The position numbers were made by a program, and so were the translations under genes. The notes beneath the pieces were generated by a model. The model saw only the letters and a list, made by a program, of their open reading frames with translations. It was not told where the DNA came from and made no database searches. A DNA stretch of 64,000 nucleotides. Source: Dyella sp. RRB7. Its GTDB lineage: Bacteria; Pseudomonadota; Gammaproteobacteria; Xanthomonadales; Rhodanobacteraceae. The DNA is taken from the NCBI RefSeq assembly GCF_022761115.1, contig NZ_JAKWJS010000002.1:248001-312000 (forward strand). Direction: 5' to 3'. Below are positions 1-64,000 of this stretch, piece after piece; the first letter of the stretch is position 1; each line of letters opens with the position of its first letter.

Positions 1-392
1 GAAAGTATCCAACGTTAGCCACCCCGTGTAGTCGAAGCGTCGAAGGCGAGCCCGCGGCGCGCGTCGGGGCGATGGTCAATCGCCCATGCCATCTTGCGGA
101 ACGATGGTAGCGAACGCCCCATGCCGGGGCCAATGATGCGCCGCCGATACCGAGTTAATCGCTTCTTCTTGTAGGCGTAAGCTGAATCGATATCGGGATA
201 CAAAGCATTAATTCTCATTACACATCATCGCTACAACCGCTTCGAGAAAGTGGCATGGCAACAACTGCAAGGCAGCCGTCGACGCCGTGGGGTCGACACG
301 TTCCCAGACTCTTGGAAAGAGCGCTTTGCCGGATATGCAGTTGCGGCACCGTGGTCCCATTGATGGACCGTACAAACCGAAAGGAAAAAGCG
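1..392. other. left-edge stretch, no supported gene
   Basis: I can support no gene here. An open frame on the minus strand (15-218, 67 codons) and several overlapping frames exist, but none has a recognisable family, signal peptide or convincing ribosome-binding site. The last roughly 100 bases probably carry the promoter and leader of the small secreted protein that starts at 393, preceded by an AAGGAAAAAG ribosome-binding site. The first bases may be the tail of an upstream transcription unit. Confidence 0.4.
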
Positions 393-725
393 ATGAACAT
401 CTCCAAGCGCAAACTCACGGCGTTACTGGCGTTGCTTATCAGCACGTCCCTGGTCGAGCAGGCTTCTGCCTCCCACAACACCATTCACTTCCGCGGCGCC
501 ATTGTCGAAGCAGCCCAATGCCTGCCCGCCACGCCGTCGCGCAACGCCCAGCCCTCCCTCGCCGTCGTATGCGGGCGCGATCAGCTCGCGTCCCGCGTCA
601 CGACCCAGGTGGATAGCCACCTTACCGTCTGGAGCCAACCCGAGCACGGCGAGCAAGGCATCACGCTGCATGAGATGGAACATGCCGACTCGGGTGACCA
701 TCTCATCACCCTGTCTTACTTCTGA
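393..725 (+). CDS. small fimbrial-like secreted protein
   Basis: Encodes a 110-residue protein. Residues 1-26 form a clear Sec signal peptide (basic start, leucine-rich core, ASA before the cleavage point). The mature part opens with NTIHFRGAIVEAAQC, which resembles the first beta strand and first cysteine of type 1 pilus subunits; a second cysteine follows about 18 residues later. It is shorter than a typical pilin (about 150-180 residues), so it may be a minor or degenerate subunit. The ATG at 393 is chosen because it has a purine-rich ribosome-binding site and begins the signal peptide; upstream in-frame ATGs do not. The convergent neighbour is a PapD-type chaperone, which supports a pilus-related role. 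No usher gene is in the window. Confidence 0.6.
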   Translation: MNISKRKLTALLALLISTSLVEQASASHNTIHFRGAIVEAAQCLPATPSRNAQPSLAVVCGRDQLASRVTTQVDSHLTVWSQPEHGEQGITLHEMEHADSGDHLITLSYF

Positions 726-810
726 TGCGGCAAGGAACCTGCCGGGGCGGATGTTTCATTGTTCCGCCCCGGCCATGCGCAATGCCCTGCCCCGAAAGCA
801 GGTGCGATGG

Positions 811-1560
811 CTAATGAACCACTTTCGCCCTGACTGCCATTGCTCCGGATAGCTTCGCCCGATAGGTATTGACGCCGCCGTAGTCGTTGATGCTCTGGAA
901 CGTCAACGGCGCATCGGTGGCGGGCGAAGCGTCTTTCAACGGAAAACGGGTGGATTCTCCCGGCGCCAGCATGGTCGGCTTGGCGATGCTGGCGCCGCCC
1001 AGGGCGATGCGGTTGATGGACACGTTATATGCGCTGGCATTGACCACCTTGAGCACAGGTACGCCACCCTCCCGGCCGATGGTCCATTCAAGTTCGGTCG
1101 GCGCGTTGGCTGCCGAACCCTTCAAGCCGGCGGGACGGAAGAACAGCTTGATGCGCTGGCGAACCGCCACTTGCGGCGCCTTGCCTCCTTTGGCGGCCTC
1201 GGGAATCTCCTGCACGTTCAACCAAAGGACGGACTCCCTGTCCTTGGGCAGGGCGTCCCCGCTCTCCGCGTACTGAACGCGCAAACGCTGCTGCGCATTG
1301 GGCTGCATCTTCGCCAGGGGCGGACTGACCACCAGCGGGAGATCGCGCGTATCGCCCGGTGCGTTGCGCTCTATCCATGATCGGATCAACACCCTCGACT
1401 TGCCGTTGTGCACCAGGATCGAGGCACTTCTGTGCGCATCATCGAGGACCATGCGCGTGCTGCTCAACGAGATGGCGGCCTTCGCCATTGTTGCGCATGC
1501 CAGCGTGGCCACAACCATCACGCAAGCGGAAAGATGACGGATATACGGCACCGATGGCAT
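811..1560 (-). CDS. PapD-type periplasmic fimbrial chaperone
   Basis: Encodes 249 residues with a Sec signal peptide of about 27 residues. The mature protein reads as two immunoglobulin-like domains of the PapD/FimC family. The N-terminal domain carries the SSTRMVLDD edge strand, and RQRIKLFFRP is the conserved interdomain stretch; the second domain includes the SINDYGG turn. Such chaperones donate a strand to pilus subunits in the periplasm. The start at 1560 was chosen because GGAGG lies 6 bases upstream and the signal peptide begins there; a longer frame to 1665 would put 35 non-hydrophobic residues in front. It converges on the small fimbrial-like gene. No usher or adhesin is adjacent, so the system is incomplete here. 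Confidence 0.82.
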   Translation of the reverse strand: MPSVPYIRHLSACVMVVATLACATMAKAAISLSSTRMVLDDAHRSASILVHNGKSRVLIRSWIERNAPGDTRDLPLVVSPPLAKMQPNAQQRLRVQYAESGDALPKDRESVLWLNVQEIPEAAKGGKAPQVAVRQRIKLFFRPAGLKGSAANAPTELEWTIGREGGVPVLKVVNASAYNVSINRIALGGASIAKPTMLAPGESTRFPLKDASPATDAPLTFQSINDYGGVNTYRAKLSGAMAVRAKVVH

Positions 1561-1801
1561 GAAATCCTCCAGAGAGACCCTGGGAAACGCGGCATCATGC
1601 GGACTGACGCGTACCCGGGACACAAGTGGTTGGGCTGCGAGGTGTCGGGTGCGTCGATGACGCACTCCACGTCCAGCGCCAGTCAGGATTTCGGAAAGCA
1701 GCCGCTACGGATTTAAGACCAGGCTTAAAAGCAGCAAGAGCCGAAAGCGGCAGCTTTCTTGCGACGATACGGTATCGATTGACCCTCCCTCGCCCCGCCC
1801 G
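1561..1801. promoter_or_regulatory. intergenic region with two inverted repeats
   Basis: This 241-base region lies upstream of the fimbrial chaperone and downstream of the pyruvate dehydrogenase gene. It holds a perfect inverted repeat TTTAAG-N6-CTTAAA at 1712-1729 and a 13-bp palindrome CGATACGGTATCG at 1765-1777. Either could be an operator for the chaperone promoter. Neither matches a regulator consensus I can name. Confidence 0.3.
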
Positions 1802-3523
1802 TCAGCGTCCGAAAGCGGTACGCGCCAGCTCGACGATCTCGTTGGCCTTGCCGTTGAGCACGGCCTTCATCATCCAGATGCTGAAGCCCTTGGCCTGCTC
1901 CAGCGTTATCTTGGGCGGCAAGATCAGCTCCAGGGGGTCGGTGACCACGTCGATGACCGCCGGACCATCATGCGCGAACGCCTGCCTGACGGCGTCGGCA
2001 AGCTGCGCGGCGTCTTCCACCCGAACGCCATAGATGCCCGCCGCCTCCGCCATCTTGGCGAAGTTCGGGTTGTCCAGGTGCGTGCCCATGGGCAGAAAGC
2101 CAGCGGCCTTCATTTCGATATCCACGAAACCCAGCAGGCCGTTGTTGAATATCACGATCTTTATCGGCAACTTGGACGCCCGCACGGTAAGCAGGTCGCC
2201 CATCAGCATGCTGAAGCCGCCATCGCCCGACATGGAAACGACTTGCCGGCCCGGGTAAGCGGTCTGCGCGCCAATGGCCTGGGGCACGGCATTGGCCATC
2301 GAGCCATGCAGGAAGGAACCCAGCAGGCGGCGCTTGCCATTGACCCGTAAATAGCGCGCGGCCCACACCGTGGGTTCGCCGACGTCGCAGGTGACGATGG
2401 CATCTTCCGCCGCCAGGTCACTGACCACTTTCGCCACCAGTTGCGGATGGATGGCGCGCTGGGATGCGTGGCCCACGGCCAGGGCATCCAGGTCGGCGCG
2501 TGCTTTCCTGTAGTGCTCCACGGCCGTCTTGAGGTGCGAGTCGTCCGATTTTTGCGACACGCGATCGAGCAGGCGCTTGAGCACGTCGGATACGTCGCCG
2601 ATGACGCCCAGGTCAAGCCGGCATCGTTTGCCCAGGTTCTCGCCGCGGTTGTCGACCTGGGCGATGCGCGCCTGCTCGGGATAGAACTGGCGATAGGGAA
2701 AATCCGTGCCCAGCATGAGCAAGGTATCGCATGCCAGCATGGCGTAGTAACCCGAGGAGAAGCCGATCAACCCCGTCATGCCGACGTCGAACGGGTTGTC
2801 CCACTCGACGTGCTCCTTGCCGCGCAAGGCATGCACGACCGGCGCATTCAACCGGGAAGCCAGCGCCACCACGTCATCATGCGCGCCCGCGCAGCCCGCG
2901 CCACACAGCAGCGTGACGCGCTTGCCGCCATTGAGCAGCGCCGCCAGCTCATCGATGTCCGCGTCTTCCGCGACGATCTTGGGCAGCTTGGGAATCAGTT
3001 GCGGCGATGGCTTGCGCGTGCCGGCCTCACGCAATGCCACGTCACCCGGGATCACGATGACGGCGACGCCCTGCTTGCTGACAGCCTCGCGGATGGCCGT
3101 TTCGACGATGCGCGGGACGTGGTCGGCGTCGCTGATGAGTTCCGCGTAATGGCTGCATTCCTTGAACAGGACTTGCGGATGGGTTTCCTGGAAATAGCCC
3201 GAACCGATTTCCGTACTGGGGATTTGCGCGGCGATGGCCAGCACCGGCACGCGATTGCGATGGCAATCAAACAAGCCATTGATGAGATGCAGGTTTCCCG
3301 GGCCGCAGCTGCCGGCGCATACCGCCAGTTTTCCGGTCAGCTGCGCATCGGCGCCGGCGGCAAACGCGGCGACCTCTTCATGCCGGACGGGTATCCACTG
3401 CGTACGCTTGCGTTCCCGCAGCGAGTCGGTGATGCCATTCAAGGAATCGCCAACCAGTCCATAAATGCGCTCCACGCCAGCGGCCTCCAGGGTTTCAACC
3501 AGTCTCTCGGCTACGGTCGTCAT
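1802..3523 (-). CDS. poxB: pyruvate dehydrogenase (quinone), PoxB type
   Basis: Encodes 573 residues, matching the length of E. coli PoxB (572). This thiamine-diphosphate and FAD enzyme decarboxylates pyruvate to acetate and CO2 and passes electrons to membrane quinone. Visible family features are the catalytic-glutamate context RHEEVAAFAAGA near residue 50, the central FAD-binding domain, and the thiamine-diphosphate motif GDGGFSM ending in IFNNG near residues 430-460. The start at 3523 has an AGAGAGG ribosome-binding site; an upstream in-frame ATG at 3598 adds 25 unlikely residues. Acetolactate synthase is the main alternative among relatives, but GDSLNGI and SGYFQETHPQ favour PoxB. It appears to be a single-gene unit. 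Confidence 0.9.
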   Translation of the reverse strand: MTTVAERLVETLEAAGVERIYGLVGDSLNGITDSLRERKRTQWIPVRHEEVAAFAAGADAQLTGKLAVCAGSCGPGNLHLINGLFDCHRNRVPVLAIAAQIPSTEIGSGYFQETHPQVLFKECSHYAELISDADHVPRIVETAIREAVSKQGVAVIVIPGDVALREAGTRKPSPQLIPKLPKIVAEDADIDELAALLNGGKRVTLLCGAGCAGAHDDVVALASRLNAPVVHALRGKEHVEWDNPFDVGMTGLIGFSSGYYAMLACDTLLMLGTDFPYRQFYPEQARIAQVDNRGENLGKRCRLDLGVIGDVSDVLKRLLDRVSQKSDDSHLKTAVEHYRKARADLDALAVGHASQRAIHPQLVAKVVSDLAAEDAIVTCDVGEPTVWAARYLRVNGKRRLLGSFLHGSMANAVPQAIGAQTAYPGRQVVSMSGDGGFSMLMGDLLTVRASKLPIKIVIFNNGLLGFVDIEMKAAGFLPMGTHLDNPNFAKMAEAAGIYGVRVEDAAQLADAVRQAFAHDGPAVIDVVTDPLELILPPKITLEQAKGFSIWMMKAVLNGKANEIVELARTAFGR

Positions 3524-3766
3524 GATCGCCTCTCTGTAAAAAGGAAGGCCCGGATAATCCCAGTGCCATGGTGATGGCGAAGAGAACGCCACTGCCACCC
3601 ATCAGAGGCTGCGGCCCGGAGTTGCTCGTGAGAAATTGCGCGACCCCAGAGGCGTCAACGCGACGCAACCATCGGCACTGATAGCATGCGGCTTTCGGCC
3701 GTGCCGTTGGCGCTTACCCGTCCGGCATGGATCGTTACTCTGTTGGTCGGAGCCCAGGAGATCGAC

Positions 3767-4912
3767 ATGGCCCACCCCGCCCTGTTCAAGCCCATCCGCA
3801 TTCGCAACCTCGAACTGTCCAACCGCATCATCATTGCGCCCATGTGCCAGTACTCGGCCCAGCACGGCTGCATGAACGATTGGCACCTGATCCATCTGGG
3901 CCAGCTGGCCCTGTCCGGCGCGGCGCTGCTGACCATCGAGGCCACCGGCGTGTCGCCGGAGGGCCGCATCACCTATGGGGACGTGGGCCTGTACAACGAC
4001 GAAACCGAGGCCGCCATGCGCCGGGTGCTGGATGGCGTGCGGCATTGGTCGAACATGCCCATCGCGATCCAGCTCAATCATGCCGGCCGCAAGGCCTCGA
4101 CCGAGGTGCCCTGGGCGGGAGGCGGCCCGCTGCCGGCGGGCGATCCGCATGGATGGCAGGTCGAAGCGCCCTCTGCCATTCCGTTCGCCGAGGGTTATCA
4201 AACACCGGTGGCGCTGGATGACGCAGGCCTGGCCCGCGTGCGCGAGGCCTTTGCCGCCGCGGCCAGGCGCGCCGCGCGACTTGGCATCGATGTGGTGCAG
4301 CTGCACGCGGCGCATGGTTATCTGCTGCACCAGTTTCTCTCGCCACTGTCCAATCAGCGCACCGACGCTTATGGCGGCTCGGTGGAAAACCGCATGCGCT
4401 TCCCGCTGGAGGTGTTCGACGCGGTACGCGCGGCGTTTCCTGCGGAAAAGGTCGTGACGGTGCGCGTATCGGCCACCGACTGGGTGGCTGGCGGCCTGGA
4501 TGTCACGCAGATCGTCGCGTTTGCCAAGGCGCTTGAGGCGCGCGGATGCGATGCCATCCACGTTTCCAGCGGCGGCCTCGATCCGGCGCAGAAGATTCCT
4601 GTCGGGCCCGGTTATCAGGTGCCACTGGCCCGCGCGGTCAAGGCCGCCGTGGATATGCCCGTGGTCGCCGTGGGCCTGATCACCGAAGCGGAACAAGCCG
4701 AAGCCATCGTCGCCACCGGTGATGCCGACATGATCGCGCTGGCCCGCACCATTCTCTATGACCCGCGCTGGCCCTGGCATGCCGCGGCGGAACTGGGTGC
4801 GCAGGTGCGCGCGCCCAAGCAGTACCTGCGCAGCCAACCGTCGCGATTCAAGCATCTGTTCGACGTGCATGGCCCGACGAAACCGGAGCCATGGTGGCTG
4901 CCCGGCGAGTGA
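3767..4912 (+). CDS. old-yellow-enzyme family NADH:flavin oxidoreductase
   Basis: Encodes 381 residues forming the FMN-binding TIM barrel of the old yellow enzyme family, YqjM/xenobiotic-reductase branch. These enzymes reduce activated C=C bonds or nitro groups with NAD(P)H. The thermophilic-like/YqjM subclass is indicated by APMCQYSA near residues 24-31, where C27 and Y29 correspond to the flavin-tuning cysteine and tyrosine. The substrate-binding histidine pair lies in HAAHGYLLHQF, followed by SPLSNQRTDAYGGS. The ATG at 3767 has CCAGGAG 6 bases upstream; an upstream in-frame ATG at 3686 would add a 27-residue extension with no family support. The physiological substrate cannot be read from sequence. 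Confidence 0.9.
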   Translation: MAHPALFKPIRIRNLELSNRIIIAPMCQYSAQHGCMNDWHLIHLGQLALSGAALLTIEATGVSPEGRITYGDVGLYNDETEAAMRRVLDGVRHWSNMPIAIQLNHAGRKASTEVPWAGGGPLPAGDPHGWQVEAPSAIPFAEGYQTPVALDDAGLARVREAFAAAARRAARLGIDVVQLHAAHGYLLHQFLSPLSNQRTDAYGGSVENRMRFPLEVFDAVRAAFPAEKVVTVRVSATDWVAGGLDVTQIVAFAKALEARGCDAIHVSSGGLDPAQKIPVGPGYQVPLARAVKAAVDMPVVAVGLITEAEQAEAIVATGDADMIALARTILYDPRWPWHAAAELGAQVRAPKQYLRSQPSRFKHLFDVHGPTKPEPWWLPGE

Positions 4913-4983
4913 TGCTGGAGCCCCATCGAATGCCATGATTGCCCCGCGGCGCCGCGATCCGCGCGCCGCGGGTATCAAAGGCC

Positions 4984-5736
4984 ATGCGCATCGCCCATAA
5001 TTCCGCGATGCTCAATCAACTTGAATCGGCGGCTTCGACGCTTCTCCATGAAGTAAGGCGCGATGGTTTTGCCTTTGTGGAAGCCGCCACGATGCGGCCG
5101 CTGCTGTCGTCGCTGGGGCCGTTGTCCGACTGGACGGACTTTGCGGATAGCTGGAACCATCTGGGCCCCGACCCGTACCTGGCGACCAAGGGTCGTTTTC
5201 GGCGCAGACGCCATGCGACGTTCTCTGCCGTCGCGCAAGGCCCGGTCGTTGCCGAACCGCATCAGGCGCATTTCCAGGCGTTGCAGTACAACGCGTTGCA
5301 GGGCGATATCCAGCGATGGTTCGAGCCCATCAGTCCATCGGTGGCGACGGGCGCCACCCTGCGCACCATCCTGCAGTTCTGCAACGCGTTCTTTGGCGCG
5401 CTGGCACCTGCGGTGCCACGCTGGCATATCGAGGTGCATCAGTTTCGCATCGAAGCGACCACCGGTGCGGCGGGCGAGCCGACGCCGGAAGGCAGTCACC
5501 GCGATGGCGTGGATTACGTGCTGGTGCTGCTGGTGAATCGCCAGAACATAGCCAGTGGCACCACCACCATCCATGCCCCCGATGGTCGACTGCTGGGCGA
5601 TTTCACCCTGACCCATCCACTGGATGCGGCGCTGATTCACGACCCCAGCGTCTTTCACGGCGTGACGCCGGTGACGCCGCTCGTGGCCGATGCGCCGGCG
5701 TTTCGTGATGTGCTGGTGGTGACGTTCAAGGGGTAA
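4984..5736 (+). CDS. 2-oxoglutarate/Fe(II) dioxygenase, isoleucine-dioxygenase-like
   Basis: Encodes about 250 residues of the 2OG-Fe dioxygenase family that includes bacterial amino-acid hydroxylases such as isoleucine dioxygenase. The probable iron ligands are the histidine and aspartate in SHRDGVDYV and the distal histidine in DPSVFHGV. A conserved NALQGDIQRWF-type segment precedes them. The start is uncertain: ATG at 4984 has AAAGG at very short spacing, and ATG at 5008 lacks a clear site but begins closer to the usual family N terminus. The substrate is unknown. The gene converges on the OprD-type porin gene, with a GC-rich hairpin between them. Confidence 0.75.
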   Translation: MRIAHNSAMLNQLESAASTLLHEVRRDGFAFVEAATMRPLLSSLGPLSDWTDFADSWNHLGPDPYLATKGRFRRRRHATFSAVAQGPVVAEPHQAHFQALQYNALQGDIQRWFEPISPSVATGATLRTILQFCNAFFGALAPAVPRWHIEVHQFRIEATTGAAGEPTPEGSHRDGVDYVLVLLVNRQNIASGTTTIHAPDGRLLGDFTLTHPLDAALIHDPSVFHGVTPVTPLVADAPAFRDVLVVTFKG

Positions 5737-5750
5737 CGCCCGCGCTTCAA

Positions 5751-5776
5751 GCCCGGCGACCGTCCAGCCGCCGGGC
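5751..5776. terminator. hairpin between convergent genes
   Basis: Perfect 8-bp stem (GCCCGGCG / CGCCGGGC) with a 10-base loop, between the stop codons of the dioxygenase and the porin. There is no T-run on either strand, so this is a putative bidirectional terminator rather than a classical one. Confidence 0.4.
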
Positions 5777-5801
5777 CTGACCAGAAGAACGCCGCAGCGC
5801 G

Positions 5802-7130
5802 TCAGAACTTGTAGCTGATCATCAAGCGGTTATAGGTAAACGACTCATTGCCCGGGTTGAGGTTGTCGATGCCGCCGGTGGAGCGCTCCCAGCGATCGCG
5901 CAGCGTCAAGCCTTTCAGGTAGCCATCGAAGTTGTAGATGATGTCCGCGTAGATGTCGTGGCTGTTGCCACGCAGGTCGGTATCGTACTTGGCGTAGGCC
6001 GCCACCAGCTGCAGCTTCTTGTCGAAGAAGTTGTACAGGGCCTTGGCTTTCCACGCGTGTCCCGGGCCCTCTTCCACCAGGCCGCGAATCATCGAGGTGG
6101 TGTAGAGCGGGTCGGTAGCGTAGTTGGTGGTATACGGCGAGATCAGCGCGCCGCCGCCCACGGCCCCGGCCTTGTAGGCCATCTTGTTATAGGCCACATC
6201 GACACGGCCATCGAACACCGACGTGCCCAGGTCGGCGCCCCAGGTATCGTTGCTTACGCGCGTGCCCGGCAGGCCGAACAACTTGGTCTGCGTATTCACC
6301 AACACGTTGTCGGTGCCGGTGTTCTCGGTCACGTACTGCGCGGCAATGAAGGGATTGAACGGCGTGCCGGTCTTGAGCGTATAGCTGCCTTCCACGTAGC
6401 CCATGCGGGCGAAATGCATGAAGTCGTAGTACCAGGCCTGGGCCTTGATGCCATTGCCGCTATACGTGGTGCCGCCGGTCCAGGTGCCCGTGGCCGAACG
6501 TGCATCCGCCGGTAGCGAGCCGTTGTTGCCATACATCGAGTCACCGTCATAGGTGCTCGGGTAGTAGAGGTTGTCCGCATACATGCCGTTGGACGTACGG
6601 CTCTTCCAGTCGAAGCTGCGGATGCCATAGATATCCCAGCCATCCACCGGCGTGAACTTGGTCAGGATGGCGTTGTAGGACGAGGGAATCACACGGGAAT
6701 CATTACCGCCCATCCAGGGCGTATTGAGGTACTGGAAGCCACCGCGCACCAAGACCCAGTCACGCTGGAACTGCGCGAACAACTGGCTGAAGGCACCGAT
6801 CGACTGGTGCGGCCCCATCAGCGATACGTCGATCTTGGCCACCGTGTCGGACTGCGTGCCCAGCGAGTTGGCGGTAACGAAGGAACCGCCGAAGCTGAAA
6901 CCACCGGCGAATGCGCCCGTCTGCGCATTGATCAATGCCGCCAGGGAGAAAGCGTGTGCGTCAGGCGTTTTGTTGGTGTCGTAGATGCGGGCGAAGTCAT
7001 AGGCGCGCAACTCGCCATCGACATGCCCCTGCGTGAAGATGTCATCGAAGCTGTTGTCGTCGGCACTGGCTTGCATGCAGTAGGTGCAGAGCAGCGTTGC
7101 CAAGGCGGCGGCAAGAAGTTTTACTGACAT
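5802..7130 (-). CDS. OprD-family outer-membrane porin
   Basis: Encodes 442 residues: a 23-residue signal peptide ending QASA, then a beta-rich protein with many aromatic-alternating strands, closing with YNRLMISYKF whose terminal Phe is the outer-membrane assembly signal. The N-terminal DGELRAYDFARIYD and the GGFQYLNTPWMGG segment match the OprD/OccD-OccK family of substrate-specific channels. The start has GGGGAGACG 8-9 bases upstream. The promoter region contains a ModE-type palindrome at 7174-7197, and the next upstream gene on the same strand is modE. This links the channel to molybdate status. The transported solute is not readable from sequence; molybdate or a substrate of a molybdoenzyme are the candidates. 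Confidence 0.85.
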   Translation of the reverse strand: MSVKLLAAALATLLCTYCMQASADDNSFDDIFTQGHVDGELRAYDFARIYDTNKTPDAHAFSLAALINAQTGAFAGGFSFGGSFVTANSLGTQSDTVAKIDVSLMGPHQSIGAFSQLFAQFQRDWVLVRGGFQYLNTPWMGGNDSRVIPSSYNAILTKFTPVDGWDIYGIRSFDWKSRTSNGMYADNLYYPSTYDGDSMYGNNGSLPADARSATGTWTGGTTYSGNGIKAQAWYYDFMHFARMGYVEGSYTLKTGTPFNPFIAAQYVTENTGTDNVLVNTQTKLFGLPGTRVSNDTWGADLGTSVFDGRVDVAYNKMAYKAGAVGGGALISPYTTNYATDPLYTTSMIRGLVEEGPGHAWKAKALYNFFDKKLQLVAAYAKYDTDLRGNSHDIYADIIYNFDGYLKGLTLRDRWERSTGGIDNLNPGNESFTYNRLMISYKF

Positions 7131-7173
7131 GTCTGACGTCTCCCCTAGTGATGTAAAAGGCTGGCCCCGTGGG

Positions 7174-7197
7174 CGTTATATATGTCACTACATAATG
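7174..7197. promoter_or_regulatory. ModE box upstream of the OprD-type porin
   Basis: Imperfect 24-bp palindrome: CGTTATATA, six bases, TACATAATG. The right half matches the complement of the left at 7 of 9 positions. The arrangement CG-N-TATATA, N6, TAYATA-N-CG is the known ModE operator architecture. The centre is about 55 bp before the porin start codon, so it would sit over or near the -35 region. An AT-rich island like this stands out in such GC-rich DNA. Confidence 0.8.
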
Positions 7198-7281
7198 GCG
7201 TCCATACGACTTTGCCACATGGGTGGCGCACGAGCCCGCATGAACTTGCGAAACAGCCAAGGCCTGGCCGGCAACGTCCGG

Positions 7282-8076
7282 TTAGTCCGTAGTGCCCAGG
7301 ATGATGCTCGATGCCTTGATGATGGCGACCACCGCCGCGCCTTCCTCAAGATCCAGCGTCTCGATGCTTTCGTTGGTGACGATGGCGACGATGACGCTGC
7401 CGCCATCCAGCTGGATCGTCACCTCGGCGTTGACTGCGCCACGCGTGATCCGGGTTACCCGGCCGGCCAGTTGATTGCGGGCAGACAGTCGCATCGATTC
7501 ACTGGGCAGCCCGATCAGCACGGAAGACGCCTTGATCAGCGCCATCGCCTCCCTGCCCGGCACCAGGCCCAGGTGCTGCGTGCTCTCGCAGGTGACGGTG
7601 GCCACGATGCGCTGGCCGCCGGCGATTTCCAGCTCCACCACATCGTTGACGGTGCCTTTGCGTACGACCACCACCTTGCCGGAAAACTGGTTACGTGCAC
7701 TGGTCCTGATCATCAAGCGCCTCATGAGTGACAGGTTGCGGAGGGATGCCTCATCCAGCGTGCGGAACTGCTCGACGAAGCGCCGATGTTCGGCCTCCAG
7801 CAGCTTGAAAGCCTTGATCAACTGCTCGCCATACGCCGTCAAGCGGGTGCCGCCGCCGTACCTCCCGCCGGTGGCGCGGACCACCAGCGGCTCGTCGGCC
7901 AGGTTGTTCATGGCGTCGATGGCGTCCCAGGCGCCTTTGTAGCTCATGCCGACGGCACGCGCAGCAGCGGAGATCGATCCGGTTTCACCGATCTTGGCCA
8001 GCAGCTCGATGCGGTCATGGCCGCCCAGCGTGCGATCGCCCGCCTGCAATGAAAGCATGCCCGTCAGTTGGAACAT
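7282..8076 (-). CDS. modE: ModE molybdate-responsive transcriptional regulator
   Basis: Encodes 264 residues in the full-length ModE layout. An N-terminal winged helix-turn-helix (ETGSISAAARAVGMSYKGAWDAID, residues about 29-52) is followed by a dimerisation helix region and two tandem MOP (molbindin) domains, each opening with the molybdate-pocket signature SARNQ (TSARNQF and LSARNQL). With molybdate bound, ModE represses uptake genes and activates some molybdoenzyme genes. The start at 8076 has a G-rich ribosome-binding site; the frame continues upstream without family similarity. It lies downstream of the cox operon and upstream of the porin carrying a ModE box. No modABC genes follow. Confidence 0.95.
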   Translation of the reverse strand: MFQLTGMLSLQAGDRTLGGHDRIELLAKIGETGSISAAARAVGMSYKGAWDAIDAMNNLADEPLVVRATGGRYGGGTRLTAYGEQLIKAFKLLEAEHRRFVEQFRTLDEASLRNLSLMRRLMIRTSARNQFSGKVVVVRKGTVNDVVELEIAGGQRIVATVTCESTQHLGLVPGREAMALIKASSVLIGLPSESMRLSARNQLAGRVTRITRGAVNAEVTIQLDGGSVIVAIVTNESIETLDLEEGAAVVAIIKASSIILGTTD

Positions 8077-8109
8077 GGATCGCCCCCTTCCCCGGCACGT
8101 CATCATGTT

Positions 8110-8130
8110 GATGCCGAGTCTAGCGGCATC
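8110..8130. promoter_or_regulatory. inverted repeat upstream of modE
   Basis: Perfect repeat GATGCCG, 7 bases, CGGCATC, 34-54 bp before the modE start codon and after the stop of mocA. It could be an operator for a modE-specific promoter or a transcript hairpin separating modE from the cox operon. It does not resemble a ModE box. Confidence 0.35.
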
Positions 8131-8183
8131 GGTCGATGAAATAGGCGACCGGGCCGACAGCCGCCGCACGACGGCGGCCCTGT

Positions 8184-8828
8184 TCACGGAGCCTGCGAGG
8201 CCAAGGCAAGGCCGGCCAGGCGCCGGCGAATCCGTGCGTAGTCGTCCGGCGTATCCATGTCGGTGGTGCAGCGGTCGTGCCCCACTTCGTAGCGAACGAC
8301 GTCTTGCGGGTGATCCTCGATCAGGTGGCGGCAGCCCGGATTGACCTGTCCACTGAGAACCTCGGGCACGCGGCTGGCGGCGAACACCACCGGGTTGCCG
8401 CGCTGGCCGTCATGGTACGGCACCAGGATGGCATCGCGCGGCAACGCCAGGAACGCCTGCGCCAGTTCCCGGTAGTCATCGGCCCGGAGCAGCACCATAT
8501 CGGCGAGGCAGATCATCACCGCCATGCAAGGGCGAGCGAGCGCCGCGAGGCCGGCGACCACCGATGTCATCTGGCCTTCCGCATGGCGCGGGTTGTGGCG
8601 GAAGCTCAGCGGCAAGCCGATCAGCGCGGCCATCACCTCGCGCCCGCGGTGGCCGGTCACCACCACCACTTCCTCGGGACCGGCATCGAGCAAGGCGCTG
8701 GCGGTGATACGGACTGCGGCCATCTCGCCATCGCCATGGGGCAGCGGCAGCAGTTGCTTGAATGCCCCCGCCATCCGCGACGAAGCCCCGGCGGCCAGCA
8801 GCACCACGGAGAACGGCGCCGCACTCAT
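8184..8828 (-). CDS. mocA: MocA-type molybdenum cofactor nucleotidyltransferase (cox operon copy)
   Basis: Encodes 214 residues of the MobA/MocA nucleotidyltransferase fold. The nucleotide-binding loop is VLLAAGASSRM with FKQLLPL following, and acidic metal-binding positions appear in LADMV and DMDTPDDY. MocA transfers CMP to molybdopterin-Mo, giving the dinucleotide form used by xanthine-oxidase-family enzymes, including CO dehydrogenase. Its start codon overlaps the stop of the preceding XdhC-YHS gene (ATGA), so translation is likely coupled, and it is the last cox-cluster gene before modE. A paralogue lies at 23716-24324 in the other hydroxylase operon, implying each enzyme has its own cofactor-maturation factors. 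Confidence 0.88.
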   Translation of the reverse strand: MSAAPFSVVLLAAGASSRMAGAFKQLLPLPHGDGEMAAVRITASALLDAGPEEVVVVTGHRGREVMAALIGLPLSFRHNPRHAEGQMTSVVAGLAALARPCMAVMICLADMVLLRADDYRELAQAFLALPRDAILVPYHDGQRGNPVVFAASRVPEVLSGQVNPGCRHLIEDHPQDVVRYEVGHDRCTTDMDTPDDYARIRRRLAGLALASQAP

Positions 8829-9859
8829 GTGCCGGCGCCCTGCGGCTCGGGTTGACGCATGCGCGCGCCGATATCCAGGTACTTGCGCGGGTTGCGCTCG
8901 AACTCCGCACGGCACCCGGTGCAGCAGAAATAGTGGGTCTGCCCTTCCATGGTCAGGCTGCTGAGCGCCGTGGCGGGATCGACCACGGCACCGCATACCG
9001 GATTCACATAGCCGGTGGCGACCGCCTTGCCGGCACCGGGCGAACCTTCCTTCTCCATCGCCGAGGCGCCTCCGGTGGCGGCCTCGCGCCGGCCATGCCG
9101 CAAGGCCACCAGCCCGGTCACTGCGGCCAGCGCGATCTCATGCGGCGTCATCGCGCCCACATCCGGCCCGGCGGGTGCGTGCATGTCGGCAAGCCGCTCT
9201 TCCCCGATGCCGCGCAACGCCATGGCCGCGCGCAGGCGCTCGGCCTTGCGGCGGCTGGCAATCACCAGCACGGCACGGGCCGACGATTGCAGGGCGTCTT
9301 CCAGCGCCGCTTCATCGCCATCCCCTTGGGTGGCCACCAGCGCATAGGATTCCGGACGATCAAGCATGGAGACGTGCACGGCCTCCGCAGGCACGCCATG
9401 GGCCGCGGCAAACTCGGCGGTGTCGGCCACGGCCGAATCCATCAGCGTCTCGAAGCCGACCTCGCGCGCAAACCAGGCGGCAGCCCGGGCCACGGGCGTA
9501 CTGCCGTACACGCGCAGGTGCGGCGTAACGGCCGCCGGCTGGATGAACAGCTCCACGTCGCCGTTGCTGGCGCACTGCATGGGCTGCACATCGACATCGC
9601 CCATCGGGTCGCCGCTGTTGCTCAGGCGCAGCCGTTGCGCATGCCCGGTGGCGATGACGCGCATGGCGGTGGCCTTGACCACGCTCTGCACACAGCCGCC
9701 ACCCACCCAGCCATGCAGGGTGCCGTCGGCCTCGACGATGGCCTGCGCACCGACATAGGCCGAGCTGGGTGGCTGCACCGCAATCACCGTGACCCAGGCG
9801 TGCGGGCGTGACTGGCGCAGGTATTCGCGCGCGAGATCGAGCAGTTCAGGAGTGCTCAT
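8825..9859 (-). CDS. XdhC/CoxF-family maturation factor fused to a C-terminal YHS domain
   Basis: Encodes 344 residues. Residues 1-255 form an XdhC/CoxI-type protein: GGGCVQS near residue 53, a Rossmann-like C-terminal half, and the closing GAMTPHEIALAAV. XdhC proteins bind and sulfurate the molybdenum cofactor for insertion. After a 25-residue linker, residues 284-330 form a YHS domain (VNPVCG, then FCCTGCRAEF, then NPRKYL), with cysteines 289, 312, 313 and 316 able to bind a metal. In Oligotropha the CoxD-E-F proteins build the unusual Cu-S-Mo centre of CO dehydrogenase, so a metal-binding domain on the XdhC protein is suggestive of copper delivery; that is inference. GGAGAC precedes the start, and the downstream mocA overlaps the stop codon. 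Confidence 0.88.
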   Translation of the reverse strand: MSTPELLDLAREYLRQSRPHAWVTVIAVQPPSSAYVGAQAIVEADGTLHGWVGGGCVQSVVKATAMRVIATGHAQRLRLSNSGDPMGDVDVQPMQCASNGDVELFIQPAAVTPHLRVYGSTPVARAAAWFAREVGFETLMDSAVADTAEFAAAHGVPAEAVHVSMLDRPESYALVATQGDGDEAALEDALQSSARAVLVIASRRKAERLRAAMALRGIGEERLADMHAPAGPDVGAMTPHEIALAAVTGLVALRHGRREAATGGASAMEKEGSPGAGKAVATGYVNPVCGAVVDPATALSSLTMEGQTHYFCCTGCRAEFERNPRKYLDIGARMRQPEPQGAGT

Positions 9860-9868
9860 GGCCGTCTC

Positions 9869-11065
9869 CTATCGCAAGGCCCGGATCAACGGCTCAAGCA
9901 CGCGCTCGACGCTGGCCAGGTCGTGCGCCGGTGCGTGCAGATCCAGGTAAGGCATGGCCGCCACGATGCCTTGGGCCAGCGGCTGGTAATCGTCGCGACC
10001 GGCCAGCGGGTTGAGCCACACCAGCCGCCGTGCGCGCCCGCGCAGGCGACGCAGCGTGCCGGCCAGCAGCGAGGCATCGCCGGTGTCGTAGCCATCGCTG
10101 ACCACGATCAGCGCGGTACGCGCATGCAGCAGCGAGGCGTGTTCGCGTTCGAACTGGCGCAGGCAATCGCCGATGCGGGTGCCGCCCGCCCAGCCCGCCG
10201 ACAGCCATTGCAGGCGCTCCTGCGCGCGCCACGGATCGGGGTCGCGCAGCGCTTCGCCCACGTCGCTCAACTGCGTATGCCAGATGAACACGTGAGTGTC
10301 CCAGTGCGCACCCAGCAGGGCGCGCGCCAGGCGCAGGAAGAAGAAGCTGTACAGGTTCATCGAGCGGCTCACGTCAAGCAGCAGTACCAGTCGCGGACGT
10401 TCACGGTGGCGCTCGCGGAACGCCAGTTCGATCGGCTCGCCGCCATGCGCAACGCTGCGTCGCGCCGTTCCGCGCAAGTCGATACGGCGCATGCCACCCG
10501 ACCGTTCGCGCCGCATCGCCAACCGGCGCAGACGCCGGGCCAGGCGACGCATCAGCGTGTCCAGTGCGCGCATGCTGTCGGGCTGATGCAGATGCCGGAA
10601 GTCGGCCTGCTCCAGCGCCTCCTCGCTGCTGGCACCACGCTGCGACGCGGCGCCATCGGTGCTGCCGATGGAGGCATCATTGGCCGCGGCCTGCGGCATG
10701 CCCTCGCTGCCATCGCCGGCTCCGGCTAGCGGCGCAGGCGACGTGTCCAGCACGCCCGCGCTGGATGACTGACTCGCCACCAGGCGCTGCCGGTTCGGCG
10801 GCAGGAACCAGGCATCGAACAGTTCGTCAAAGCGCGAACGATCGCCGGCACGGCGGCACAGCAGCGCCCGGGACGACCAGCGCAGCAGCTGCGGTTCAAG
10901 CAGGTCGATGCGACTGGCCGCCTCGACCAGCAACGCAGCGTCGTCCAGCCCCACCGCGAAACCGTTGGCGCGCAGGAAGGAAACGAAGCCGGTCAAGCGC
11001 ACGCACAGCGCCCGTTGCAGGGTTACCGGTGCCGCAGGGTTGGCATCGGCGCGACGGGTCAGCAT
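9869..11065 (-). CDS. coxE: CoxE-type VWA-domain protein
   Basis: Encodes 398 residues. The C-terminal half is a von Willebrand A domain with the metal-ion-dependent adhesion motif DVSRSM near residue 230 and VVSDGYDTGD further on. The N-terminal half carries the conserved RLTGFVSFLRANGF start of the CoxE family. CoxE works with the MoxR-type ATPase CoxD in maturing CO dehydrogenase, and is implicated in copper insertion in Oligotropha. A proline- and alanine-rich low-complexity stretch separates the halves. The start at 11065 lies inside the last codons of the ATPase gene (7-base overlap), so the two are translationally coupled. A longer upstream frame lacks family similarity. Confidence 0.88.
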   Translation of the reverse strand: MLTRRADANPAAPVTLQRALCVRLTGFVSFLRANGFAVGLDDAALLVEAASRIDLLEPQLLRWSSRALLCRRAGDRSRFDELFDAWFLPPNRQRLVASQSSSAGVLDTSPAPLAGAGDGSEGMPQAAANDASIGSTDGAASQRGASSEEALEQADFRHLHQPDSMRALDTLMRRLARRLRRLAMRRERSGGMRRIDLRGTARRSVAHGGEPIELAFRERHRERPRLVLLLDVSRSMNLYSFFFLRLARALLGAHWDTHVFIWHTQLSDVGEALRDPDPWRAQERLQWLSAGWAGGTRIGDCLRQFEREHASLLHARTALIVVSDGYDTGDASLLAGTLRRLRGRARRLVWLNPLAGRDDYQPLAQGIVAAMPYLDLHAPAHDLASVERVLEPLIRALR

Positions 11066-11946
11066 GACGCCACCAGCCGTCGCATCACGTCGGGACTGAC
11101 CTCGGCACAATCGGCGCGGGTTTTCAGCAGCGCGGCAAGGCTGTCCAGCAACGCCTCGGGACTGGCGGTGTCGAGCCGTTCCACGTGGAGGCGCAGCAGC
11201 GCGGCGGCCCAGTCCAGGGTTTCGGCAATGCCCGGCCGACGCTGCAGATCGAGCCGTCGCAGCGATTGCACGAACTCCACCAGTTGGCGTGCCAATGCGG
11301 CCGGCGCGGCCGGCACGCGCGTCTCGACGATCAGCAGTTCTTTTTCGAACGACGGGTATTCAAGGTAGTGATATAGGCAGCGCCGCCGCAGCGCGTCGGA
11401 CAGTTCACGCGTGCCGTTGCTGGTGAGCACCACCCACGGGCGCGAGCGCGCCGCGATGGTGCCCAGTTCAGGAATCGACAGCTGGAAGTCGGAAAGCAGC
11501 TCCAGCAGGTAGGCTTCGAAAGCCTCGTCGGCGCGGTCGATCTCGTCGATCAGCAGCACCACCGGCTGCTCGCGCGTGATCGACTCCAGCAGCGGCCGCT
11601 TGAGCAGGTAGCGCTCGGAAAAGATGTCCTGCTCCTTGTTCGCCATCGGCCGGTCGTCCTGCTCCAGCAGGCGTATCGCCAGCAACTGGCGCTGGTAGTT
11701 CCACTCGTACATGGCGGCATGCGCATCGAGCCCCTCGTAGCATTGCAGGCGCACGCAATCGGTCGCTTGCAGGCGCGCGAGTACCTTGGCCACTTCGGTC
11801 TTGCCCACGCCGGCGGCGCCTTCCAGCAGCAAGGGGCGGCGCAATTCGTTCATCAGCAACAGGACGGTGGCCAATGGTCGCTCGGCGACGTAGCCCAGCG
11901 CCAGCAGGCGTTGCTGCAGGGCGATGACGTCGCTCATGCGGTCCAT
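11059..11946 (-). CDS. coxD: CoxD-type MoxR AAA+ ATPase
   Basis: Encodes 295 residues of the MoxR AAA+ family. The Walker A loop GAAGVGKT is at residues 43-50, Walker B and sensor context appear in VVLLIDEIDRAD, and the arginine-finger region follows with ALRRRCLYHYL. CoxD of aerobic CO oxidisers is an ATPase needed for sulfuration of the molybdenum site of CO dehydrogenase. It usually pairs with the VWA protein encoded immediately downstream, as here. ATG codons at 11946 and 11937 are both possible; neither has a strong ribosome-binding site. It follows coxG by 17 bases in a single minus-strand operon. Confidence 0.9.
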   Translation of the reverse strand: MDRMSDVIALQQRLLALGYVAERPLATVLLLMNELRRPLLLEGAAGVGKTEVAKVLARLQATDCVRLQCYEGLDAHAAMYEWNYQRQLLAIRLLEQDDRPMANKEQDIFSERYLLKRPLLESITREQPVVLLIDEIDRADEAFEAYLLELLSDFQLSIPELGTIAARSRPWVVLTSNGTRELSDALRRRCLYHYLEYPSFEKELLIVETRVPAAPAALARQLVEFVQSLRRLDLQRRPGIAETLDWAAALLRLHVERLDTASPEALLDSLAALLKTRADCAEVSPDVMRRLVASC

Positions 11947-11963
11947 GGCCTGGGCGTCCGCGA

Positions 11964-12590
11964 TCAGGCCGACCGGCTGCGGCCGAACAGGCCACGGAAC
12001 CAGTCACGGATCACGCCCCAGAACAGCCGCAAGGCGCTCAGCTCCTTGCTTGGCCTTGGCGTGGCGGCGGGGCTTTGCGCAGTCGGTGCGCCGGAAGGAG
12101 CCGCCGCATCGGGCTGGCCGGCGGCGACAGCCAGGCGCCGCACTTCGTCGGCGAAGTTGGCCGCGAATTGCTGCAGGATCTGCTCGGTGACGCTGCCCAT
12201 CATGCGCCCGCCGAAGGCCGCCGCCTTGCCGCTCACGGACACCTCGCTCTTGCCTGCCAGCTGGCTGGCACCGGGAGCGTCGCCCGCTTCCACCCGCGCC
12301 ACCAGATCCATCGAAGCACCCGAGGTTCCCGACGAATCCGATCCTTTGCCCACCAGGTGCACGGTGCGGTTGGGCGTGTCGATATCGACTACTTCGATAT
12401 CGCCTTTGAACGTGAGGCTGGCCGGGCCCACCTTCAGTGACACGGTGCCCTTGTAGTGGCGCTCATCGATGCGCTCGGTGATCCTGGCGCCCGGCATGCA
12501 GCCCGCCACGCCTTCGATGTTCTGCAGGAAGGTCCAGGTGGTGTCGCTGCCACCGGGCATGGGAAAGGTCTTTTCCAGTTCAAGCTTCAT
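11964..12590 (-). CDS. coxG: CoxG, CO dehydrogenase subunit G family (SRPBCC fold)
   Basis: Encodes 208 residues. The first 150 match the CoxG/SRPBCC family (MKLELEKTFPM start, IEGVAGCMPGA, GTVSLKVGP, then a GGRMM-ending helix). A proline-alanine linker leads to a short C-terminal hydrophobic/amphipathic helix (LRLFWGVIRDWFRGLF). That tail fits the known role of CoxG in attaching CO dehydrogenase to the cytoplasmic membrane and coupling it to quinone. The gene starts 3 bases after the coxL stop codon, so it is in the operon. Confidence 0.92.
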   Translation of the reverse strand: MKLELEKTFPMPGGSDTTWTFLQNIEGVAGCMPGARITERIDERHYKGTVSLKVGPASLTFKGDIEVVDIDTPNRTVHLVGKGSDSSGTSGASMDLVARVEAGDAPGASQLAGKSEVSVSGKAAAFGGRMMGSVTEQILQQFAANFADEVRRLAVAAGQPDAAAPSGAPTAQSPAATPRPSKELSALRLFWGVIRDWFRGLFGRSRSA

Positions 12591-12593
12591 CGC

Positions 12594-15002
12594 TCAATGC
12601 CTGTCCAGGCCAAGCGCATGCGATTGCTGCCAGATGCGGTAGGCGTTGTGCGGCATGTCCATATGGGTAACGCCCAGGTGGGCGAAGGCGTCCGTGACGG
12701 CGGATGAGAAGCAGGGTATGGAGCCCACGTGCGGCGACTCGGCCACGCCCTTGGCGCCAATCGGATGATGCGGGCTGGGCGTGACGGTGAAGTCGGTTTC
12801 CCACACCGGCGTCTCTACGGCGGTGGGCACGAAATAATCCATCAAGGTGCCGCCAAGCACGTTGCCCTGTTCGTCGTAAGGCAGCTGCTGGCCCATGGCC
12901 ACGGCAAAACCTTCGGTAAGGCCGCCGTGCACCTGTCCCTCGATGATCATCGGGTTGATGCGCGTGCCGCAATCATCCAGCGCGTAGAAACGCCTCACCC
13001 GGGTTTCGCCGGTGTAGCGATTGATGTCGAGTACGCAGACATAGGAACCGAAGGGGAAGGTGAAGTTGGGCGGGTCGTAGTACTCCACCGCTTCCAGCCC
13101 CATTTCCAGGCCCGGCGGTACGTTGTTGTACGCGGCCCAGGCCACTTCCTTCATGGTCTTGAGCTGTTCGGGCGAGCCCTTGACGACGAAGCGGTCGAGA
13201 TCGAAGGCCAGGTCGTCCGGGCTTACCTCCAGCAGATGCGCCGCGATCAGGCGCGCCTTCTCGCGGATCTTCCGCGCGCAGCGCGCCGTGGCCGCGCCGC
13301 CCACCGGCGTCGAACGCGAACCGTAGGTACCCAGGCCATAGGGCGCGGTGGAGGTGTCGCCCTCTTCCACCTGGATCACCGAGGCCGGAATGCCCGCCTC
13401 GGTGGCGATGATCTGGGCATAGGTGGTCTGGTGCCCCTGCCCCTGCGTGATGGTGCCCATGCGCGCGATGGCCGAGCCATCCGGGTGCACGCGGATCTCG
13501 CACGAGTCGAACATGCCCACGCCCAGGATGTCGCACATCTTGGACGGCCCTGCCCCGACGATCTCGGTGAAGGTGGTGACGCCGATGCCCATCAGCCATT
13601 CGGCATTCGGATCGGCGCGGCGCTCAGCCTGCTCCTGGCGCAGCGCCTGGTAGTCCACCGCATCCATCACCTTGCGCAGGGCCGGCTCGTAGTTGCCCGA
13701 GTCGTATTCCAGGCCAAGCGGCGTCTGATAGGGAAACTGTTCCTTCCTGATGAAATTGCGCAGGCGGATTTCGGCCTTGTCGATGCCCAGCCGCTGGGCC
13801 AGCACGTCGATCATGCGCTCGATCAGGTACACCGCCTCGGTGACCCGAAACGAACAGCGATATGCCACGCCACCCGGGAACTTGTTGGTGTAGACGCCAT
13901 CGACCGACACGAACGCATGGGGAATGGCGTACGAGCCGGTGCAGACGTGGAACATGCCGGCCGGCCACTTGGTGGGATCGGCACAGGCATCAAACGCGCC
14001 GTGGTCGGCGTACACATGCACGCGCAGCGCCTTGATCACGCCCTCTTTCGTTGCGGCCAGTTCGCCCGTCATCCAGTAATCGCGGGCGAACGCGGTGGTG
14101 GTGAGGTTTTCGCTGCGCGACTCGATCCATTTCACCGGCCGGCCCAGCACGATCGATGAGGCAATGGCGCAGACATAGCCCGGATACACCCCCACCTTGT
14201 TGCCGAAACCGCCGCCGATATCCGGCGAGATAATACGGATCTTCGACTCGGGAATGCTCGACAGCAGGCCCACCACGGTGCGCACCACATGCGGCGCCTG
14301 CGAGGTGATGTACACGGTGAGGTCACCCTTCACCTTGTCGTAGGAGGCGACGCAGCCGCAGGTTTCCAGCGGACACGGATGCACGCGCGGATACAGCATG
14401 TCCTGCTTCACCGTCACCTCGGCCTGCTCGAACGCGCGCGCGGTCTTGTCCTTGTCGCCCACTTCCCAGTTGAAGATGTGGTTGTGGTGGCGACGGGCGC
14501 CATGGGCGCCATCGGTCTTGCCGGCGAGATCCTCGCGCACTGCGGGCGCGTCGGGTTCCAGCGCTTTTTTCGGATCGACGACGGCGGGCAGTTCTTCGTA
14601 TTCCACTTCCACCAGGTCGGCGCCGTCGGCGGCGAGATAACGATCCTCGGCGATGACGAAGGCCACTTCCTGGTTCTGGAACGACACCTTGCCGTCGGCC
14701 AGCACGGCCTGCACGTCGCCGGCCAGGGTCGGCATCCAGTGCAGCTTGAACGGCTTGAGTTCTTCGGCGGTGATCACCGCGATCACGCCCGGCAAGGCCA
14801 GCGCGCGGCTAGCATCGATACGCTTGATGCGTGCGCTCGCATACGGGCTGCGCACCATCGCGCCGAAGCACATGCCCGGCATCTTCACGTCATCGACGTA
14901 GGTGCCCTTGCCCTGGATGAAGCGCGGGTCCTCGCGGCGCTTGCGCGCGCAACCGATGCCTTCGAGCTGGGTGAGTCGTTCGATGTTCGGTTCGAGACCC
15001 AT
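12594..15002 (-). CDS. coxL: form I aerobic carbon monoxide dehydrogenase, large subunit
   Basis: Encodes 802 residues, close to the 809 of Oligotropha CoxL. The subunit carries the molybdopterin-cytosine-dinucleotide site where CO is oxidised to CO2. The decisive feature is VAYRCSFR, the active-site loop specific to form I CoxL; its cysteine is residue 383, matching the copper-ligating cysteine 388 of Oligotropha. Form II enzymes have AYRGAGR there. Other family motifs are GGGFGNKV, GQGHQTTYAQ and, near the end, GAKGVAES with the base-catalytic glutamate. Gene order coxM-coxS-coxL is that of form I operons. The start has GAGGACA upstream. This is genuine CO dehydrogenase rather than a generic xanthine-dehydrogenase homologue. 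Confidence 0.96.
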   Translation of the reverse strand: MGLEPNIERLTQLEGIGCARKRREDPRFIQGKGTYVDDVKMPGMCFGAMVRSPYASARIKRIDASRALALPGVIAVITAEELKPFKLHWMPTLAGDVQAVLADGKVSFQNQEVAFVIAEDRYLAADGADLVEVEYEELPAVVDPKKALEPDAPAVREDLAGKTDGAHGARRHHNHIFNWEVGDKDKTARAFEQAEVTVKQDMLYPRVHPCPLETCGCVASYDKVKGDLTVYITSQAPHVVRTVVGLLSSIPESKIRIISPDIGGGFGNKVGVYPGYVCAIASSIVLGRPVKWIESRSENLTTTAFARDYWMTGELAATKEGVIKALRVHVYADHGAFDACADPTKWPAGMFHVCTGSYAIPHAFVSVDGVYTNKFPGGVAYRCSFRVTEAVYLIERMIDVLAQRLGIDKAEIRLRNFIRKEQFPYQTPLGLEYDSGNYEPALRKVMDAVDYQALRQEQAERRADPNAEWLMGIGVTTFTEIVGAGPSKMCDILGVGMFDSCEIRVHPDGSAIARMGTITQGQGHQTTYAQIIATEAGIPASVIQVEEGDTSTAPYGLGTYGSRSTPVGGAATARCARKIREKARLIAAHLLEVSPDDLAFDLDRFVVKGSPEQLKTMKEVAWAAYNNVPPGLEMGLEAVEYYDPPNFTFPFGSYVCVLDINRYTGETRVRRFYALDDCGTRINPMIIEGQVHGGLTEGFAVAMGQQLPYDEQGNVLGGTLMDYFVPTAVETPVWETDFTVTPSPHHPIGAKGVAESPHVGSIPCFSSAVTDAFAHLGVTHMDMPHNAYRIWQQSHALGLDRH

Positions 15003-15023
15003 GGTCGGTGTCCTCGTCGTGGC

Positions 15024-15563
15024 TCAGGCCGTCACCGGCTCGGTGGATTGCTCCGCGCCTAGCAGCGGGTGCGAGGTTTCCACCGCCTCGCCGCGCAGCT
15101 TGCGCGCCGCGTACTGCACGGCCTTGACGATGTTCTGGTACCCCGTGCAGCGGCACAGGTTGCCCGCCATCCAGTAGCGCACTTCCTCGTCGGTGGGGTT
15201 GGGGTTTTCCTTCAGCAGCCGGTAGGCGCGCGTGATCATGCCCGGCGTGCAGAAGCCGCATTGCAGCGCATGCTCCTGCATGAAAGCTTCCTGCAGCGCA
15301 TGCAGTTCGCCGCCTTGTGCCATGCCTTCGATGGTGAGCAGCTCGGCACCCTCGGCCTGCACGGTGAGCACCGTGCACGACTTCACCGACTTGCCGTTCA
15401 TGTCGACCGTGCAGGCGCCGCAGTGCGAGGTGTCGCAACCGATATGCGGACCGGTATGCACGCAACGCTCGCGCAACGTGTGGATCAGCAACTCGCGCGG
15501 CTCGACCACCACATCGGTGTCGAGGCCGTTGAGCTTGAAACTCACCATGATCTTCTTGCTCAT
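15024..15563 (-). CDS. coxS: CO dehydrogenase small subunit (two 2Fe-2S clusters)
   Basis: Encodes 179 residues. It carries the two 2Fe-2S clusters that move electrons from the molybdenum site to the FAD of CoxM. The N-terminal plant-ferredoxin-type cluster is bound by [10 protein letters not shown] plus SCTVL; the C-terminal helical-domain cluster by CGFCTPGM and LCRCTGYQ. The residue count and motif order match CoxS. GGGAG lies at good spacing before the start. It sits between coxM (20-base gap) and coxL (21-base gap). Confidence 0.95.
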
Positions 15564-15582
15564 GTCCGGGCTCCCGAGACGG

Positions 15583-16452
15583 TCAATGCGCGGCGCGCAT
15601 GGCGGCGGTACGCAAGGCGCGTCGGGTCATCTCGCCGGCCATGGCGGTCTTGTAGTCCGCGTCGCCGCGCAGGTCCTCCGCCGGCTGGCAGATGGCCATG
15701 GCCAGGCGGGCCGCTTCGGCGATGGCCGGCTCGTCCAGTGGTTTCCCGCGCAGGAAGGCCTCGGCATCGCGCGCTTTCAACGCCGTGTCGGCGACATTGG
15801 TCAGGGCGATCGATACATCCTCGACGGTGTCGCCCTTCATGCGCAGCAGCACGGCGGCCGCCGCCGTGGCGAAATCGCCGGTCTTGCGCTTGAGCTTGGC
15901 GTAACACCAGCCGCTGCCCGCCGCAGGCAGCGGGATGCGGATCTCGGTGAGGATCTCATCCGGCTGCAGCGCGGTAGCGTAGGTGCCGAGAAAGAAATTA
16001 TCGTCGGCATGCACCACGCGCTCGGCGGCGGGGCTGCGCAACACGAACGACGCCCCCAGGCACAGCATCAGCGCCGGGTGGTCGTTGCCGGGATCACCGT
16101 GAGAGATATCGCCGCCAATGGTGCCCATGTAGCGCACCTGCGGGTCGGAGATCTGGCGCGCCGCCTCGACCAGCAGCGGGCAGCGTTCCTGCAGCAGCGG
16201 CGACCAGATCAATTCATTCTCGGTGGTCATGGCGCCGATGCGCAGTTCGTTGCCTTCAAGGCGTATGCCCTTGAGGTTGGCGATATGGCCAAGATCGATC
16301 AGGTGGCCCGGTTCGGCAAAGCGCAGCTTCATCATCGGCAGCAAGCTGTGACCGCCGGCAAGCAGCTTGGCATCCTCGCCCAGCTCGCCGAGCAGCTTGA
16401 GCGCATCGTCGATGGAGGTTGGCGCGTGGTAATCGAACAGACGCGGGATCAT
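15583..16452 (-). CDS. coxM: CO dehydrogenase medium subunit (FAD-binding)
   Basis: Encodes 289 residues of the FAD-binding medium subunit. The flavin-binding signatures are [15 protein letters not shown] (residues about 32-46) and [16 protein letters not shown] (near 110), both typical of CoxM/xanthine-dehydrogenase FAD domains, followed by the C-terminal alpha/beta domain. The start at 16452 was chosen because of the very good GAGGAGAGG ribosome-binding site and the canonical [11 protein letters not shown] beginning; an in-frame extension to 16617 has no family match. It is the first structural cox gene. A 198-base leader separates it from ompW and contains a hairpin at 16481-16498. Confidence 0.94.
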
Positions 16453-16480
16453 CGATGCCTCTCCTCGCACAACATGGCCC

Positions 16481-16498
16481 GCCCGTGACGCCACGGGC
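16481..16498 (-). promoter_or_regulatory. hairpin in the coxM leader
   Basis: Perfect 7-bp stem (GCCCGTG / CACGGGC) with a 4-base loop, 29 bases before the coxM start codon. It may end transcripts of ompW or act as a leader structure. No T-run follows and no regulator consensus is recognisable in the 198-base gap. Confidence 0.3.
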
Positions 16499-16650
16499 TT
16501 GCAGATAGGGGGCGACAGCGTCCCAACGACCGCAATGCCTGCTTCGCGAATGCACGCGAACCATGCGCCGACGGCCATGGATGCCTCGCGAGCACCGCGC
16601 GCGACCCAACTCGCCACATCGCAGGCGATGGCGTAGCCGAGATGCTGGCG

Positions 16651-17283
16651 TCAGAACCGAAAGCCGACGTAGGCGCCATAGACCCAGGGGCTGATCGTCA
16701 CCATGCCGAGGCGGGCGCCATTGACCTTGACCCGGGTATCGAGGTCGATCCAGCGCACATCGACGCCCACCAGCCAGCGGTCGTTGAGGCGGTAGTCCAA
16801 TCCGGCATGCGCGGCCACGCCCCAGGAACTGCCTAGGTCGAGGTGGTCGCCGCTCAACAGGCCGGTCTCGTGAATATGGAAGAAACGCGTGTAATTGACG
16901 CCAACGCCGATATACGGCGACAGCACGCTGCCCGGCAGGAAGTGGTACTGCAACGAAAACGTGGGAGGCAGCTGTTTGGTGTTGGCGGAACGCACCCCGT
17001 TGAGCTTGATCTCGTGCTCGAACGGCCACGCCGCCAACGCCTCGATACCGATATGGGGCGTAAACAGGTATTCGATCGAGACGGTGGGACGCACCGAACT
17101 GTCGACGTCCGCCGCAATCGCACCGCCTGCCAGGCTGCCGTTGTTGGACTTCGGATCAACGTCGTGCACACCCAGCTTGACCAGCCAGGGGTAGTCGTTG
17201 GTTCCTGCGTCCTGGGCTCTTGCGGTGGCTGGCAGGAGGACCGCCAGCATTGATGCGACGCACAAGAAACGTTGCCGTATCAT
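16651..17283 (-). CDS. OmpW-family outer-membrane protein
   Basis: Encodes 210 residues: a 23-residue signal peptide ending ARAQ, then an eight-stranded-barrel OmpW/AlkL-type protein with LPPTFSLQYHF and PYIGVGVNYTRFF characteristic of the family, ending in GAYVGFRF. OmpW/AlkL proteins let hydrophobic small molecules pass the outer membrane. The AGGAG site fixes the start at 17283. It lies between rcoM (divergent) and coxM (same strand), so it may be co-regulated with CO oxidation or even lead the cox operon. A direct functional link to CO is inference, as CO should not need a channel. Confidence 0.88.
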   Translation of the reverse strand: MIRQRFLCVASMLAVLLPATARAQDAGTNDYPWLVKLGVHDVDPKSNNGSLAGGAIAADVDSSVRPTVSIEYLFTPHIGIEALAAWPFEHEIKLNGVRSANTKQLPPTFSLQYHFLPGSVLSPYIGVGVNYTRFFHIHETGLLSGDHLDLGSSWGVAAHAGLDYRLNDRWLVGVDVRWIDLDTRVKVNGARLGMVTISPWVYGAYVGFRF

Positions 17284-17483
17284 GAGTAAGATCTCCTGAT
17301 GCGAAGCCGGCATCGCTTGGTGATCCCGCTTTGCGCCAGTGGACGGCGATGCCAGGAAACCCTGCGCGGAATTGCCGCCAGGATTCAATGCCGCCTTCGC
17401 CAATGGAGTCCCTATAGCGCGATTGGAAGAAATCGGCGCGCCAATGGCGGACGGCGCGTGGCTCGTCACTTCAGGCGGACGCG
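17284..17483. promoter_or_regulatory. divergent ompW-rcoM promoter region
   Basis: This 200-base divergent region must hold the promoters of rcoM and of ompW. CGCCAATGG occurs twice (17398-17406 and 17439-17447), with a near-copy CGCCAGTGG at 17334-17342. Spacings of 64 and 41 bases are irregular, so I do not call them RcoM sites with any confidence. LytTR-type regulators do bind short tandem direct repeats. Confidence 0.35.
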
Positions 17484-18263
17484 ATGGACAACGAAACACT
17501 CCAGCACCGACTGCAACGCCTCGATCTCGGCATGGTCTGGGTGGACCGTCAAAACCGCGTCATCGGCTTCAACGACGTCGCCTGGCAATTGCTTGCGCCC
17601 GCCGGCGAGCAGACGCTCGGCGTATCGCGCGAAGAACTGGTCGGCATCGACCTGCTGCGGCTGCATCCCGCCAAGAGCCGCGACAAGATTGCCTTGCTGC
17701 TGGGTGGCGACGGCCCGGCGGACATCGACCGCTGCCCGGCGCGCTCGCCGCCGCCGATGACCATGATGATCAATATTCCCGACCGGGTGCTGCTGCTCAA
17801 GGTATCGAAGATGTTCGACGCCCACGGCGTCATCGGCGCCTGCATGGTCTATTACGACCTTACCGAACTCACCACCACGCCGCACGAGGAAAGCAGCCTC
17901 GCCGATGCGCGCCTCCACCAGCCGCCACGCCGGCTGAACAAGATTCCGGTCTATCGCGCCAACCGGCTGGTGCTGATCGAGGTGGACGACGCCCTGCGAC
18001 TGGAATCGAACGACCACTACACCTGGATCGTCACCGCCACCGATCGCTACCTCAGCAACCTCTCGCTGAGCGACCTGGAAGAACGCCTCGACCCGGCCAT
18101 GTTCTTCCGCTGCCATCGCAGCCATATCGTCAACCTGCGCCATGTGCGCGAGATCGAACGCGATGGCGAACTGATGTACATCGTGTACGACCGTCCGGAG
18201 CTGACGCGGGTGCCGGTGAGTCGCACGCATGTGCGCGAACTTCGTGAAATGGTGGGCCTGTAG
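17484..18263 (+). CDS. rcoM: RcoM, CO-sensing haem PAS-LytTR transcription factor
   Basis: Encodes 259 residues: an N-terminal PAS domain (about 10-125) joined to a C-terminal LytTR DNA-binding domain (about 155-255, with NDHYTWIV, DRYLSNLSL and RCHRSHIVNL). This is the architecture of RcoM, the single-component regulator that binds CO at a PAS haem. The key ligands known from Burkholderia xenovorans RcoM can be matched: histidine 61 in RLHPAKSRDK (proximal ligand), cysteine 84 (ferric ligand), and methionine 94 in MTMMINIPD (ferrous ligand displaced by CO). The loop between H61 and C84 is three residues longer than I recall for the Burkholderia protein. Divergence from ompW and the adjacent form I cox operon makes cox genes its likely target. 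Confidence 0.93.
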   Translation: MDNETLQHRLQRLDLGMVWVDRQNRVIGFNDVAWQLLAPAGEQTLGVSREELVGIDLLRLHPAKSRDKIALLLGGDGPADIDRCPARSPPPMTMMINIPDRVLLLKVSKMFDAHGVIGACMVYYDLTELTTTPHEESSLADARLHQPPRRLNKIPVYRANRLVLIEVDDALRLESNDHYTWIVTATDRYLSNLSLSDLEERLDPAMFFRCHRSHIVNLRHVREIERDGELMYIVYDRPELTRVPVSRTHVRELREMVGL

Positions 18264-18468
18264 CAGCCCACGGCCGTTGCACGGGTCAATCACGGCTTGC
18301 TTATTCCCGGCATGACATGCTTCGCCGGCAACCGCCCATGAAATTGGCCGTTGAATGGCGTAGAGTCCAGGCCTTGCCTGCGGCAGCCGCCGCCAACCGC
18401 AGGCGACAGGGGCATGCAAGGCCCGGCGGCCCACGCGTACGTATCCACGTCGAGCGGGCTCAAGAACC

Positions 18469-19779
18469 ATGTTCAAGCGTATCGTGCTGGTCGTGCTAAC
18501 GCTGATCGTGCTGGCCGTGGCGGGGTTGTTTGCCCTCGCCTACCGCCGCGCCATTCCGCCCGTGACGCCGCCGGTCGCCAGCGCGTTCGCGCCGGACCTG
18601 GTGGCCCGGGGCGAGATATTGGCGGGCGCCGGCTACTGCGCCACGTGCCATACCGCCAAGGGCGGCCAGCCGTACGCCGGCGGCTATGCCATGGTGACGC
18701 CGTTCGGCACGATCTATTCCACCAACATCACGCCCGATCCGGCCACCGGCATCGGCAACTGGTCGGAAGAAGCATTCCGGCGCGCCATGCACGATGGCGT
18801 GTCACGCGACGGCTCGCACCTGTTCCCGGCCTTTCCGTATCAGCACTTCAACCAGGTGACCGACGACGACATCAAGGCGCTGTATGCGTTCTTCATGACG
18901 CGTGCGCCGGTGAACGCGCCCGCGCGCCAGCCGGACATCCCCTTCCCGCTCAACCTGCGTGCCCTGCAGGCGGGCTGGAAACTGCTGTTCTTCCGCGACA
19001 ACGCGTATGGACCGATCAGCGGCAAGAGCCCCGAATGGGACCGCGGCGCTTACCTGGCCGAGGGCATCGCGCATTGTTCCGCCTGCCACAGTCCGCGCAA
19101 CGCCCTGGGCGCGGAGGACACCGGCAGCAGCCGCTACGGCGGCGCCGTGGTGGACAGCTGGTATGCGCCGCCGCTCAACGCCAGCAACCCGGCCCCGATC
19201 GCCTGGAACGTGGACGAGCTATATAGCTATCTACATAACGGTGGCACTGCCCTGCATGGCGTGGCCGCGGGATCGATGTCGCAGGTGATCCATCAAGGAC
19301 TGTCCAAGCTGCCGGATGCGGACGTGCATGCCATCGCCGTCTACATGGCCGATCGCATGGGCCACGGCGACCAGGGCGCCGCCCCGGACGCGGCACTCGC
19401 CAAGGTGATGACGGCGGCCACGCAAAGCAGCCTGCCACAGACGGCCCCAGGCGCCGCCATCTATGCCGCGGCCTGTGCCTCGTGCCACTACAACCGTGGA
19501 CCGACGCCGTTATTGGTGCGCCCGGAGCTGGGCCTCAACAGCGCACTGACCGGCACGGACCCTTCCACGTTGATCCAGGTGATCCTGCACGGCATCAATG
19601 CGGACGAAGGCCTACCCGGCCTGATGATGCCCGGCTTCGCGCACTCCTTCAGCGATGCCCAGGTGGCCGAGCTGGCCAACTGGCTGCGGCAGAACCGCAC
19701 CGACCAGGCACCGTGGCCCGACCTGGAGAAAAAGGTGGCCGAACTGCGCAAGCCATCCCCGCCCGACACGTCGAAGTGA
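18469..19779 (+). CDS. membrane-anchored triheme cytochrome c of a molybdenum hydroxylase
   Basis: Encodes 436 residues. An N-terminal hydrophobic segment (about 4-24) acts as a membrane anchor or signal; three c-type haem sites follow at CATCH (57-61), CSACH (203-207) and CASCH (336-340). The layout matches the cytochrome subunit found with periplasmic IorAB/aldehyde-dehydrogenase-type molybdoenzymes and with membrane alcohol dehydrogenases. It would accept electrons from the 2Fe-2S subunit encoded next and pass them to the respiratory chain. It is the first gene of the operon, 38 bases before the iron-sulfur subunit. The stretch encoding residues 250-258 contains a ModE-like palindrome with two rare CTA leucine codons, described separately. 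Confidence 0.88.
   Translation: MFKRIVLVVLTLIVLAVAGLFALAYRRAIPPVTPPVASAFAPDLVARGEILAGAGYCATCHTAKGGQPYAGGYAMVTPFGTIYSTNITPDPATGIGNWSEEAFRRAMHDGVSRDGSHLFPAFPYQHFNQVTDDDIKALYAFFMTRAPVNAPARQPDIPFPLNLRALQAGWKLLFFRDNAYGPISGKSPEWDRGAYLAEGIAHCSACHSPRNALGAEDTGSSRYGGAVVDSWYAPPLNASNPAPIAWNVDELYSYLHNGGTALHGVAAGSMSQVIHQGLSKLPDADVHAIAVYMADRMGHGDQGAAPDAALAKVMTAATQSSLPQTAPGAAIYAAACASCHYNRGPTPLLVRPELGLNSALTGTDPSTLIQVILHGINADEGLPGLMMPGFAHSFSDAQVAELANWLRQNRTDQAPWPDLEKKVAELRKPSPPDTSK
19217..19240. promoter_or_regulatory. intragenic ModE-type box in the cytochrome gene
   Basis: Palindrome AGCTATATA, six bases, TACATAACG, with the same half-sites and 6-base spacer as the box at 7174-7197. It differs from CG-N-TATATA, N6, TAYATA-N-CG at one position. 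It lies inside the coding sequence (codons 250-258, about 750 bp into the gene and 578 bp before the next start). It uses CTA twice and TAT twice in an otherwise GC-rich reading frame, which hints at selection on the DNA. Function unproven. Confidence 0.6.
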
Positions 19780-19817
19780 TCCGGTTTTCGTCAACGCCAT
19801 CCGCGGAGTCACGATCC

Positions 19818-20291
19818 ATGAGCCAGTTTCAACTGAATGGACGTCCGGTCACGGTCGACCTCGATGACGACACGCCGCTGCTGTGGGTGATTCGCGACAC
19901 GCTCAAGCTCACCGGCACCAAGTTCGGCTGCGGCATCGGCATGTGTGGCGCCTGCACGGTCCACTTGAACGGCCGGGCGATCCGTTCGTGCATCACGCCG
20001 GTGGGCGCCATTGCCGGCCAGTCGATCACCACCATCGAGGGGCTGGACCCGAATGGCCGGCATCCGCTGCAGAAGGCCTGGATCGCCGCACAGGCGCCGC
20101 AGTGCGGTTACTGCCAATCCGGCCAGATCATGCAGGCGGCCTCGCTGCTCAAGGACTTTCCCAATCCCAGCGATGCCGACATCAATGCGGTGATGGGCGG
20201 CAGCCTGTGCCGCTGCATGGCGTATGTGCGCATACGCAAGGCGATCAAGTTGGCCGCTGCGGACCTACAAGGCGCGACCGTCCATGAATAA
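19818..20291 (+). CDS. 2Fe-2S subunit of a periplasmic molybdenum hydroxylase (IorA-like)
   Basis: Encodes 157 residues with two 2Fe-2S clusters: GCGIGMCGACTV plus SCITPV in the ferredoxin domain, and CGYCQSGQI plus LCRCMAYV in the helical domain. The family is that of IorA (isoquinoline 1-oxidoreductase small subunit) and aldehyde-dehydrogenase small subunits. It lacks its own Tat signal, as usual; it is exported as a hitchhiker with the large subunit. Electrons pass from the molybdenum site to these clusters, then to the cytochrome encoded upstream. The stop overlaps the start of the large-subunit gene by 8 bases, indicating coupled translation. Confidence 0.9.
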   Translation: MSQFQLNGRPVTVDLDDDTPLLWVIRDTLKLTGTKFGCGIGMCGACTVHLNGRAIRSCITPVGAIAGQSITTIEGLDPNGRHPLQKAWIAAQAPQCGYCQSGQIMQAASLLKDFPNPSDADINAVMGGSLCRCMAYVRIRKAIKLAAADLQGATVHE

Positions 20292-22587
20292 GTTCAGCAA
20301 GCTTCGCGACCAGGATCTGGCCCCGGCATCGCCTTCGCGGCGCGCCTTCATCATCGGTGCGGCCAGCTCCGGCTTCATGATGGCCTTTGCACGCGCCTCG
20401 GTGTTGCTGCCTTCCACCTCGCCGTCATCGGTGATCGCAGGGCAACGCTATGAACCCAACCTATGGGTGCATATCGACGTCGACGGCAGCATCACCGTCA
20501 ACATCATCCGCGCCGAGATGGGCCAGCACGTGGGTACGTCGCTGGCCCGCATCCTGGCGGACGAGCTGGAGGCGGACTGGTCGGCGGTGCGCATCCGGCA
20601 CGTCGATACCGATCCCAAGTGGGGCACCATGGTCACCGGCGGCAGCTGGTCGGTGTGGCAGAGCTTCCCCGTGCTCAGCCAGGCCGGCGCCGCAGGACGC
20701 ATCGCCTTGATCGAGGAAGGCGCCCGCCTGCTGGGCGTGCCGGCCTCCGCATGCATCGCGCGCAACAGCGTGGTCAGTGCGGGCGCTCGCTCGATCACCT
20801 ACGCGCAAATCGTGCAGCGCGGCAACCTCACGCGCAGCTATTCGGCCGACGAGCTGGCCAAGCTGCCGATCAAGCCCCCGGCGGAGCGTCGCCTGGTCGG
20901 CGTGGACACGCAGGCCATCGACATTCCCGACAAGACCGACGGCAAGGCCATCTACGGCATCGATGCCCAGGTGGAAGGCATGCTGTTTGGCCGTCCAAAG
21001 ATTCCGCCCACCCGCAACGGCTCCAGGGTGGTGTCGGTGGACGACTCGGCGGCGAAAGCGGTCAAGGGCTACCTGCGCAGCATCGTGCTGGACGATCCTT
21101 CCAACACCGTGCCGGGCTGGGTCGTGGTGCTGGCGGACTCCACCGTCGCCGCCTTCCGCGCCGCTGAACGGGTCAAGGTGACCTGGCAAAACGACGACAC
21201 CGCCAGCGTCTCCGAACAGGACGTGCTCGACCACGGGCTGAAGCTGATCAAGGACCCCAAGGCCGGCTCGCTGGTGGTCGATGATGCAGGCGTGGATGAG
21301 GCCTTCGCCAAGCCCGCGTCCATGCTGCAACAGAGCTACACCACCGCCAGCGTGCTGCATTTCCAGCTGGAGCCGCTCAACGCGCTGGCGTTCGAGAAAG
21401 ACGGCGTGTGGGAAATCCACACCGGCAACCAGTGGCAGTCGCTGATCCTGCCCACGCTGGTCAAGGCGCTGGGCGTGAGCGAAGACAAGGTGGTGATGCG
21501 CACCTACCTGCTCGGCGGCGGCTTCGGGCGCCGCCTCAATGGCGACTACACGGTGCCGGCGGCGCTGGCCGCCAAGGCGCTGGGCAAGCCGGTGAAGCTG
21601 ATGTTCACCCGCGCCGACGACGTGCGCTTCGACTCGTTCCGTTCACCGTCCGTGCAGCGCGTAAGCATGGCCTTCGATGGCAATGGCAAGGTCATTGCCA
21701 TGCAGCACGACGCTACCGCCGGCTGGCCCACGCTGGTGATGGCGGCGGCGTTGATGCCCAAGGGCAAGAACGGCCAGCCTTATGATCCCTTCGCCATTTC
21801 CGGCGCGGACCACTGGTACAACGTGGGCGCGCATCGCGTGCGCGCGATCCCCAACGACCTGGCCAACCGCGCGTTTCGCCCCGGCTGGCTGCGTTCGGTC
21901 GGCCCCGGCTGGACCAACTGGGCGCTGGAGAGTTTCATGGACGAAGCCGCGCACAAGCTCGGCGTCGATCCGTTGCAATTTCGCCTCAGCCTGCTCGACG
22001 GCAGCGGCGCCAATGCGGGCAGTTCGCCCAATGCAGTGGGCGGCGCGCATCGCCAGGCGGCCGTGCTCAAGCGCGCCGCCGAACTGGGCGGCTGGGGCGG
22101 CACCCTGCCCGCCGATACCGGACTGGGCATCGCCACCACCTTTGGCCAGGAACGCGACATGCCCACCTGGGTCGCCTGCGTGGCGCGGGTCCGGGTGGAT
22201 CGCGGCAAGGGTCTTGTCCAGGTGGAAAAGCTGGTGCTGGTGGTGGACGCCGGCACCATCGTGCATCCCGATGGCGCCCTGGCACAAATGGAAGGCGCGG
22301 CGTTGTGGGGCGTGAGCATGGCGCTGCACGAGGGTACCGAGTTCCAAAAGGGCCAGGTGCGCGACACCAACCTGGACAGCTATACGCCGCTGCGCATGGC
22401 CGACGTTCCCGAGCTGCAGGTGGAGTTCATGCCCAGCACCGAAGCCTCGGTGGGTCTGGGCGAACCGGCCACCACGGTAGTGGCGCCGGCCATAGGCAAT
22501 GCGGTCTTCGCGGCCGTCGGCGCACGCGTGCGGCATATTCCGATTCGACCGGAGGCGGTGCTTGAAGCGCTGAAGAAGCCAGCCTAG
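20284..22587 (+). CDS. molybdopterin-binding large subunit, IorB/aldehyde dehydrogenase type
   Basis: Encodes 767 residues. The N terminus has a twin-arginine signal (SRRAFIIGAASSG, residues 19-31), placing the enzyme in the periplasm. Molybdopterin-binding motifs include LGGGFGRRLNGDY and, near the C terminus, VGLGEPATTV with the catalytic glutamate. There is no FAD subunit in the operon, which together with the triheme cytochrome fits the IorAB/periplasmic aldehyde dehydrogenase class rather than xanthine dehydrogenase. The substrate (aldehyde or N-heterocycle) cannot be determined. The start at 20284 gives a proper Tat signal and overlaps the preceding stop. The gene is followed by a dedicated xdhC and mocA pair. 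Confidence 0.9.
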   Translation: MNKFSKLRDQDLAPASPSRRAFIIGAASSGFMMAFARASVLLPSTSPSSVIAGQRYEPNLWVHIDVDGSITVNIIRAEMGQHVGTSLARILADELEADWSAVRIRHVDTDPKWGTMVTGGSWSVWQSFPVLSQAGAAGRIALIEEGARLLGVPASACIARNSVVSAGARSITYAQIVQRGNLTRSYSADELAKLPIKPPAERRLVGVDTQAIDIPDKTDGKAIYGIDAQVEGMLFGRPKIPPTRNGSRVVSVDDSAAKAVKGYLRSIVLDDPSNTVPGWVVVLADSTVAAFRAAERVKVTWQNDDTASVSEQDVLDHGLKLIKDPKAGSLVVDDAGVDEAFAKPASMLQQSYTTASVLHFQLEPLNALAFEKDGVWEIHTGNQWQSLILPTLVKALGVSEDKVVMRTYLLGGGFGRRLNGDYTVPAALAAKALGKPVKLMFTRADDVRFDSFRSPSVQRVSMAFDGNGKVIAMQHDATAGWPTLVMAAALMPKGKNGQPYDPFAISGADHWYNVGAHRVRAIPNDLANRAFRPGWLRSVGPGWTNWALESFMDEAAHKLGVDPLQFRLSLLDGSGANAGSSPNAVGGAHRQAAVLKRAAELGGWGGTLPADTGLGIATTFGQERDMPTWVACVARVRVDRGKGLVQVEKLVLVVDAGTIVHPDGALAQMEGAALWGVSMALHEGTEFQKGQVRDTNLDSYTPLRMADVPELQVEFMPSTEASVGLGEPATTVVAPAIGNAVFAAVGARVRHIPIRPEAVLEALKKPA

Positions 22588-22624
22588 TTTTCCAGGTCGT
22601 GCGAGGCCCGCTTCCGAGATATCG

Positions 22625-23719
22625 ATGAATTCAGCTTCCGAATGGCACATCCTGATCGAGGCGCTGCGCCAGCTGCACGGCAAAGAACAACGCGCGGCCG
22701 CGCTGGCCACCATCGTGCGTACACATGGCTCCACCTTCCGTCGCGCCGGCACGCGCATGCTGGTGTACGACGACGGCCAGGTGGTGTGCGAGCTGTCCGG
22801 CGGCTGCCCCCAGCGCGACATCGTGCTGCGCTCGCTGGAGGCCATCGATACCGGCCAACCCGTACTGGTGGGCTACAACGCCGAATCGAGCCTGGACGTA
22901 TTGATGGAAATGGGCTGCGGCGGCGAGCTGGACGTGCTGATCGAACCGCTGAGCACGCCGCAGTCCACGGCGTTTGCCGACGCGCTGGCCCAATGCCTGG
23001 ACCAGCGCCGCAACGCATGGCTGGCGACCGTATTCGCCATCGATGGTGCCGTCGTATCACCCACACACATGGTGCGCTGCGGACAGGCCACGCTTTACGA
23101 TGGCCTCGGCGATCCCATGCTTGCCGACGCGATCGCGGCCGCCATCGGCACGGGCGACTTCACTCCCGCCACCATGCAGCTCCTGCCTTCGCGCGGCGGC
23201 CTGGCCGATGTGCTGATCGAACCGGTCGAGCCTATCCATGCACTGGTGGTGATCGGCAGCAACACGGCCGCACGCGCCCTGCTGCCGGTGGTCAACCTGC
23301 TCGGCTGGCGCATCACCCTGGTCGACCAGGACCCGCAGCGCCTCCGGCCGGCGGACCTCCCGCCGGACCTGCCCACCGTTTGCGCCGGGCCTGCCACCAT
23401 CCGGGACGCACTGGCGTTGGATGCGCACAGCTCGGTGATCGTGATGACACACAATGTGGAACAGGACATCGCCTATCTCGCCGCGCTGCGCGATTCGCCG
23501 GTGGCCTATATCGGCGCGCTCGCCTCGCGCGAACGCGCCCTGCGCATGCGCGAGGAAGCCGGCTTCGGCGAGCTGCGCCTGCGTGCGCCGGCCGGGCTCG
23601 ACATCGGTTCGGAAACGCCCACGGAAATCGCGCTGGCGGTGGTCGCCGAGATTCTCGCCGTGCTGCACCGTCGTGGCGGCGGGCCGCTGCATACCAGCAG
23701 CGGCAGCCTGCACGGATGA
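22625..23719 (+). CDS. XdhC-family molybdenum cofactor insertion/sulfuration protein
   Basis: Encodes 364 residues of the XdhC/CoxI family. The N-terminal domain has RTHGSTFRRAGTRML and the cysteine-bearing SGGCPQRDI loop; the C-terminal Rossmann-like part begins at ALVVIGSNTAARAL and ends with GSETPTEIALAVVAEILAVLHRR. Such proteins hold the cofactor, help exchange its terminal oxygen for sulfur, and deliver it to one partner enzyme. Unlike the cox-operon paralogue, it has no YHS domain. It starts 37 bases after the large-subunit gene and overlaps mocA (ATGA), so it belongs to that operon. Confidence 0.9.
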   Translation: MNSASEWHILIEALRQLHGKEQRAAALATIVRTHGSTFRRAGTRMLVYDDGQVVCELSGGCPQRDIVLRSLEAIDTGQPVLVGYNAESSLDVLMEMGCGGELDVLIEPLSTPQSTAFADALAQCLDQRRNAWLATVFAIDGAVVSPTHMVRCGQATLYDGLGDPMLADAIAAAIGTGDFTPATMQLLPSRGGLADVLIEPVEPIHALVVIGSNTAARALLPVVNLLGWRITLVDQDPQRLRPADLPPDLPTVCAGPATIRDALALDAHSSVIVMTHNVEQDIAYLAALRDSPVAYIGALASRERALRMREEAGFGELRLRAPAGLDIGSETPTEIALAVVAEILAVLHRRGGGPLHTSSGSLHG

Positions 23720-24324
23720 ACGCGTCATCCGCCGGCATCGTGCTGCTCGCGGCAGGCGAAGGTCAACGCTACGGCGACATCAAGCAACTGGCCTCCATCG
23801 AAGGCGAACCGATGGTCCGGCGTGCCGCCCGCACGGCGCTGGCGACAGGCGCGACCGTGGTGGTGGTGGTTGGCGCGCATGCAGCGCCGGTGCGGGCCGT
23901 ACTGGAGGATCTGCCGCTGCACCTCGTGCATCATCACCACTGGCAGCAAGGCATGGGCAGCTCGCTGGCCGCCGGCATCCGCGCCCTGCTTGACGTGCTG
24001 CCGTCGGCTACGGGCGTACTGATCTGCCTGGCCGACCAGCCCACCGTCGGCGCCGCCATGCTCGGCCGCCTGCTGCAGCGACACCACGATGCGCCGGAGC
24101 GCATCCTCGCGACCGGTCATGGCGCTTCCATGGGGCCGCCCGCGCTGTTTCCCAGCGACTGCTTCGACACGCTGATCGCGTGGTCCGGCACGCGTGGCGC
24201 GCAGGCGCTGCTGGAACGCGAAGCCACCCGCGTGGAAACCTTCGCCTTCGGCGACCTCACCGACGTCGATACGCCGGCCGATCTACTGCAGGTGCGCGAG
24301 CAAATGAGGTATCCGCCCCGCTAG
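23716..24324 (+). CDS. mocA: MocA-type molybdenum cofactor nucleotidyltransferase (hydroxylase operon copy)
   Basis: Encodes 202 residues of the MobA/MocA family: VLLAAGEGQRYGDIKQL is the nucleotide-binding loop, CLADQPTV and DVDTPADL supply acidic metal-binding positions. It would convert Mo-molybdopterin to the cytosine dinucleotide for the adjacent hydroxylase. The start overlaps the xdhC stop (ATGA). The gene ends 6 bases before the stop of the convergent MoaE-MoeB gene, so the two operons meet tail to tail with essentially no intergenic space. Confidence 0.9.
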   Translation: MNASSAGIVLLAAGEGQRYGDIKQLASIEGEPMVRRAARTALATGATVVVVVGAHAAPVRAVLEDLPLHLVHHHHWQQGMGSSLAAGIRALLDVLPSATGVLICLADQPTVGAAMLGRLLQRHHDAPERILATGHGASMGPPALFPSDCFDTLIAWSGTRGAQALLEREATRVETFAFGDLTDVDTPADLLQVREQMRYPPR

Positions 24325-24330
24325 TGGCGG

Positions 24331-25884
24331 CTAGCCGCTTTCCCGTTCGCGCAGCGATGCGCGCAGCCCACCCGCCAGCGAGTGGACCTGATGCAACCCT
24401 TGCGCGCGCAGCAAGCGTGCGGCATGGCCGCTGCGCCGCCCGCTGGCGCATATCAGCAGGATGCGGCCACCGGGCAATTCGCCGGCGCGCGCGACCACCT
24501 GGGCCGAGGGTATGTGTTGCGCTGGCAGCTCGTGCAGCGGTTCGGCCGCGACCTCGTCCGGCTCACGCAGGTCGATCAGGCGGAAACCTGCCGCGATGGC
24601 GTCCTCCAGACGCTCGAACGAAAGCTCGATATCGTCATCGCCCAGCGACCGGGCCAGCGCGTCGCGCGCCACCGCGACGCAACCGCCGTGCAGCGCGCAG
24701 CCTTCGGCCGGATCGATCGGCAGATGCTGGATCGTGAAATCCAACAGATTGACCAGCAGCAGCGCATGGCCCGCCGGATGCGGCAGGCCGAGCAACAGCT
24801 TCAGCGCCTCCATGGCCTGCATGGTGCCAAGCACGCCTGGCACCGGACCGAGCACGCCGGACTGGACACAGCTGCTCACCGCCTCCGGCGCCGGCTCCTG
24901 CGGCCACAGGCAGCGCAGGCATGGCGCATCGGGTTGTGCCGCCACCACCTGCAACTGACCCTCGTACTGGTACACGCTGGCAAGGATCAGCGGCGTGCCG
25001 CTGAGCACGGCCGCATCGCTGCTCAGATAGCGGCTGCGCATGTCGTCGGTGCATTCGACCACCAGGTCGAACTGGCCGAATACTTCCACCGCATTGCTCG
25101 CGTGCAGAGGCTCGGTCCACGTCCGCACCGTGACGGCCGGGTTGAGCGCGGCGATGCGGCGCGCGGCCAGATCCACCTTGCGCTCGCCGATGTCGCGGGC
25201 GTCGTACAGTGTCTGTCGATGCAGGTTGCTGGCATCGAGACGGTCGCCATCCACGATGCCCAGCGTGCCTACGCCGGCACCCGCCAGATAGCTCAATACC
25301 GGACACCCCAGCCCACCGGCGCCAATCACCAGTACGCGTGCCGCAGCCAGCCTGACCTGCCCCGCCTCGCCTACTTCGCGCAGGCGCAGCTGTCGCGAAT
25401 AGTCCGGCGTGAAGGGGACGGCGTGCTGGTGGTGATGATGGTGCTCGTGTTCGTGCTCGCGATACACATGGGTACAGGCCACCCAGTTCGATTCGCCGGT
25501 GAGGTAATGCTCTTTCTTCCAGATCGGCAGCCGGTGCTTGATCTCGTCGATGATGTAGCGACAGGCGCGGAACGCCTCGTCGCGATGGGCCGCGGACACC
25601 CCCACCCACACCGCCAGCTCGCCCACCTTCAGGTGCCCGCTGCGATGCACGCAGCGCGCATCGGTGACGCCGTAGCGCGCGATGGCCTCATCGAGGATGC
25701 GCTCGCCCTCGGCCAGGGCCAGCTCGGCATAGGCCTCGTATTCGAGCCCATCGACTTCGCGGCCATCGTTGCTGTTGCGCACCCAGCCCTCGAAGGCGCA
25801 GAAACCGCCACTGCCGGGATGCTGTAGCGCCGCGTGCAAACCGGCCGTATCGACGGCATCGCTGGAGAGACTGAAGCGCATCAT
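24331..25884 (-). CDS. MoaE-MoeB-rhodanese fusion protein
   Basis: Encodes 517 residues with three domains. Residues about 3-140 are MoaE, the large subunit of molybdopterin synthase (IWKKEHYLTGESNW holds the catalytic lysine region). Residues 143-154 form a linker with eight histidines. Residues about 158-395 are MoeB, the E1-like enzyme that adenylates MoaD (GAGGLGCPVLSYL nucleotide loop, SNLHRQ, GVLGPVPGVLGTMQAMEALK, and cysteine pairs for zinc). Residues about 420-517 are a rhodanese domain whose active-site cysteine (about 479) is in CASGRRS. MoeB-rhodanese fusions and MoaD-MoaE fusions are known; MoaE joined to MoeB and rhodanese puts three steps of the sulfur relay in one chain. The start (ATGATG at 25884/25881) overlaps the moaD stop. 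Confidence 0.92.
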   Translation of the reverse strand: MMRFSLSSDAVDTAGLHAALQHPGSGGFCAFEGWVRNSNDGREVDGLEYEAYAELALAEGERILDEAIARYGVTDARCVHRSGHLKVGELAVWVGVSAAHRDEAFRACRYIIDEIKHRLPIWKKEHYLTGESNWVACTHVYREHEHEHHHHHQHAVPFTPDYSRQLRLREVGEAGQVRLAAARVLVIGAGGLGCPVLSYLAGAGVGTLGIVDGDRLDASNLHRQTLYDARDIGERKVDLAARRIAALNPAVTVRTWTEPLHASNAVEVFGQFDLVVECTDDMRSRYLSSDAAVLSGTPLILASVYQYEGQLQVVAAQPDAPCLRCLWPQEPAPEAVSSCVQSGVLGPVPGVLGTMQAMEALKLLLGLPHPAGHALLLVNLLDFTIQHLPIDPAEGCALHGGCVAVARDALARSLGDDDIELSFERLEDAIAAGFRLIDLREPDEVAAEPLHELPAQHIPSAQVVARAGELPGGRILLICASGRRSGHAARLLRAQGLHQVHSLAGGLRASLRERESG

Positions 25885-26123
25885 CCACCCGCCACCGGCG
25901 GAATGAAGACGATGGTATCGCCGTCGCGCAACGGGCGATCCCAGGCACTGAACTGGGCGTTGACGGCCACCTTGAGGGCATCGGCAGCCAGCGAGAAACC
26001 ACGGCGCACGCGCAGTTCGTCGTACAGCTCGCGCAAGGATGTCGCCGCCGTGCTCACCTGTTCGCTGCCGACACCGGCCTGCTCGCGCAATTGGGCGTAA
26101 TACTGAAGGTTCACCACCGTCAT
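25881..26123 (-). CDS. moaD: MoaD, molybdopterin synthase sulfur carrier
   Basis: Encodes 80 residues of the ubiquitin-like MoaD family ending in the required Gly-Gly (PPVAGG), where MoeB forms an adenylate and a thiocarboxylate. It begins MTVVNLQYYAQLREQAG, typical for MoaD. The C terminus overlaps the start of the MoaE-MoeB-rhodanese gene, and its start overlaps the mobA stop. All its direct partners are therefore encoded by the next gene, suggesting stoichiometric production. Confidence 0.94.
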   Translation of the reverse strand: MTVVNLQYYAQLREQAGVGSEQVSTAATSLRELYDELRVRRGFSLAADALKVAVNAQFSAWDRPLRDGDTIVFIPPVAGG

Positions 26124-26713
26124 GCCAGGGACTCCAGGCGCTGTTGCATCGCTTCACGTTCCTCTGGCGTGTTGACGTTGTCCAGCGCGGCGCCAGGCGC
26201 TGGCAGCAGCACGGTACGCGACTGGATCAGCGCCTTGCGCGGGCAATAGCTGCCGGCCTCGTAGCGCTGCTTCAATAGTGCGTGGCTCGAAGGCTCCCAG
26301 ATCGCGCACAACGGTTCCGGCAAGCCATCGTGACGGCTGGTGAACGCGGTGGCGTCGGCGCTTGCGTCACGGGCGGCGATCAACTGCTGCAAGGTAGCGG
26401 CATCGAGCAGCGGGAGATCGCAGGCAAGCACCAGCCACGCCACCTCCGGATATCGATCCTGCGCGGAAAGGATGCCGGCCGCGGGGCCGATCGCATCGTA
26501 GCTGTCCACGATCTGCGGCAGGGCACCGCGCAGCGGATCGTCGCGCTGGCCGTCGCGCACCGAGACGAAGGCCTGCCCGGTCACCGCCCCCAGCAGGCGC
26601 CAGGCGCGCAGCAGTTGCGGCTCGCCGCGATAGGCCAGCGCGGCCTTGTCCTGGCGCATGCGCTGACTGGCGCCGCCGCTCAACAACAAGCCGTAAAGCG
26701 GAGCAACGCTCAT
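26120..26713 (-). CDS. mobA: MobA-type molybdenum cofactor guanylyltransferase
   Basis: Encodes 197 residues. GLLLSGGASQRMRQDKAAL is the nucleotide-binding loop of MobA; the usual glycine after RM is replaced by arginine. LACDLPLL and the closing DNVNTPEE match the family. MobA attaches GMP to molybdopterin, forming the dinucleotide used by DMSO-reductase-family enzymes. Compared with the two MocA genes of the window, this copy sits in the general cofactor operon rather than next to a hydroxylase. The start at 26713 overlaps the moaC stop by 4 bases (ATGA). Confidence 0.85.
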   Translation of the reverse strand: MSVAPLYGLLLSGGASQRMRQDKAALAYRGEPQLLRAWRLLGAVTGQAFVSVRDGQRDDPLRGALPQIVDSYDAIGPAAGILSAQDRYPEVAWLVLACDLPLLDAATLQQLIAARDASADATAFTSRHDGLPEPLCAIWEPSSHALLKQRYEAGSYCPRKALIQSRTVLLPAPGAALDNVNTPEEREAMQQRLESLA

Positions 26714-27210
26714 GCCGACTCCCGTGCGGCAGCGCCGATGTCGTGCTTGCCACCGGTCTTCTTCACCAGACGTATCTCGCCGATGACAATGTCGTGCGAA
26801 AGCGCCTTGCACATGTCGTAAATGGTCAACGCGGCGATGCTGGCGCCGGTAAGCGCTTCCATCTCCACGCCTGTGCTGCCGCGACACGACACCGTGCAAT
26901 CGATCAGCGCGTCGTTGTGCTCCATGCGGATGGCGATGTCGCAGCGATCGATGCTCAACGGATGACAAAGCGGAATCAGTTGCGACGTCGCCTTGGCTCC
27001 CATCACGCCGGCGATATGCGCCACGGTGAGCACCGCGCCCTTGGGCGTGACGTAACCGGCTGCATGCAGCGCCTGCGCCACCTCGGCGGGAAACGTCACC
27101 CGCGCCTGCGCCTGCGCCGTGCGATGGGTCGCGGGCTTGGCGCCCACATCGACCATGCGCGGCTGCTGCGTATCGTCGACGTGCGAGAGCGTGGCTTGGG
27201 GGGCGGTCAC
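26710..27210 (-). CDS. moaC: MoaC, cyclic pyranopterin monophosphate synthase
   Basis: Encodes 166 residues. MoaC completes the first step of molybdenum cofactor synthesis, turning the MoaA product (a cyclic GTP derivative) into cyclic pyranopterin monophosphate. Family motifs are MVDVGAKPATHRTA, the LIPLCHPL active-site segment, GVEMEALTGASIAALTIYDMCKA and the VKKTGGKHD end. The length matches E. coli MoaC (161). It begins 101 bases after moaA; that gap holds no clear promoter, so moaA-moaC read-through is likely. Confidence 0.95.
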   Translation of the reverse strand: MTAPQATLSHVDDTQQPRMVDVGAKPATHRTAQAQARVTFPAEVAQALHAAGYVTPKGAVLTVAHIAGVMGAKATSQLIPLCHPLSIDRCDIAIRMEHNDALIDCTVSCRGSTGVEMEALTGASIAALTIYDMCKALSHDIVIGEIRLVKKTGGKHDIGAAARESA

Positions 27211-27311
27211 AAAAGACTCCAGGGTGGTGATGTTGTCATGCCGATTATCGGCCGGATGGCCGCGAGTAGCATTAAGAAACCGTCCACGGGGATGACGGAC
27301 GGGGACACCCT

Positions 27312-28367
27312 CTAGCCGCCGATGTAGTGCATTTCGATCTTGTGCGGGTGCCTGCTGCGCCGCTCCGCACGCTCCTCGCTGTAACGGTCGCCGCGACGCA
27401 GCCAGACCTCGCGCAGTTGCGCCGCCAGGGCATCGTCACTCACGCCGCTGCGCAGCGGCGTACGGAAATCCGTGCCGTCGGTGGCAAACAGGCAGGTGTA
27501 CAGCACGCCTTCGGAGGACAGACGCGCCCGCGAACAGCCCCCACAGAACGGCTGGCTGACGGAGGAGATCATGCCGATCTCGCCGGCGCCATCGAGGAAC
27601 CGGTAGCGCGACGCCACCTCGCCCGGATACTGCGGCGGCACCGCATGCAACGGCCAGCGCGCATCGATCTGCTCGACCAGCTCGCGCGACGACACCACGG
27701 CGTCGGGGCTCCAGTCGTTGCGGTTGCCGACATCCATGTATTCGATGAAACGCACCACGATGCCGGTGCCACGAAAGCGCTCGACCAGGTCGGTTACGGT
27801 GTGCTCGTTCACGCCACGCTGCACCACGGTATTGAGCTTGACGCCTTGCGGAAAGCCGACCGCCTGCGCGGCCTCGATGCCGGCCATCACGTCGTCCAGC
27901 GCGCCGCGCCCGCCGCTCATGCGGTGGAACAGCGCCGGATCGAGCGTATCCAGACTTACCGTGATGCGGTCGAGCCCGGCGTCGCGCAACTCCTGCGCAT
28001 GGCGCGCCAGCAACACGCCATTGGTGGTCATGGCCAGGTCGGTGATGCCATCGAGCCGCCGCAGCCGGGCCACCAGCCCGGCCAGATGCGGGCGCAGCAG
28101 CGGCTCGCCGCCGGTCAGGCGCAGCTTGCTCACGCCCAGCGTCGCGGCCAGCCGGCATAGCCGCTCGATCTCGTCGAAACTGAGGCGCTCATCGTTGCGC
28201 AAAAAGGTGAAGTGTTCGCCGTACTTCGCCTCGGGCATGCAATAAGGGCAGCGGAAATTGCAGCGATCCATCACCGAGATGCGCAGGTCGTGCAGCGGCC
28301 GGCCACGCTGATCGAGCGGCGGCAGCGACACGGCGGTCGAATCGGCAAGAGCGTGCAAGGCGGTCAT
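27312..28367 (-). CDS. moaA: MoaA, GTP 3',8-cyclase (radical SAM)
   Basis: Encodes 351 residues. The radical-SAM cluster is bound by CNFRCPYC near residue 35; the second, MoaA-specific 4Fe-4S cluster by CGGC and the downstream cysteine in YTCLF. The C-terminal Gly-Gly tail (HYIGG) required for GTP chemistry is present. The start at 28367 was chosen because it begins the family N terminus and lies 1 base after the moeA stop, implying coupling; the open frame extends to 28529 inside moeA but without similarity. It produces 3',8-cyclo-dihydro-GTP for MoaC. Confidence 0.96.
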   Translation of the reverse strand: MTALHALADSTAVSLPPLDQRGRPLHDLRISVMDRCNFRCPYCMPEAKYGEHFTFLRNDERLSFDEIERLCRLAATLGVSKLRLTGGEPLLRPHLAGLVARLRRLDGITDLAMTTNGVLLARHAQELRDAGLDRITVSLDTLDPALFHRMSGGRGALDDVMAGIEAAQAVGFPQGVKLNTVVQRGVNEHTVTDLVERFRGTGIVVRFIEYMDVGNRNDWSPDAVVSSRELVEQIDARWPLHAVPPQYPGEVASRYRFLDGAGEIGMISSVSQPFCGGCSRARLSSEGVLYTCLFATDGTDFRTPLRSGVSDDALAAQLREVWLRRGDRYSEERAERRSRHPHKIEMHYIGG

Positions 28368-28368
28368 G

Positions 28369-29571
28369 TCACCAACGATACAACGATGCCACGGTACCGG
28401 CGTGCGCCTGGCTGGCATCGGGCGACAGCTCCACCACCCCGTGCGTGCACGGCAGGGACGAGAAATCGCCCGAGGTACGCGACGGCACCGGATGGGCCAG
28501 CAGGCGGCCCGAGGGGTCGGTCTGAACATGGACGGGCACGAAACAGGTCAGCGTGGGATGGGTGTCGGCAGGGGCATCCAGGCAGACGACTTCCCCTGGT
28601 TCGACGGCCTTGCCCATCGACGCCAGCAGCGCCGGCCGGACATAACGGACGGCGCAAACCAGGGCCGATACCGGGTTGCCCGGCAGCGCAAACACCGCCT
28701 GCCGCCGCGCCCCCACGCCGAACCACATGGGCTTGCCGGGCTTCTGGGCGATGCGATGGAACACCCGCTGCACCCCCAGCGCATCCAGCGCGGCGGGCAC
28801 GTAGTCGCGCTGCCCCATCGAGACGCCGCCGGAAAGGATCAATACGTCGTGGCTTTCCAGCAGATCGGCCAGCATGTCCCGCGTCATCGCCGCATCGTCG
28901 GCGACATGCTTCAACACCACCCGGTCGAAACCGTGCAGGCGCAGCGCGGCCGCCATGGCAACGTCGTTGGAGCGGCGAATCTGCCCCTCGCCCAGCGGCG
29001 CATCCACCGCCACCAGCTCATCGCCGGTGGAAACGATGGCGATGGAAGGCATGGCGCCCACCGTCACCCGCGCCACGCCATTGGCCGCCAGCAACGCCAT
29101 TTCCGGCGCGCCGATGCGGGTGCCGGATTCGAGCAGCAGCGCACCGGCCACGCAATCCGAACCACGGGCATGGATGAACTGGCCTTGCAGGGGCTGGTAG
29201 TCGTCCGCGAGCAGGTAGCGGTTGCCGTCGCGCCGGGTCTGCTCCACCGGGATCACGCAATCGCAGCCCAGCGGAACCATGGCGCCGGTGGTGACTTCCA
29301 GGCAGACATCGCCGGGTTGCAGCGACTGCACCGCCATGCCCGCCAGCTGGGTGCCGGCCAGCGCAAACGCACGCGGTAGCGGCGCCTGCCAGCGCACGGC
29401 AATGCCGTCCATCATCACGCGATCGAACGGCGGATGATCGTGCTCGGCATGCAGGGGTTGGCGGAGGATGCGGCCAGCGGCCTCGGCCAGCGGTACCGTT
29501 TCACTGCCGAATGACGGCATGTGCGCGGCAATCCGGGCTTGGGCTTCAGCGACGCTGATCAATTCGGTCAT
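28369..29571 (-). CDS. moeA: MoeA, molybdopterin molybdenumtransferase
   Basis: Encodes 400 residues. MoeA inserts molybdate into adenylated molybdopterin. Motifs in order: MDGIAV near residue 50, VTTGAMVPLGCDCVIPVE, AIVSTGDEL, ILSGGVSMGQRDYV, KPGKPMWFG and LPGNPVSAL, all diagnostic. It is the first gene of the cofactor operon moeA-moaA-moaC-mobA-moaD-moaE/moeB, and the only one preceded by a gap (77 bases) able to hold a promoter. No ModE-type box is visible there. Confidence 0.95.
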   Translation of the reverse strand: MTELISVAEAQARIAAHMPSFGSETVPLAEAAGRILRQPLHAEHDHPPFDRVMMDGIAVRWQAPLPRAFALAGTQLAGMAVQSLQPGDVCLEVTTGAMVPLGCDCVIPVEQTRRDGNRYLLADDYQPLQGQFIHARGSDCVAGALLLESGTRIGAPEMALLAANGVARVTVGAMPSIAIVSTGDELVAVDAPLGEGQIRRSNDVAMAAALRLHGFDRVVLKHVADDAAMTRDMLADLLESHDVLILSGGVSMGQRDYVPAALDALGVQRVFHRIAQKPGKPMWFGVGARRQAVFALPGNPVSALVCAVRYVRPALLASMGKAVEPGEVVCLDAPADTHPTLTCFVPVHVQTDPSGRLLAHPVPSRTSGDFSSLPCTHGVVELSPDASQAHAGTVASLYRW

Positions 29572-29626
29572 GGGCCTGCCGGCGGGTGGCTTCGCCCGGG
29601 ATTATGGTGACAGCCCGCGCCCTTAA

Positions 29627-29643
29627 CAACGCCCGAGGCGTTG
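29627..29643 (-). terminator. short hairpin after hmuV
   Basis: Perfect 7-bp stem (CAACGCC / GGCGTTG) with a 3-base loop, 6 bases downstream of the hmuV stop codon on the minus strand, followed by only two T residues. A weak putative terminator of the haem operon. Confidence 0.35.
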
Positions 29644-29648
29644 CGCAT

Positions 29649-30467
29649 TCAACCCGGATGGATCAGCCAGCGGCCATCCACCGTCGCCGTGCGGCACAGC
29701 GCCATGCCGTAGACGCGCGAGAGCACGCTGGTATCGAGTGCATGGGTGGGCTGGCCATGACAAACCAGGCGCCCCTGTGCGAGCAAGGCCACGTCATCGG
29801 CATAGCGGGCGGCGAGATTCAGGTCGTGCAGCACCACGATGACCCCATAACCCTGCCCGGCCATGCCCTTCGCGTGACGCAACATCTCGTGCTGATGAGC
29901 GACATCCAGGCCGGCCTCCGGTTCGTCCAGCAACAGCCAGCCCGGCCCGGGGCCGCATTCCCACACCTGCGCCAGCACGCGGGCCAGTTGCACGCGCTGC
30001 TGCTCGCCGCCCGACAACTCCAGGTAATTGCGGCCAGCCAGGTGATGGACGTGGGCCGCATGCAGGGCGGCCTCCACGATGCGCCGATCCGGGTCCCGTG
30101 GCGTCCCGCCGTGCGGGCTTCGCCCCAGCATCACCACTTCTTCCACGCGGAACGCAAAGCCCAACCGGACCTTTTGCGACAGCATCGCGCGCCGGCGTGC
30201 CAGCTCGTGCGCGGGCCAGTCGGCCAGCGGCTTGCCATCCAGCCTCACCTCGCCCAGCGAAGGGCGGCACAGGCCCGCCATCACGCTGAGCAGGCTGCTC
30301 TTGCCGGCGCCGTTGGGGCCGATCAAGGCCAGCAGGCGTCCCGGGCGGGCGGCCAGGTTCACCGCCTGCAACACACGCCTGCCGCCATAGCTGAGGTGCA
30401 CGTCCCGCGCTTCGAGCGCAAACGCGTGGGCGCTCGGCGGCGACAGCCAATCCAAGGCCAGATTCAT
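29649..30467 (-). CDS. hmuV: haem ABC transporter ATP-binding protein
   Basis: Encodes 272 residues of the FecE/HmuV class: Walker A GPNGAGKSS, signature LSGGEQQR, Walker B LLLDEPEAG and the H-loop VLHDLN. It powers import of haem (or another iron chelate) through HmuU. The gene position at the end of a haem receptor-HmuS-HmuT-HmuU operon makes haem the likely cargo. The start at 30467 overlaps the hmuU stop by 4 bases; a longer frame upstream runs inside hmuU and is discarded. Confidence 0.9.
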   Translation of the reverse strand: MNLALDWLSPPSAHAFALEARDVHLSYGGRRVLQAVNLAARPGRLLALIGPNGAGKSSLLSVMAGLCRPSLGEVRLDGKPLADWPAHELARRRAMLSQKVRLGFAFRVEEVVMLGRSPHGGTPRDPDRRIVEAALHAAHVHHLAGRNYLELSGGEQQRVQLARVLAQVWECGPGPGWLLLDEPEAGLDVAHQHEMLRHAKGMAGQGYGVIVVLHDLNLAARYADDVALLAQGRLVCHGQPTHALDTSVLSRVYGMALCRTATVDGRWLIHPG

Positions 30468-31525
30468 GGTGACACCTCCGCAAGTCGCAGCCGCAACAGC
30501 AGCCACAGGAAGAACGGGCCGCCGAGCAAGGCGGTGATGATGCCGATCGGCAGTTCGGTGGGCGCCACCACCACGCGCGCCACGGCGTCGGCGCCGATCA
30601 ACAGCGAGGCACCCGCCAAGGCGGATGCCGGCAGCAACAGTCGATGGTCGGGGCCCCAGATCATGCGCAGCACATGCGGCACCAGCAGGCCGACGAAACC
30701 GATCACGCCGCACATCGCCACCGCGGCGCTGGTCGCCAGCGCCACCAGCGCAATCAGTTGTCGTCGCAGCCGGATGGGATCAAAGCCCAGCAGCGCCGCT
30801 TCGCGCTCACCGAGCAGCAGCGCATTCAACGCCCGCGCGTGACGCGGCAACAGCAATAGCGGCGCCAGCATCAACGGGGCGACGGCGGCGAGCCGGGTCC
30901 AGTCGCTGCCACCGAGGCTGCCCAGCGTCCAGAAGCTGAGGTCACGCAGCTGGTGCTCGTTGGCCACGCAGGTGAGCAGGCCCACGCCCGCCATGGCGAC
31001 CGCATTGATGGCGACGCCGGCCAGCAGCAAGGTGGCCACGCCGGGGCGCCGATGACCGCACAGGTACACCAGCAAAGTGGCCAGCAAGCCGCCCGCAAAC
31101 GACGCCCCGGCAATGCCGAACGAACCCCATATTCCGGGCACGCTGGCCAACAGGCCGCTGCCGAGCACGATCATGCCGATTGCCCCCAGCGCCGCGCCCG
31201 CCGAAACGCCCACCAGCCCCGGCTCCACCAGCGGGTTGCGAAACAGCCCCTGCATGGTGGCGCCACTGCAGGCGAGCGACGCGCCCACCAGGGTGGCCAT
31301 CAGCACGCGCGGCAGGCGCAACATCAACACCACCGCGTCATCGCCTTGCGCTGGCCGGCCCGCCAGCCAGCGCAGCAAGGCACCTACTACGTCCCCCGCA
31401 CCCAGGTGCATGGCGCCGCTGGCCATGCCGATAACGGCCATCGCCAGCAGCAACAGGGTCAAACCGCCCAGGGCCAGGGAGCGACCGGCCATCACGCGAG
31501 GTTGCGGCAACGCCACGCTGCTCAT
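30464..31525 (-). CDS. hmuU: haem ABC transporter permease (FecCD family)
   Basis: Encodes 353 residues with about ten hydrophobic membrane segments of the FecCD/BtuC permease family. Typical stretches include GASLACSGATMQGLFRNPLVEPGLVGVSAGAALGA-like sequence after the first helices and a conserved GLLVPHVLR motif toward the end, where the ATPase docks. Start and stop overlap neighbouring genes (ATGA on both sides), so hmuT, hmuU and hmuV are translated as one coupled unit in the inner membrane complex. Confidence 0.92.
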   Translation of the reverse strand: MSSVALPQPRVMAGRSLALGGLTLLLLAMAVIGMASGAMHLGAGDVVGALLRWLAGRPAQGDDAVVLMLRLPRVLMATLVGASLACSGATMQGLFRNPLVEPGLVGVSAGAALGAIGMIVLGSGLLASVPGIWGSFGIAGASFAGGLLATLLVYLCGHRRPGVATLLLAGVAINAVAMAGVGLLTCVANEHQLRDLSFWTLGSLGGSDWTRLAAVAPLMLAPLLLLPRHARALNALLLGEREAALLGFDPIRLRRQLIALVALATSAAVAMCGVIGFVGLLVPHVLRMIWGPDHRLLLPASALAGASLLIGADAVARVVVAPTELPIGIITALLGGPFFLWLLLRLRLAEVSP

Positions 31526-32379
31526 GGCTGCGCGGCGGCCAGCGTGCGCTGCAACTCGCGCTCGTGCTCGGCGTTGCGCGGGCCAAAACCGAGCAAGGCC
31601 TGGCCGTCGACAAACTCGATGCGCCGCGCACGTCCCGCCGGGGTCAGCGCCACGCCGGGCAACTTGAGCACGCCATCGACGCCACCGAGTGCCTCGGAAC
31701 GCTCGCGCATCAGCACGATCACCTCCGGCGCCAACGCCGCCAGCGATTCGGGCGACACCGCCTTGTAGCCGCTGAAGTCCGCCGCCGCATTCGCACCACC
31801 CGCCAAGGCGATGGCGCTGTCGGCGGCGGTATCCCGCCCGGCCGCCATGGGGCTGCCGGAACCGGCCGACAGCAGGAACACCACGCGCGGATGACGCGGC
31901 ATCGCCGCCACCGTCTTGGCCAGGGCCGCGTAGTCATCGTCGAGATGGCGCGCCAGCGCATTCGCGGCCGTCTCGCGACCCAACAGCTGGCCGACCTGCC
32001 GCACCTTGGCCACCACCGCGGCCGGCGTATGCGTGGTGGGCATGGTTTCGACGCGCACGCCGGCCGCGCGCAGTTGCGCGATCACCGACGGCGGCCCCGC
32101 ATCGCGGGTGGCCAGGATCAACTGCGGCCGCAAGGCCAGCACGCCTTCGGCCGCGAGCTGGCGCACATAGCCGACATCCGGCAGTTGCCGGGCCGCCGCC
32201 GGCCACAGGCTGGTGCTGTCCACGCCGACCAGGTCCTGTTGCGCATCCAGCGCATAGACGATTTCGGTGATGTCGCCACCGAGCGCCACCACGCGCGGTG
32301 GCGGCGCCTCCGCGGCAACACTGATGGAAGCCAGCGCGACCATCGCGCCGGCCAGCCAACGTCGTGCCGGCCTATGCAT
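31522..32379 (-). CDS. hmuT: periplasmic haem-binding protein
   Basis: Encodes 285 residues: a 23-residue signal peptide (ending SVAAEA) followed by a class III periplasmic binding fold. VVALGGDITEIVYALDAQ and a later tyrosine (FSGYKAVSPESL), the expected haem-ligand region of HmuT/PhuT proteins, are visible. It hands haem to HmuU-V. The start at 32379 gives a normal signal peptide and overlaps the hmuS stop by 8 bases. Confidence 0.9.
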   Translation of the reverse strand: MHRPARRWLAGAMVALASISVAAEAPPPRVVALGGDITEIVYALDAQQDLVGVDSTSLWPAAARQLPDVGYVRQLAAEGVLALRPQLILATRDAGPPSVIAQLRAAGVRVETMPTTHTPAAVVAKVRQVGQLLGRETAANALARHLDDDYAALAKTVAAMPRHPRVVFLLSAGSGSPMAAGRDTAADSAIALAGGANAAADFSGYKAVSPESLAALAPEVIVLMRERSEALGGVDGVLKLPGVALTPAGRARRIEFVDGQALLGFGPRNAEHERELQRTLAAAQP

Positions 32380-33460
32380 GATGCACCTCCGCATCCGGCA
32401 GGCCATCGGCGAGCGCGCGCCAGGCCTCCAGTTCGGGGATGCCGGGCTTGCGCTTGCCGAACACCTGGGCGATCTGTCGTCCGCCCGCGTCATACAGCTC
32501 CAGCGAGGTGACATGACCCTCGGGCGATGGCTTGCGCACGACCCAGCTGGTGGCGACGTGGTCCTCGCGCAGATGCAGGTTGAAATCCTCGTCGAGCACG
32601 TTGAGCCACGGCCCCATCACCTTGATGTGCCGGACCGGGCCGGTGTGGATCTGCACCACGCCCGCCGAACCCACGAAGACCATGATCGGCAAGCCGCTCT
32701 GCGCCGCCGATTCCAGCACCGTGCGCATGGCGCTGTTCGGCACCGGTCGAGCGAACTCGCGGCCCGCCAGACGCAAAGCCTGCGTGCGGGTGACCTGGTG
32801 TTTTTTCAGCATGGCGAAGAAATCGTGGGGGTCGCGCAGATGGCGCCATCGATCGCGCAGCGCGGCCACATCCACGGCCTCGTCGCCCAGCTGCAACGGC
32901 AATGGATCGGCCACCGCCTGGATGGCCAGCAGCGGCGACTGCACCGCCGCAGCGAAGCGCCCCACCAGCCCCGACCAGGCATCGTGGTGGCTGCGCTCGG
33001 TGAGATAGACCTTGTGCACGGCGCAACCGTCACCGTCGAAGAACTGCAGGCTCTGCAGCCAGCGCCCGCGCGATTCCTCGCGCACCGCAAAGCCGAACAC
33101 CCAATGCTTGAGGAACAGGCGCAGGTCGATCGCATCGTTGAGCACCAGGCCCATCGCGCCAGCGATCTCGATGTGCGCGAAGCTGCCTTTCTTTTCGTGC
33201 ACGCAACTGTCGTTGCGCGTGAGCACCATGACATGTCCCAGCTCGGGCAGCGCCTGGATCAGCGCGGGCCAGGGGCCGTCGAGCCGGGTCACGCCATCGC
33301 CGCAGCGGCTGGCCACCAGTTCGCCTTCGCTTACGCCAAGCCGCTCGGCCAGGTCACGCGCGCGCAAGGCGGGCTCGTCCTCGCGCAGGCGTCGCCAGGC
33401 TTCCAGCAATTCGGGCAAGGACTGGGCAGGTGCGGATACGGTCGGGTTGTCGTTCAACAT
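32372..33460 (-). CDS. hmuS: HemS/HmuS haem-handling protein
   Basis: Encodes 362 residues with the internal duplication typical of HemS/HmuS/PhuS: two related halves, each with a segment of the type VMVLTRNDSCVHEKKG (first) and IMVFVGSAGVVQIHTG (second). It acts in the cytoplasm, receiving imported haem for degradation or storage. AAGGGAG at good spacing sets the start at 33460. It follows the receptor gene by 13 bases, so receptor, HmuS and transporter form one iron-regulated operon. No haem oxygenase gene is present, so HmuS may itself open the haem ring, as reported for some homologues. Confidence 0.92.
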   Translation of the reverse strand: MLNDNPTVSAPAQSLPELLEAWRRLREDEPALRARDLAERLGVSEGELVASRCGDGVTRLDGPWPALIQALPELGHVMVLTRNDSCVHEKKGSFAHIEIAGAMGLVLNDAIDLRLFLKHWVFGFAVREESRGRWLQSLQFFDGDGCAVHKVYLTERSHHDAWSGLVGRFAAAVQSPLLAIQAVADPLPLQLGDEAVDVAALRDRWRHLRDPHDFFAMLKKHQVTRTQALRLAGREFARPVPNSAMRTVLESAAQSGLPIMVFVGSAGVVQIHTGPVRHIKVMGPWLNVLDEDFNLHLREDHVATSWVVRKPSPEGHVTSLELYDAGGRQIAQVFGKRKPGIPELEAWRALADGLPDAEVHHA

Positions 33461-33473
33461 GAGGGCGCTCCCT

Positions 33474-35783
33474 TCAGAAGGCGATCTTGGCGGCGACACT
33501 GAAGGTGCGGCCGGGCATGGTGAGGCGATCGGCGGGAATGCCGCCGGTGCCGGCATCGTTGAGGCCATTGCCAGTGACCAGGTTGCCCAGCGCGCCACCG
33601 TTCAAGTTGCCCCAGTCCCAGTACTTGCGATCGGTGAGGTTGCTCACCCCCGCATACAGTTCGAGGTTGTCGATGGGCGTGTAGTGCGCGTAGAGATCCA
33701 GCGTGCCGTAGCCGGCCGGGCGGAATGCGGTGGGATCGCTCAACTGGGTGTGCCGACGCACGGCGGTACCGATCAACTCGGCGCCCCAGTTCGTGGCGTC
33801 GTAGCCCACGCCGAGCACCAGCTTGGCCGGGTCCACCGTGTTGAGCGGGCTGTAGCCGCTATCGCCCGGCTGGATCAGCCGCCCGGTGGTCACCGCCGCA
33901 CTGCCCTTCAACGACCAACCATCCAGCGCGTCGCTGAAACGCCCCAGCCGCAGCGCACCGCTGGCTTCGGCGCCCTTGATATAGGCCTTGGGCGCATTCA
34001 CCGCCTGGTAGAACAGGTTCATGCCCGGCATCACCTGCACCCAACTGGGCACCTGCGAGGGACTCAGCGCATAACCCGACCAGATGAAATCGCGATAACG
34101 GTTGTAGTAGGTGGCCACATTGAACCAACCCGCGTCGCCCTTGCCGCGCAGGCCCAGCTCGATGCCGCGACTGGTTTCCGCCTTCAGCTTGTCGTTGGGC
34201 AGGAAGGCGATGTTGAAACCGGGGATCGGCTGCTCGTTCCAGGCGCCGGCAATCTCGCTGTACAGCGGCGGCCGGAAACCCTGCGTGTAATCGATGTACG
34301 CGCTCAGGGTCTGGTTGAAATGCCACAGCACGCCGAGCTTGGGCGAGGCGTGGGTCTTCTCGTAGTTCTCGCGCACATAGCCCGGGTTGTAGGCGGCATA
34401 GAGCGCGTCCTGCTGCGGTTTGTACTCGTAGCGATCCACGCGCACGCCGGGCGTGATGGCGAGACGTCCATCCAGCAGGCCGATCTCGTCCTGGCCGAAG
34501 GCCGAATAGCGGTCGGTGGTGCTGTCGGGAATCAGGTGCAACGGGTAGTTGCCGGGCAGGAACGCCTTGTTGCTGCCGGTGGCGCCCGTACGCTTGCTGA
34601 TGCCATAGCCGCCGGCATAGGACTGCGCATCGGTGCGCGACAGCTCCACGCCGTAGCTGATGGCCTGGGTGACGTCGCTGCCCTCGCCCAGCTGCTTCAC
34701 CGCGACCAGCTTGCCGCCGGCGACCTTCTCCTGCAGCGGCAGGCTTTCGAAAAAGCGCGCCACCGTGGCGGTTTCGGTCTGCGTGTTGGTGCGCGTGCGG
34801 CTCTTCTGCCAGTACGCGTTCCAGTCCAGCGTATCGGCCAGCACGCCGTTGAGCTGCGGGAACCACTGGCCCACGCTGGCCCGCACGCGCATGTCCTCGT
34901 CCTGCGACTCGTAGTAATGGACGCTGGGCGAGAGATTGGAAAGCGAGTCGGTGCGCGTGCGCGTCTGCGAACCGTCCACCGTCACGCGATCGACGCGGCC
35001 GCTGTCGGCGGTATGCACGTACTTGCCGAGGAAGCTGTCCAGCCCATAGGTGAGCGGGTCGGGCCGCGTGCGCGTGGCGCCGGTGCCGCCGACATCGCCT
35101 TCGTTGCCGGTTTCATGCCCTTCGCGATGATTGAACACGAACAGCACGCCGTTGCGCGCATCGCCGCCGGCCATGGTGGCGGTGGATGAAAGGCTGCGAT
35201 CGCTGCCGTCGTATTGCTGCTTGAACGACACGTAGCGGTCGCGGCCGTCGCGCAGGTAGTCCGTGGGATCCTTGGTGGTCAGGCTCACCACGCCGCCCAG
35301 CGCGTCGGAGGGATACAGCACCGAGGCCGGGCCGCGCTGGATCTCCACCTGCTTGATGTCGTCCAGGTCGATGAAATTGCGCCCCGCGCGGAAACTGCCG
35401 CCGGCGACATCGGCGCCGAACGAGGCGGGCATCGACACGCCATCGATCTCGATGCGCGTACGGTTGCCGGACAGGCCGCGGATATTGAAGCTGTCCAGCC
35501 CGAAGCGGCCGGCGGTGCCGATCACCGACACGCCCGGCTCGTACTGCACCAGGTCGCGGATATTGAGCACCAGATGACGATCCATCTGCACCCGATCGAT
35601 CACCGACACGGTGCCGGGCGTGTTCAGCTGTACGGTGGGCACCAGGGCGGTGACCTGCACGCGCGGCAGGTCGGTCGCGTTATCGGCGGCAAGCGGGGCG
35701 GCCGCTTCGGCGGCCAGGACAGGCAGGGTCAGCAGCGCGCCGATCACGGCGGCCAACGGGGTCAATCGCAACATGCGCAACAT
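33474..35783 (-). CDS. TonB-dependent haem receptor
   Basis: Encodes 769 residues: signal peptide of about 25, plug domain (VIDRVQMDRHLVLNIRDLVQ near 60-80; IEIDGVSMP; VEIQRGPASVLYPSDALGGVV) and a 22-strand barrel ending in VAAKIAF. In the barrel GFRPPLYSEI and a downstream LPNDKLKAETS resemble the FRAP and NPNL motifs that flank the haem-binding histidine loop of HmuR/PhuR receptors. The start at 35783 has AAGGAAT upstream and begins the signal peptide. It heads the hmu operon, with a Fur-like palindrome 128-147 bp upstream. Confidence 0.9.
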   Translation of the reverse strand: MLRMLRLTPLAAVIGALLTLPVLAAEAAAPLAADNATDLPRVQVTALVPTVQLNTPGTVSVIDRVQMDRHLVLNIRDLVQYEPGVSVIGTAGRFGLDSFNIRGLSGNRTRIEIDGVSMPASFGADVAGGSFRAGRNFIDLDDIKQVEIQRGPASVLYPSDALGGVVSLTTKDPTDYLRDGRDRYVSFKQQYDGSDRSLSSTATMAGGDARNGVLFVFNHREGHETGNEGDVGGTGATRTRPDPLTYGLDSFLGKYVHTADSGRVDRVTVDGSQTRTRTDSLSNLSPSVHYYESQDEDMRVRASVGQWFPQLNGVLADTLDWNAYWQKSRTRTNTQTETATVARFFESLPLQEKVAGGKLVAVKQLGEGSDVTQAISYGVELSRTDAQSYAGGYGISKRTGATGSNKAFLPGNYPLHLIPDSTTDRYSAFGQDEIGLLDGRLAITPGVRVDRYEYKPQQDALYAAYNPGYVRENYEKTHASPKLGVLWHFNQTLSAYIDYTQGFRPPLYSEIAGAWNEQPIPGFNIAFLPNDKLKAETSRGIELGLRGKGDAGWFNVATYYNRYRDFIWSGYALSPSQVPSWVQVMPGMNLFYQAVNAPKAYIKGAEASGALRLGRFSDALDGWSLKGSAAVTTGRLIQPGDSGYSPLNTVDPAKLVLGVGYDATNWGAELIGTAVRRHTQLSDPTAFRPAGYGTLDLYAHYTPIDNLELYAGVSNLTDRKYWDWGNLNGGALGNLVTGNGLNDAGTGGIPADRLTMPGRTFSVAAKIAF

Positions 35784-35910
35784 GGGAAACCATTCCTTTG
35801 CCAAGCGTGGGATCACGCGGCTGGCTGGCAAAGGGGGGCGTTACTGCATGCCCGAGCTGGCGGCCGATGTGGAGATGATGGCGGCCGCATACCTCCCCGG
35901 CCGTCAACTA

Positions 35911-35930
35911 AATGCGAATGTATCTCATTT
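35911..35930. promoter_or_regulatory. Fur-like box upstream of the haem operon
   Basis: AATGCGAATGTATCTCATTT is an AT-rich imperfect palindrome built of NAT-type repeats, close to the Fur box (tandem NATWAT hexamers), and lies before the haem receptor gene. Reading on the minus strand it is AAATGAGATACATTCGCATT. Iron repression of the receptor-hmuSTUV operon is therefore likely. Confidence 0.7.
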
Positions 35931-36047
35931 GTTTTTGCGAAGTCCATAGCCGTGCCGCCGAAAACCTGCGGCGCGGTGCGCGTCCGAGCGGACATGTCGC
36001 GCGCCAGCCATCGCTCCACCGACGGCCGGCGCGCGTCACGCCACGCA

Positions 36048-38339
36048 TCATGCGGTGACAGTCGCCTCGTAGCGCAGGATGCGTGCGGCCTCCACCATCG
36101 CCTGCAAGGCCGCGTGCGTCTCCGGCCAGCCGCGCGTCTTCAAGCCGCAATCCGGATTCACCCACAGCTGCTCGGGCTTGAGCACTGCCCTCGCCTTGCG
36201 CAGCAACGCCACCATTTCGCCGACGTCAGGCACGCGCGGCGAATGGATATCGTAGACGCCCGGGCCGATCTGGTTCGGGTAATGGAACTTTACGAACGCA
36301 TCGAGCAGTTCCATGCGCGAGCGCGAGGTTTCGATGGAGATCACGTCGGCGTCCATCGCCACCACCGCATCGATGATGTCGTTGAATTCCGAATAGCACA
36401 TATGGGTGTGGATCTGGGTATCGTCCGCCACGCCCGCGGAGGTGATGCGGAAGCACTCCACCGCCCAGTCGAGATAGGCGCGCCAGTCCTGGCGCCGCAG
36501 CGGCAAGCCCTCGCGCAGCGCCGGCTCGTCGATCTGGATCACGCCGATACCGGCGGCCTCCAGATCCAGCACTTCGTCGCGCAAGGCCAAGGCGATCTGG
36601 CGGCACGTCACCGAGCGCGGCTGGTCATCGCGGACGAACGACCACTGCAACACCGTCACCGGCCCGGTCAGCATGCCCTTCATGGGACGCTCGGTAAGCG
36701 ACTGGGCGTACTGCGACCAGCGCACCGTCATCGGCGCCGGGCGCTGGACATCGCCATAGATGATGGGCGGCTTGACGCAACGCGAGCCGTAGCTTTGCAC
36801 CCAGCCGTGCCGGGTGAAGGCGAAGCCGTCGAGCTGCTCGCCGAAGTACTCCACCATGTCGTTGCGCTCGAATTCGCCGTGCACCAGCACATCGATGCCC
36901 AGCGCTTCCTGGAAGCGCACGCAGCGTTCGGTTTCGGCGGCGATGAAGGCGTCGTAGCCCTCGACGGGAAGCTTGCCCGACTTGTGGCGCGCACGCGCCT
37001 CGCGCACGTCGCGGGTCTGCGGGAACGAGCCGATGGTGGTGGTGGGAAACAAAGGCAGCTTCAAGCGCGCCTGCTGCGCCCGCTGTCGTGCCGGGTACCC
37101 GGAGTGGCGCCGCACCGCGCTGCCGTCGATGGCCGCGACACGTGCGGCGACCTCGGCGCGATGCACCTTGCCCGAGGCACGCCGCGCCTCGATGACTTCG
37201 CGTGCCCGGTCCAGTTCGGTATAGGCCGGCATCAATCCCTTCAACGCGTGGGACAATAGGCGCAGCTCTTCCAGCTTCTGCCGCGCAAACGCCAGCCAGC
37301 TGCGCAGATCCGACGGCAATGCCGTTTCCAGCGCAGCATCGACGGGCACGTGCAGCAATGAACAGGATGGCGCCAGTTGCATGCGCCGGTTGCCGATGCG
37401 GTCCTGCACGCGGCGCGCCAGGGCCATGGCGCGGTCGAGATCGGTGCGCCAGATATTGCGCCCGTCCACCAGGCCCAGCGACAGCACCCGCTCGGGCGGC
37501 AGCGCGTCGAGCACGGCGTCGAGCTGGCCGGGCGCACGCACCAGGTCGATGTGCAAACCATCGACGGGAAGCGTGTTCACCAGGGCCAGGTTGTCACCCG
37601 TCGCACCGAAGTACGTGGTGAGCAACAGCCTGGGCCGCCCGGCGGCGGCGAAGGCGGCATAGGCCTTGCGATAGGCATCGTGGTCATCGCCATCCTGGTC
37701 GAGCACCAGGCACGGTTCGTCGATCTGCACCCACTCGGCGCCGGCCTGCTTCAGCTTGCCGAGCAGCTCGACATAGACGGGAAGCAGGCGATCGAGCAGC
37801 GCGAGCCGATCGCTGCCATCCACGGTCTTGGACAGCAGCAGGAAGCTCACCGGCCCCAGCAGTACCGGCCGGGCCTGCAACCCCAGCGCCTTCGCTTCAA
37901 GGAATTCCGCGACCGGCTTGTCGCCACGCAGGCGGAACACCTGCCCCTGCGTCAGCTCCGGCACGAGGTAGTGATAGTTGGTGTCGAACCACTTGGTCAT
38001 CTCCAGCGCCTGCAGGTCGAAGCCATCGCGCTGGGTGCCGCGCGCAAGCGCGAAATAACCGGCCAGCGCGTCGGCATCGGCCAGGACGCGATAGCGATCC
38101 GGAATGGCGTCGAACAGGAAAGCGGTGTCGAGCACATGGTCGTACAGCGAGAAGTCGTTGCACGGCACCACCTCGGCGCCGGCCTCGCGCTGCAGGCGCC
38201 AGTGACGCTCACGCAGGTGCCGCGCGGTGTCCTGCAGTTGCTGTGGCGAAACCTCGCCACGCCAGAAGGCTTCCAGGGCCTGCTTGAGTTCGCGCTTGGC
38301 CCCCATGCGGGGGAAGCCCAGGTTGGTAACGGTAGTCAT
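36048..38339 (-). CDS. metE: MetE, cobalamin-independent methionine synthase
   Basis: Encodes 763 residues (E. coli MetE has 753). It transfers a methyl group from methyltetrahydropteroyl-triglutamate to homocysteine. Two homologous barrels are visible: the N-terminal one begins [15 protein letters not shown], and the C-terminal catalytic one has the zinc ligands in [11 protein letters not shown] and [11 protein letters not shown] near the end. GAGGAATT precedes the start. The 400-base leader contains a cobalamin riboswitch, so the gene should be silenced when B12 (and the B12-dependent MetH) is available. Confidence 0.97.
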
Positions 38340-38513
38340 GAATGCAATTCCTCGATTCGTGATGAATGAGGAACGAAGGAACCGCGCACGGCCGGGGCAT
38401 GCCTGCCACCTGCCGCCACGCCAGCGACCTTCGCCCCCGCGGGCGAACCGGAACTGCCACGGGGACGCGCACGGAGCCGCGCGTCACGGCCGATGCGCGA
38501 CGCGAGTTCCAGC

Positions 38514-38531
38514 CGCTTCCCCGCGGAAGCG
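38514..38531 (-). promoter_or_regulatory. hairpin downstream of the metE riboswitch
   Basis: Perfect 7-bp stem (CGCTTCC / GGAAGCG) with a 4-base loop, about 35-50 bases downstream of the riboswitch's last conserved box and 175 bases before metE. It has no T-run, so it is more likely part of an expression platform or a Rho-linked element than an intrinsic terminator. Confidence 0.35.
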
Positions 38532-38559
38532 CCAGGTCAGGCAGGGCATGGATCGCCCT

Positions 38560-38722
38560 GGCCGGGGCAGGTCTTCGGGCTCGTGGACATGAGATGCCAC
38601 TGGCACCTCGCCTACTGTTCGCCGCTTCCCGGCCGTTCGGGCCAGTGCTGATGACGAAGGTCGTTTCCACACACCGCTGCGGGGCAGCGCCGGAATAGGC
38701 CCAGAGGGCCGCACCGGCTTCC
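38560..38722 (-). ncRNA. cobalamin riboswitch of metE
   Basis: Read on the minus strand, the leader shows the ordered consensus boxes of the B12 riboswitch: a 5' CCGGTGC element, GCGCTGCCCCGCAGCGGT (38673-38690), AGCACTGGCC (38639-38648), CCGGGAAGCGG around 38622-38632, and the terminal GAGCCCGAAGACCTGCC box (38566-38582). Order and spacing fit the adenosylcobalamin-binding fold. It lies 220 bases before metE; ligand binding would reduce MetE synthesis. Ends are approximate. Confidence 0.88.
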
Positions 38723-38730
38723 CTTTTAAA

Positions 38731-38760
38731 TCCATCCCTTTATCGAGATAAAGAGATGGA
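38731..38760. promoter_or_regulatory. 30-bp palindrome at the metE promoter
   Basis: Fourteen-base arms TCCATCCCTTTATC and GATAAAGAGATGGA flank a 2-base centre (GA); only one pair mismatches. It lies just upstream of the cobalamin riboswitch, where the metE promoter must be. It would serve well as a dimeric repressor operator. It is not a MetR or MetJ box as I know them; an ArsR-type methionine regulator such as SahR is one possibility. Confidence 0.55.
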
Positions 38761-38872
38761 TACCGTCGGCGGCACGAGTTTGCCGCTCCACGGTGACCGC
38801 CGTCAAGCAATGGTCGTGTGGGCGGTTTACGCTTCAGGAAGGCCGGCCCCGGGCGCCGCTGGCCACCTATTG

Positions 38873-38909
38873 ATAGTCAAAGCCAATGATGTTCATGCTA
38901 ACAATCAAT
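38873..38909 (+). promoter_or_regulatory. possible OxyR site upstream of ahpC
   Basis: Four tetranucleotides spaced by exactly seven bases read ATAG-N7-CAAT-N7-ATGC-N7-CAAT, similar to the OxyR pattern ATAG-N7-CTAT-N7-ATAG-N7-CTAT (12 of 16 positions). The site ends 66 bp before the ahpC start, a suitable place for activation. Matches are partial. Confidence 0.4.
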
Positions 38910-38975
38910 TGGCCCTATCGCGATGGAAGCTTTACTCTTTGCTCTCCACCAACCACAACAGACGGAAACCTATCG

Positions 38976-39539
38976 ATGTCGCTGATCAATACCCAAATCA
39001 AGCCGTTCAAGGCGCAGGCCTTCAAGGAAGGCCAGTTTGTCGAAGTGACCGACGCCACGCTGAAGGGCAAGTGGTCCGTGGTGGTGTTCTACCCCGCCGA
39101 CTTCACCTTCGTGTGCCCGACCGAACTGGAAGACCTGGCTGACCATTACGCCGAATTCCAGAAGCTGGGCGTGGAGATCTACTCGGTCTCGACCGACACC
39201 CATTTCGCCCACAAGGCGTGGCACGACACCTCGGACGCGATCAAGAAGGTGAACTACACCATGATCGGCGACCCGACCGGCGCCATCACCCGCAACTTCG
39301 ACGTGATGATCGAGGAAGAAGGCCTGGCCCTGCGCGGCACCTTCCTGATCAACCCGGAAGGCCAGATCAAGCTGTGCGAAATCCACGACAACGGCATCGG
39401 CCGCGACGCGTCGGAACTGCTGCGCAAGGTCAAGGCCGCCCAGTACGTTGCCTCCCACCCGGGTGAAGTGTGCCCGGCCAAGTGGAAGGAAGGCGACCAG
39501 ACCCTGAAGCCGTCGCTGCACCTGGTCGGCAAGATCTAA
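38976..39539 (+). CDS. ahpC: AhpC, alkyl hydroperoxide peroxiredoxin
   Basis: Encodes 187 residues, the exact E. coli AhpC length. Peroxidatic cysteine 47 lies in FTFVCPTEL and resolving cysteine 166 in GEVCPAKW, both at the standard positions. It reduces organic and hydrogen peroxides and is recycled by AhpF. The ATG at 38976 gives the canonical [11 protein letters not shown] start. It is followed after 190 bases by ahpF; two strong hairpins lie in between and may keep AhpC in excess. Confidence 0.98.
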
Positions 39540-39548
39540 GCGTGGCCC

Positions 39549-39572
39549 GGGTCGTCATCCCGGTGACGACCC
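39549..39572 (+). terminator. hairpin 1 after ahpC
   Basis: Perfect 9-bp stem GGGTCGTCA / TGACGACCC with a 6-base loop, 9 bases after the ahpC stop. It has no T-run; it is probably a partial terminator or an RNA-stabilising end in the ahpC-ahpF transcript. Confidence 0.5.
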
Positions 39573-39621
39573 GCCCGCTCGCTGTCCAAGCAACGCCGCG
39601 GCTCGCTGCATCGAGCCGCCC

Positions 39622-39646
39622 CGGACCCGGCGCGCCGCCGGGTCCG
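39622..39646 (+). terminator. hairpin 2 between ahpC and ahpF
   Basis: Perfect 11-bp stem CGGACCCGGCG / CGCCGGGTCCG with a 3-base loop, halfway between ahpC and ahpF. Very stable; no T-run follows. Together with the preceding hairpin it may attenuate ahpF. Confidence 0.45.
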
Positions 39647-39729
39647 CTCCCCGAATCCCGAGGGTCATCCCCGTGCGGCCTGGCTGCGCGCCGGTGACGC
39701 TCACCCCGAAGAAACTGATGGAGCCGCTC

Positions 39730-41319
39730 ATGTTGGATGCCGATCTGAAAACCCAGTTGCAGGCCTACCTCGAAAAGGTCGTCCACCCGATCGAACTGGT
39801 GGCGTCCCTCGACCAGGGCGAGAAGTCGCAGGAGCTAAAGAGCCTGCTGCAAGACATCGTTGCGCTGTCCGACAAGATTTCGCTGAACCTCGACGGCCAG
39901 GATGCGCGCAAGCCCTCCTTCGCGATCAACCGCCTGGGCACGGACATCGGCGTGCGCTTCGCCGGCATCCCCATGGGCCACGAGTTCACCTCGCTGGTGC
40001 TGGCCCTGCTGCAGGTGGGCGGCCACCCGCCCAAGGTCACGCAGGAAGTGATCGAGCAGGTGCGCAGCCTCGATGGCGACTTCCGCTTCGAGACCTTCAT
40101 GTCGCTCTCCTGCCACAGCTGCCCGGACACCGTGCAGGCGCTGAACCTGATGAGCGTGCTCAATCCCAACATCAAGCACGTGGCGATCGACGGCGCGCTG
40201 TTCCAGGACGAAGTGAACGCGCGCCAGATCATGTCGGTGCCCACCGTATTCCTCAACGGCGAGCTGTTCGACACCGGCCGCATGACCATCGAGCAGATCG
40301 CCGCGCGCCTGGACAACAACGCCGCCGGGCGTGCCGCCGAGCAGATCCGCGGCAAGGCGCCATTCGACGTGTTGGTGGTGGGTGGTGGCCCGGCGGGCGC
40401 CGCGGCCGCCATCTATGCCGCCCGCAAGGGCATCCGCACCGGCGTGGCGGCCGAGCGTTTCGGCGGCCAGGTGCTCGACACCATGGCCATCGAGAACTTC
40501 ATCTCGGTGCCGTACACCGAGGGCCCGAAGCTGGCCGCGGCGCTGGAGCAGCACGTGCACGAATACGACGTGGACGTGATGAACCTGCAGCGCGCCGAGC
40601 AGCTGATCCCCGCCGATCGCGAAGGCGGCCTGCACGAGGTACGCCTGGCCAACGGTGCATCGCTCAAGGCGAAAACGGTGATCCTTTCCACCGGCGCCCG
40701 CTGGCGCAACATGAACGTGCCGGGCGAACAGGAATACCGCAACAAGGGCGTGACCTACTGTCCGCACTGCGATGGCCCGCTGTTCAAGGGCAAGCGCGTG
40801 GCGGTGATCGGCGGCGGCAACTCCGGCGTGGAAGCGGCCATTGATCTGGCCGGCATCGTGGGCCACGTCACCCTGCTCGAATTCGACGGCAAGCTGCGCG
40901 CCGACGAAGTACTGCAGCGCAAGCTGCGCAGCCTGCCGAACGTCGAGGTGATCGTCAGTGCGCAGACCACCGAAGTGGCCGGCGACGGCCAGAAGGTGAC
41001 TGGGTTGCACTACACCGACCGCAGCAGCGGCGAAAGCCGCCAGGTGCCGCTGGAAGGCGTGTTCGTGCAGATCGGCCTGCTGCCGAACACCGACTGGCTC
41101 AAGGGCACGCTGAAGCTGTCGCCGCGTGGCGAGATCGAAGTGGATGTGCGCGGCGAGACCTCGATTCCCGGCGTGTTCGCAGCCGGCGACGTCACCACCG
41201 TGCCGTACAAGCAGATCGTGATTGCCATGGGCGAAGGTTCCAAGGCCTCGCTCAGCGCCTTCGACTACCTGATCCGCCTGCCGGTGGTGTCCGAAGCGCA
41301 CGAAGAGGCGGTGGCCTGA
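39730..41319 (+). CDS. ahpF: AhpF, alkyl hydroperoxide reductase flavoprotein
   Basis: Encodes 529 residues (E. coli AhpF has 521). An N-terminal double-thioredoxin-fold domain has the redox pair C128-C131 (SCHSC), followed by an FAD/NADH thioredoxin-reductase-like part with [12 protein letters not shown], the CPHC redox pair, [12 protein letters not shown] (NADH site) and [15 protein letters not shown] (FAD site). It passes electrons from NADH to AhpC. The ATG at 39730 has GGAG 6 bases upstream; another in-frame ATG at 39718 has none. Confidence 0.97.
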
Positions 41320-41334
41320 TCGCATCAGGCCACC
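41310..41334 (+). terminator. hairpin overlapping the ahpF stop
   Basis: Perfect 10-bp stem GGTGGCCTGA / TCAGGCCACC with a 5-base loop; the ahpF stop codon is in the left arm. Directly followed by a second hairpin at 41337. Confidence 0.45.
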
Positions 41335-41336
41335 GA

Positions 41337-41377
41337 GTGAGGGTGCGGGCAAAGCGAGGCGCAAGCCGCACCCTCAC
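41337..41377 (+). terminator. terminator-like hairpin after ahpF
   Basis: Perfect 12-bp stem GTGAGGGTGCGG / CCGCACCCTCAC with a 17-base loop, followed by TTCCTC. It is the likely transcription end of ahpF, in tandem with the hairpin at 41310. Confidence 0.55.
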
Positions 41378-41447
41378 TTCCTCTGCATGGGATGAAGGCT
41401 AAGCTGCGCTCGCGCGCCCTTGGGGGCGGATGCTGAGAGATCGCGCC

Positions 41448-41912
41448 ATGCCACGCCCGCCACTGCCACCCTTCACGCTGGAAACCGCCACGCAAAAAGT
41501 GCGACTGGCGGAAGACGCCTGGAACACGCGCAATCCCGCGCTGGTCGCCCAGGCCTATACCGCCGACAGCCATTGGCGCAATCGCGCCCAGTTCCTGCAG
41601 GGACGTGAAGCGATCGAGGCATTCCTCACGCTGAAATGGCAGCGCGAGCTGGACTATCGCCTGATCAAGGAACTGTGGGCTTTCCGCGATGCCCGGATCG
41701 CCGTGCGCTTCGCCTACGAGTGGCATGACGACAGCGGCCAGTGGTTCCGCAGCTATGGCAATGAGAACTGGGAATTCGATGCATCCGGGCTGATGAGCCG
41801 GCGCATCGCCAGCATCAACGACGCCCCCATCGCAACATCCGAGCGCCGGTATCACTGGCCCGCGGGCCGTCGCCCCGACGACCATCCATCGCTGTCCGAT
41901 TTGGGCTTCTAG
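41448..41912 (+). CDS. DUF1348 (NTF2-like) protein
   Basis: Encodes 154 residues of the SnoaL/NTF2-like fold, DUF1348 family: [51 protein letters not shown] and [13 protein letters not shown] are all typical. The cone-shaped fold often holds small ligands, but no function is established for this family. The ATG at 41448 has GAGAGA upstream; an alternative at 41430 has a G-rich run directly abutting it, which is too close. It is a single gene after the ahpF terminators. Confidence 0.8.
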
Positions 41913-41984
41913 ACGTCCACGACTTGGCGCACTTGCCCGCGCCGGCTGGCCCGGCGCGCTCATAACCGCACGTTCTAGCGATAT

Positions 41985-42019
41985 GCGAAACCTTCATTTC
42001 GCGAAACCGAACTTTCCGC
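41985..42019. promoter_or_regulatory. tandem 16-bp repeats upstream of the Oar-like receptor
   Basis: Two adjoining 16-base units, GCGAAACCTTCATTTC and GCGAAACCGAACTTTC, followed by CGC; 12 of 16 positions agree. The first unit plus the next two bases forms the inverted repeat GCGAAA-N6-TTTCGC, and the second nearly repeats it. This looks like a double operator at the receptor promoter, about 120-150 bp before the ATG at 42138. The regulator is unknown. Confidence 0.45.
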
Positions 42020-42137
42020 AAAGACTAGCGCCAACCCTGCCATGACAGGGAACTGGGTACCGGAGTGTCCGGCCCAGGCCCAGGGGTTCACCACCGAATG
42101 GGATGAAGTATCACCGCGGACCCCTCCCGCGGCGCGC

Positions 42138-45100
42138 ATGGATGCGCAACTCCCCCTGCTACCCGCGCATGTCGAGAACCGAGATTTGAACAAGCCCATT
42201 GCATTGCCCGCCCAGGCCATCGCCCTGGCGATCGCCGCTTCGCTGAGCGTTGCCGCCACGCCCGCCTTCGCCCAGTCCACCACCGGCAGCATCTTCGGCC
42301 AGGTCACGGCCAGCACCGGCGACACCGTGCAGATCAAGAGCAATACGGGCATCGCCCGAACCGTGGCGATCGACAAGAGCGGCCGCTACGTCGCCGCCGA
42401 GCTGCCGCTGGGCACCTATACCGTGTCGCTGCTGCGCGGCGGCCAGGTGGTCGACTCGCGCAACGACGTCAGCCTGCGCGTGGGCTCGGGTACCGAAGTA
42501 TCCTTCGAAGCCGCTGGCGCCAGGAACCTTGGCGCGGTGAACGTGTCGGCCAACACCACGCCACCCATCGACGTCACCAGCGTGGACTCGCGTACCGTGA
42601 TCACCGCCGCAGAGCTCGCGCAATTGCCGCTGGGCCGCTCGGCCGAGGCCATCGCGCAGCTTGCGCCGGGCGTGGTCGGCAACAGCGGCGGCTATGTGGG
42701 GCCCACCGGGCAATCCCTGGTGAGTTTCGGCGGTTCGGCAGCCAGCGAGAATGCGTATTATCTCAACGGCTTCAACACCACCGATCCGCAGCGCGGCCTG
42801 GGCGGCATCACGCTGCCTTATGGCGCCATCGAGCAGCAGGAGATCTATACCGGCGGCTACAGCGCGCAATACGGCCGCTCGGACGGCGGCGTGATCAACA
42901 TGGTGGGCAAGCGCGGCACCAATGACTGGCACTTCGGCGCGCAGGTGCTGTGGGAGCCGGCATTCGCCCAGGCCGATGGCACCAATACGTATTACACCAA
43001 CGGCCTGCCCGCCTCGCCCGTCGCCGGCAACCTGTACGACCCCAACAGCAGGAACCGCCAGTGGACCACGACCTACGACGCCTACCTGGGCGGCCCGCTG
43101 ATCAAGGACAAGCTGTTCCTGTTCCTCGCCGCTGAGGCTTCCACGCAGAACGGCACGACGGTCAACAACGTGGCCGATGCCAAGCCGTACGTGAGTTACC
43201 ACTACACCTTGCCCAAGTGGTACGCCAAGCTCGACTGGAACATCACCGACAGCAATATCCTCGAGCTGACTGGCGCTTCCAACAAGCAGGAAACCTCCGG
43301 CTCGGTCTACAGCTACGACTACACCACGCTGTCGCGCGGCAATTTCATCAACTACGACGACAACACCAAGACCGGCGGCGATGTCTACAGCGCCAAGTTC
43401 ACCAGCTATATCACCGACAGCCTGACCCTGACGGCCCTCTACGGCAAGATGAAGTCGGTCAACTACGACGTGCCGGGCAACTACGACGGCAGCCTCACCT
43501 ATCTGGCCCATACGCAGAACCAGAACCCGGCGCTCAATGGCGGCAGCCCGATCGGCAACAACCAGGTCACCGAGTCGCTGTACAACCCGAACCGCCACGA
43601 CACCAGCAACAACCTGCGCATCGACCTGTCCTACCAGCTCGGGCCGCACACCATCTCGCTGGGTGTCGACAACCAGAACTCGCGCGCCATCGACCAGGGC
43701 AGCGAAACCTCCGGGCCGGGCTACTACTGGGACTACGGCCGCACGACCACGCCGAATGTCGCGCTGATACCGAACCTCGGCGTCGGTGCGCCGGCGAACT
43801 ATCCCGGTGGTGCGACGGGCTACTACGCCATCCAGACCATCGACAGCTCCATCGCCAGCGTGCGCTCGGCCCAGCGCGCCCAATACATCGAGGACAAGTG
43901 GCAGCTCACCGATCGCTGGCTGCTCTCGCTGGGCCTGCGCAACGACCAGTTCACCGACTACAACGCCGACGGCCAGGCCTATATCCGCCAGCGCAGCGCG
44001 CAATGGGCGCCGCGCCTGGGCTTCAGCTGGGACGTCAATGGCGATGCCAGCTTCAAGGTATACGGCAATGCGGGCCGCTACTACCTGGGCCTGCCGCTGA
44101 ACCCCGCGCTGAATGCGGCGGGTGCTTATGTGGCCACCCAGCAGTATTTCACCTATAGCGGCATCGCCCCCGACGGCACCCCGACCGGGCTGGTGCCGTT
44201 CTCCAGCGCGGTGTCGCCCAACAATACCTATGGCGTGCTGCCCGACCCGAAGACGGTGACGGCGCAGAACATCAAGCCGGAATACCAGGACGAGTTCATC
44301 CTGGGCCTCACCAAGGCCATCGACGACCACTGGGTGTACGGCGCCAAGCTCACCCAGCGCATCCTGCGCAACGGTATCGATGACTACTGCGATGTTCCCG
44401 CCATCGAGAACAAAGCCGCCTCGCTGGGCTATGACGTCAGCGCCACCAACAGCTGCTACCTGATCAACCCGGGCCGCGCCAACACGTTTACCGTGGTCGA
44501 CACCAGCGGCGCCTACCAAAGCGTGACGTTGAGCAATGCGGAAATGGGCTTCCCGCCGCTCAAGCGCCAGTACTACGCACTGGAAACCTTCCTGGAGCAT
44601 CCGTTCGACGGCCGCTGGTACGGCAAGATCGACTATGTGTTCTCGCGCAGCTATGGCGACACGGAGGGCCAGCTTCGCTCGGACATCCGGCAGACCGCTG
44701 CCTCCACCAGCATCGACTGGGATTTCCCGGAACTGATGTCCTCCAGCAACGGCGCGCAGAGCAACGACCACACGCACCAGATCAAGCTGTTCGGCTACTA
44801 CCAGATCACCCCGGAATGGCAGGTGTCGGGCAACCTGTCGCTCGTCTCCGGCAATCCGCGCAACTGCCTGGGCTTCTACGGCCCCAGCCAGACCGACCCG
44901 GACGGCTACGGCAGCTACTACCACTGGTGCGGCGGCCAGCCCTCGCCTCCGGGCACCTATCGCCTGCCGTGGAACAAGCAGCTGGACGTGGGCGCCACCT
45001 ATCGACCGGCATTCGCCGCCGGCAAGCTGGGCTTCTCGCTCAATGTCTTCAACCTGTTCAATTCGCAGACCATTCTCAATGCGTACCCGTACTTCCAGAT

Positions 45101-45191
45101 CTCGCCGGGCACGCCCGACCCTCTCTTCGGATCAGCGGTAGTACGCCAGCAGCCGCGCTACGTCCGCCTGAGCGCCACGTACGACTACTGA
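42138..45191 (+). CDS. Oar-like TonB-dependent receptor
   Basis: Encodes about 1,017 residues. A signal peptide (NKPIALPAQAIALAIAASL..PAFAQ) is followed by a carboxypeptidase-regulatory-like beta domain (TTGSIFGQVTA, then SGRYVAAELPLGTYTVSL), a plug (APGVVGNSG; YLNGFNTTDPQRG; YSAQYGRSDGGVINMVGKRGTN) and a large barrel ending in VRLSATYDY. This class is common in Xanthomonadales and usually takes up peptides or carbohydrates, but the ligand is not readable. The start is uncertain: ATG 42138 adds 16 residues before the signal peptide, while TTG 42186 would begin exactly at the signal peptide. Tandem repeats lie upstream of the gene. Confidence 0.88.
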   Translation: MDAQLPLLPAHVENRDLNKPIALPAQAIALAIAASLSVAATPAFAQSTTGSIFGQVTASTGDTVQIKSNTGIARTVAIDKSGRYVAAELPLGTYTVSLLRGGQVVDSRNDVSLRVGSGTEVSFEAAGARNLGAVNVSANTTPPIDVTSVDSRTVITAAELAQLPLGRSAEAIAQLAPGVVGNSGGYVGPTGQSLVSFGGSAASENAYYLNGFNTTDPQRGLGGITLPYGAIEQQEIYTGGYSAQYGRSDGGVINMVGKRGTNDWHFGAQVLWEPAFAQADGTNTYYTNGLPASPVAGNLYDPNSRNRQWTTTYDAYLGGPLIKDKLFLFLAAEASTQNGTTVNNVADAKPYVSYHYTLPKWYAKLDWNITDSNILELTGASNKQETSGSVYSYDYTTLSRGNFINYDDNTKTGGDVYSAKFTSYITDSLTLTALYGKMKSVNYDVPGNYDGSLTYLAHTQNQNPALNGGSPIGNNQVTESLYNPNRHDTSNNLRIDLSYQLGPHTISLGVDNQNSRAIDQGSETSGPGYYWDYGRTTTPNVALIPNLGVGAPANYPGGATGYYAIQTIDSSIASVRSAQRAQYIEDKWQLTDRWLLSLGLRNDQFTDYNADGQAYIRQRSAQWAPRLGFSWDVNGDASFKVYGNAGRYYLGLPLNPALNAAGAYVATQQYFTYSGIAPDGTPTGLVPFSSAVSPNNTYGVLPDPKTVTAQNIKPEYQDEFILGLTKAIDDHWVYGAKLTQRILRNGIDDYCDVPAIENKAASLGYDVSATNSCYLINPGRANTFTVVDTSGAYQSVTLSNAEMGFPPLKRQYYALETFLEHPFDGRWYGKIDYVFSRSYGDTEGQLRSDIRQTAASTSIDWDFPELMSSSNGAQSNDHTHQIKLFGYYQITPEWQVSGNLSLVSGNPRNCLGFYGPSQTDPDGYGSYYHWCGGQPSPPGTYRLPWNKQLDVGATYRPAFAAGKLGFSLNVFNLFNSQTILNAYPYFQISPGTPDPLFGSAVVRQQPRYVRLSATYDY

Positions 45192-45217
45192 CCACGGTGG
45201 ATTAACATCGTCACGGA

Positions 45218-45243
45218 CGGATGGATGGACGTCCATCCGTCCG
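45218..45243. promoter_or_regulatory. 26-bp palindrome between the receptor and a thioredoxin gene
   Basis: Arms of 13 bases (CGGATGGATGGAC and GTCCATCCGTCCG) meet with no spacer and have one mismatch. The core TGGACGTCCA also occurs at 62806-62815 before another TonB receptor. It is 27 bases after the receptor stop and 40 before the next start; it may be an operator or a transcript end. Confidence 0.4.
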
Positions 45244-45282
45244 CAGCCTATCCTCGACAGACCCCATCGCCCGGACACCCTC

Positions 45283-46596
45283 ATGCGCCTGTCTTCACGA
45301 ATCAAGTCACTGGCGGCCGCCACGGCGCTGCTGATCGCCCCATTGCATGCCACGGAAGTGAAAGAGCCCGGCATCGCCGACGCCTTGCAGGCAGCGGCCC
45401 GGCAGCATCGTCCCGTGCTGGTCGATTTCCATGCCGTGTGGTGCTATTCCTGCTACTACATGGCCAGCCACGTGCTGACCGGAAAAGACTGGGCGGCGGT
45501 GGAGCAAAAAGCCATCGTGGTGGAGGCCGACGCGGACTCCCCGGAAGGCCAGGAGTGGATGAAGAAGCTCAACGTAAGTTTCCTGCCCAGCTACGTCGTG
45601 CTGGATGAGCACGGCAACGAACTGGGCCGCATCGCCGCGGAGCAGCCGCGCGAAAAGTTCTATCCGCAGGTCAACGCGATCCTTGCCCATGGCAACACCC
45701 TGGACGAACTCAAGGCAAAGGCGGCCAAGGGCTCGACCGATGCCGTGGCCGGTGTGCTGGAGGCCTACCAGGCCCGATCCGATGGGGACACTGGCCTGGC
45801 CTGGTTCGCCACGCTGCCCACGTCGCAGCAAGAGGCCGGGCGCAAGCTGCCACGCATTGCATTGGCCCTCGACCAGCTCGCCCTGGCCAAGGCCAGGACA
45901 GCCAACGACCAGGCCGCCATCATCGCCAACGCCCGCAAGGTGCTGGCGCAGGACATCGGCTGCCAGCGCCCCTATGTGCTGGACAATCTGCTGGAGGCCA
46001 GCGAGAAGCTGCCAGGCCCGCAACGCCAGGCATTGCTGGCGACCCAGCGCAAGCCACTGGACGGCTATATCGACACGCAGGTGCTGATCGCCACGCCGGC
46101 CTGCGCCGACCAGCGCAGCGCCATCCTGGCCAGTGCCGACCTGGACGAGGCGCTCGGCGACCAGGCCGCCGAAGCGGCCATTCTCGACCGCGCGATCACG
46201 CTCACGCGGCAACGCCTGGGCAACAACCTCGCCAGCGATCGCAATCTGGCCGACAACCTGCGCGTCTATCTGATCCGCGCCAAGCGCACCACCGAACTGG
46301 ACGACTATCAGCGCAAGTTGATCGCCGCCTATCCCAACGACTACGTCTATCCCTACCGCTACGGCCGCAGCCTGCTGGAAGCCGGCAAGCCGTCCGAAGC
46401 GCTGCCCTATCTGACCCAGGCCGCCGGCAAGGCCTATGGCGCCAATCGCCTGGCGGTGGCATCGCTGCAGGTGAAGGCGCTCAAGGCCCTGCATCGCGAC
46501 GACGACGCCAAGAAGCTGGTCGCCGACGTACTGGACACCAATGGCCCGTGGTTCCCCAAGCAGGTAGCGGCGTTGAAGGCGACGTTGAATTCGTAG
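45283..46596 (+). CDS. periplasmic thioredoxin-fold protein with TPR-like tail
   Basis: Encodes 437 residues. A 23-residue signal peptide is followed by a thioredoxin fold resembling the C-terminal domain of DsbD: PVLVDFHAVWCYSCYYM has the redox pair C54-C57, and FLPSYVVLDEHG carries the cis-proline strand. From about residue 150 on, the protein is alpha-helical with repeats like a TPR domain (ALALDQLALAKARTANDQ; YPYRYGRSLLEAGKPSEALPYLTQA). It probably acts as a periplasmic thiol reductant or oxidant docking onto a partner. The start is preceded by little ribosome-binding signal but begins the signal peptide. A hairpin at 46618 follows. Confidence 0.75.
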   Translation: MRLSSRIKSLAAATALLIAPLHATEVKEPGIADALQAAARQHRPVLVDFHAVWCYSCYYMASHVLTGKDWAAVEQKAIVVEADADSPEGQEWMKKLNVSFLPSYVVLDEHGNELGRIAAEQPREKFYPQVNAILAHGNTLDELKAKAAKGSTDAVAGVLEAYQARSDGDTGLAWFATLPTSQQEAGRKLPRIALALDQLALAKARTANDQAAIIANARKVLAQDIGCQRPYVLDNLLEASEKLPGPQRQALLATQRKPLDGYIDTQVLIATPACADQRSAILASADLDEALGDQAAEAAILDRAITLTRQRLGNNLASDRNLADNLRVYLIRAKRTTELDDYQRKLIAAYPNDYVYPYRYGRSLLEAGKPSEALPYLTQAAGKAYGANRLAVASLQVKALKALHRDDDAKKLVADVLDTNGPWFPKQVAALKATLNS

Positions 46597-46617
46597 GCCG
46601 CCCAAGCGCCCGGCTCA

Positions 46618-46644
46618 GCGGCTCGGCGTAATCCGCCGAGCCGC
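46618..46644 (+). terminator. hairpin after the thioredoxin-TPR gene
   Basis: Perfect 11-bp stem GCGGCTCGGCG / CGCCGAGCCGC with a 5-base loop, 21 bases after the stop codon. It lacks a T-run but is very stable and placed as a terminator. Confidence 0.55.
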
Positions 46645-46701
46645 ATGAACTAGAATGCGTCATGCCTGGACCCCACCAGGCAAGGCATGACGGGATAAGC
46701 A

Positions 46702-47181
46702 GTGATAAACAACGACGTACTACGCAGTGTCCGCTACATGCTCGACCTGAGCGACAACAAGGTGGTCGAGATCACCAAGCTGGCCGATGCGGACTTCCCG
46801 ATCGAGAAGGCGGATGTACAGGCCTTCCTGAAGAAGGACGAGGAAGAGGGCTATGCCGAGTGCAGCAATCGCATGCTCGCGCATTTCCTCGATGGACTGA
46901 TCGTCCACTATCGCGGCAGGGACGAAAGCGTTCCGCCCCGCCCGGTGGAAAAGCGCATCACCAACAACGTGGTGCTGAAGAAGCTTCGTGTCGCCTTCCA
47001 GCTGAAGGATGTGGACATGCACCAGGCATTCGAGGATGCCGGCTTTCCGATTTCCAAGCCGGAGCTCACCGCCCTGTTCCGCCAGCCCGGCCATAAGAAT
47101 TTCCGCCTCTGCGGCGACCAACTGTTGCGCAACTTCCTCAAGGGATTGACGCTGCGCGTGCGAGGCGGCGGCCAGGGCTGA
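46702..47181 (+). CDS. DUF1456 family protein (YehS-like)
   Basis: Encodes 159 residues starting with GTG. Two repeats of about 70 residues are visible, each opening with a NNDVLRSVRYMLDL / TNNVVLKKLRVAFQLKD segment and ending with a FLDGLI / FLKGLT helix, as in DUF1456 (E. coli YehS). The biochemical function of the family is unknown. It is followed 55 bases later by trxC on the same strand, possibly in one transcript. Confidence 0.88.
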   Translation: MINNDVLRSVRYMLDLSDNKVVEITKLADADFPIEKADVQAFLKKDEEEGYAECSNRMLAHFLDGLIVHYRGRDESVPPRPVEKRITNNVVLKKLRVAFQLKDVDMHQAFEDAGFPISKPELTALFRQPGHKNFRLCGDQLLRNFLKGLTLRVRGGGQG

Positions 47182-47236
47182 GCCCCCCCCCATCCACCCA
47201 TCGCGACGACACGATGGAAGCGAAAGGAGAGACGGC

Positions 47237-47683
47237 ATGAGCGGCACACCGATGCTGGTAGCCTGTCCCCACTGCCACGCGCTGAACCGCGTGGCCCGCG
47301 AGCGCCTCGATCAGGCACCCAACTGCGGCCATTGCCACCAGCCGCTGTTTGCCGGCAAGCCGATCGCTTTGTCCACGGCTCATTTCGACCTGCACGCCGC
47401 GCGCAGCGAACTGCCACTGGTGGTCGATTTCTGGGCGCCCTGGTGCGGCCCCTGCCTGGCGATGGCGCCGCAATTCGAGGCAGCGGCGAAGACGCTCGAA
47501 CCGCACGTACGGCTTGCCAAGGTTGATACGGATGCGGAGCCGGCGCTGGGAGCGCGCTTTGGTATCCGCAGCATCCCCACGATGCTGCTTTTTCGTGACG
47601 GTCGTGAAATCGCACGGCAATCGGGAGCGATGAACAGCGCCCAGATCGTCGCCTGGGTCCGCGCGAACGCACCCAGGGCATAA
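47237..47683 (+). CDS. trxC: TrxC, thioredoxin 2
   Basis: Encodes 148 residues. The N-terminal zinc ribbon has two cysteine pairs, CPHC (10-13) and CGHC (30-33), which separate thioredoxin 2 from thioredoxin 1. The active site WCGPC (C70, C73) and the cis-proline strand RSIPTMLLF follow. It is a cytosolic disulfide reductant, in many species part of the peroxide response. AAAGGAGAG gives a strong ribosome-binding site. A 10-bp hairpin directly follows the stop. Confidence 0.95.
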   Translation: MSGTPMLVACPHCHALNRVARERLDQAPNCGHCHQPLFAGKPIALSTAHFDLHAARSELPLVVDFWAPWCGPCLAMAPQFEAAAKTLEPHVRLAKVDTDAEPALGARFGIRSIPTMLLFRDGREIARQSGAMNSAQIVAWVRANAPRA

Positions 47684-47707
47684 CGGCGGCGAGCGCACTC
47701 GCCGCCG
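47684..47707 (+). terminator. hairpin after trxC
   Basis: Perfect 10-bp stem CGGCGGCGAG / CTCGCCGCCG with a 4-base loop, starting immediately after the trxC stop codon. No T-run. Confidence 0.5.
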
Positions 47708-47746
47708 ACACATGGGCAGCCACCGCACGGTGACCGCCAACGCCCA

Positions 47747-48004
47747 TCAACGACCGAGCTGTCGAAGCAAGTGCTCCAGCTCGGCGCGCAGCAGCGCCAC
47801 TTGCGCCCGCGCCTCATCCCGCTCACGCACCACCTGGCCATGCAGCCCCGCAGGGACGACATGCATGGACAGCACCTTCTGCCGCTCGCGGTAGCGGCGC
47901 GCGCGCTCGGCCGGGCTCAGCGCATTCGCCTTTCTGGGGCGGCCGCGTGAACGCTTGAAGATCAAGGGCAACGCAATGGTTCCTGGATCGAGTGGGTCAA
48001 CCAT
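47747..48004 (-). CDS. small basic protein with AT-hook-like motif and coiled coil
   Basis: Encodes 85 residues. I recognise no named family. Residues 17-26 contain KRSRGRPRK, a GRP-core AT-hook-like motif that often binds the minor groove, followed by a basic helix (LSPAERARRYRERQK), and residues 58-83 form a heptad-like coiled coil. This layout suggests a dimeric DNA-binding protein. A GGAGGA ribosome-binding site precedes the start. A palindromic element lies 23-54 bp before the start codon and may be its own operator. Confidence 0.65.
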   Translation of the reverse strand: MVDPLDPGTIALPLIFKRSRGRPRKANALSPAERARRYRERQKVLSMHVVPAGLHGQVVRERDEARAQVALLRAELEHLLRQLGR

Positions 48005-48026
48005 GGCTCATCCTCCGTTAGCTGAG

Positions 48027-48058
48027 GCCTATTTTACGTGACGTAACGAAAAATAGGC
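48027..48058. promoter_or_regulatory. nested palindromes upstream of the AT-hook-like gene
   Basis: Outer inverted repeat GCCTATTTT / AAAATAGGC (9 bp) encloses TTACGTGACGTAA (48034-48046), itself a perfect palindrome around one central base. The two centres are 2.5 bp apart. The AT-rich element interrupts GC-rich DNA and lies where the promoter of the small gene should be. Confidence 0.5.
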
Positions 48059-48264
48059 AAGCGAAATTTTCTGTAAACACAAGCACTCACGCGGTTTTCT
48101 TGATGAACGGCAGCACACGCGGGATGTCCTCCATCCGCCTTGCCGCGCGTTCACGTGCCGAGGAGATTCCAGCCGTTACCGTGAATGGCACGGGCCACCC
48201 GGATCAGGTGACCCGTGCGGCTCCGGAGCGCCCATGCCCAACACGCACTGAGGGAAAGCCGAAG

Positions 48265-48948
48265 ATGGATTCGCTCTATGAGCTGTCATCGCGGGCGATT
48301 CGCCGCATCTACGACGCACGTATCAAGACGCCATCGGTACTGGACACCGACACCTATTTCCCCGGCGCGCAACGCTTCCAGTCGGCGTGGAGGCAGATCC
48401 GCCAGGAAGCCCTGGCGGTGATGAAAGACGCCCAGGACATACCGCGGTTCCACGAGATCATGCCGGCCCAGGCCGAGATCTCCGCCAGCGACGGCAAGGA
48501 CTGGCGCATGTTCCTGCTCAAGGTTTACGGCCAGGACGTGCGGGCCAACCAGGCCGCATGCCCGGTGCTGACGGAACTGGTGGCATCCACGCCGGAGGTG
48601 CTGTCGGCCACGTTATCGTTCCTGGCGCCGCACAAGCACATTCCCCGCCACAGCGGCCCCTTCCGCGGCATCCTGCGCTTCCAGTTGAACCTCGAGGCCC
48701 CCGTGGATGCCGATGGCCGCCCCGGCGCGGTGCTGTGGCTGGACCACCAGGAGCACCGCCTGGCCAATGGTGAATGCCTGCTGTGGGACGACACCTATCC
48801 GCACGAGGTGTGGAACCACAGCGACCAGACGCGCATCGCATTGCTGCTCGATGTGCGCCGCCCGGAAATGCCGCTGGACCTGCGACTGCTGTCGCGCGCC
48901 GTCACGGCGGGGGTGGGCATGGTGGCGCGCTGGCGCGGGTTCGCCTGA
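48265..48948 (+). CDS. aspartyl/asparaginyl beta-hydroxylase family protein (LpxO-like)
   Basis: Encodes 227 residues of the 2-oxoglutarate/iron hydroxylase family that includes mammalian Asp/Asn beta-hydroxylase and the lipid A hydroxylase LpxO. The probable iron ligands are the first histidine in IPRHSGPFRG and the distal one in TYPHEVWNHSD; the following arginine (TRIALLLDV) should bind 2-oxoglutarate. GAGGGAAAG fixes the start at 48265, although the frame is open to 48100. The substrate could be a lipid A acyl chain or a protein residue. A hairpin separates it from the convergent dps gene. Confidence 0.82.
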   Translation: MDSLYELSSRAIRRIYDARIKTPSVLDTDTYFPGAQRFQSAWRQIRQEALAVMKDAQDIPRFHEIMPAQAEISASDGKDWRMFLLKVYGQDVRANQAACPVLTELVASTPEVLSATLSFLAPHKHIPRHSGPFRGILRFQLNLEAPVDADGRPGAVLWLDHQEHRLANGECLLWDDTYPHEVWNHSDQTRIALLLDVRRPEMPLDLRLLSRAVTAGVGMVARWRGFA

Positions 48949-48969
48949 AGCGGACCGGCAGAAACCATA

Positions 48970-48997
48970 GCGCAGGGTGGCGATGACCACCCTGCGC
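48970..48997. terminator. bidirectional hairpin between hydroxylase and dps genes
   Basis: Perfect 11-bp stem GCGCAGGGTGG / CCACCCTGCGC with a 6-base loop, between two convergent stop codons. Probably serves both transcripts, though no T-run is present. Confidence 0.55.
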
Positions 48998-49013
48998 CAT
49001 CACGGCCGCAGCG

Positions 49014-49532
49014 TTACGCGCGACGCCCGGTTTCGAACAGGAACCACACGCGGCGTTCGGCCTCGTCGATCCAGTTCTCCAGCAGGCTGGCGGTGGCGAC
49101 GTCGCCATGTTCGTCGCACAGTTCGTGGGTTGCGCGCATGTAGGCGGCCAGTTGCAGATTGTCCTCGCGCAACTCGGCCAGCATGTCGTCGGGCGTGACG
49201 AAATCGGCGTCGTTATCCAGCAATCGCTGCATCCGCGAGGCCTGCCCCACGGAGCGCAACGTGGTGCCGCCCAGCTTGCGCACGCGTTCTGCGATGGGGT
49301 CGACGGTGTTGTAGATCTGGTCCGACTGCTCGTCCAGCAGCAGGTGGTAGTCGCGGAAATACGGACCCGACATGTGCCAGTGGAAGTTCTTGGTCTTCAG
49401 GTACAGCGCCAGCACGTCGGCCAGCAGCGCATTGAGCTCGCCGGAAATGTCGCGGGTCGCCGCCTCGCCGAGCGGCGATGGCGTGGCCAGGTTGGCCTTG
49501 CGGCGGGTCTTGGTCTTGCTGGTATCGCTCAT
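49014..49532 (-). CDS. dps: Dps-family ferritin-like DNA-protection protein
   Basis: Encodes 172 residues of the Dps four-helix-bundle family. The intersubunit ferroxidase ligands are visible in NFHWHMSGPYFRDYHLLLDEQSDQIY (His, Asp and Glu in the usual spacing). A lysine/arginine-rich N-terminal tail (TKTRRK) could bind DNA. It stores iron and protects DNA from peroxide-derived radicals, in keeping with nearby ahpCF and trxC, though it is not co-transcribed with them. Confidence 0.93.
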   Translation of the reverse strand: MSDTSKTKTRRKANLATPSPLGEAATRDISGELNALLADVLALYLKTKNFHWHMSGPYFRDYHLLLDEQSDQIYNTVDPIAERVRKLGGTTLRSVGQASRMQRLLDNDADFVTPDDMLAELREDNLQLAAYMRATHELCDEHGDVATASLLENWIDEAERRVWFLFETGRRA

Positions 49533-49580
49533 CGTGGTTCTCCGGTCATCGTGGGTGGAGGGCTTGAGGATCGGGGCTCA

Positions 49581-50273
49581 TCATTTCGGCGCCTCGGCCA
49601 CCGCGGCATCTTCGTTGCGGAAATAAGCGCCCAGCGCCAGCACGGGCGGCACGGCAAAACACCACATGCCGGCAAACGCATAAAGCACCGCGCCGGCCGC
49701 GCAACCCACCGCAAAGGCAAGCACCGCACGAATCATGCGCGTGAGCCGTGTGTTGATGGCGTCTTTTTGGTCGGGCGCAACGCCATGAATGCAGTCGGCG
49801 ACATCCAGCATGATCTGGGTGGTGGTGCCCGTCATCAGCGTGGAAGGCGGCGCACCGGCAAGGTGGACGCGATGCACCGCGTTCTGGATCGCCATCGCAG
49901 CCACCAGGGTCATGCCTGTCACGATGGCCGCCATGCTGTCGCCGGTACCAAAGGGGCCATAGCTCAAGGCCATCGCGGATGCCAGCACCAGCAACGCCAG
50001 CTTGAGCAGCAGCAGGCTCCTCACCACCGGCCGCCCTCGCTCGATAAGGCGATAGCGCAACAAGCGGGCCAGCATCACCACCACGCAGAACACCGGCAGC
50101 GCCAGCAGCTTGGCGACGATGCCGGACGTACCCAGCACCAGGGCGGCGCCCAGCGTGACGAAGTTGCCGGTGACATGCGCCGTGAAAAGGCCATGCAGGG
50201 CCAGGAAGCCCGCGGTGTCGACATACCCCGCGTTGACGCTGAGTATCGTCGGCAGGATGGGCTTGTCGGCCAT
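49581..50273 (-). CDS. DUF1275 (YoaK-like) membrane protein
   Basis: Encodes 230 residues with about six membrane segments. LPTILSVNAGYVDTAGFLALHGLFTAHVTGNFVTLG is the N-terminal signature of DUF1275, followed by the GTTTQIMLDVAD motif. The function of the family is unknown. The start at 50273 has AAAGGACA upstream; the frame extends to 50330 without similarity. It lies between dps and the porin gene of the next operon, 50 bases downstream of the porin stop, so it may be that operon's last gene. Confidence 0.85.
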   Translation of the reverse strand: MADKPILPTILSVNAGYVDTAGFLALHGLFTAHVTGNFVTLGAALVLGTSGIVAKLLALPVFCVVVMLARLLRYRLIERGRPVVRSLLLLKLALLVLASAMALSYGPFGTGDSMAAIVTGMTLVAAMAIQNAVHRVHLAGAPPSTLMTGTTTQIMLDVADCIHGVAPDQKDAINTRLTRMIRAVLAFAVGCAAGAVLYAFAGMWCFAVPPVLALGAYFRNEDAAVAEAPK

Positions 50274-50323
50274 GAAACGGTGTCCTTTTGCAGAATGAAT
50301 CCAGCCGTGCAGATCGGCATCGG

Positions 50324-51805
50324 CTACCACATGAATTTCAGTTCCAGCCCCAGGTAGTCGCTGTCGTGACCGCCCGCCGTGCGGATGGCCCGCCCCACGT
50401 CATAGCGCACAGCTTCCACTGCGCCGGTGAAGTTTGCGTTGAAGGCATAGTCGGCGCGCAGCTGCCCGTAGACGCCCGTCCAGTGCCCACCCTGCCCGGC
50501 CGTGCCTGGCAGCGGGATATTGGGCTGCACATAGATCGCGTCGCTGGTGGCTTCGCGCCACAGAAAACCCACCCCGCCCGTCACCGACAGCCTGGCAACC
50601 GGCTTGACGGTCACGGTGGGCTTGACGTGCAGCAGGTTGGTGTAGCCGGTAAACCCCGCCAGGGTGAAGTAATAGCCATTGGGAAACAGGGGATTGAAGG
50701 TACCCAGCGTCTGGTCGTTCGGCCGCCGGTCGCCCGAGGCTGCATCGAGCTGGATACCCAGCCGTGGATGCCAGGCCCACCCTTCCCAGGTGTATCCCAG
50801 GCGCGCGCCGGAACCCCAGGCGCTGATGCGCTTGGGGCCGACATTGCCGCGCTGGGCCATGCCCTCCAGATCCCAGTCCAGGCCGAAGGCGGAGCCGGCA
50901 AAGCGCATGTCGTAGACATCGCGCCGCTCATTGCCCGCGGCATCGAGGTATCTGGCGTTGTCCTTGCTGTAGACCGAGTAGTAGGCGGACAGCTCGTTGC
51001 GCCCGAACACCAGCCGCTCCACACGCAACGTGCTGAAACGGAAGTGGCGATTGGAGGTGTCGTCGAAGGGATGCTCGTCGTTGTATTGCACCGGCTGGCT
51101 GACAAAACCGATGAAGCGCCACTTGGCCGTCTCCCAGTCGGCCCAGATGGCGTCGAACGACTGGCGCACGTTCGGCCCGTCGCGCAGCGACACGAAACGC
51201 TGCAGGTCGAAAGCGAAATCCTGTCGTCCCACGCGTGCCTTGAACGTGCCGGCATCGAAGCGTCGCGTATAGGCGACAAACGCCAGGCGCAGATCCCACG
51301 GGTTGCGATCGGCCCCGGTGATCACGCGCTTGTTGACGGTGCGCGCGTCCTCGAACTGCACGAAACCCTGCCAGTGCTCGTCCAGATGAAGATCGGCATG
51401 GATCTGCAGGCGCTGCAACAGATAGGTGTTGGCGGCGTAACCATTCACCCCGAAGTTGGGGTCATCCACCGACTCCATCCGCTCGCGCAGATTGATGCCC
51501 AGCGACAGGTAGCTCTTGGGATCGGCCGCATTCAACGGAATGTACTTGAGCGAGTCGCCCGGCTCCGTACGCAACGCGGGATCGGCCAGCACCGACCAGT
51601 CTTCCTGCCAGCGATTGCTGCTGAGCTTGGGACGCATGGTCGCATCGGGCGCCGGCTCATCATCGGCCTCCTGCGCCATGGCCCGGCACGACCACAGCAA
51701 CAGGGTCACCGCGAGTGCGAGGCATGCCACGCCCGATCCGGCATGGCGAACGGAGCCGCCGGCGCGTCGTTGCTCACGACGGGATGACGACCCCGCTGCC
51801 CTCAT
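50324..51805 (-). CDS. alginate-export-family outer-membrane porin
   Basis: Encodes 493 residues: an N-terminal signal region (hydrophobic core VACLALAVTLLLWS, cleavage after RAMA), then a beta barrel of the alginate_exp/AlgE-like family, recognised by YLSLGINLRERMES, the FVQFEDARTVNKR strand, VGRQDFAFDLQRFVSLRDGPNVRQSFDA and the TrpPhe-type C terminus ELKFMW. Many members act as porins for small acids rather than alginate. It starts 4 bases after the VOC gene stop and probably provides outer-membrane entry for whatever the isochorismatase-amidohydrolase operon processes. Confidence 0.83.
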   Translation of the reverse strand: MRAAGSSSRREQRRAGGSVRHAGSGVACLALAVTLLLWSCRAMAQEADDEPAPDATMRPKLSSNRWQEDWSVLADPALRTEPGDSLKYIPLNAADPKSYLSLGINLRERMESVDDPNFGVNGYAANTYLLQRLQIHADLHLDEHWQGFVQFEDARTVNKRVITGADRNPWDLRLAFVAYTRRFDAGTFKARVGRQDFAFDLQRFVSLRDGPNVRQSFDAIWADWETAKWRFIGFVSQPVQYNDEHPFDDTSNRHFRFSTLRVERLVFGRNELSAYYSVYSKDNARYLDAAGNERRDVYDMRFAGSAFGLDWDLEGMAQRGNVGPKRISAWGSGARLGYTWEGWAWHPRLGIQLDAASGDRRPNDQTLGTFNPLFPNGYYFTLAGFTGYTNLLHVKPTVTVKPVARLSVTGGVGFLWREATSDAIYVQPNIPLPGTAGQGGHWTGVYGQLRADYAFNANFTGAVEAVRYDVGRAIRTAGGHDSDYLGLELKFMW

Positions 51806-51809
51806 GAAC

Positions 51810-52730
51810 CTACTTGCCGGCGCTGGCGTGGATCTCGGCGACATAGCCGCCAGGGAATTGCACGATGGCCGACTCGCGCCCCTCGCTGGTGAAGGGCGCC
51901 ACCAGCACGTTCGCGCCGTGCGCCTTTGCCTTGTCCAACGTCTCGCCGAGATTGGCCACTTCGTAGCCGGTCAGCTCATGGCCATAGGGATACGGCAGGT
52001 GGCCATCGGTGACGTGCACGATGATCTTGCCGAAGGTCGACTCGAGGCGGATGCGGCGATACGTATCATTGGGCCGACCGATTTCCACACCCGGCGCCCT
52101 GGCCTCATCGGACACTACCTTGCCATGCGAGAACTTCGCGAAGCTGCGCACGAACGCATCGGCCCGATCGGGCGACACATACACGCGGTTCTCGGGAATG
52201 GTCTGGAAAGGCGTGTAGGACGGCGGCGTGGTGTGCCAGTACAGCTGCATGTTCACGCCACCAGGCCACTGGATCACCGCATCGCGGCCGATCGGATCGG
52301 GAAAGGCCTGCACGATCACGTCCGCACCGGCCGCGCGGGCGGCGCGAATCGCCTCGTCCAGGTCGGTGACCAGATAACCCGTGCGCTCCAGCCCGAACGG
52401 ATAAGGAATCGGCGTGCGGAAGCCGAACAGCGACACCGTGCCCACCGGCGTCTGCAGCAACTGCGTGCTGGTGCTGCTGGGCGTCGGGGTAACGGTGGCG
52501 ATGCCCTGCTTGGTGCTTTGCCCGCCGAACGTAGCCAGGAAGCTGCCGACGAAACGATCGACATCCTCCGGCGCCACATAGACATGCGTGGTGTCGTACT
52601 GCGAACCCACCGCCACCACCGGTGACGTCGCGGCCTCCTTGGCGTGAACCGGCGCCAGCGCCGTCAACGACACCGTACCGACCAGCCCCAGGCCGAGGAT
52701 GACGCTTAGAAACCTTGAAGAAATGCGCAT
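51810..52730 (-). CDS. exported two-domain VOC (glyoxalase-fold) protein
   Basis: Encodes 306 residues: a 30-residue signal peptide (ending APVHA), then two VOC/glyoxalase-type domains. The first runs from TTHVYVAPEDVDRFVGSF to NMQLYWHT and the second from ENRVYVSPDRADAFVRSF to GGYVAEIHAS. The HVYV start and the closing Gln/Glu positions resemble metal-ligand sites of VOC enzymes. Export of such a protein is uncommon. AAGGAG supports the start. It shares an operon with an amidohydrolase and an outer-membrane porin. Confidence 0.75.
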   Translation of the reverse strand: MRISSRFLSVILGLGLVGTVSLTALAPVHAKEAATSPVVAVGSQYDTTHVYVAPEDVDRFVGSFLATFGGQSTKQGIATVTPTPSSTSTQLLQTPVGTVSLFGFRTPIPYPFGLERTGYLVTDLDEAIRAARAAGADVIVQAFPDPIGRDAVIQWPGGVNMQLYWHTTPPSYTPFQTIPENRVYVSPDRADAFVRSFAKFSHGKVVSDEARAPGVEIGRPNDTYRRIRLESTFGKIIVHVTDGHLPYPYGHELTGYEVANLGETLDKAKAHGANVLVAPFTSEGRESAIVQFPGGYVAEIHASAGK

Positions 52731-52807
52731 GGATGACTCCTTGAAAACGTACCCCGGATTAGAAGAATGCGCGGCCATGGAAAACCATCGCCGCGCGGCC
52801 GCGTGGG

Positions 52808-53272
52808 TTACCGTGCTTGGTTCACACGGCGGCGCAAGTCATGCCACGCCACCAGCATGAACCCGCCCACCAGTCCCAGATGTTCGAAAAACGCATTGGC
52901 GGTGGCGAAGCGCTCCGGCATCGCCATGGTCCAGAAGCGGTTGGCCAGGAAGGTCGCCGCCAGCGTGAAGACCGCCAGCAGCAAGGCGCCAAGCCAGCGC
53001 TGGAAACCCAGCAGGATCAGCAGCGAAGCGCCCAGCTCAAGCACGATGGTCGCCAGGGTGATCGGCGCCGCTGGCGACAAGCCAAAGTGCGCCGTTTCGG
53101 CCGTGGCCGAACTGAAGTCCAGCGCTTTCTGCAGGCCGCCCTGCAGATAGGCCGCACACAAGCCCAGCAAGGCCAGCCAATGCACCACAGGCGTCGCATA
53201 GAGCGATGCCCATCGCGCCGTCAAAGCACTTCCTCGCGCTTGCTGTTCACTGTTCACCACGTGCTCCCTCAC
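52808..53272 (-). CDS. DoxX-family membrane protein
   Basis: Encodes 154 residues with four membrane helices (LALLGLCAAYLQGGLQKALDF; ITLATIVLELGASLLILLGF; ALLLAVFTLAATFLANRFW; ending GLVGGFMLVAWHDL). The pattern matches DoxX/DoxD-like proteins, named from thiosulfate:quinone oxidoreductase but of unclear function in most bacteria. The GTG start overlaps the amidohydrolase stop (GTGA), so expression is coupled. Confidence 0.78.
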   Translation of the reverse strand: MREHVVNSEQQARGSALTARWASLYATPVVHWLALLGLCAAYLQGGLQKALDFSSATAETAHFGLSPAAPITLATIVLELGASLLILLGFQRWLGALLLAVFTLAATFLANRFWTMAMPERFATANAFFEHLGLVGGFMLVAWHDLRRRVNQAR

Positions 53273-55143
53273 AGGGCCCAGCAGGCGCAGCCCAGCGCAC
53301 CCCAGAACGACTTCAGGTCCGCGACGGGCAGCTTGCTGGCCCAGGCTCCGGCGTGGTCATGCCCATGCAGGCCACAGGCATGCGCGCATCCACAGGCGGC
53401 CGGCGCCGCGGTGGCAACGCGCGGCTGCGCCCATGCGCCGTAGCCGCCATAGACACGCACCGGCGACCATTCCGGCATCGCCGCGGGCACCTCCACTTCG
53501 TCCAGGGAGGAAAACTCGCCGCTGCCGTACACCACGCGTCCGCCGACGATGGTCAGCAGCGAAGTGGTGTCGGCGATGTCGTCCTCGGGACAACCGAAGA
53601 AATCGCGATCGGGCACCACCAGGTCCGCCAGCTGCCCCACCGCGATACGCCCCTTCTTGCCTTCTTCGTTGGAAAACCAGGTGACGTACTCGGTCCACAT
53701 GCGCAAGGCCGTTTCGCGGTCCAGGCAGTTGCGACGCGGGTAAAGCCCCAAGCCACCCACCGTCTTGCCGGTGATCAACCAGGCTAGTGACACCCATGGG
53801 TTGTAGGACGCCACGCGGGTGGCATCGGTACCGGCGGACACCTTGACGCCCTTCTCCAGCATGCGCGCCACCGGCGGGGTTGCCTGCGCCGCGGCCGCGC
53901 CATAGCGCTCGACGAAATATTCGCCCTGGTAGGCCATGCGGTGCTGCACGGCAATGCCGCCGCCCAACGCCGCGATGCGATCGATCGAGCGTTCCGAGAT
54001 CGTCTCCGCATGATCGAAGAACCAGTTAAGACCCTGCAGTGGAATGTCCTTGTTGACCTTCTCGAACACGTCCAGCGAGCGGCTGATGGTTTCGTCGTAG
54101 GTGGCGTGCATGCGCCAGGGCCAGCGGTTTTCGGCCAGGATGCGCACCACCTCTTCCAGCTCGCCCTCCATCTGCGGCGGCATATCGGGGCGCGGCTGGC
54201 GGAAATCCTCGAAGTCCGCAGCCGAGAACACCAGCATCTCGCCCGCGCCGTTATGACGGAAATAATCGTCGCCCTGCTTGTACTTGGAGGTGCGCGTCCA
54301 GTTGAGGAAGTCGTCCTTCTCCTGCTTCGGCTTCTGCGTGAACAGGTTGTAGGCAAGCCGAATGGTGAGCTGGCCATCGGCGGACAGCTTCTCGATGACG
54401 GCGTAGTCCTCGGGATAGTTCTGAAAACCGCCACCGGCATCGATGGCGCCGGTAACGCCCAGCCGATTCAACTCGCGCATGAAGTGCCGCGTGGAGTTGA
54501 GCTGGTAGTCGAAGGGAAGCTTGGGGCCCTTCGCCAGCGTGGCATACAGGATGTTCGCGTTGGGCTTGGCCAACAGCAGCCCGGTCGGGTTGCCGGAAGC
54601 ATCACGCACGATCTGGCCGCCCGGCGGCTCGGGGGTGTCCTTGGTGTAGCCGACCACGCGCAAGGCCGCCGCATTGAGTATGGCGCGGTCATACAGGTGC
54701 AGCAGGAACACCGGCGTGTCGGGCGCCACGGCATTGAGTTCATCGATGGTCGGCAAGCGTTTCTCGACAAACTGGTGCTCGGTGAAGCCGCCCACCACGC
54801 GCACCCATTGCGGCGACGGCGTGATAGCGACCTGGCGCTTGAGCATGGCCATGGCATCGGCCAGCGAACGCACGCCGTCCCAGCGCAATTCCATATTGAA
54901 GTTCAGCCCGCCGCGAATGATGTGCAGGTGGTTGTCGATCAAGCCCGGCAACACCCGCCGCCCCTTGAGGTCGACCACGCGCGTGCGCGGACCGGCCAGC
55001 GGCAGGATCTCCGCTACCTGGCCGACGGCCACGAACTTGCCGTCGGCGATGGCCACGGCGTCCGCCTCCGGACGGGAGCGATCGAGCGTGGTGAAGCGAC
55101 CGCCGTGCAGGATCAGGTCAGGCGTACTCGTCGTGCTGCTCAT
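53269..55143 (-). CDS. amidohydrolase (YtcJ-like) with Cys/His-rich tail
   Basis: Encodes 624 residues of the metal-dependent amidohydrolase 3 family. The N-terminal composite domain (LILHGGRFTTLD) leads to the barrel with metal-ligand motif GLIDNHLHIIRGG, then MHATYDE, DHAETIS, QHRMAYQGEYFVERYG and the SAGTDATR segment carrying the catalytic aspartate. About the last 60 residues are not typical: they include CGCAHACGLHGHDHAG and end with GCACWAL, a possible metal-binding tail. The substrate is unknown. It overlaps both neighbours by 4 bases, so it is the core of the operon. Confidence 0.82.
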   Translation of the reverse strand: MSSTTSTPDLILHGGRFTTLDRSRPEADAVAIADGKFVAVGQVAEILPLAGPRTRVVDLKGRRVLPGLIDNHLHIIRGGLNFNMELRWDGVRSLADAMAMLKRQVAITPSPQWVRVVGGFTEHQFVEKRLPTIDELNAVAPDTPVFLLHLYDRAILNAAALRVVGYTKDTPEPPGGQIVRDASGNPTGLLLAKPNANILYATLAKGPKLPFDYQLNSTRHFMRELNRLGVTGAIDAGGGFQNYPEDYAVIEKLSADGQLTIRLAYNLFTQKPKQEKDDFLNWTRTSKYKQGDDYFRHNGAGEMLVFSAADFEDFRQPRPDMPPQMEGELEEVVRILAENRWPWRMHATYDETISRSLDVFEKVNKDIPLQGLNWFFDHAETISERSIDRIAALGGGIAVQHRMAYQGEYFVERYGAAAAQATPPVARMLEKGVKVSAGTDATRVASYNPWVSLAWLITGKTVGGLGLYPRRNCLDRETALRMWTEYVTWFSNEEGKKGRIAVGQLADLVVPDRDFFGCPEDDIADTTSLLTIVGGRVVYGSGEFSSLDEVEVPAAMPEWSPVRVYGGYGAWAQPRVATAAPAACGCAHACGLHGHDHAGAWASKLPVADLKSFWGALGCACWAL

Positions 55144-55418
55144 GAACTAGCCTCCTTGTCATCGCGCTCAAGCGGCGCACAGCGGGCCTTGGGCAATTCG
55201 CCAAACACATGCGGCTTGACCTGTTCCCCCACCCAGCTGGTCGAAATGGATTGGCGGTGCCAGAGGTTCTTCACCAACGGCGGCAGTTGCTCCCCGGCCA
55301 GGATGCCAAGCAAACCCACCAGGGCCACCACTGGCGGCGCGGGCGAGCGGACATTCAGCACGCCGTAGATCACGCCTACCAGCACCCCGACAGCGAGAGA
55401 GATCAAATAGAGTTTCAT
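55140..55418 (-). CDS. XapX-domain (DUF1427) membrane protein
   Basis: Encodes 92 residues. The first 50 form two helices of the XapX domain (MKLYLISLAVGVLVGVIYG, then RSPAPPVVALVGLLGILAGEQ), named after a xanthosine-permease-linked protein; the function is unknown. XapX genes are repeatedly found beside isochorismatase-like and amidohydrolase genes. The start at 55418 begins the domain precisely; upstream codons up to 55457 lack similarity. The gene overlaps the amidohydrolase start by 4 bases. Confidence 0.78.
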   Translation of the reverse strand: MKLYLISLAVGVLVGVIYGVLNVRSPAPPVVALVGLLGILAGEQLPPLVKNLWHRQSISTSWVGEQVKPHVFGELPKARCAPLERDDKEASS

Positions 55419-55460
55419 GGCTATACCTCGTGGCGCGCCCGGGCGACCGCCACTCAATGC

Positions 55461-56114
55461 TCAACCCTCGTGCGCCCCGAACATGCTCCTGGCGTAGATG
55501 ATGCCCAGGCCATAGGAGCCACCGAAGCGCCTGGCGATGCCGGTGGTGCTGTCATAGCTTTCGGTGCGGGCCCAGTCGCGCTGCAATTCCAGCAGATACT
55601 GCAGCGACGTCATCGGCCGGGCGCCGGCCTGCACCATGCGATCCATGGCGCGATTGTGGGCTTCGGCCGAAACATCACCGCAGGCATCGGCCACCACATA
55701 CACCTCGAAGCCCTGGTCCAGCGCGGACAGCGTGGGCCCGACGATGCAGACCGAGGTCCACAGGCCGGCCAGCACCAGCCGCCCCTTGCCGATTTCATTG
55801 ACCCGCTTGATGACGGCCGCATCCTCCCAGGTATTCATCGAGGTGCGATCGAGCAACGCCTGACCGGGGAACGGATCGGTCACCTCGCTGAACATGGGCC
55901 CGGAAAAGCTCTTTTCCGCCACCGTGGTAAGAATGGTCGGCACCTTGAAGCTGGCCGCCGCATGCGCCACCAGCGCGGCGTTGTTGCGCAAGGTGATGGC
56001 GTCGATGGAATGCGTCGCGAACGACATCTGCGACTGGAAATCGATCATGATCAGTGCATGATCCTTGGGCGTGATCAGCTGCTTGCTCGGGGTTGGGGTT
56101 GCGGTAATCGCCAT
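55461..56114 (-). CDS. isochorismatase-like cysteine hydrolase (YcaC type)
   Basis: Encodes 217 residues of the isochorismatase-like hydrolase superfamily. The catalytic aspartate lies in ALIMIDFQSQM near residue 25, a lysine in TTVAEKSFSG, and the nucleophilic cysteine in GLWTSVCIVGPTL. The pattern is that of the YcaC-like group rather than true isochorismatase. AGGAGAAAG supports the start. This is the first gene of the operon running through XapX, amidohydrolase, DoxX, VOC protein and porin. Confidence 0.85.
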   Translation of the reverse strand: MAITATPTPSKQLITPKDHALIMIDFQSQMSFATHSIDAITLRNNAALVAHAAASFKVPTILTTVAEKSFSGPMFSEVTDPFPGQALLDRTSMNTWEDAAVIKRVNEIGKGRLVLAGLWTSVCIVGPTLSALDQGFEVYVVADACGDVSAEAHNRAMDRMVQAGARPMTSLQYLLELQRDWARTESYDSTTGIARRFGGSYGLGIIYARSMFGAHEG

Positions 56115-56479
56115 GGGCTTTCTCCTAACGTTGTTGATGAGTGCATGTGTCGACTGCGCATGACGCAGCCGATGGTTGACGTAAGTCGAAACCGAACGGA
56201 CTTCTCCGGAAGCCCCACTACCCGCGGAGTGCGTGCGGGACGATGCATTCGCGTCCGTAAGAGCTGCGTGAATGGAAGGTGCGAAACAGCGGTGAATCCC
56301 CGCCTATTTTTCCGAAATGGCGCACGATGCGTAGCCCTATCGCGGCACATCTGCACTACCCGATCAGGTAGTGCGGCGACCGACGCGAGACAGGCAAAAA
56401 AAAGCAATGCAGGAAACGACAAGGCACTTGTTTCAGCGCCGTTACAAATGCACACGCCATGTTCCCGCAACGATGCCGA
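56115..56479. promoter_or_regulatory. promoter region of the hydrolase operon
   Basis: This 365-base gap lies between the response-regulator gene and the isochorismatase-like gene and holds no supportable coding sequence. Near its far end is a perfect inverted repeat GCACTACC-N6-GGTAGTGC (listed separately), and an A-run (56397-56404). The promoter of the hydrolase operon should be in the 100-150 bases next to 56114, but I see no clear -35/-10 pair. Confidence 0.5.
56353..56374. promoter_or_regulatory. GCACTACC-N6-GGTAGTGC operator-like inverted repeat
   Basis: A perfect 22-bp inverted repeat with CGATCA in the middle. The CTACC-N6-GGTAG core resembles sites of LuxR/NarL-type regulators, and a NarL-type response regulator gene is about 100 bp away. 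It lies 239-260 bp before the hydrolase operon start. Confidence 0.5.
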
Positions 56480-57112
56480 TCAGGTATCGAAGAAGCCACG
56501 ATTCCTGGCCAGCGTGACGGCATGCGTGCGATCCAGCGCGCCCAGCTTGGTCATGATGTTTTTCAGCCGCGCCTTCACGGTGTCTTCGGAAATGCACAGG
56601 ATGTCGGCGATGCGCTTGTTGGTATGCCCGGTGGCCACCAGGCGCAACACGCTCAGTTCGCGGTCGCTGAGCATCTCGGACCAGGCATGCGAGGCGATCT
56701 CGCCCGCCACTTCCGATGCCACGACACGCCTTCCGTTCATCACCGAGCGAATCGCCGCCAGGATTTCATCGCGCGTCGCCGTCTTGAGCAGATAAGCGCT
56801 GGCGCCGAAGGTCAGCGCGCGCTTGACCCGGGCATCGCCGGGGTACGAGGTCAACACGATGATCCGCGCGTCGGGGAATTCGCCGCCAATGGCCGCAATG
56901 GCCTGCAGGCCATCCACGCCGGGCATCTGCAGGTCGACCAGGGCGACGTCGGGCCGCAATTCCCGGAACCTCACGATGGCCTCGGCGCCGTCGGCGGCCT
57001 GGCCGATCACCACCATGTCATGGCCACTCTCGACGGCAGCCGCAATACCGTCGCGCATGACGGGGTGATCGTCGGCGATGAGTACCCGGATGCCATCCGC
57101 CCGACCTGTCAC
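56480..57112 (-). CDS. NarL/FixJ-family response regulator
   Basis: Encodes 210 residues: a receiver domain (IRVLIADDHPVMRDGI; phosphorylated aspartate in VALVDLQMPG; LTSYPGD; LLKTATRDE) and a LuxR-type helix-turn-helix (LSDRELSVLRLVATGHTNKRIADILCISEDTVKARLKNI split over residues about 145-185). The GTG at 57112 is preferred because GGGAG lies 7-8 bases before it; a GTG at 57148 would add 12 residues without a site. The partner is almost surely the divergently encoded histidine kinase. A LuxR-type inverted repeat lies downstream toward the hydrolase operon. Confidence 0.9.
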   Translation of the reverse strand: MTGRADGIRVLIADDHPVMRDGIAAAVESGHDMVVIGQAADGAEAIVRFRELRPDVALVDLQMPGVDGLQAIAAIGGEFPDARIIVLTSYPGDARVKRALTFGASAYLLKTATRDEILAAIRSVMNGRRVVASEVAGEIASHAWSEMLSDRELSVLRLVATGHTNKRIADILCISEDTVKARLKNIMTKLGALDRTHAVTLARNRGFFDT

Positions 57113-57285
57113 AATCTTTTCTCCCGCCCCAGACGAGCCACCCGCCACACTATCTTGCTCGGTACTGGCGTGTTCAATGCCCGATCGGGTGATTATGCGT
57201 TCGCGACGTACACCTTATGAAGCGTCGCTGCGGGCGATATGCTGGCGACGGACACGGCAGTTCAGCAGCGGTGATGATGTCGGCA

Positions 57286-60200
57286 ATGAGCAGATGGATT
57301 TCCGGTATCCGTGCGCGCGCCTGGCGGCCACGCGACGCCGGCGTGTGGGCGCTCCTGCAGCCGGTCCGTACCGCCGCGGTCTTGCTGCTTGGCGTGCTGA
57401 CATGCCTGCGTGCCAATGCCCTGCCTGACGACCCCGCCGGGTTTCGCCGGACCATGTGGACGATCGACTCGGGCGCGCCCGCAGACATCTGGGCGCTCGC
57501 GCAAGGAACAAACGGCTATCTGTGGCTGGGCACCGGCAATGGGCTGTATCGCTTCGATGGCGTGCGCTTCGAGCGGTTCGAACCGCTGGCCGGCGAACAA
57601 TTCCGTTCCAACGACATCACTGCCTTGAGCATGCTGCCCGACGGCTCGCTGTGGATAGGTTTCTACTACGGTGGCGCCAGCGTGATGCGTGCCGGGCACC
57701 TGCGTCACTACATGGCGGGCGAATCCTTCCCCAGTGGCACCGTGCTCACTTTTGCACAAACCGGCAACGGCACCGTATGGGCCGCCACCGAGGGCGGCCT
57801 GGCCCGCTTCGACGGACAGCAATGGCATACCGTCGGCACCGACTGGAACTACCCGTCCCACCGCGCCGACTGGCTCACCGTCAGCCGCGACGGCACCCTC
57901 TGGGTGACCACCGGCGAAACCTTGGTGTTCCTGCCTCGGGGCGGGCATCGCTTCGAAGCCACCGGACTGCCCGTATACAAGTACGGCGTCGTCACGCAGG
58001 CGCCCGATGGCACGCTATGGCTGTCCGAACACCAGCACGGCACCCGCGCCCTGCCCGGCCTCAGCGCCGATCATCCTCAGCTGGGCCCAACGCCCGTATT
58101 GCCGGACAGCGATGCCAGCTGGGCCCATCGCCTGCTGTTCGACCGCTACCGCAACCTGTGGGGCACCAGCGTCGACAAGGGCGGCGTCTTTCGTGTTGCA
58201 TCGCCCGAACGCTTCAATGACGGCCGGGCACTGACGCCAGGCGACTTCGCCGAAAAGATCGATCGTGCCGGCGGCCTGGCGAGCAACCGCACGGTACCGC
58301 TGCTGCAGGATGCCGAAGGCACCGTCTGGGCTGGCACCAACATGGGGCTGGTGAGTTTCCACCGGAACAATGTAGTGGTGCCCTCGGGCGTGCCACTGGG
58401 CACGGCCGCCACTTATGCCATGGCGATGGATGCCAGCGGCACCGTATGGGTGATCAACGACGGCACCCTGTTTCGCATGACCGACGCAGGCGCCGAGCCC
58501 ATACGGCACGACCTGCACGACGTGAGCGATGCGCTGTTCGGCAGCGACGGCACGCTATGGATGGTGGGGCGAAACCTGATCTTTGCCTTGCGCGGCAACG
58601 CTATCGAAAGCATTCCGCTGCCGCTGCAGGGGATGTCCAAGGTCAACGCACTGGCCCTGGATCCTGCGAGTCATCCATGGGTGGCGCTCGCCGATCACGG
58701 GCTCTACCGCTGGCAGGGCAACCAATGGCTCCCCGTTCGCCCGGATGCGTCGCTGGATCGCTTGACACCCACCGCGCTGGCGACCGACGCCGCCGGCCAC
58801 CTGTGGGCCGGCTATCCCGACAACTGCATCGCCGATGTCGACGGCCACACCGTGCGCATCTATACCGCCGCGGATGGCTTGCGCGTGGGCAATGTCACCA
58901 CCCTCAATGTCAGCGGCAAGGACGTCCTGATCGGCGGCGAGCTTGGCCTGGCCCGACTGCGCGCCGGCCACATCCAATCGATGGTGATCGACGGCAGCGA
59001 AGCATTCAGCGGCATCACGGGCATTGCCGAAACCGCCAACGGCGACGTGTGGCTCAACGCCGGCAAGGGTGTCGTCCGCGTGGCGGCCCAGGAAGTGGAC
59101 GCGGCGTTTCAGCAACCCGGCTATCGGCCGGCCTATCGCCTGTTTGATTATCGCGACGGCCTGCCAGGCATCGCGGTACAAGCAGCCAAGGTGCCCACAG
59201 CATTGATCGACCCCAGCCAGCGCATCTGGTTTCTGACCAGCCAGGGACCGGCCTGGATGGCGCCGGGTCATCTGCACAGCAACCGGCTGCCGCCGCCGGT
59301 GTTGATCCTGGGGCTCAATGCCAACGGCACGCACTATGCGCCCGCAAAAGTGTTGCAACTGCCCAAGGGCACCAACAACCTGCAGTTGCAATACACCGCC
59401 ACCAGCCTGGCCGTGCCCGGACGCGTGACCTTCCGCTATCGCCTCGATGGGGTCGACACGGCCTGGCAGGACGCCGGCAATCGTCGCGAAGCGTTCTACT
59501 CCAACCTCGCGCCCGGCCTTTATCGTTTTCATGTGATCGCCGCGAACGACGACGGCGTCTGGAACAACCAAGGGGCCGAGCTTCGCTTCACCATCCAGCC
59601 CTGGTTCTACCAGACCCCATGGTTCTACGCCTTGTGCGCGCTGGCGTTGCTCGCACTGGTAGCGATCTTCTTTGCCTGGCGCATGCGCCTGGCCGCCGAG
59701 CGCGTGCACTTGCAGCTTACCGAGCGCATGAACGAGCGCGAGCGCATCGCGCGCGATATCCACGATACGCTGCTGCAGGGCGTGCAAGGACTGCTGCTGC
59801 GCCTGCAAGCCATGCTGGCCGGCATGGCGCCGGACGACAAACGCACCCATGTGCTCAGGGCCGCGGTGGAACAGGCCCGGCAGATGGTGATCGAGGGGCG
59901 CGGCAAGATCATTTCGTTGCGCGGCGACGGCCCGCAATACACCGAGCTGGTGCAGTCGCTGCTGGCGGTGGGCGAAAACCTGGCGTCGCTGTATCCCACC
60001 ACGTTCCATATCACCACGGAAGGCAAGCCACGCGCGCTGCTGCCCAGCGCGTTCGACGAAATCGTGGACATCGTCCGCGAGGGCATCCGCAACGCCTTCA
60101 TCCATGCCCAGGCCACCCGGGTGGACGTGCATGTCGCCTACGAAACGCGAGTGCTGCGCATCGTGGTTTCCGACGACGGCGGCGGCATCGACGATGCCAC

Positions 60201-60396
60201 GCTGCGGGCCGCCACCGAGCTTGGCCACTGGGGGGTGATTGGCATGCGCGAGCGCGCCGAGCGACTGAGCGCCCAGCTCGTGCTGCATCGTCGCCAACCG
60301 CACGGCACGGAGCTGCAGCTCTCCGTGCCCTGTCGCGCCGCCTACAAGACGGACAAGCAACCCGCCGATCGCCGCACGCCACCGGTCACCCAGTGA
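57286..60396 (+). CDS. propeller-type sensor histidine kinase
   Basis: Encodes about 1,036 residues. After an N-terminal signal or anchor, the periplasmic part consists of two-component-regulator propeller repeats (GYLWLGTGNGLYRFDG; GTVWAATEGGLARFDG; GTVWAGTNMGLVSFHR) and a Y_Y_Y domain near residues 690-760. A membrane helix (about 777-797) leads to a HisKA_3 domain with phosphorylated histidine about 826 in ARDIHDTLLQG, then a HATPase domain (NAFIHAQATRV; SDDGGGI; GVIGMRERAERL). Ligands of such sensors are often carbohydrates or their breakdown products. The start is uncertain: ATG 57217 and ATG 57274 are also in frame and none has a good ribosome-binding site. Confidence 0.88.
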   Translation: MSRWISGIRARAWRPRDAGVWALLQPVRTAAVLLLGVLTCLRANALPDDPAGFRRTMWTIDSGAPADIWALAQGTNGYLWLGTGNGLYRFDGVRFERFEPLAGEQFRSNDITALSMLPDGSLWIGFYYGGASVMRAGHLRHYMAGESFPSGTVLTFAQTGNGTVWAATEGGLARFDGQQWHTVGTDWNYPSHRADWLTVSRDGTLWVTTGETLVFLPRGGHRFEATGLPVYKYGVVTQAPDGTLWLSEHQHGTRALPGLSADHPQLGPTPVLPDSDASWAHRLLFDRYRNLWGTSVDKGGVFRVASPERFNDGRALTPGDFAEKIDRAGGLASNRTVPLLQDAEGTVWAGTNMGLVSFHRNNVVVPSGVPLGTAATYAMAMDASGTVWVINDGTLFRMTDAGAEPIRHDLHDVSDALFGSDGTLWMVGRNLIFALRGNAIESIPLPLQGMSKVNALALDPASHPWVALADHGLYRWQGNQWLPVRPDASLDRLTPTALATDAAGHLWAGYPDNCIADVDGHTVRIYTAADGLRVGNVTTLNVSGKDVLIGGELGLARLRAGHIQSMVIDGSEAFSGITGIAETANGDVWLNAGKGVVRVAAQEVDAAFQQPGYRPAYRLFDYRDGLPGIAVQAAKVPTALIDPSQRIWFLTSQGPAWMAPGHLHSNRLPPPVLILGLNANGTHYAPAKVLQLPKGTNNLQLQYTATSLAVPGRVTFRYRLDGVDTAWQDAGNRREAFYSNLAPGLYRFHVIAANDDGVWNNQGAELRFTIQPWFYQTPWFYALCALALLALVAIFFAWRMRLAAERVHLQLTERMNERERIARDIHDTLLQGVQGLLLRLQAMLAGMAPDDKRTHVLRAAVEQARQMVIEGRGKIISLRGDGPQYTELVQSLLAVGENLASLYPTTFHITTEGKPRALLPSAFDEIVDIVREGIRNAFIHAQATRVDVHVAYETRVLRIVVSDDGGGIDDATLRAATELGHWGVIGMRERAERLSAQLVLHRRQPHGTELQLSVPCRAAYKTDKQPADRRTPPVTQ

Positions 60397-60414
60397 CGAT
60401 GGCATGCCGGCCGC

Positions 60415-62544
60415 CTACTTCGCCTCACCCTCCATCAGCTTGTCGACCAGCCCGGGCGGCACTTCCTCGTAGTGGTCGAACTCCATGGTGAAGGTGCCGC
60501 GTCCACGCGTGGCCGAACGCAGGAAGTTGATGTAGCCAAACATTTCCGCCAGCGGCACGAAACCCTGCACGAACGCCTGCGCCCCCTTCTGGCCCTGGTC
60601 GCTGACGGTGCCGCGGCGGCGGTTGATGTCGCCGATCACGTCGCCCAGATAATCCGCCTCGGTCACCACCTCCAGCCGCATCACCGGCTCCAGCAGCTTG
60701 GGCTTGCTCAGCTTCTGCGCCTCGCGGAAGCATTGGCGCGTGGCGATCTCGAAGGCCAGCGCCGATGAATCCACGTCGTGGTATTTGCCGTCGATCAGCC
60801 GCGCCTTGAAGTCCACCACTTCATAGCCGGCGATCTGGCCTTCGCGCGACTCCACCATGACGGCATGCTCTACCGCCGGGATGTATTCGCGCGGCACCCG
60901 GCCGCCGACGACTTCGTCGGCGAACACCACGCCACTGCCCGAAGCCTGCGGCTCGAACACCATGGTCACTTCGGCGAACTGGCCCGAGCCGCCCGATTGC
61001 TTCTTGTGGGTATAGGTGTGCTCGACCGTCTTGCCAAACGCCTCGCGGAAGCTCACCCGCGGCTTGCCCATGTTGGCGTCCACGCCCAGCTCGGTGCGCA
61101 TGCGGTCGATGGTGACTTCCAGGTGCAGCTCGCCCATGCCCTTGAGCACGGTCTCGCCGGTTTCCTTGTCCACCTCCAGCCGCAGCGACGGGTCGGCCTT
61201 CACCATCTTGTAGAGCGCGGCGGAAAGCTTGTCGACGTCGTTGCGGTGCTTGGGCTCCACCGACACGCTGATGACCGGGTCGGGGAAACGCATGCGCTCC
61301 AGTAGCGCCGGGTGCGCCGGATCGCACAGCGAATCGCCTGTCTCGGTTTCCTTCATGGAGACGAAGGCGCAGATGTCGCCCGCGCGCACTTCGTCGATCT
61401 CCCTGGTGGCATTGGCCTGTACTTCCACGATGCGACCCACGCGCTCCTTCTTGCCGCGCGTGACGTTGAGCAGGGTGTCGCCCTTCTTGATCACGCCGGA
61501 GTAGACGCGACAAAAGGTGAGCGTGCCGAACGGGTCGTTGATGACCTTGAAGGCCAGCGCCCGGGCCGGCGCGTCGTCGACCACGCCCTGCTCGCCGATG
61601 ACATGGCCGTCCTCATCCACCAGTGCGATGCCGCCGTTCTCGCCCGGATACGGCAGGTAATCCACCACGCCATCGAGCAATTGCTGCACGCCCTTGTTGC
61701 GATAGGACGAACCGCAGAACACCGGCACCAGCTTGCCGGACACGCAGCCCTTGCGAATGCACTGCTTGAGCGTGTCCTGGTCGAATTCGCCCGACTCGAT
61801 CAGCTTTTCGAAGGCGGCATCGTCCATCGCCAGCGCGCGCTCGATGGTCTCCGCGCGCAAGGTCGCCAGGTTGGCCAGCCATTGCTTGTCCGCCGCCTCG
61901 GAAACATTCACGCGGCCGGCAAGCTCATCGAACGGCACGGTATCCCAGGGGCTGTCCTTGTCGTCGCCCTTCCAGATATAGCCCACGCCGGCCACCAGGT
62001 CCGCCATGCCGACAAATTCATCGTGACTGCCCAGCGGCACCTGGCACAGCAATACGTTCGCACCAAGCCGCTCGCGGATGCCTTGCACGCAATGCGCAAA
62101 GTTGGCGCCGATGCGGTCCATCTTGTTGATGTAGCAAAGCCGCGGCACGTTGTACTGGTCGGCCAGGCGCCAGTTGGTTTCGGTTTGCGGCTCCACCCCG
62201 GCCACGCCGTCGAACACCACCACGGCGCCGTCGAGCACGCGCAGGCTGCGGTTCACCTCGATGGTGAAGTCGACGTGCCCGGGCGTATCGATCAGGTTGA
62301 TGCGATAGCCCTTCCACTCGGTGGACACCGCCGCGGACTGGATGGTGATGCCGCGCTTGCGTTCCTGTTCGAGGTAGTCGGTGGTGGTCGAGCCCTTGCC
62401 TTCCTTGGTGTCGTGCACGTCGACGATCTGGTGCTTCTTGCCGGTGTAATAGAGCACCCGTTCGGTCGTAGTGGTCTTGCCCGCATCGATGTGCGCAATG
62501 ATCCCGATGTTGCGGTACAGCTGCAGTGACTTCTGACGTGCCAT
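60415..62544 (-). CDS. elongation factor G, divergent second type
   Basis: Encodes 709 residues of the EF-G GTPase family. G motifs are AHIDAGKTTTTE, the switch segment GITIQSAAV, DTPGH and NKMD; all five EF-G domains follow, ending MFGYINFLRSATRGRGTFTMEFDHYEEVP. The region between G1 and G2 carries VHDTKEGKGSTTTDYLEQE instead of the usual VHDGAATMDWMEQE, so this is a divergent paralogue. It is not beside rpsL/rpsG/tuf, so it is probably not the main translocase; EF-G2-type roles in ribosome recycling or stress are possible. The start at 62544 begins the family sequence; the upstream frame to 62754 is noise. Confidence 0.92.
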   Translation of the reverse strand: MARQKSLQLYRNIGIIAHIDAGKTTTTERVLYYTGKKHQIVDVHDTKEGKGSTTTDYLEQERKRGITIQSAAVSTEWKGYRINLIDTPGHVDFTIEVNRSLRVLDGAVVVFDGVAGVEPQTETNWRLADQYNVPRLCYINKMDRIGANFAHCVQGIRERLGANVLLCQVPLGSHDEFVGMADLVAGVGYIWKGDDKDSPWDTVPFDELAGRVNVSEAADKQWLANLATLRAETIERALAMDDAAFEKLIESGEFDQDTLKQCIRKGCVSGKLVPVFCGSSYRNKGVQQLLDGVVDYLPYPGENGGIALVDEDGHVIGEQGVVDDAPARALAFKVINDPFGTLTFCRVYSGVIKKGDTLLNVTRGKKERVGRIVEVQANATREIDEVRAGDICAFVSMKETETGDSLCDPAHPALLERMRFPDPVISVSVEPKHRNDVDKLSAALYKMVKADPSLRLEVDKETGETVLKGMGELHLEVTIDRMRTELGVDANMGKPRVSFREAFGKTVEHTYTHKKQSGGSGQFAEVTMVFEPQASGSGVVFADEVVGGRVPREYIPAVEHAVMVESREGQIAGYEVVDFKARLIDGKYHDVDSSALAFEIATRQCFREAQKLSKPKLLEPVMRLEVVTEADYLGDVIGDINRRRGTVSDQGQKGAQAFVQGFVPLAEMFGYINFLRSATRGRGTFTMEFDHYEEVPPGLVDKLMEGEAK

Positions 62545-62896
62545 GTGGTCCTGTCCCAGTGATGCGCTTCCGTAGCAGGCGAACATGCGGGATCGATAGC
62601 GACCTGCCGCGCACTGCCCGATGACTCGGCTCATAGAGTCGTCCGCCCGGTTGTCAAGGCTATGTGAAATGCCGTGTTTTCCGGCACTTGGCTGCCTTGA
62701 CGGGAGCGGTGACCACGCAGCCACCGCAGTCCCGGCGCGGGCCGGCCGGAGCAAGGCTCATGACGCACGGTTATGAGCCTAAAACCAATCCTCATTGGAC
62801 AAATTTGGACGTCCATACATCCGTTGACTCCATGACTTGCCCACGGTTAGCCTGAATTTGCTGCACTGCGACACTTCTCTGGGGAACACACAAAAC
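62545..62896. promoter_or_regulatory. divergent promoter region with TGGACGTCCA palindrome
   Basis: This 352-base gap separates the EF-G paralogue from the divergent TonB receptor and contains no supported gene. TTGGAC is repeated 10 bp apart (62795 and 62805), and the second copy forms the perfect 10-bp palindrome TGGACGTCCA at 62806-62815, 82 bp before the receptor start. The same core lies at 45226-45235. GGGGA near 62881 serves as the receptor's ribosome-binding site. Confidence 0.45.
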
Positions 62897-64000
62897 ATGC
62901 TTAAGAACCACCTCGGCTTCAAAGCCGCGCCGACCTTGCTTGCCCTTGCTGTCCTGGCCGTTTTTACCGATGCCTCCGCTCAAGACGCGCCCCCTGCCGC
63001 GACGGACAATGCCAAGAAACTCGATGCGGTGATCGTGACCGGCACCCGCGCCGACAACCGCACCGAAAGCAGCTCGCTGACGCCCATCGACGTGGTCTCG
63101 GCGCAGACGCTGCAGCAGACCGGTACCACCGAGCTGTCCACCGCGCTCGCCCGCATCATTCCCTCGCTCACCTTCGCGCGTCCCTCCGCCTCGGACACCG
63201 CCGACTCGCAACGCCCCGCGCAATTGCGCGGCCTGTCGCCGGACCAGGTGCTGGTGCTGGTGGACGGCAAGCGCTGGCATCCGGGCGCGATCCTGCTGAC
63301 CAATGGGGTGCTCGGCCGCGGCTCGCAGGCGGTGGATCTCAACACCATCCCGATCGGCGCCATCGATCACATCGAGGTGCTGCGCGACGGCGCCTCGGCG
63401 CAATACGGTTCGGACGCCATCGCCGGCGTGATCAATATCGTGCTGAAGAAAGGCGCCGCGGGCGGCGAAGTCGACGTGACCGGCGGCCAGTACTCCGCCG
63501 GCGACGGCCGCCAGTGGCTGGGCTCGGCCAACTTCGGCATTCCGCTCAGCGACGACAGGGGCTGGATTCGCTTCACCCTGCAGGACGGCAACCAGGACTA
63601 CACCAACCGGGCCGAACCCAATACCACGCGCCCGTGGGAAGGCGTCACCCAGCGCTTCGGCGACCCGGCGGTGAAAGACCACAACCTGTTCGTCAACGCG
63701 CAGTTCGACATCACGCCGAACGTGCAGCTGTATGCGTTCGGCCACTACGGCAACCGCGACACCACCTCGCCCGCGTTCTTCCGCAACCTGGCCAACAGCA
63801 ACTCGGTGCCGTCGATCTATCCCAACGGCTATCTGCCGCTGGAGCACGCCGACTCCACCGACCAGTCGCTGGTGATCGGCCTGCGCGGCAAGACCGATGG
63901 CGGCTGGCGCTGGGATGTGAGCGGCAACTACGGCGGCAATCGCGTCTCCTACGCCACCGAGGACAGCGTCAATCGCGCGTTCCTGCACGACTTCGGCTAC
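62897..64000 (+). CDS. TonB-dependent receptor, partial (cut by right edge)
   Basis: The first 368 codons are in the window; no stop is reached. The ATG at 62897 starts a signal peptide (core TLLALAVLAVFT, ending ASAQ). A TonB-box-like LDAVIVTGTR (residues 42-51) precedes a complete plug domain (SLTPIDVVSAQTLQQTG; QLRGLSPDQVLVLVDGKRWHPG; IDHIEVLRDGASAQYGSDAIAGVINIVLKK split across about 55-190), and then the first barrel strands. The plug resembles receptors for carbohydrate or general substrates in Xanthomonadales rather than the haem receptor above. The ligand is unknown; the palindrome upstream suggests specific regulation. Confidence 0.9.
   Translation, partial: MLKNHLGFKAAPTLLALAVLAVFTDASAQDAPPAATDNAKKLDAVIVTGTRADNRTESSSLTPIDVVSAQTLQQTGTTELSTALARIIPSLTFARPSASDTADSQRPAQLRGLSPDQVLVLVDGKRWHPGAILLTNGVLGRGSQAVDLNTIPIGAIDHIEVLRDGASAQYGSDAIAGVINIVLKKGAAGGEVDVTGGQYSAGDGRQWLGSANFGIPLSDDRGWIRFTLQDGNQDYTNRAEPNTTRPWEGVTQRFGDPAVKDHNLFVNAQFDITPNVQLYAFGHYGNRDTTSPAFFRNLANSNSVPSIYPNGYLPLEHADSTDQSLVIGLRGKTDGGWRWDVSGNYGGNRVSYATEDSVNRAFLHDFGY

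Follow-up and report, generated by a model that had tools for sequence, protein, structure and literature searches.

A predicted ModE operator before a porin gene beside modE in Dyella and other Rhodanobacteraceae

A palindrome, CGTTATATATGTCACTACATAATG, lies between modE and a porin gene in a Dyella soil bacterium, and this arrangement raises the question of whether the molybdate sensor ModE controls an outer-membrane channel and, if it does, what that channel admits. An earlier note on this 64,000-nucleotide stretch of DNA (the window) had described a ModE-type palindrome ahead of a porin gene that directly follows modE, and we recover it in the same place, with 55 bp between the center of the box and the porin ATG and with seven of its nine base pairs matched. 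The same note took the porin to be under molybdate control and to be a possible entry route either for molybdate or for the substrate of a molybdoenzyme. Here, we place the window in the context of 233 Rhodanobacteraceae genomes, compare porin loci with and without modE as a neighbor, and weigh what the porin might carry.

The locus and its palindrome

The features of the window are collected in Table 1. The genes run on the same strand in the order coxM, coxS, coxL, coxG, coxD, coxE, an XdhC-like gene, a MocA-like gene, modE, and the porin gene, the last two of which are separated by 151 bp. The cluster has the attributes of a form I aerobic CO dehydrogenase, that is, a coxL above its curated cut-off, M and S subunit genes accompanied by accessory genes, and AYRCSFR in the CoxL translation, which we take to be the AYxCSFR loop of form I enzymes. 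The window ModE scores 105.1 bits against TIGR00637 (cut-off 98.5), has two Mop stretches, and matches E. coli ModE over its full length (1b9m, E 5.4e-40) with an identical SARNQ stretch. The modABC genes of this genome are found on another contig (locus L005, 5200-5900), behind a moeA-like gene as judged by eye, and carry no ModE box, with a best match of 10/18 before modA and none at 14/18 in 17 kb; this contrasts with most modE-adjacent modABC genes in relatives, and classical uptake would thus not share ModE control in this genome.

Table 1. Features of the window discussed in the text (positions are those of the window)
Feature	Position	Strand	Basis
Outer-membrane porin, 442 aa, weakly assigned to the OprD superfamily	5802..7130	-	family-level matches; signal-peptide-like start by eye
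ModE-type operator (predicted), palindrome CGTTATATA-N6-TACATAATG	7174..7197	.	upstream of porin; pattern scans and comparison
modE, LysR-like HTH and two TOBE/Mop domains	7282..8076	-	relative of E. coli ModE over its length
MobA/MocA-like nucleotidyltransferase	8184..8828	-	below curated cut-offs of named NCBIfam models
XdhC/CoxI-family maturation protein, C-terminal YHS (TRASH-like) domain	8825..9859	-	domain matches
CoxE-like VWA protein	9869..11110	-	domain matches
CoxD-like AAA ATPase	11059..11946	-	domain matches
CoxG-like protein	11964..12590	-	domain matches
coxL, aerobic CO dehydrogenase large (molybdenum) subunit	12594..15002	-	TIGR02416, 1445.9 bits (cut-off 991.15)
coxS-like 2Fe-2S subunit	15024..15563	-	domain matches
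coxM-like FAD subunit	15583..16455	-	domain matches
Second ModE-like palindrome, inside a cytochrome c coding sequence	19217..19240		pattern scan
Cobalamin riboswitch	38549..38782	-	Rfam RF00174, 96.4 bits

The operator consensus given for ModE at the modABC genes of E. coli and Geobacter is atCGnTATATA-N6-TATATAnCGat in the accessible text of two papers (PMC545781, PMC2700814). Against CGnTATATA-N6-TATATAnCG the window box has two mismatches, and it scores 17/18 against degenerate half-sites. As far as those accessible parts describe it, the modABC operator resembles the Dyella box in its palindrome, spacing, sensor, and short distance to the start codon; it differs in that the Dyella target is an outer-membrane channel rather than an inner-membrane ABC transporter or a molybdoenzyme. 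A scan with CGNTATATA-N6-TANATANCG, allowing up to three mismatches, returned four matches in the window (two places, each counted on both strands) against 0.12 expected. The pattern CGTTATAT-N7-TACATAACG, also with up to three mismatches, occurs at only two places in the 4.08-Mb genome, the box before the porin and the site at 19217, and its reversed control pattern has no match in the same genome. When the consensus was allowed two mismatches in 20 Dyella genomes, 16 places were found versus 4 for the reversed pattern; six of the 16 head the gene of this porin or the small gene before it, three head a TonB receptor gene, and seven lie elsewhere. A single match at two mismatches is therefore modest evidence, and it is the comparison between genomes that carries weight.

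Three further observations concern the window. The second palindrome, which encodes ELYSYLHN, is followed some 600 bp later by genes for another MoCo-binding oxidoreductase and is likely a chance match. A sigma-70 scan of positions 7050-7350 gave no promoter at or above the scan threshold. A Moco riboswitch was considered as a rival form of control and rejected, as the window at Rfam gathering scores holds the cobalamin riboswitch only.

Porin and modE loci across the Rhodanobacteraceae

The porin is found in 83 of the 233 Rhodanobacteraceae genomes. We took 87 copies with a length of 85% or more, the window included, and the final table comprises 86 upstream regions; the L153 copy, cut by a contig end, enters the 13/18 upstream scan and is not among the 86. 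Fragments (G178, G220:C244, two of G131:C35, and the second of G109) were left out. A ModE box is present at 20/20 modE-adjacent porin loci, of which 12 form one clade; the counts follow species rather than independent events. The boxed species include the cultured Dyella nitratireducens and D. lipolytica. In 12 of the 20, a box of at least 13/18 lies directly upstream of the porin, and in the other 8 the order is modE, box, a small Oxidored_molyb (PF00174) gene, and the porin, where the PF00174 assignment comes from a scan of one copy and from similarity for the others. The 66 other porin loci have no box at 13/18 within 400 bp upstream and none at 14/18 in the whole stretch; three of them have modE 3.4-6.8 kb away. 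The prediction of ModE control made in the earlier note is thus supported by related genomes where the two genes adjoin. It had also held that absence of the palindrome from close relatives keeping both modE and the porin would speak against such control, and here the outcome is divided, since the box is invariably present when the genes are adjacent, whereas in 20 genomes in which full-length modE and the porin lie apart the porin is unboxed. The porin is therefore not obligatorily a molybdate channel.

Porin and full-length modE tend to occur together, with a porin in 40 of the 58 genomes that have modE versus 43 of the 175 that do not (uncorrected for kinship). Adjacent pairs are arranged on the same strand in 15 loci and tail-to-tail in 5 (L067, L072, L077, L080, and L082), and with two such layouts, inheritance of a single operon does not by itself account for the pairing. 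A rapidly built porin tree requires no fewer than four changes of the modE-adjacent label, and starred branches force two of these; in that tree, L077, L080, and L082 fall within groups of unboxed Dyella copies. Only two of the 20 boxed porin loci (the window and L075) show cox genes within the few kb covered past modE.

A complementary analysis started from modE. We collected 58 full-length modE loci, corresponding to all Rhodanobacteraceae genomes with a TIGR00637 score of at least 85 bits; 42 of these pass the curated cut-off of 98.5 and 16 fall below it. Genomes with an HTH-only ModE (about 74-83 bits) were left out, and L285, L288, and L298 were also removed. The gene next to modE encodes an OprD-type porin in 20 loci, a Porin_4 porin in 3, a TonB-dependent receptor of ~820 aa in 9, ModABC in 16 (the adjacency familiar from known modABC control), and other proteins in 10. 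The three Porin_4 genes sit behind a small molybdopterin-fold gene. An outer-membrane gene and modABC never both adjoin modE (0/58). A box of at least 13/18 is found within 3.5 kb of modE in 20/20 porin, 3/3 Porin_4, 9/9 receptor, 15/16 modABC, and 3/10 other loci. At a threshold of 14/18, the same interval holds a box in 46/58 loci, where 25 scrambled half-sites gave 0.68 on average and never more than 9, and at 15/18 the count near modE is 36/58 versus 0.08 for scrambled half-sites. The neighbor counts at these 58 loci thus show a recurrent pattern in Rhodanobacteraceae, in which an outer-membrane uptake gene is preceded by a ModE box. Among the 10 others, L281 and L282 have a box, a molybdopterin-fold gene, and a second receptor type; L280 shows a box and the molybdopterin-fold gene but no recognizable outer-membrane gene; L165 has a box 5 kb from modE, before a solute-binding protein; and no box was found at modE loci L070, L071, L074, L163, L274, and L276.

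Elsewhere in the order, 5 of 223 genomes outside the family contain a site that departs from the consensus by no more than one mismatch. Four of these sites precede modE or modA as judged by eye, no gene is recognizable at one (L301), and no outer-membrane gene was recognized at the five, so that predicted ModE control of an outer-membrane gene is seen only within Rhodanobacteraceae.

Several boxed genes were noted along the way. The small Oxidored_molyb protein looks exported, is encoded behind the box at L075, L085, L088, L092-L095, L102, L154-L156, and L280-L282, and its gene mostly precedes a porin or receptor gene. By eye, the domain lacks cysteine in the L094 and L102 copies and contains it in that of L281, so that Mo ligation may be atypical in some of these proteins. 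Boxed receptors of ~820 aa are found at L157, L158, L160, L161, L166, L263, L270, L273, L277, and L303, mostly divergent from modE. In genome G110 (locus L274), a boxed receptor apparently of the same family is encoded at a distance of about 14 kb from modE, and in G121 a receptor is boxed in addition to modABC. A further Dyella box (L284, 6005-6028) is flanked by an fdhD-like gene and by the gene of a molybdopterin oxidoreductase resembling periplasmic nitrate reductase, and at L283 (6052-6075) a box precedes the gene of a His-rich 399-aa protein, a possible barrel with a marginal Phenol_MetA_deg match at the cut-off.

The porin family and its phosphate-linked sisters

Members of the OprD superfamily are 18-strand barrels with a basic ladder, and those known carry small carboxylates or amino acids. 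The window porin alone has no Pfam or NCBIfam match. With the E-value limit set permissively at 10, Pfam OprD (PF03573) matches 10 of 20 family members, the best value being 1.6e-8, and the porin-family profile matches OpdO (8.4e-5) and VanP (1.4e-4) in the N-terminal part. These comparisons tentatively place the porin in the OprD superfamily, weakly and at the family level, where the designation OprD-type used in the earlier note would apply. The closest named relatives are from Dyella species (73-74%), the mature window porin has a net charge of -8, and 9 Arg and 4 Asp are invariant among 75 porin sequences. Residues that might separate ModE-type from PhoB-type porins were sought and set aside, with seven near-sorting alignment columns, none of them clean. 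In addition to the weakness of the similarity, the branch that contains the window porin differs from OpdO and VanP in that it accompanies anion-uptake genes.

That company is most evident at 30 porin loci near one or more pst/phoU-like genes. Of these 30 upstream regions, 23 contain a PHO-like box scoring 11/14 or better, four of them perfect, versus 1 of 90 mononucleotide shuffles. By the same threshold, a PHO box is found at 0/20 modE-adjacent porins (the window included), 2/3 modE-near, 0/6 nir-linked, and 9/27 of the remaining porins; the last class includes Dyella copies, among which L073 has a perfect PHO-like box. FNR-type boxes before nir-linked porins (4/6 at 8/10) show no firm excess. 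The same porin family also occurs inside a denitrification-like cluster with copper oxidase/cytochrome and NorB-like genes in Rhodanobacter (L115 and L117-L119). The Acidithiobacillus ferriphilus copy (L241) follows an ABC operon; this locus was first read as a modC-porin pair, and was excluded from the molybdate count since its ORFs look by eye like a NitT/TauT-type operon. Overall, anion uptake is a recurrent theme among the neighbors of this porin branch. In the Pho regulon, porins made on phosphate starvation are of the OprP/OprO type, which the PHO-boxed sisters beside pst resemble in their regulation; the window porin differs in having a ModE box and no PHO box.

Candidate control, cargo, and rival explanations

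The accessible text of PMC8264917 and PMC9171197 places modABC under negative control by ModE, and the geometry of the boxes is reminiscent of that role. From box center to ATG (start codons assigned by script), the distance is 53-145 bp for 12 porins, 25-81 bp for 9 receptors, and mostly 26-40 bp for 16 modA genes. The box at the Luteibacter modA (L264) extends over TTGACC-18-TATATT, and that of the window contains TATAAC, a layout that points to a repressor. By analogy with the ModE-repressed modA promoter, the palindrome would be a ModE operator in the porin promoter, and molybdate-loaded ModE on the core promoter would turn the porin off. When Mo is scarce, ModE would lose molybdate and release the DNA, the porin would be made, and it would widen the outer membrane for molybdate (and probably other oxyanions, e.g. 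tungstate) ahead of ModABC. We consider it probable that molybdate-ModE represses the porin and that the porin opens an oxyanion/molybdate route under Mo scarcity. We infer all three elements, ModE binding, repression over activation, and molybdate as cargo, the last from the regulator, the neighbors, and displacement by other importers; its range could be broader than molybdate. The transport reading gains weight because the boxed place beside modE is held elsewhere by other outer-membrane importers or by modABC. Of the two routes offered in the earlier note, entry of molybdate is strengthened by these same occupants, whereas entry of a molybdoenzyme substrate becomes less likely, with cox genes at just 2/20 loci in the few kb read.

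That second route would have molybdate-loaded ModE activate the porin, which then admits the substrate of a molybdoenzyme instead of molybdate. ModE does activate at the moaA S1 promoter, according to the accessible part of PMC2408646. The window modE and porin follow a CO dehydrogenase cluster, and the L284 box adjoins a molybdopterin oxidoreductase gene. CO, however, needs no porin, cox genes are rare in the stretches read around boxed porins, modABC or TonB receptors hold the same place in relatives, and the boxes lie near the start codon as they do at modA; we thus regard activation as quite unlikely. A broad anion channel whose main ion is phosphate, sulfate, or tungstate, with ModE only tuning overall anion permeability, is also unlikely, if a little less so. 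It would fit the sister porins, which lie by pst with PHO boxes, in denitrification-like clusters, and behind a NitT/TauT-like ABC operon, as well as the lack of a diagnostic residue change between porin types, but PHO boxes of 11/14 or better are absent from all 20 ModE-type porins, whose genomes each show a single porin copy, and phosphate-linked control is therefore gone there.

A cargo in the form of a molybdenum complex (e.g. with a catecholate or other metallophore), for which the porin and the TonB receptors would be alternative gates, draws on the 11/58 modE loci in which TonB-dependent receptors hold the boxed place and on the complexed cargo that such receptors usually carry; porins pass small solutes by diffusion, and we consider this reading improbable. 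A chance match to AT-rich sequence, or a leftover without function, is a highly unlikely account of the palindrome. Single matches do occur, as the one inside the coding sequence at 19217 and the 4 (versus 16) places of the reversed consensus in the genus attest, but against chance stand the four window matches where 0.12 were expected, the division of porins into 20/20 boxed beside modE and 0/66 elsewhere, and the 46/58 boxed modE loci versus a mean of 0.68 for scrambled motifs.

Repression of the porin by molybdate-ModE, the reading we favor, has partial precedents. Fur-boxed porins in Geobacter and Desulfuromonas were predicted to be ferrous iron gates (PMC545781); in the accessible text they are alike in having a metal-regulator box before a porin, read as metal entry, and differ in the metal and regulator (iron and Fur), in belonging to other porin families, and in that no displacement by receptors is described there. 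Pseudomonas aeruginosa has a dedicated outer-membrane step for molybdate, in which secreted ModA acts with the receptor IcmP (PMC9769707, PMC9171197, PMC11734730), and the available portions of these papers describe no ModE-controlled porin. One review, in its accessible part, considers molybdate to diffuse through porins (PMC8264917). The open literature, in the portions available, yielded no ModE-controlled porin, receptor, or other outer-membrane gene, and an earlier prediction may exist in subscription papers or RegPrecise.

The wider proposal, to which we give slightly better than even chances, is that the outer-membrane step of Mo uptake in Rhodanobacteraceae is a dedicated ModE-controlled module, in which one place beside modE is filled by a recruited importer: an OprD-type porin with PhoB-controlled sisters, a Porin_4 porin, a TonB-dependent receptor, or modABC. 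Between the box and the outer-membrane gene there is often a gene for a small periplasmic protein of the molybdopterin fold. The porin would have changed nutrient by changing its operator. The pattern suggests that molybdate does not simply leak passively across the outer membrane and that its passage there is regulated as a separate step. If this is right, Rhodanobacteraceae would have a named, metal-controlled gate with natural replicates, in the form of several outer-membrane protein families in the same place and of sister porins with phosphate-type boxes. The outer-membrane step would then be directly testable in a cultured genus, and the porin would provide a clean case of a transporter that changes nutrient through operator exchange.
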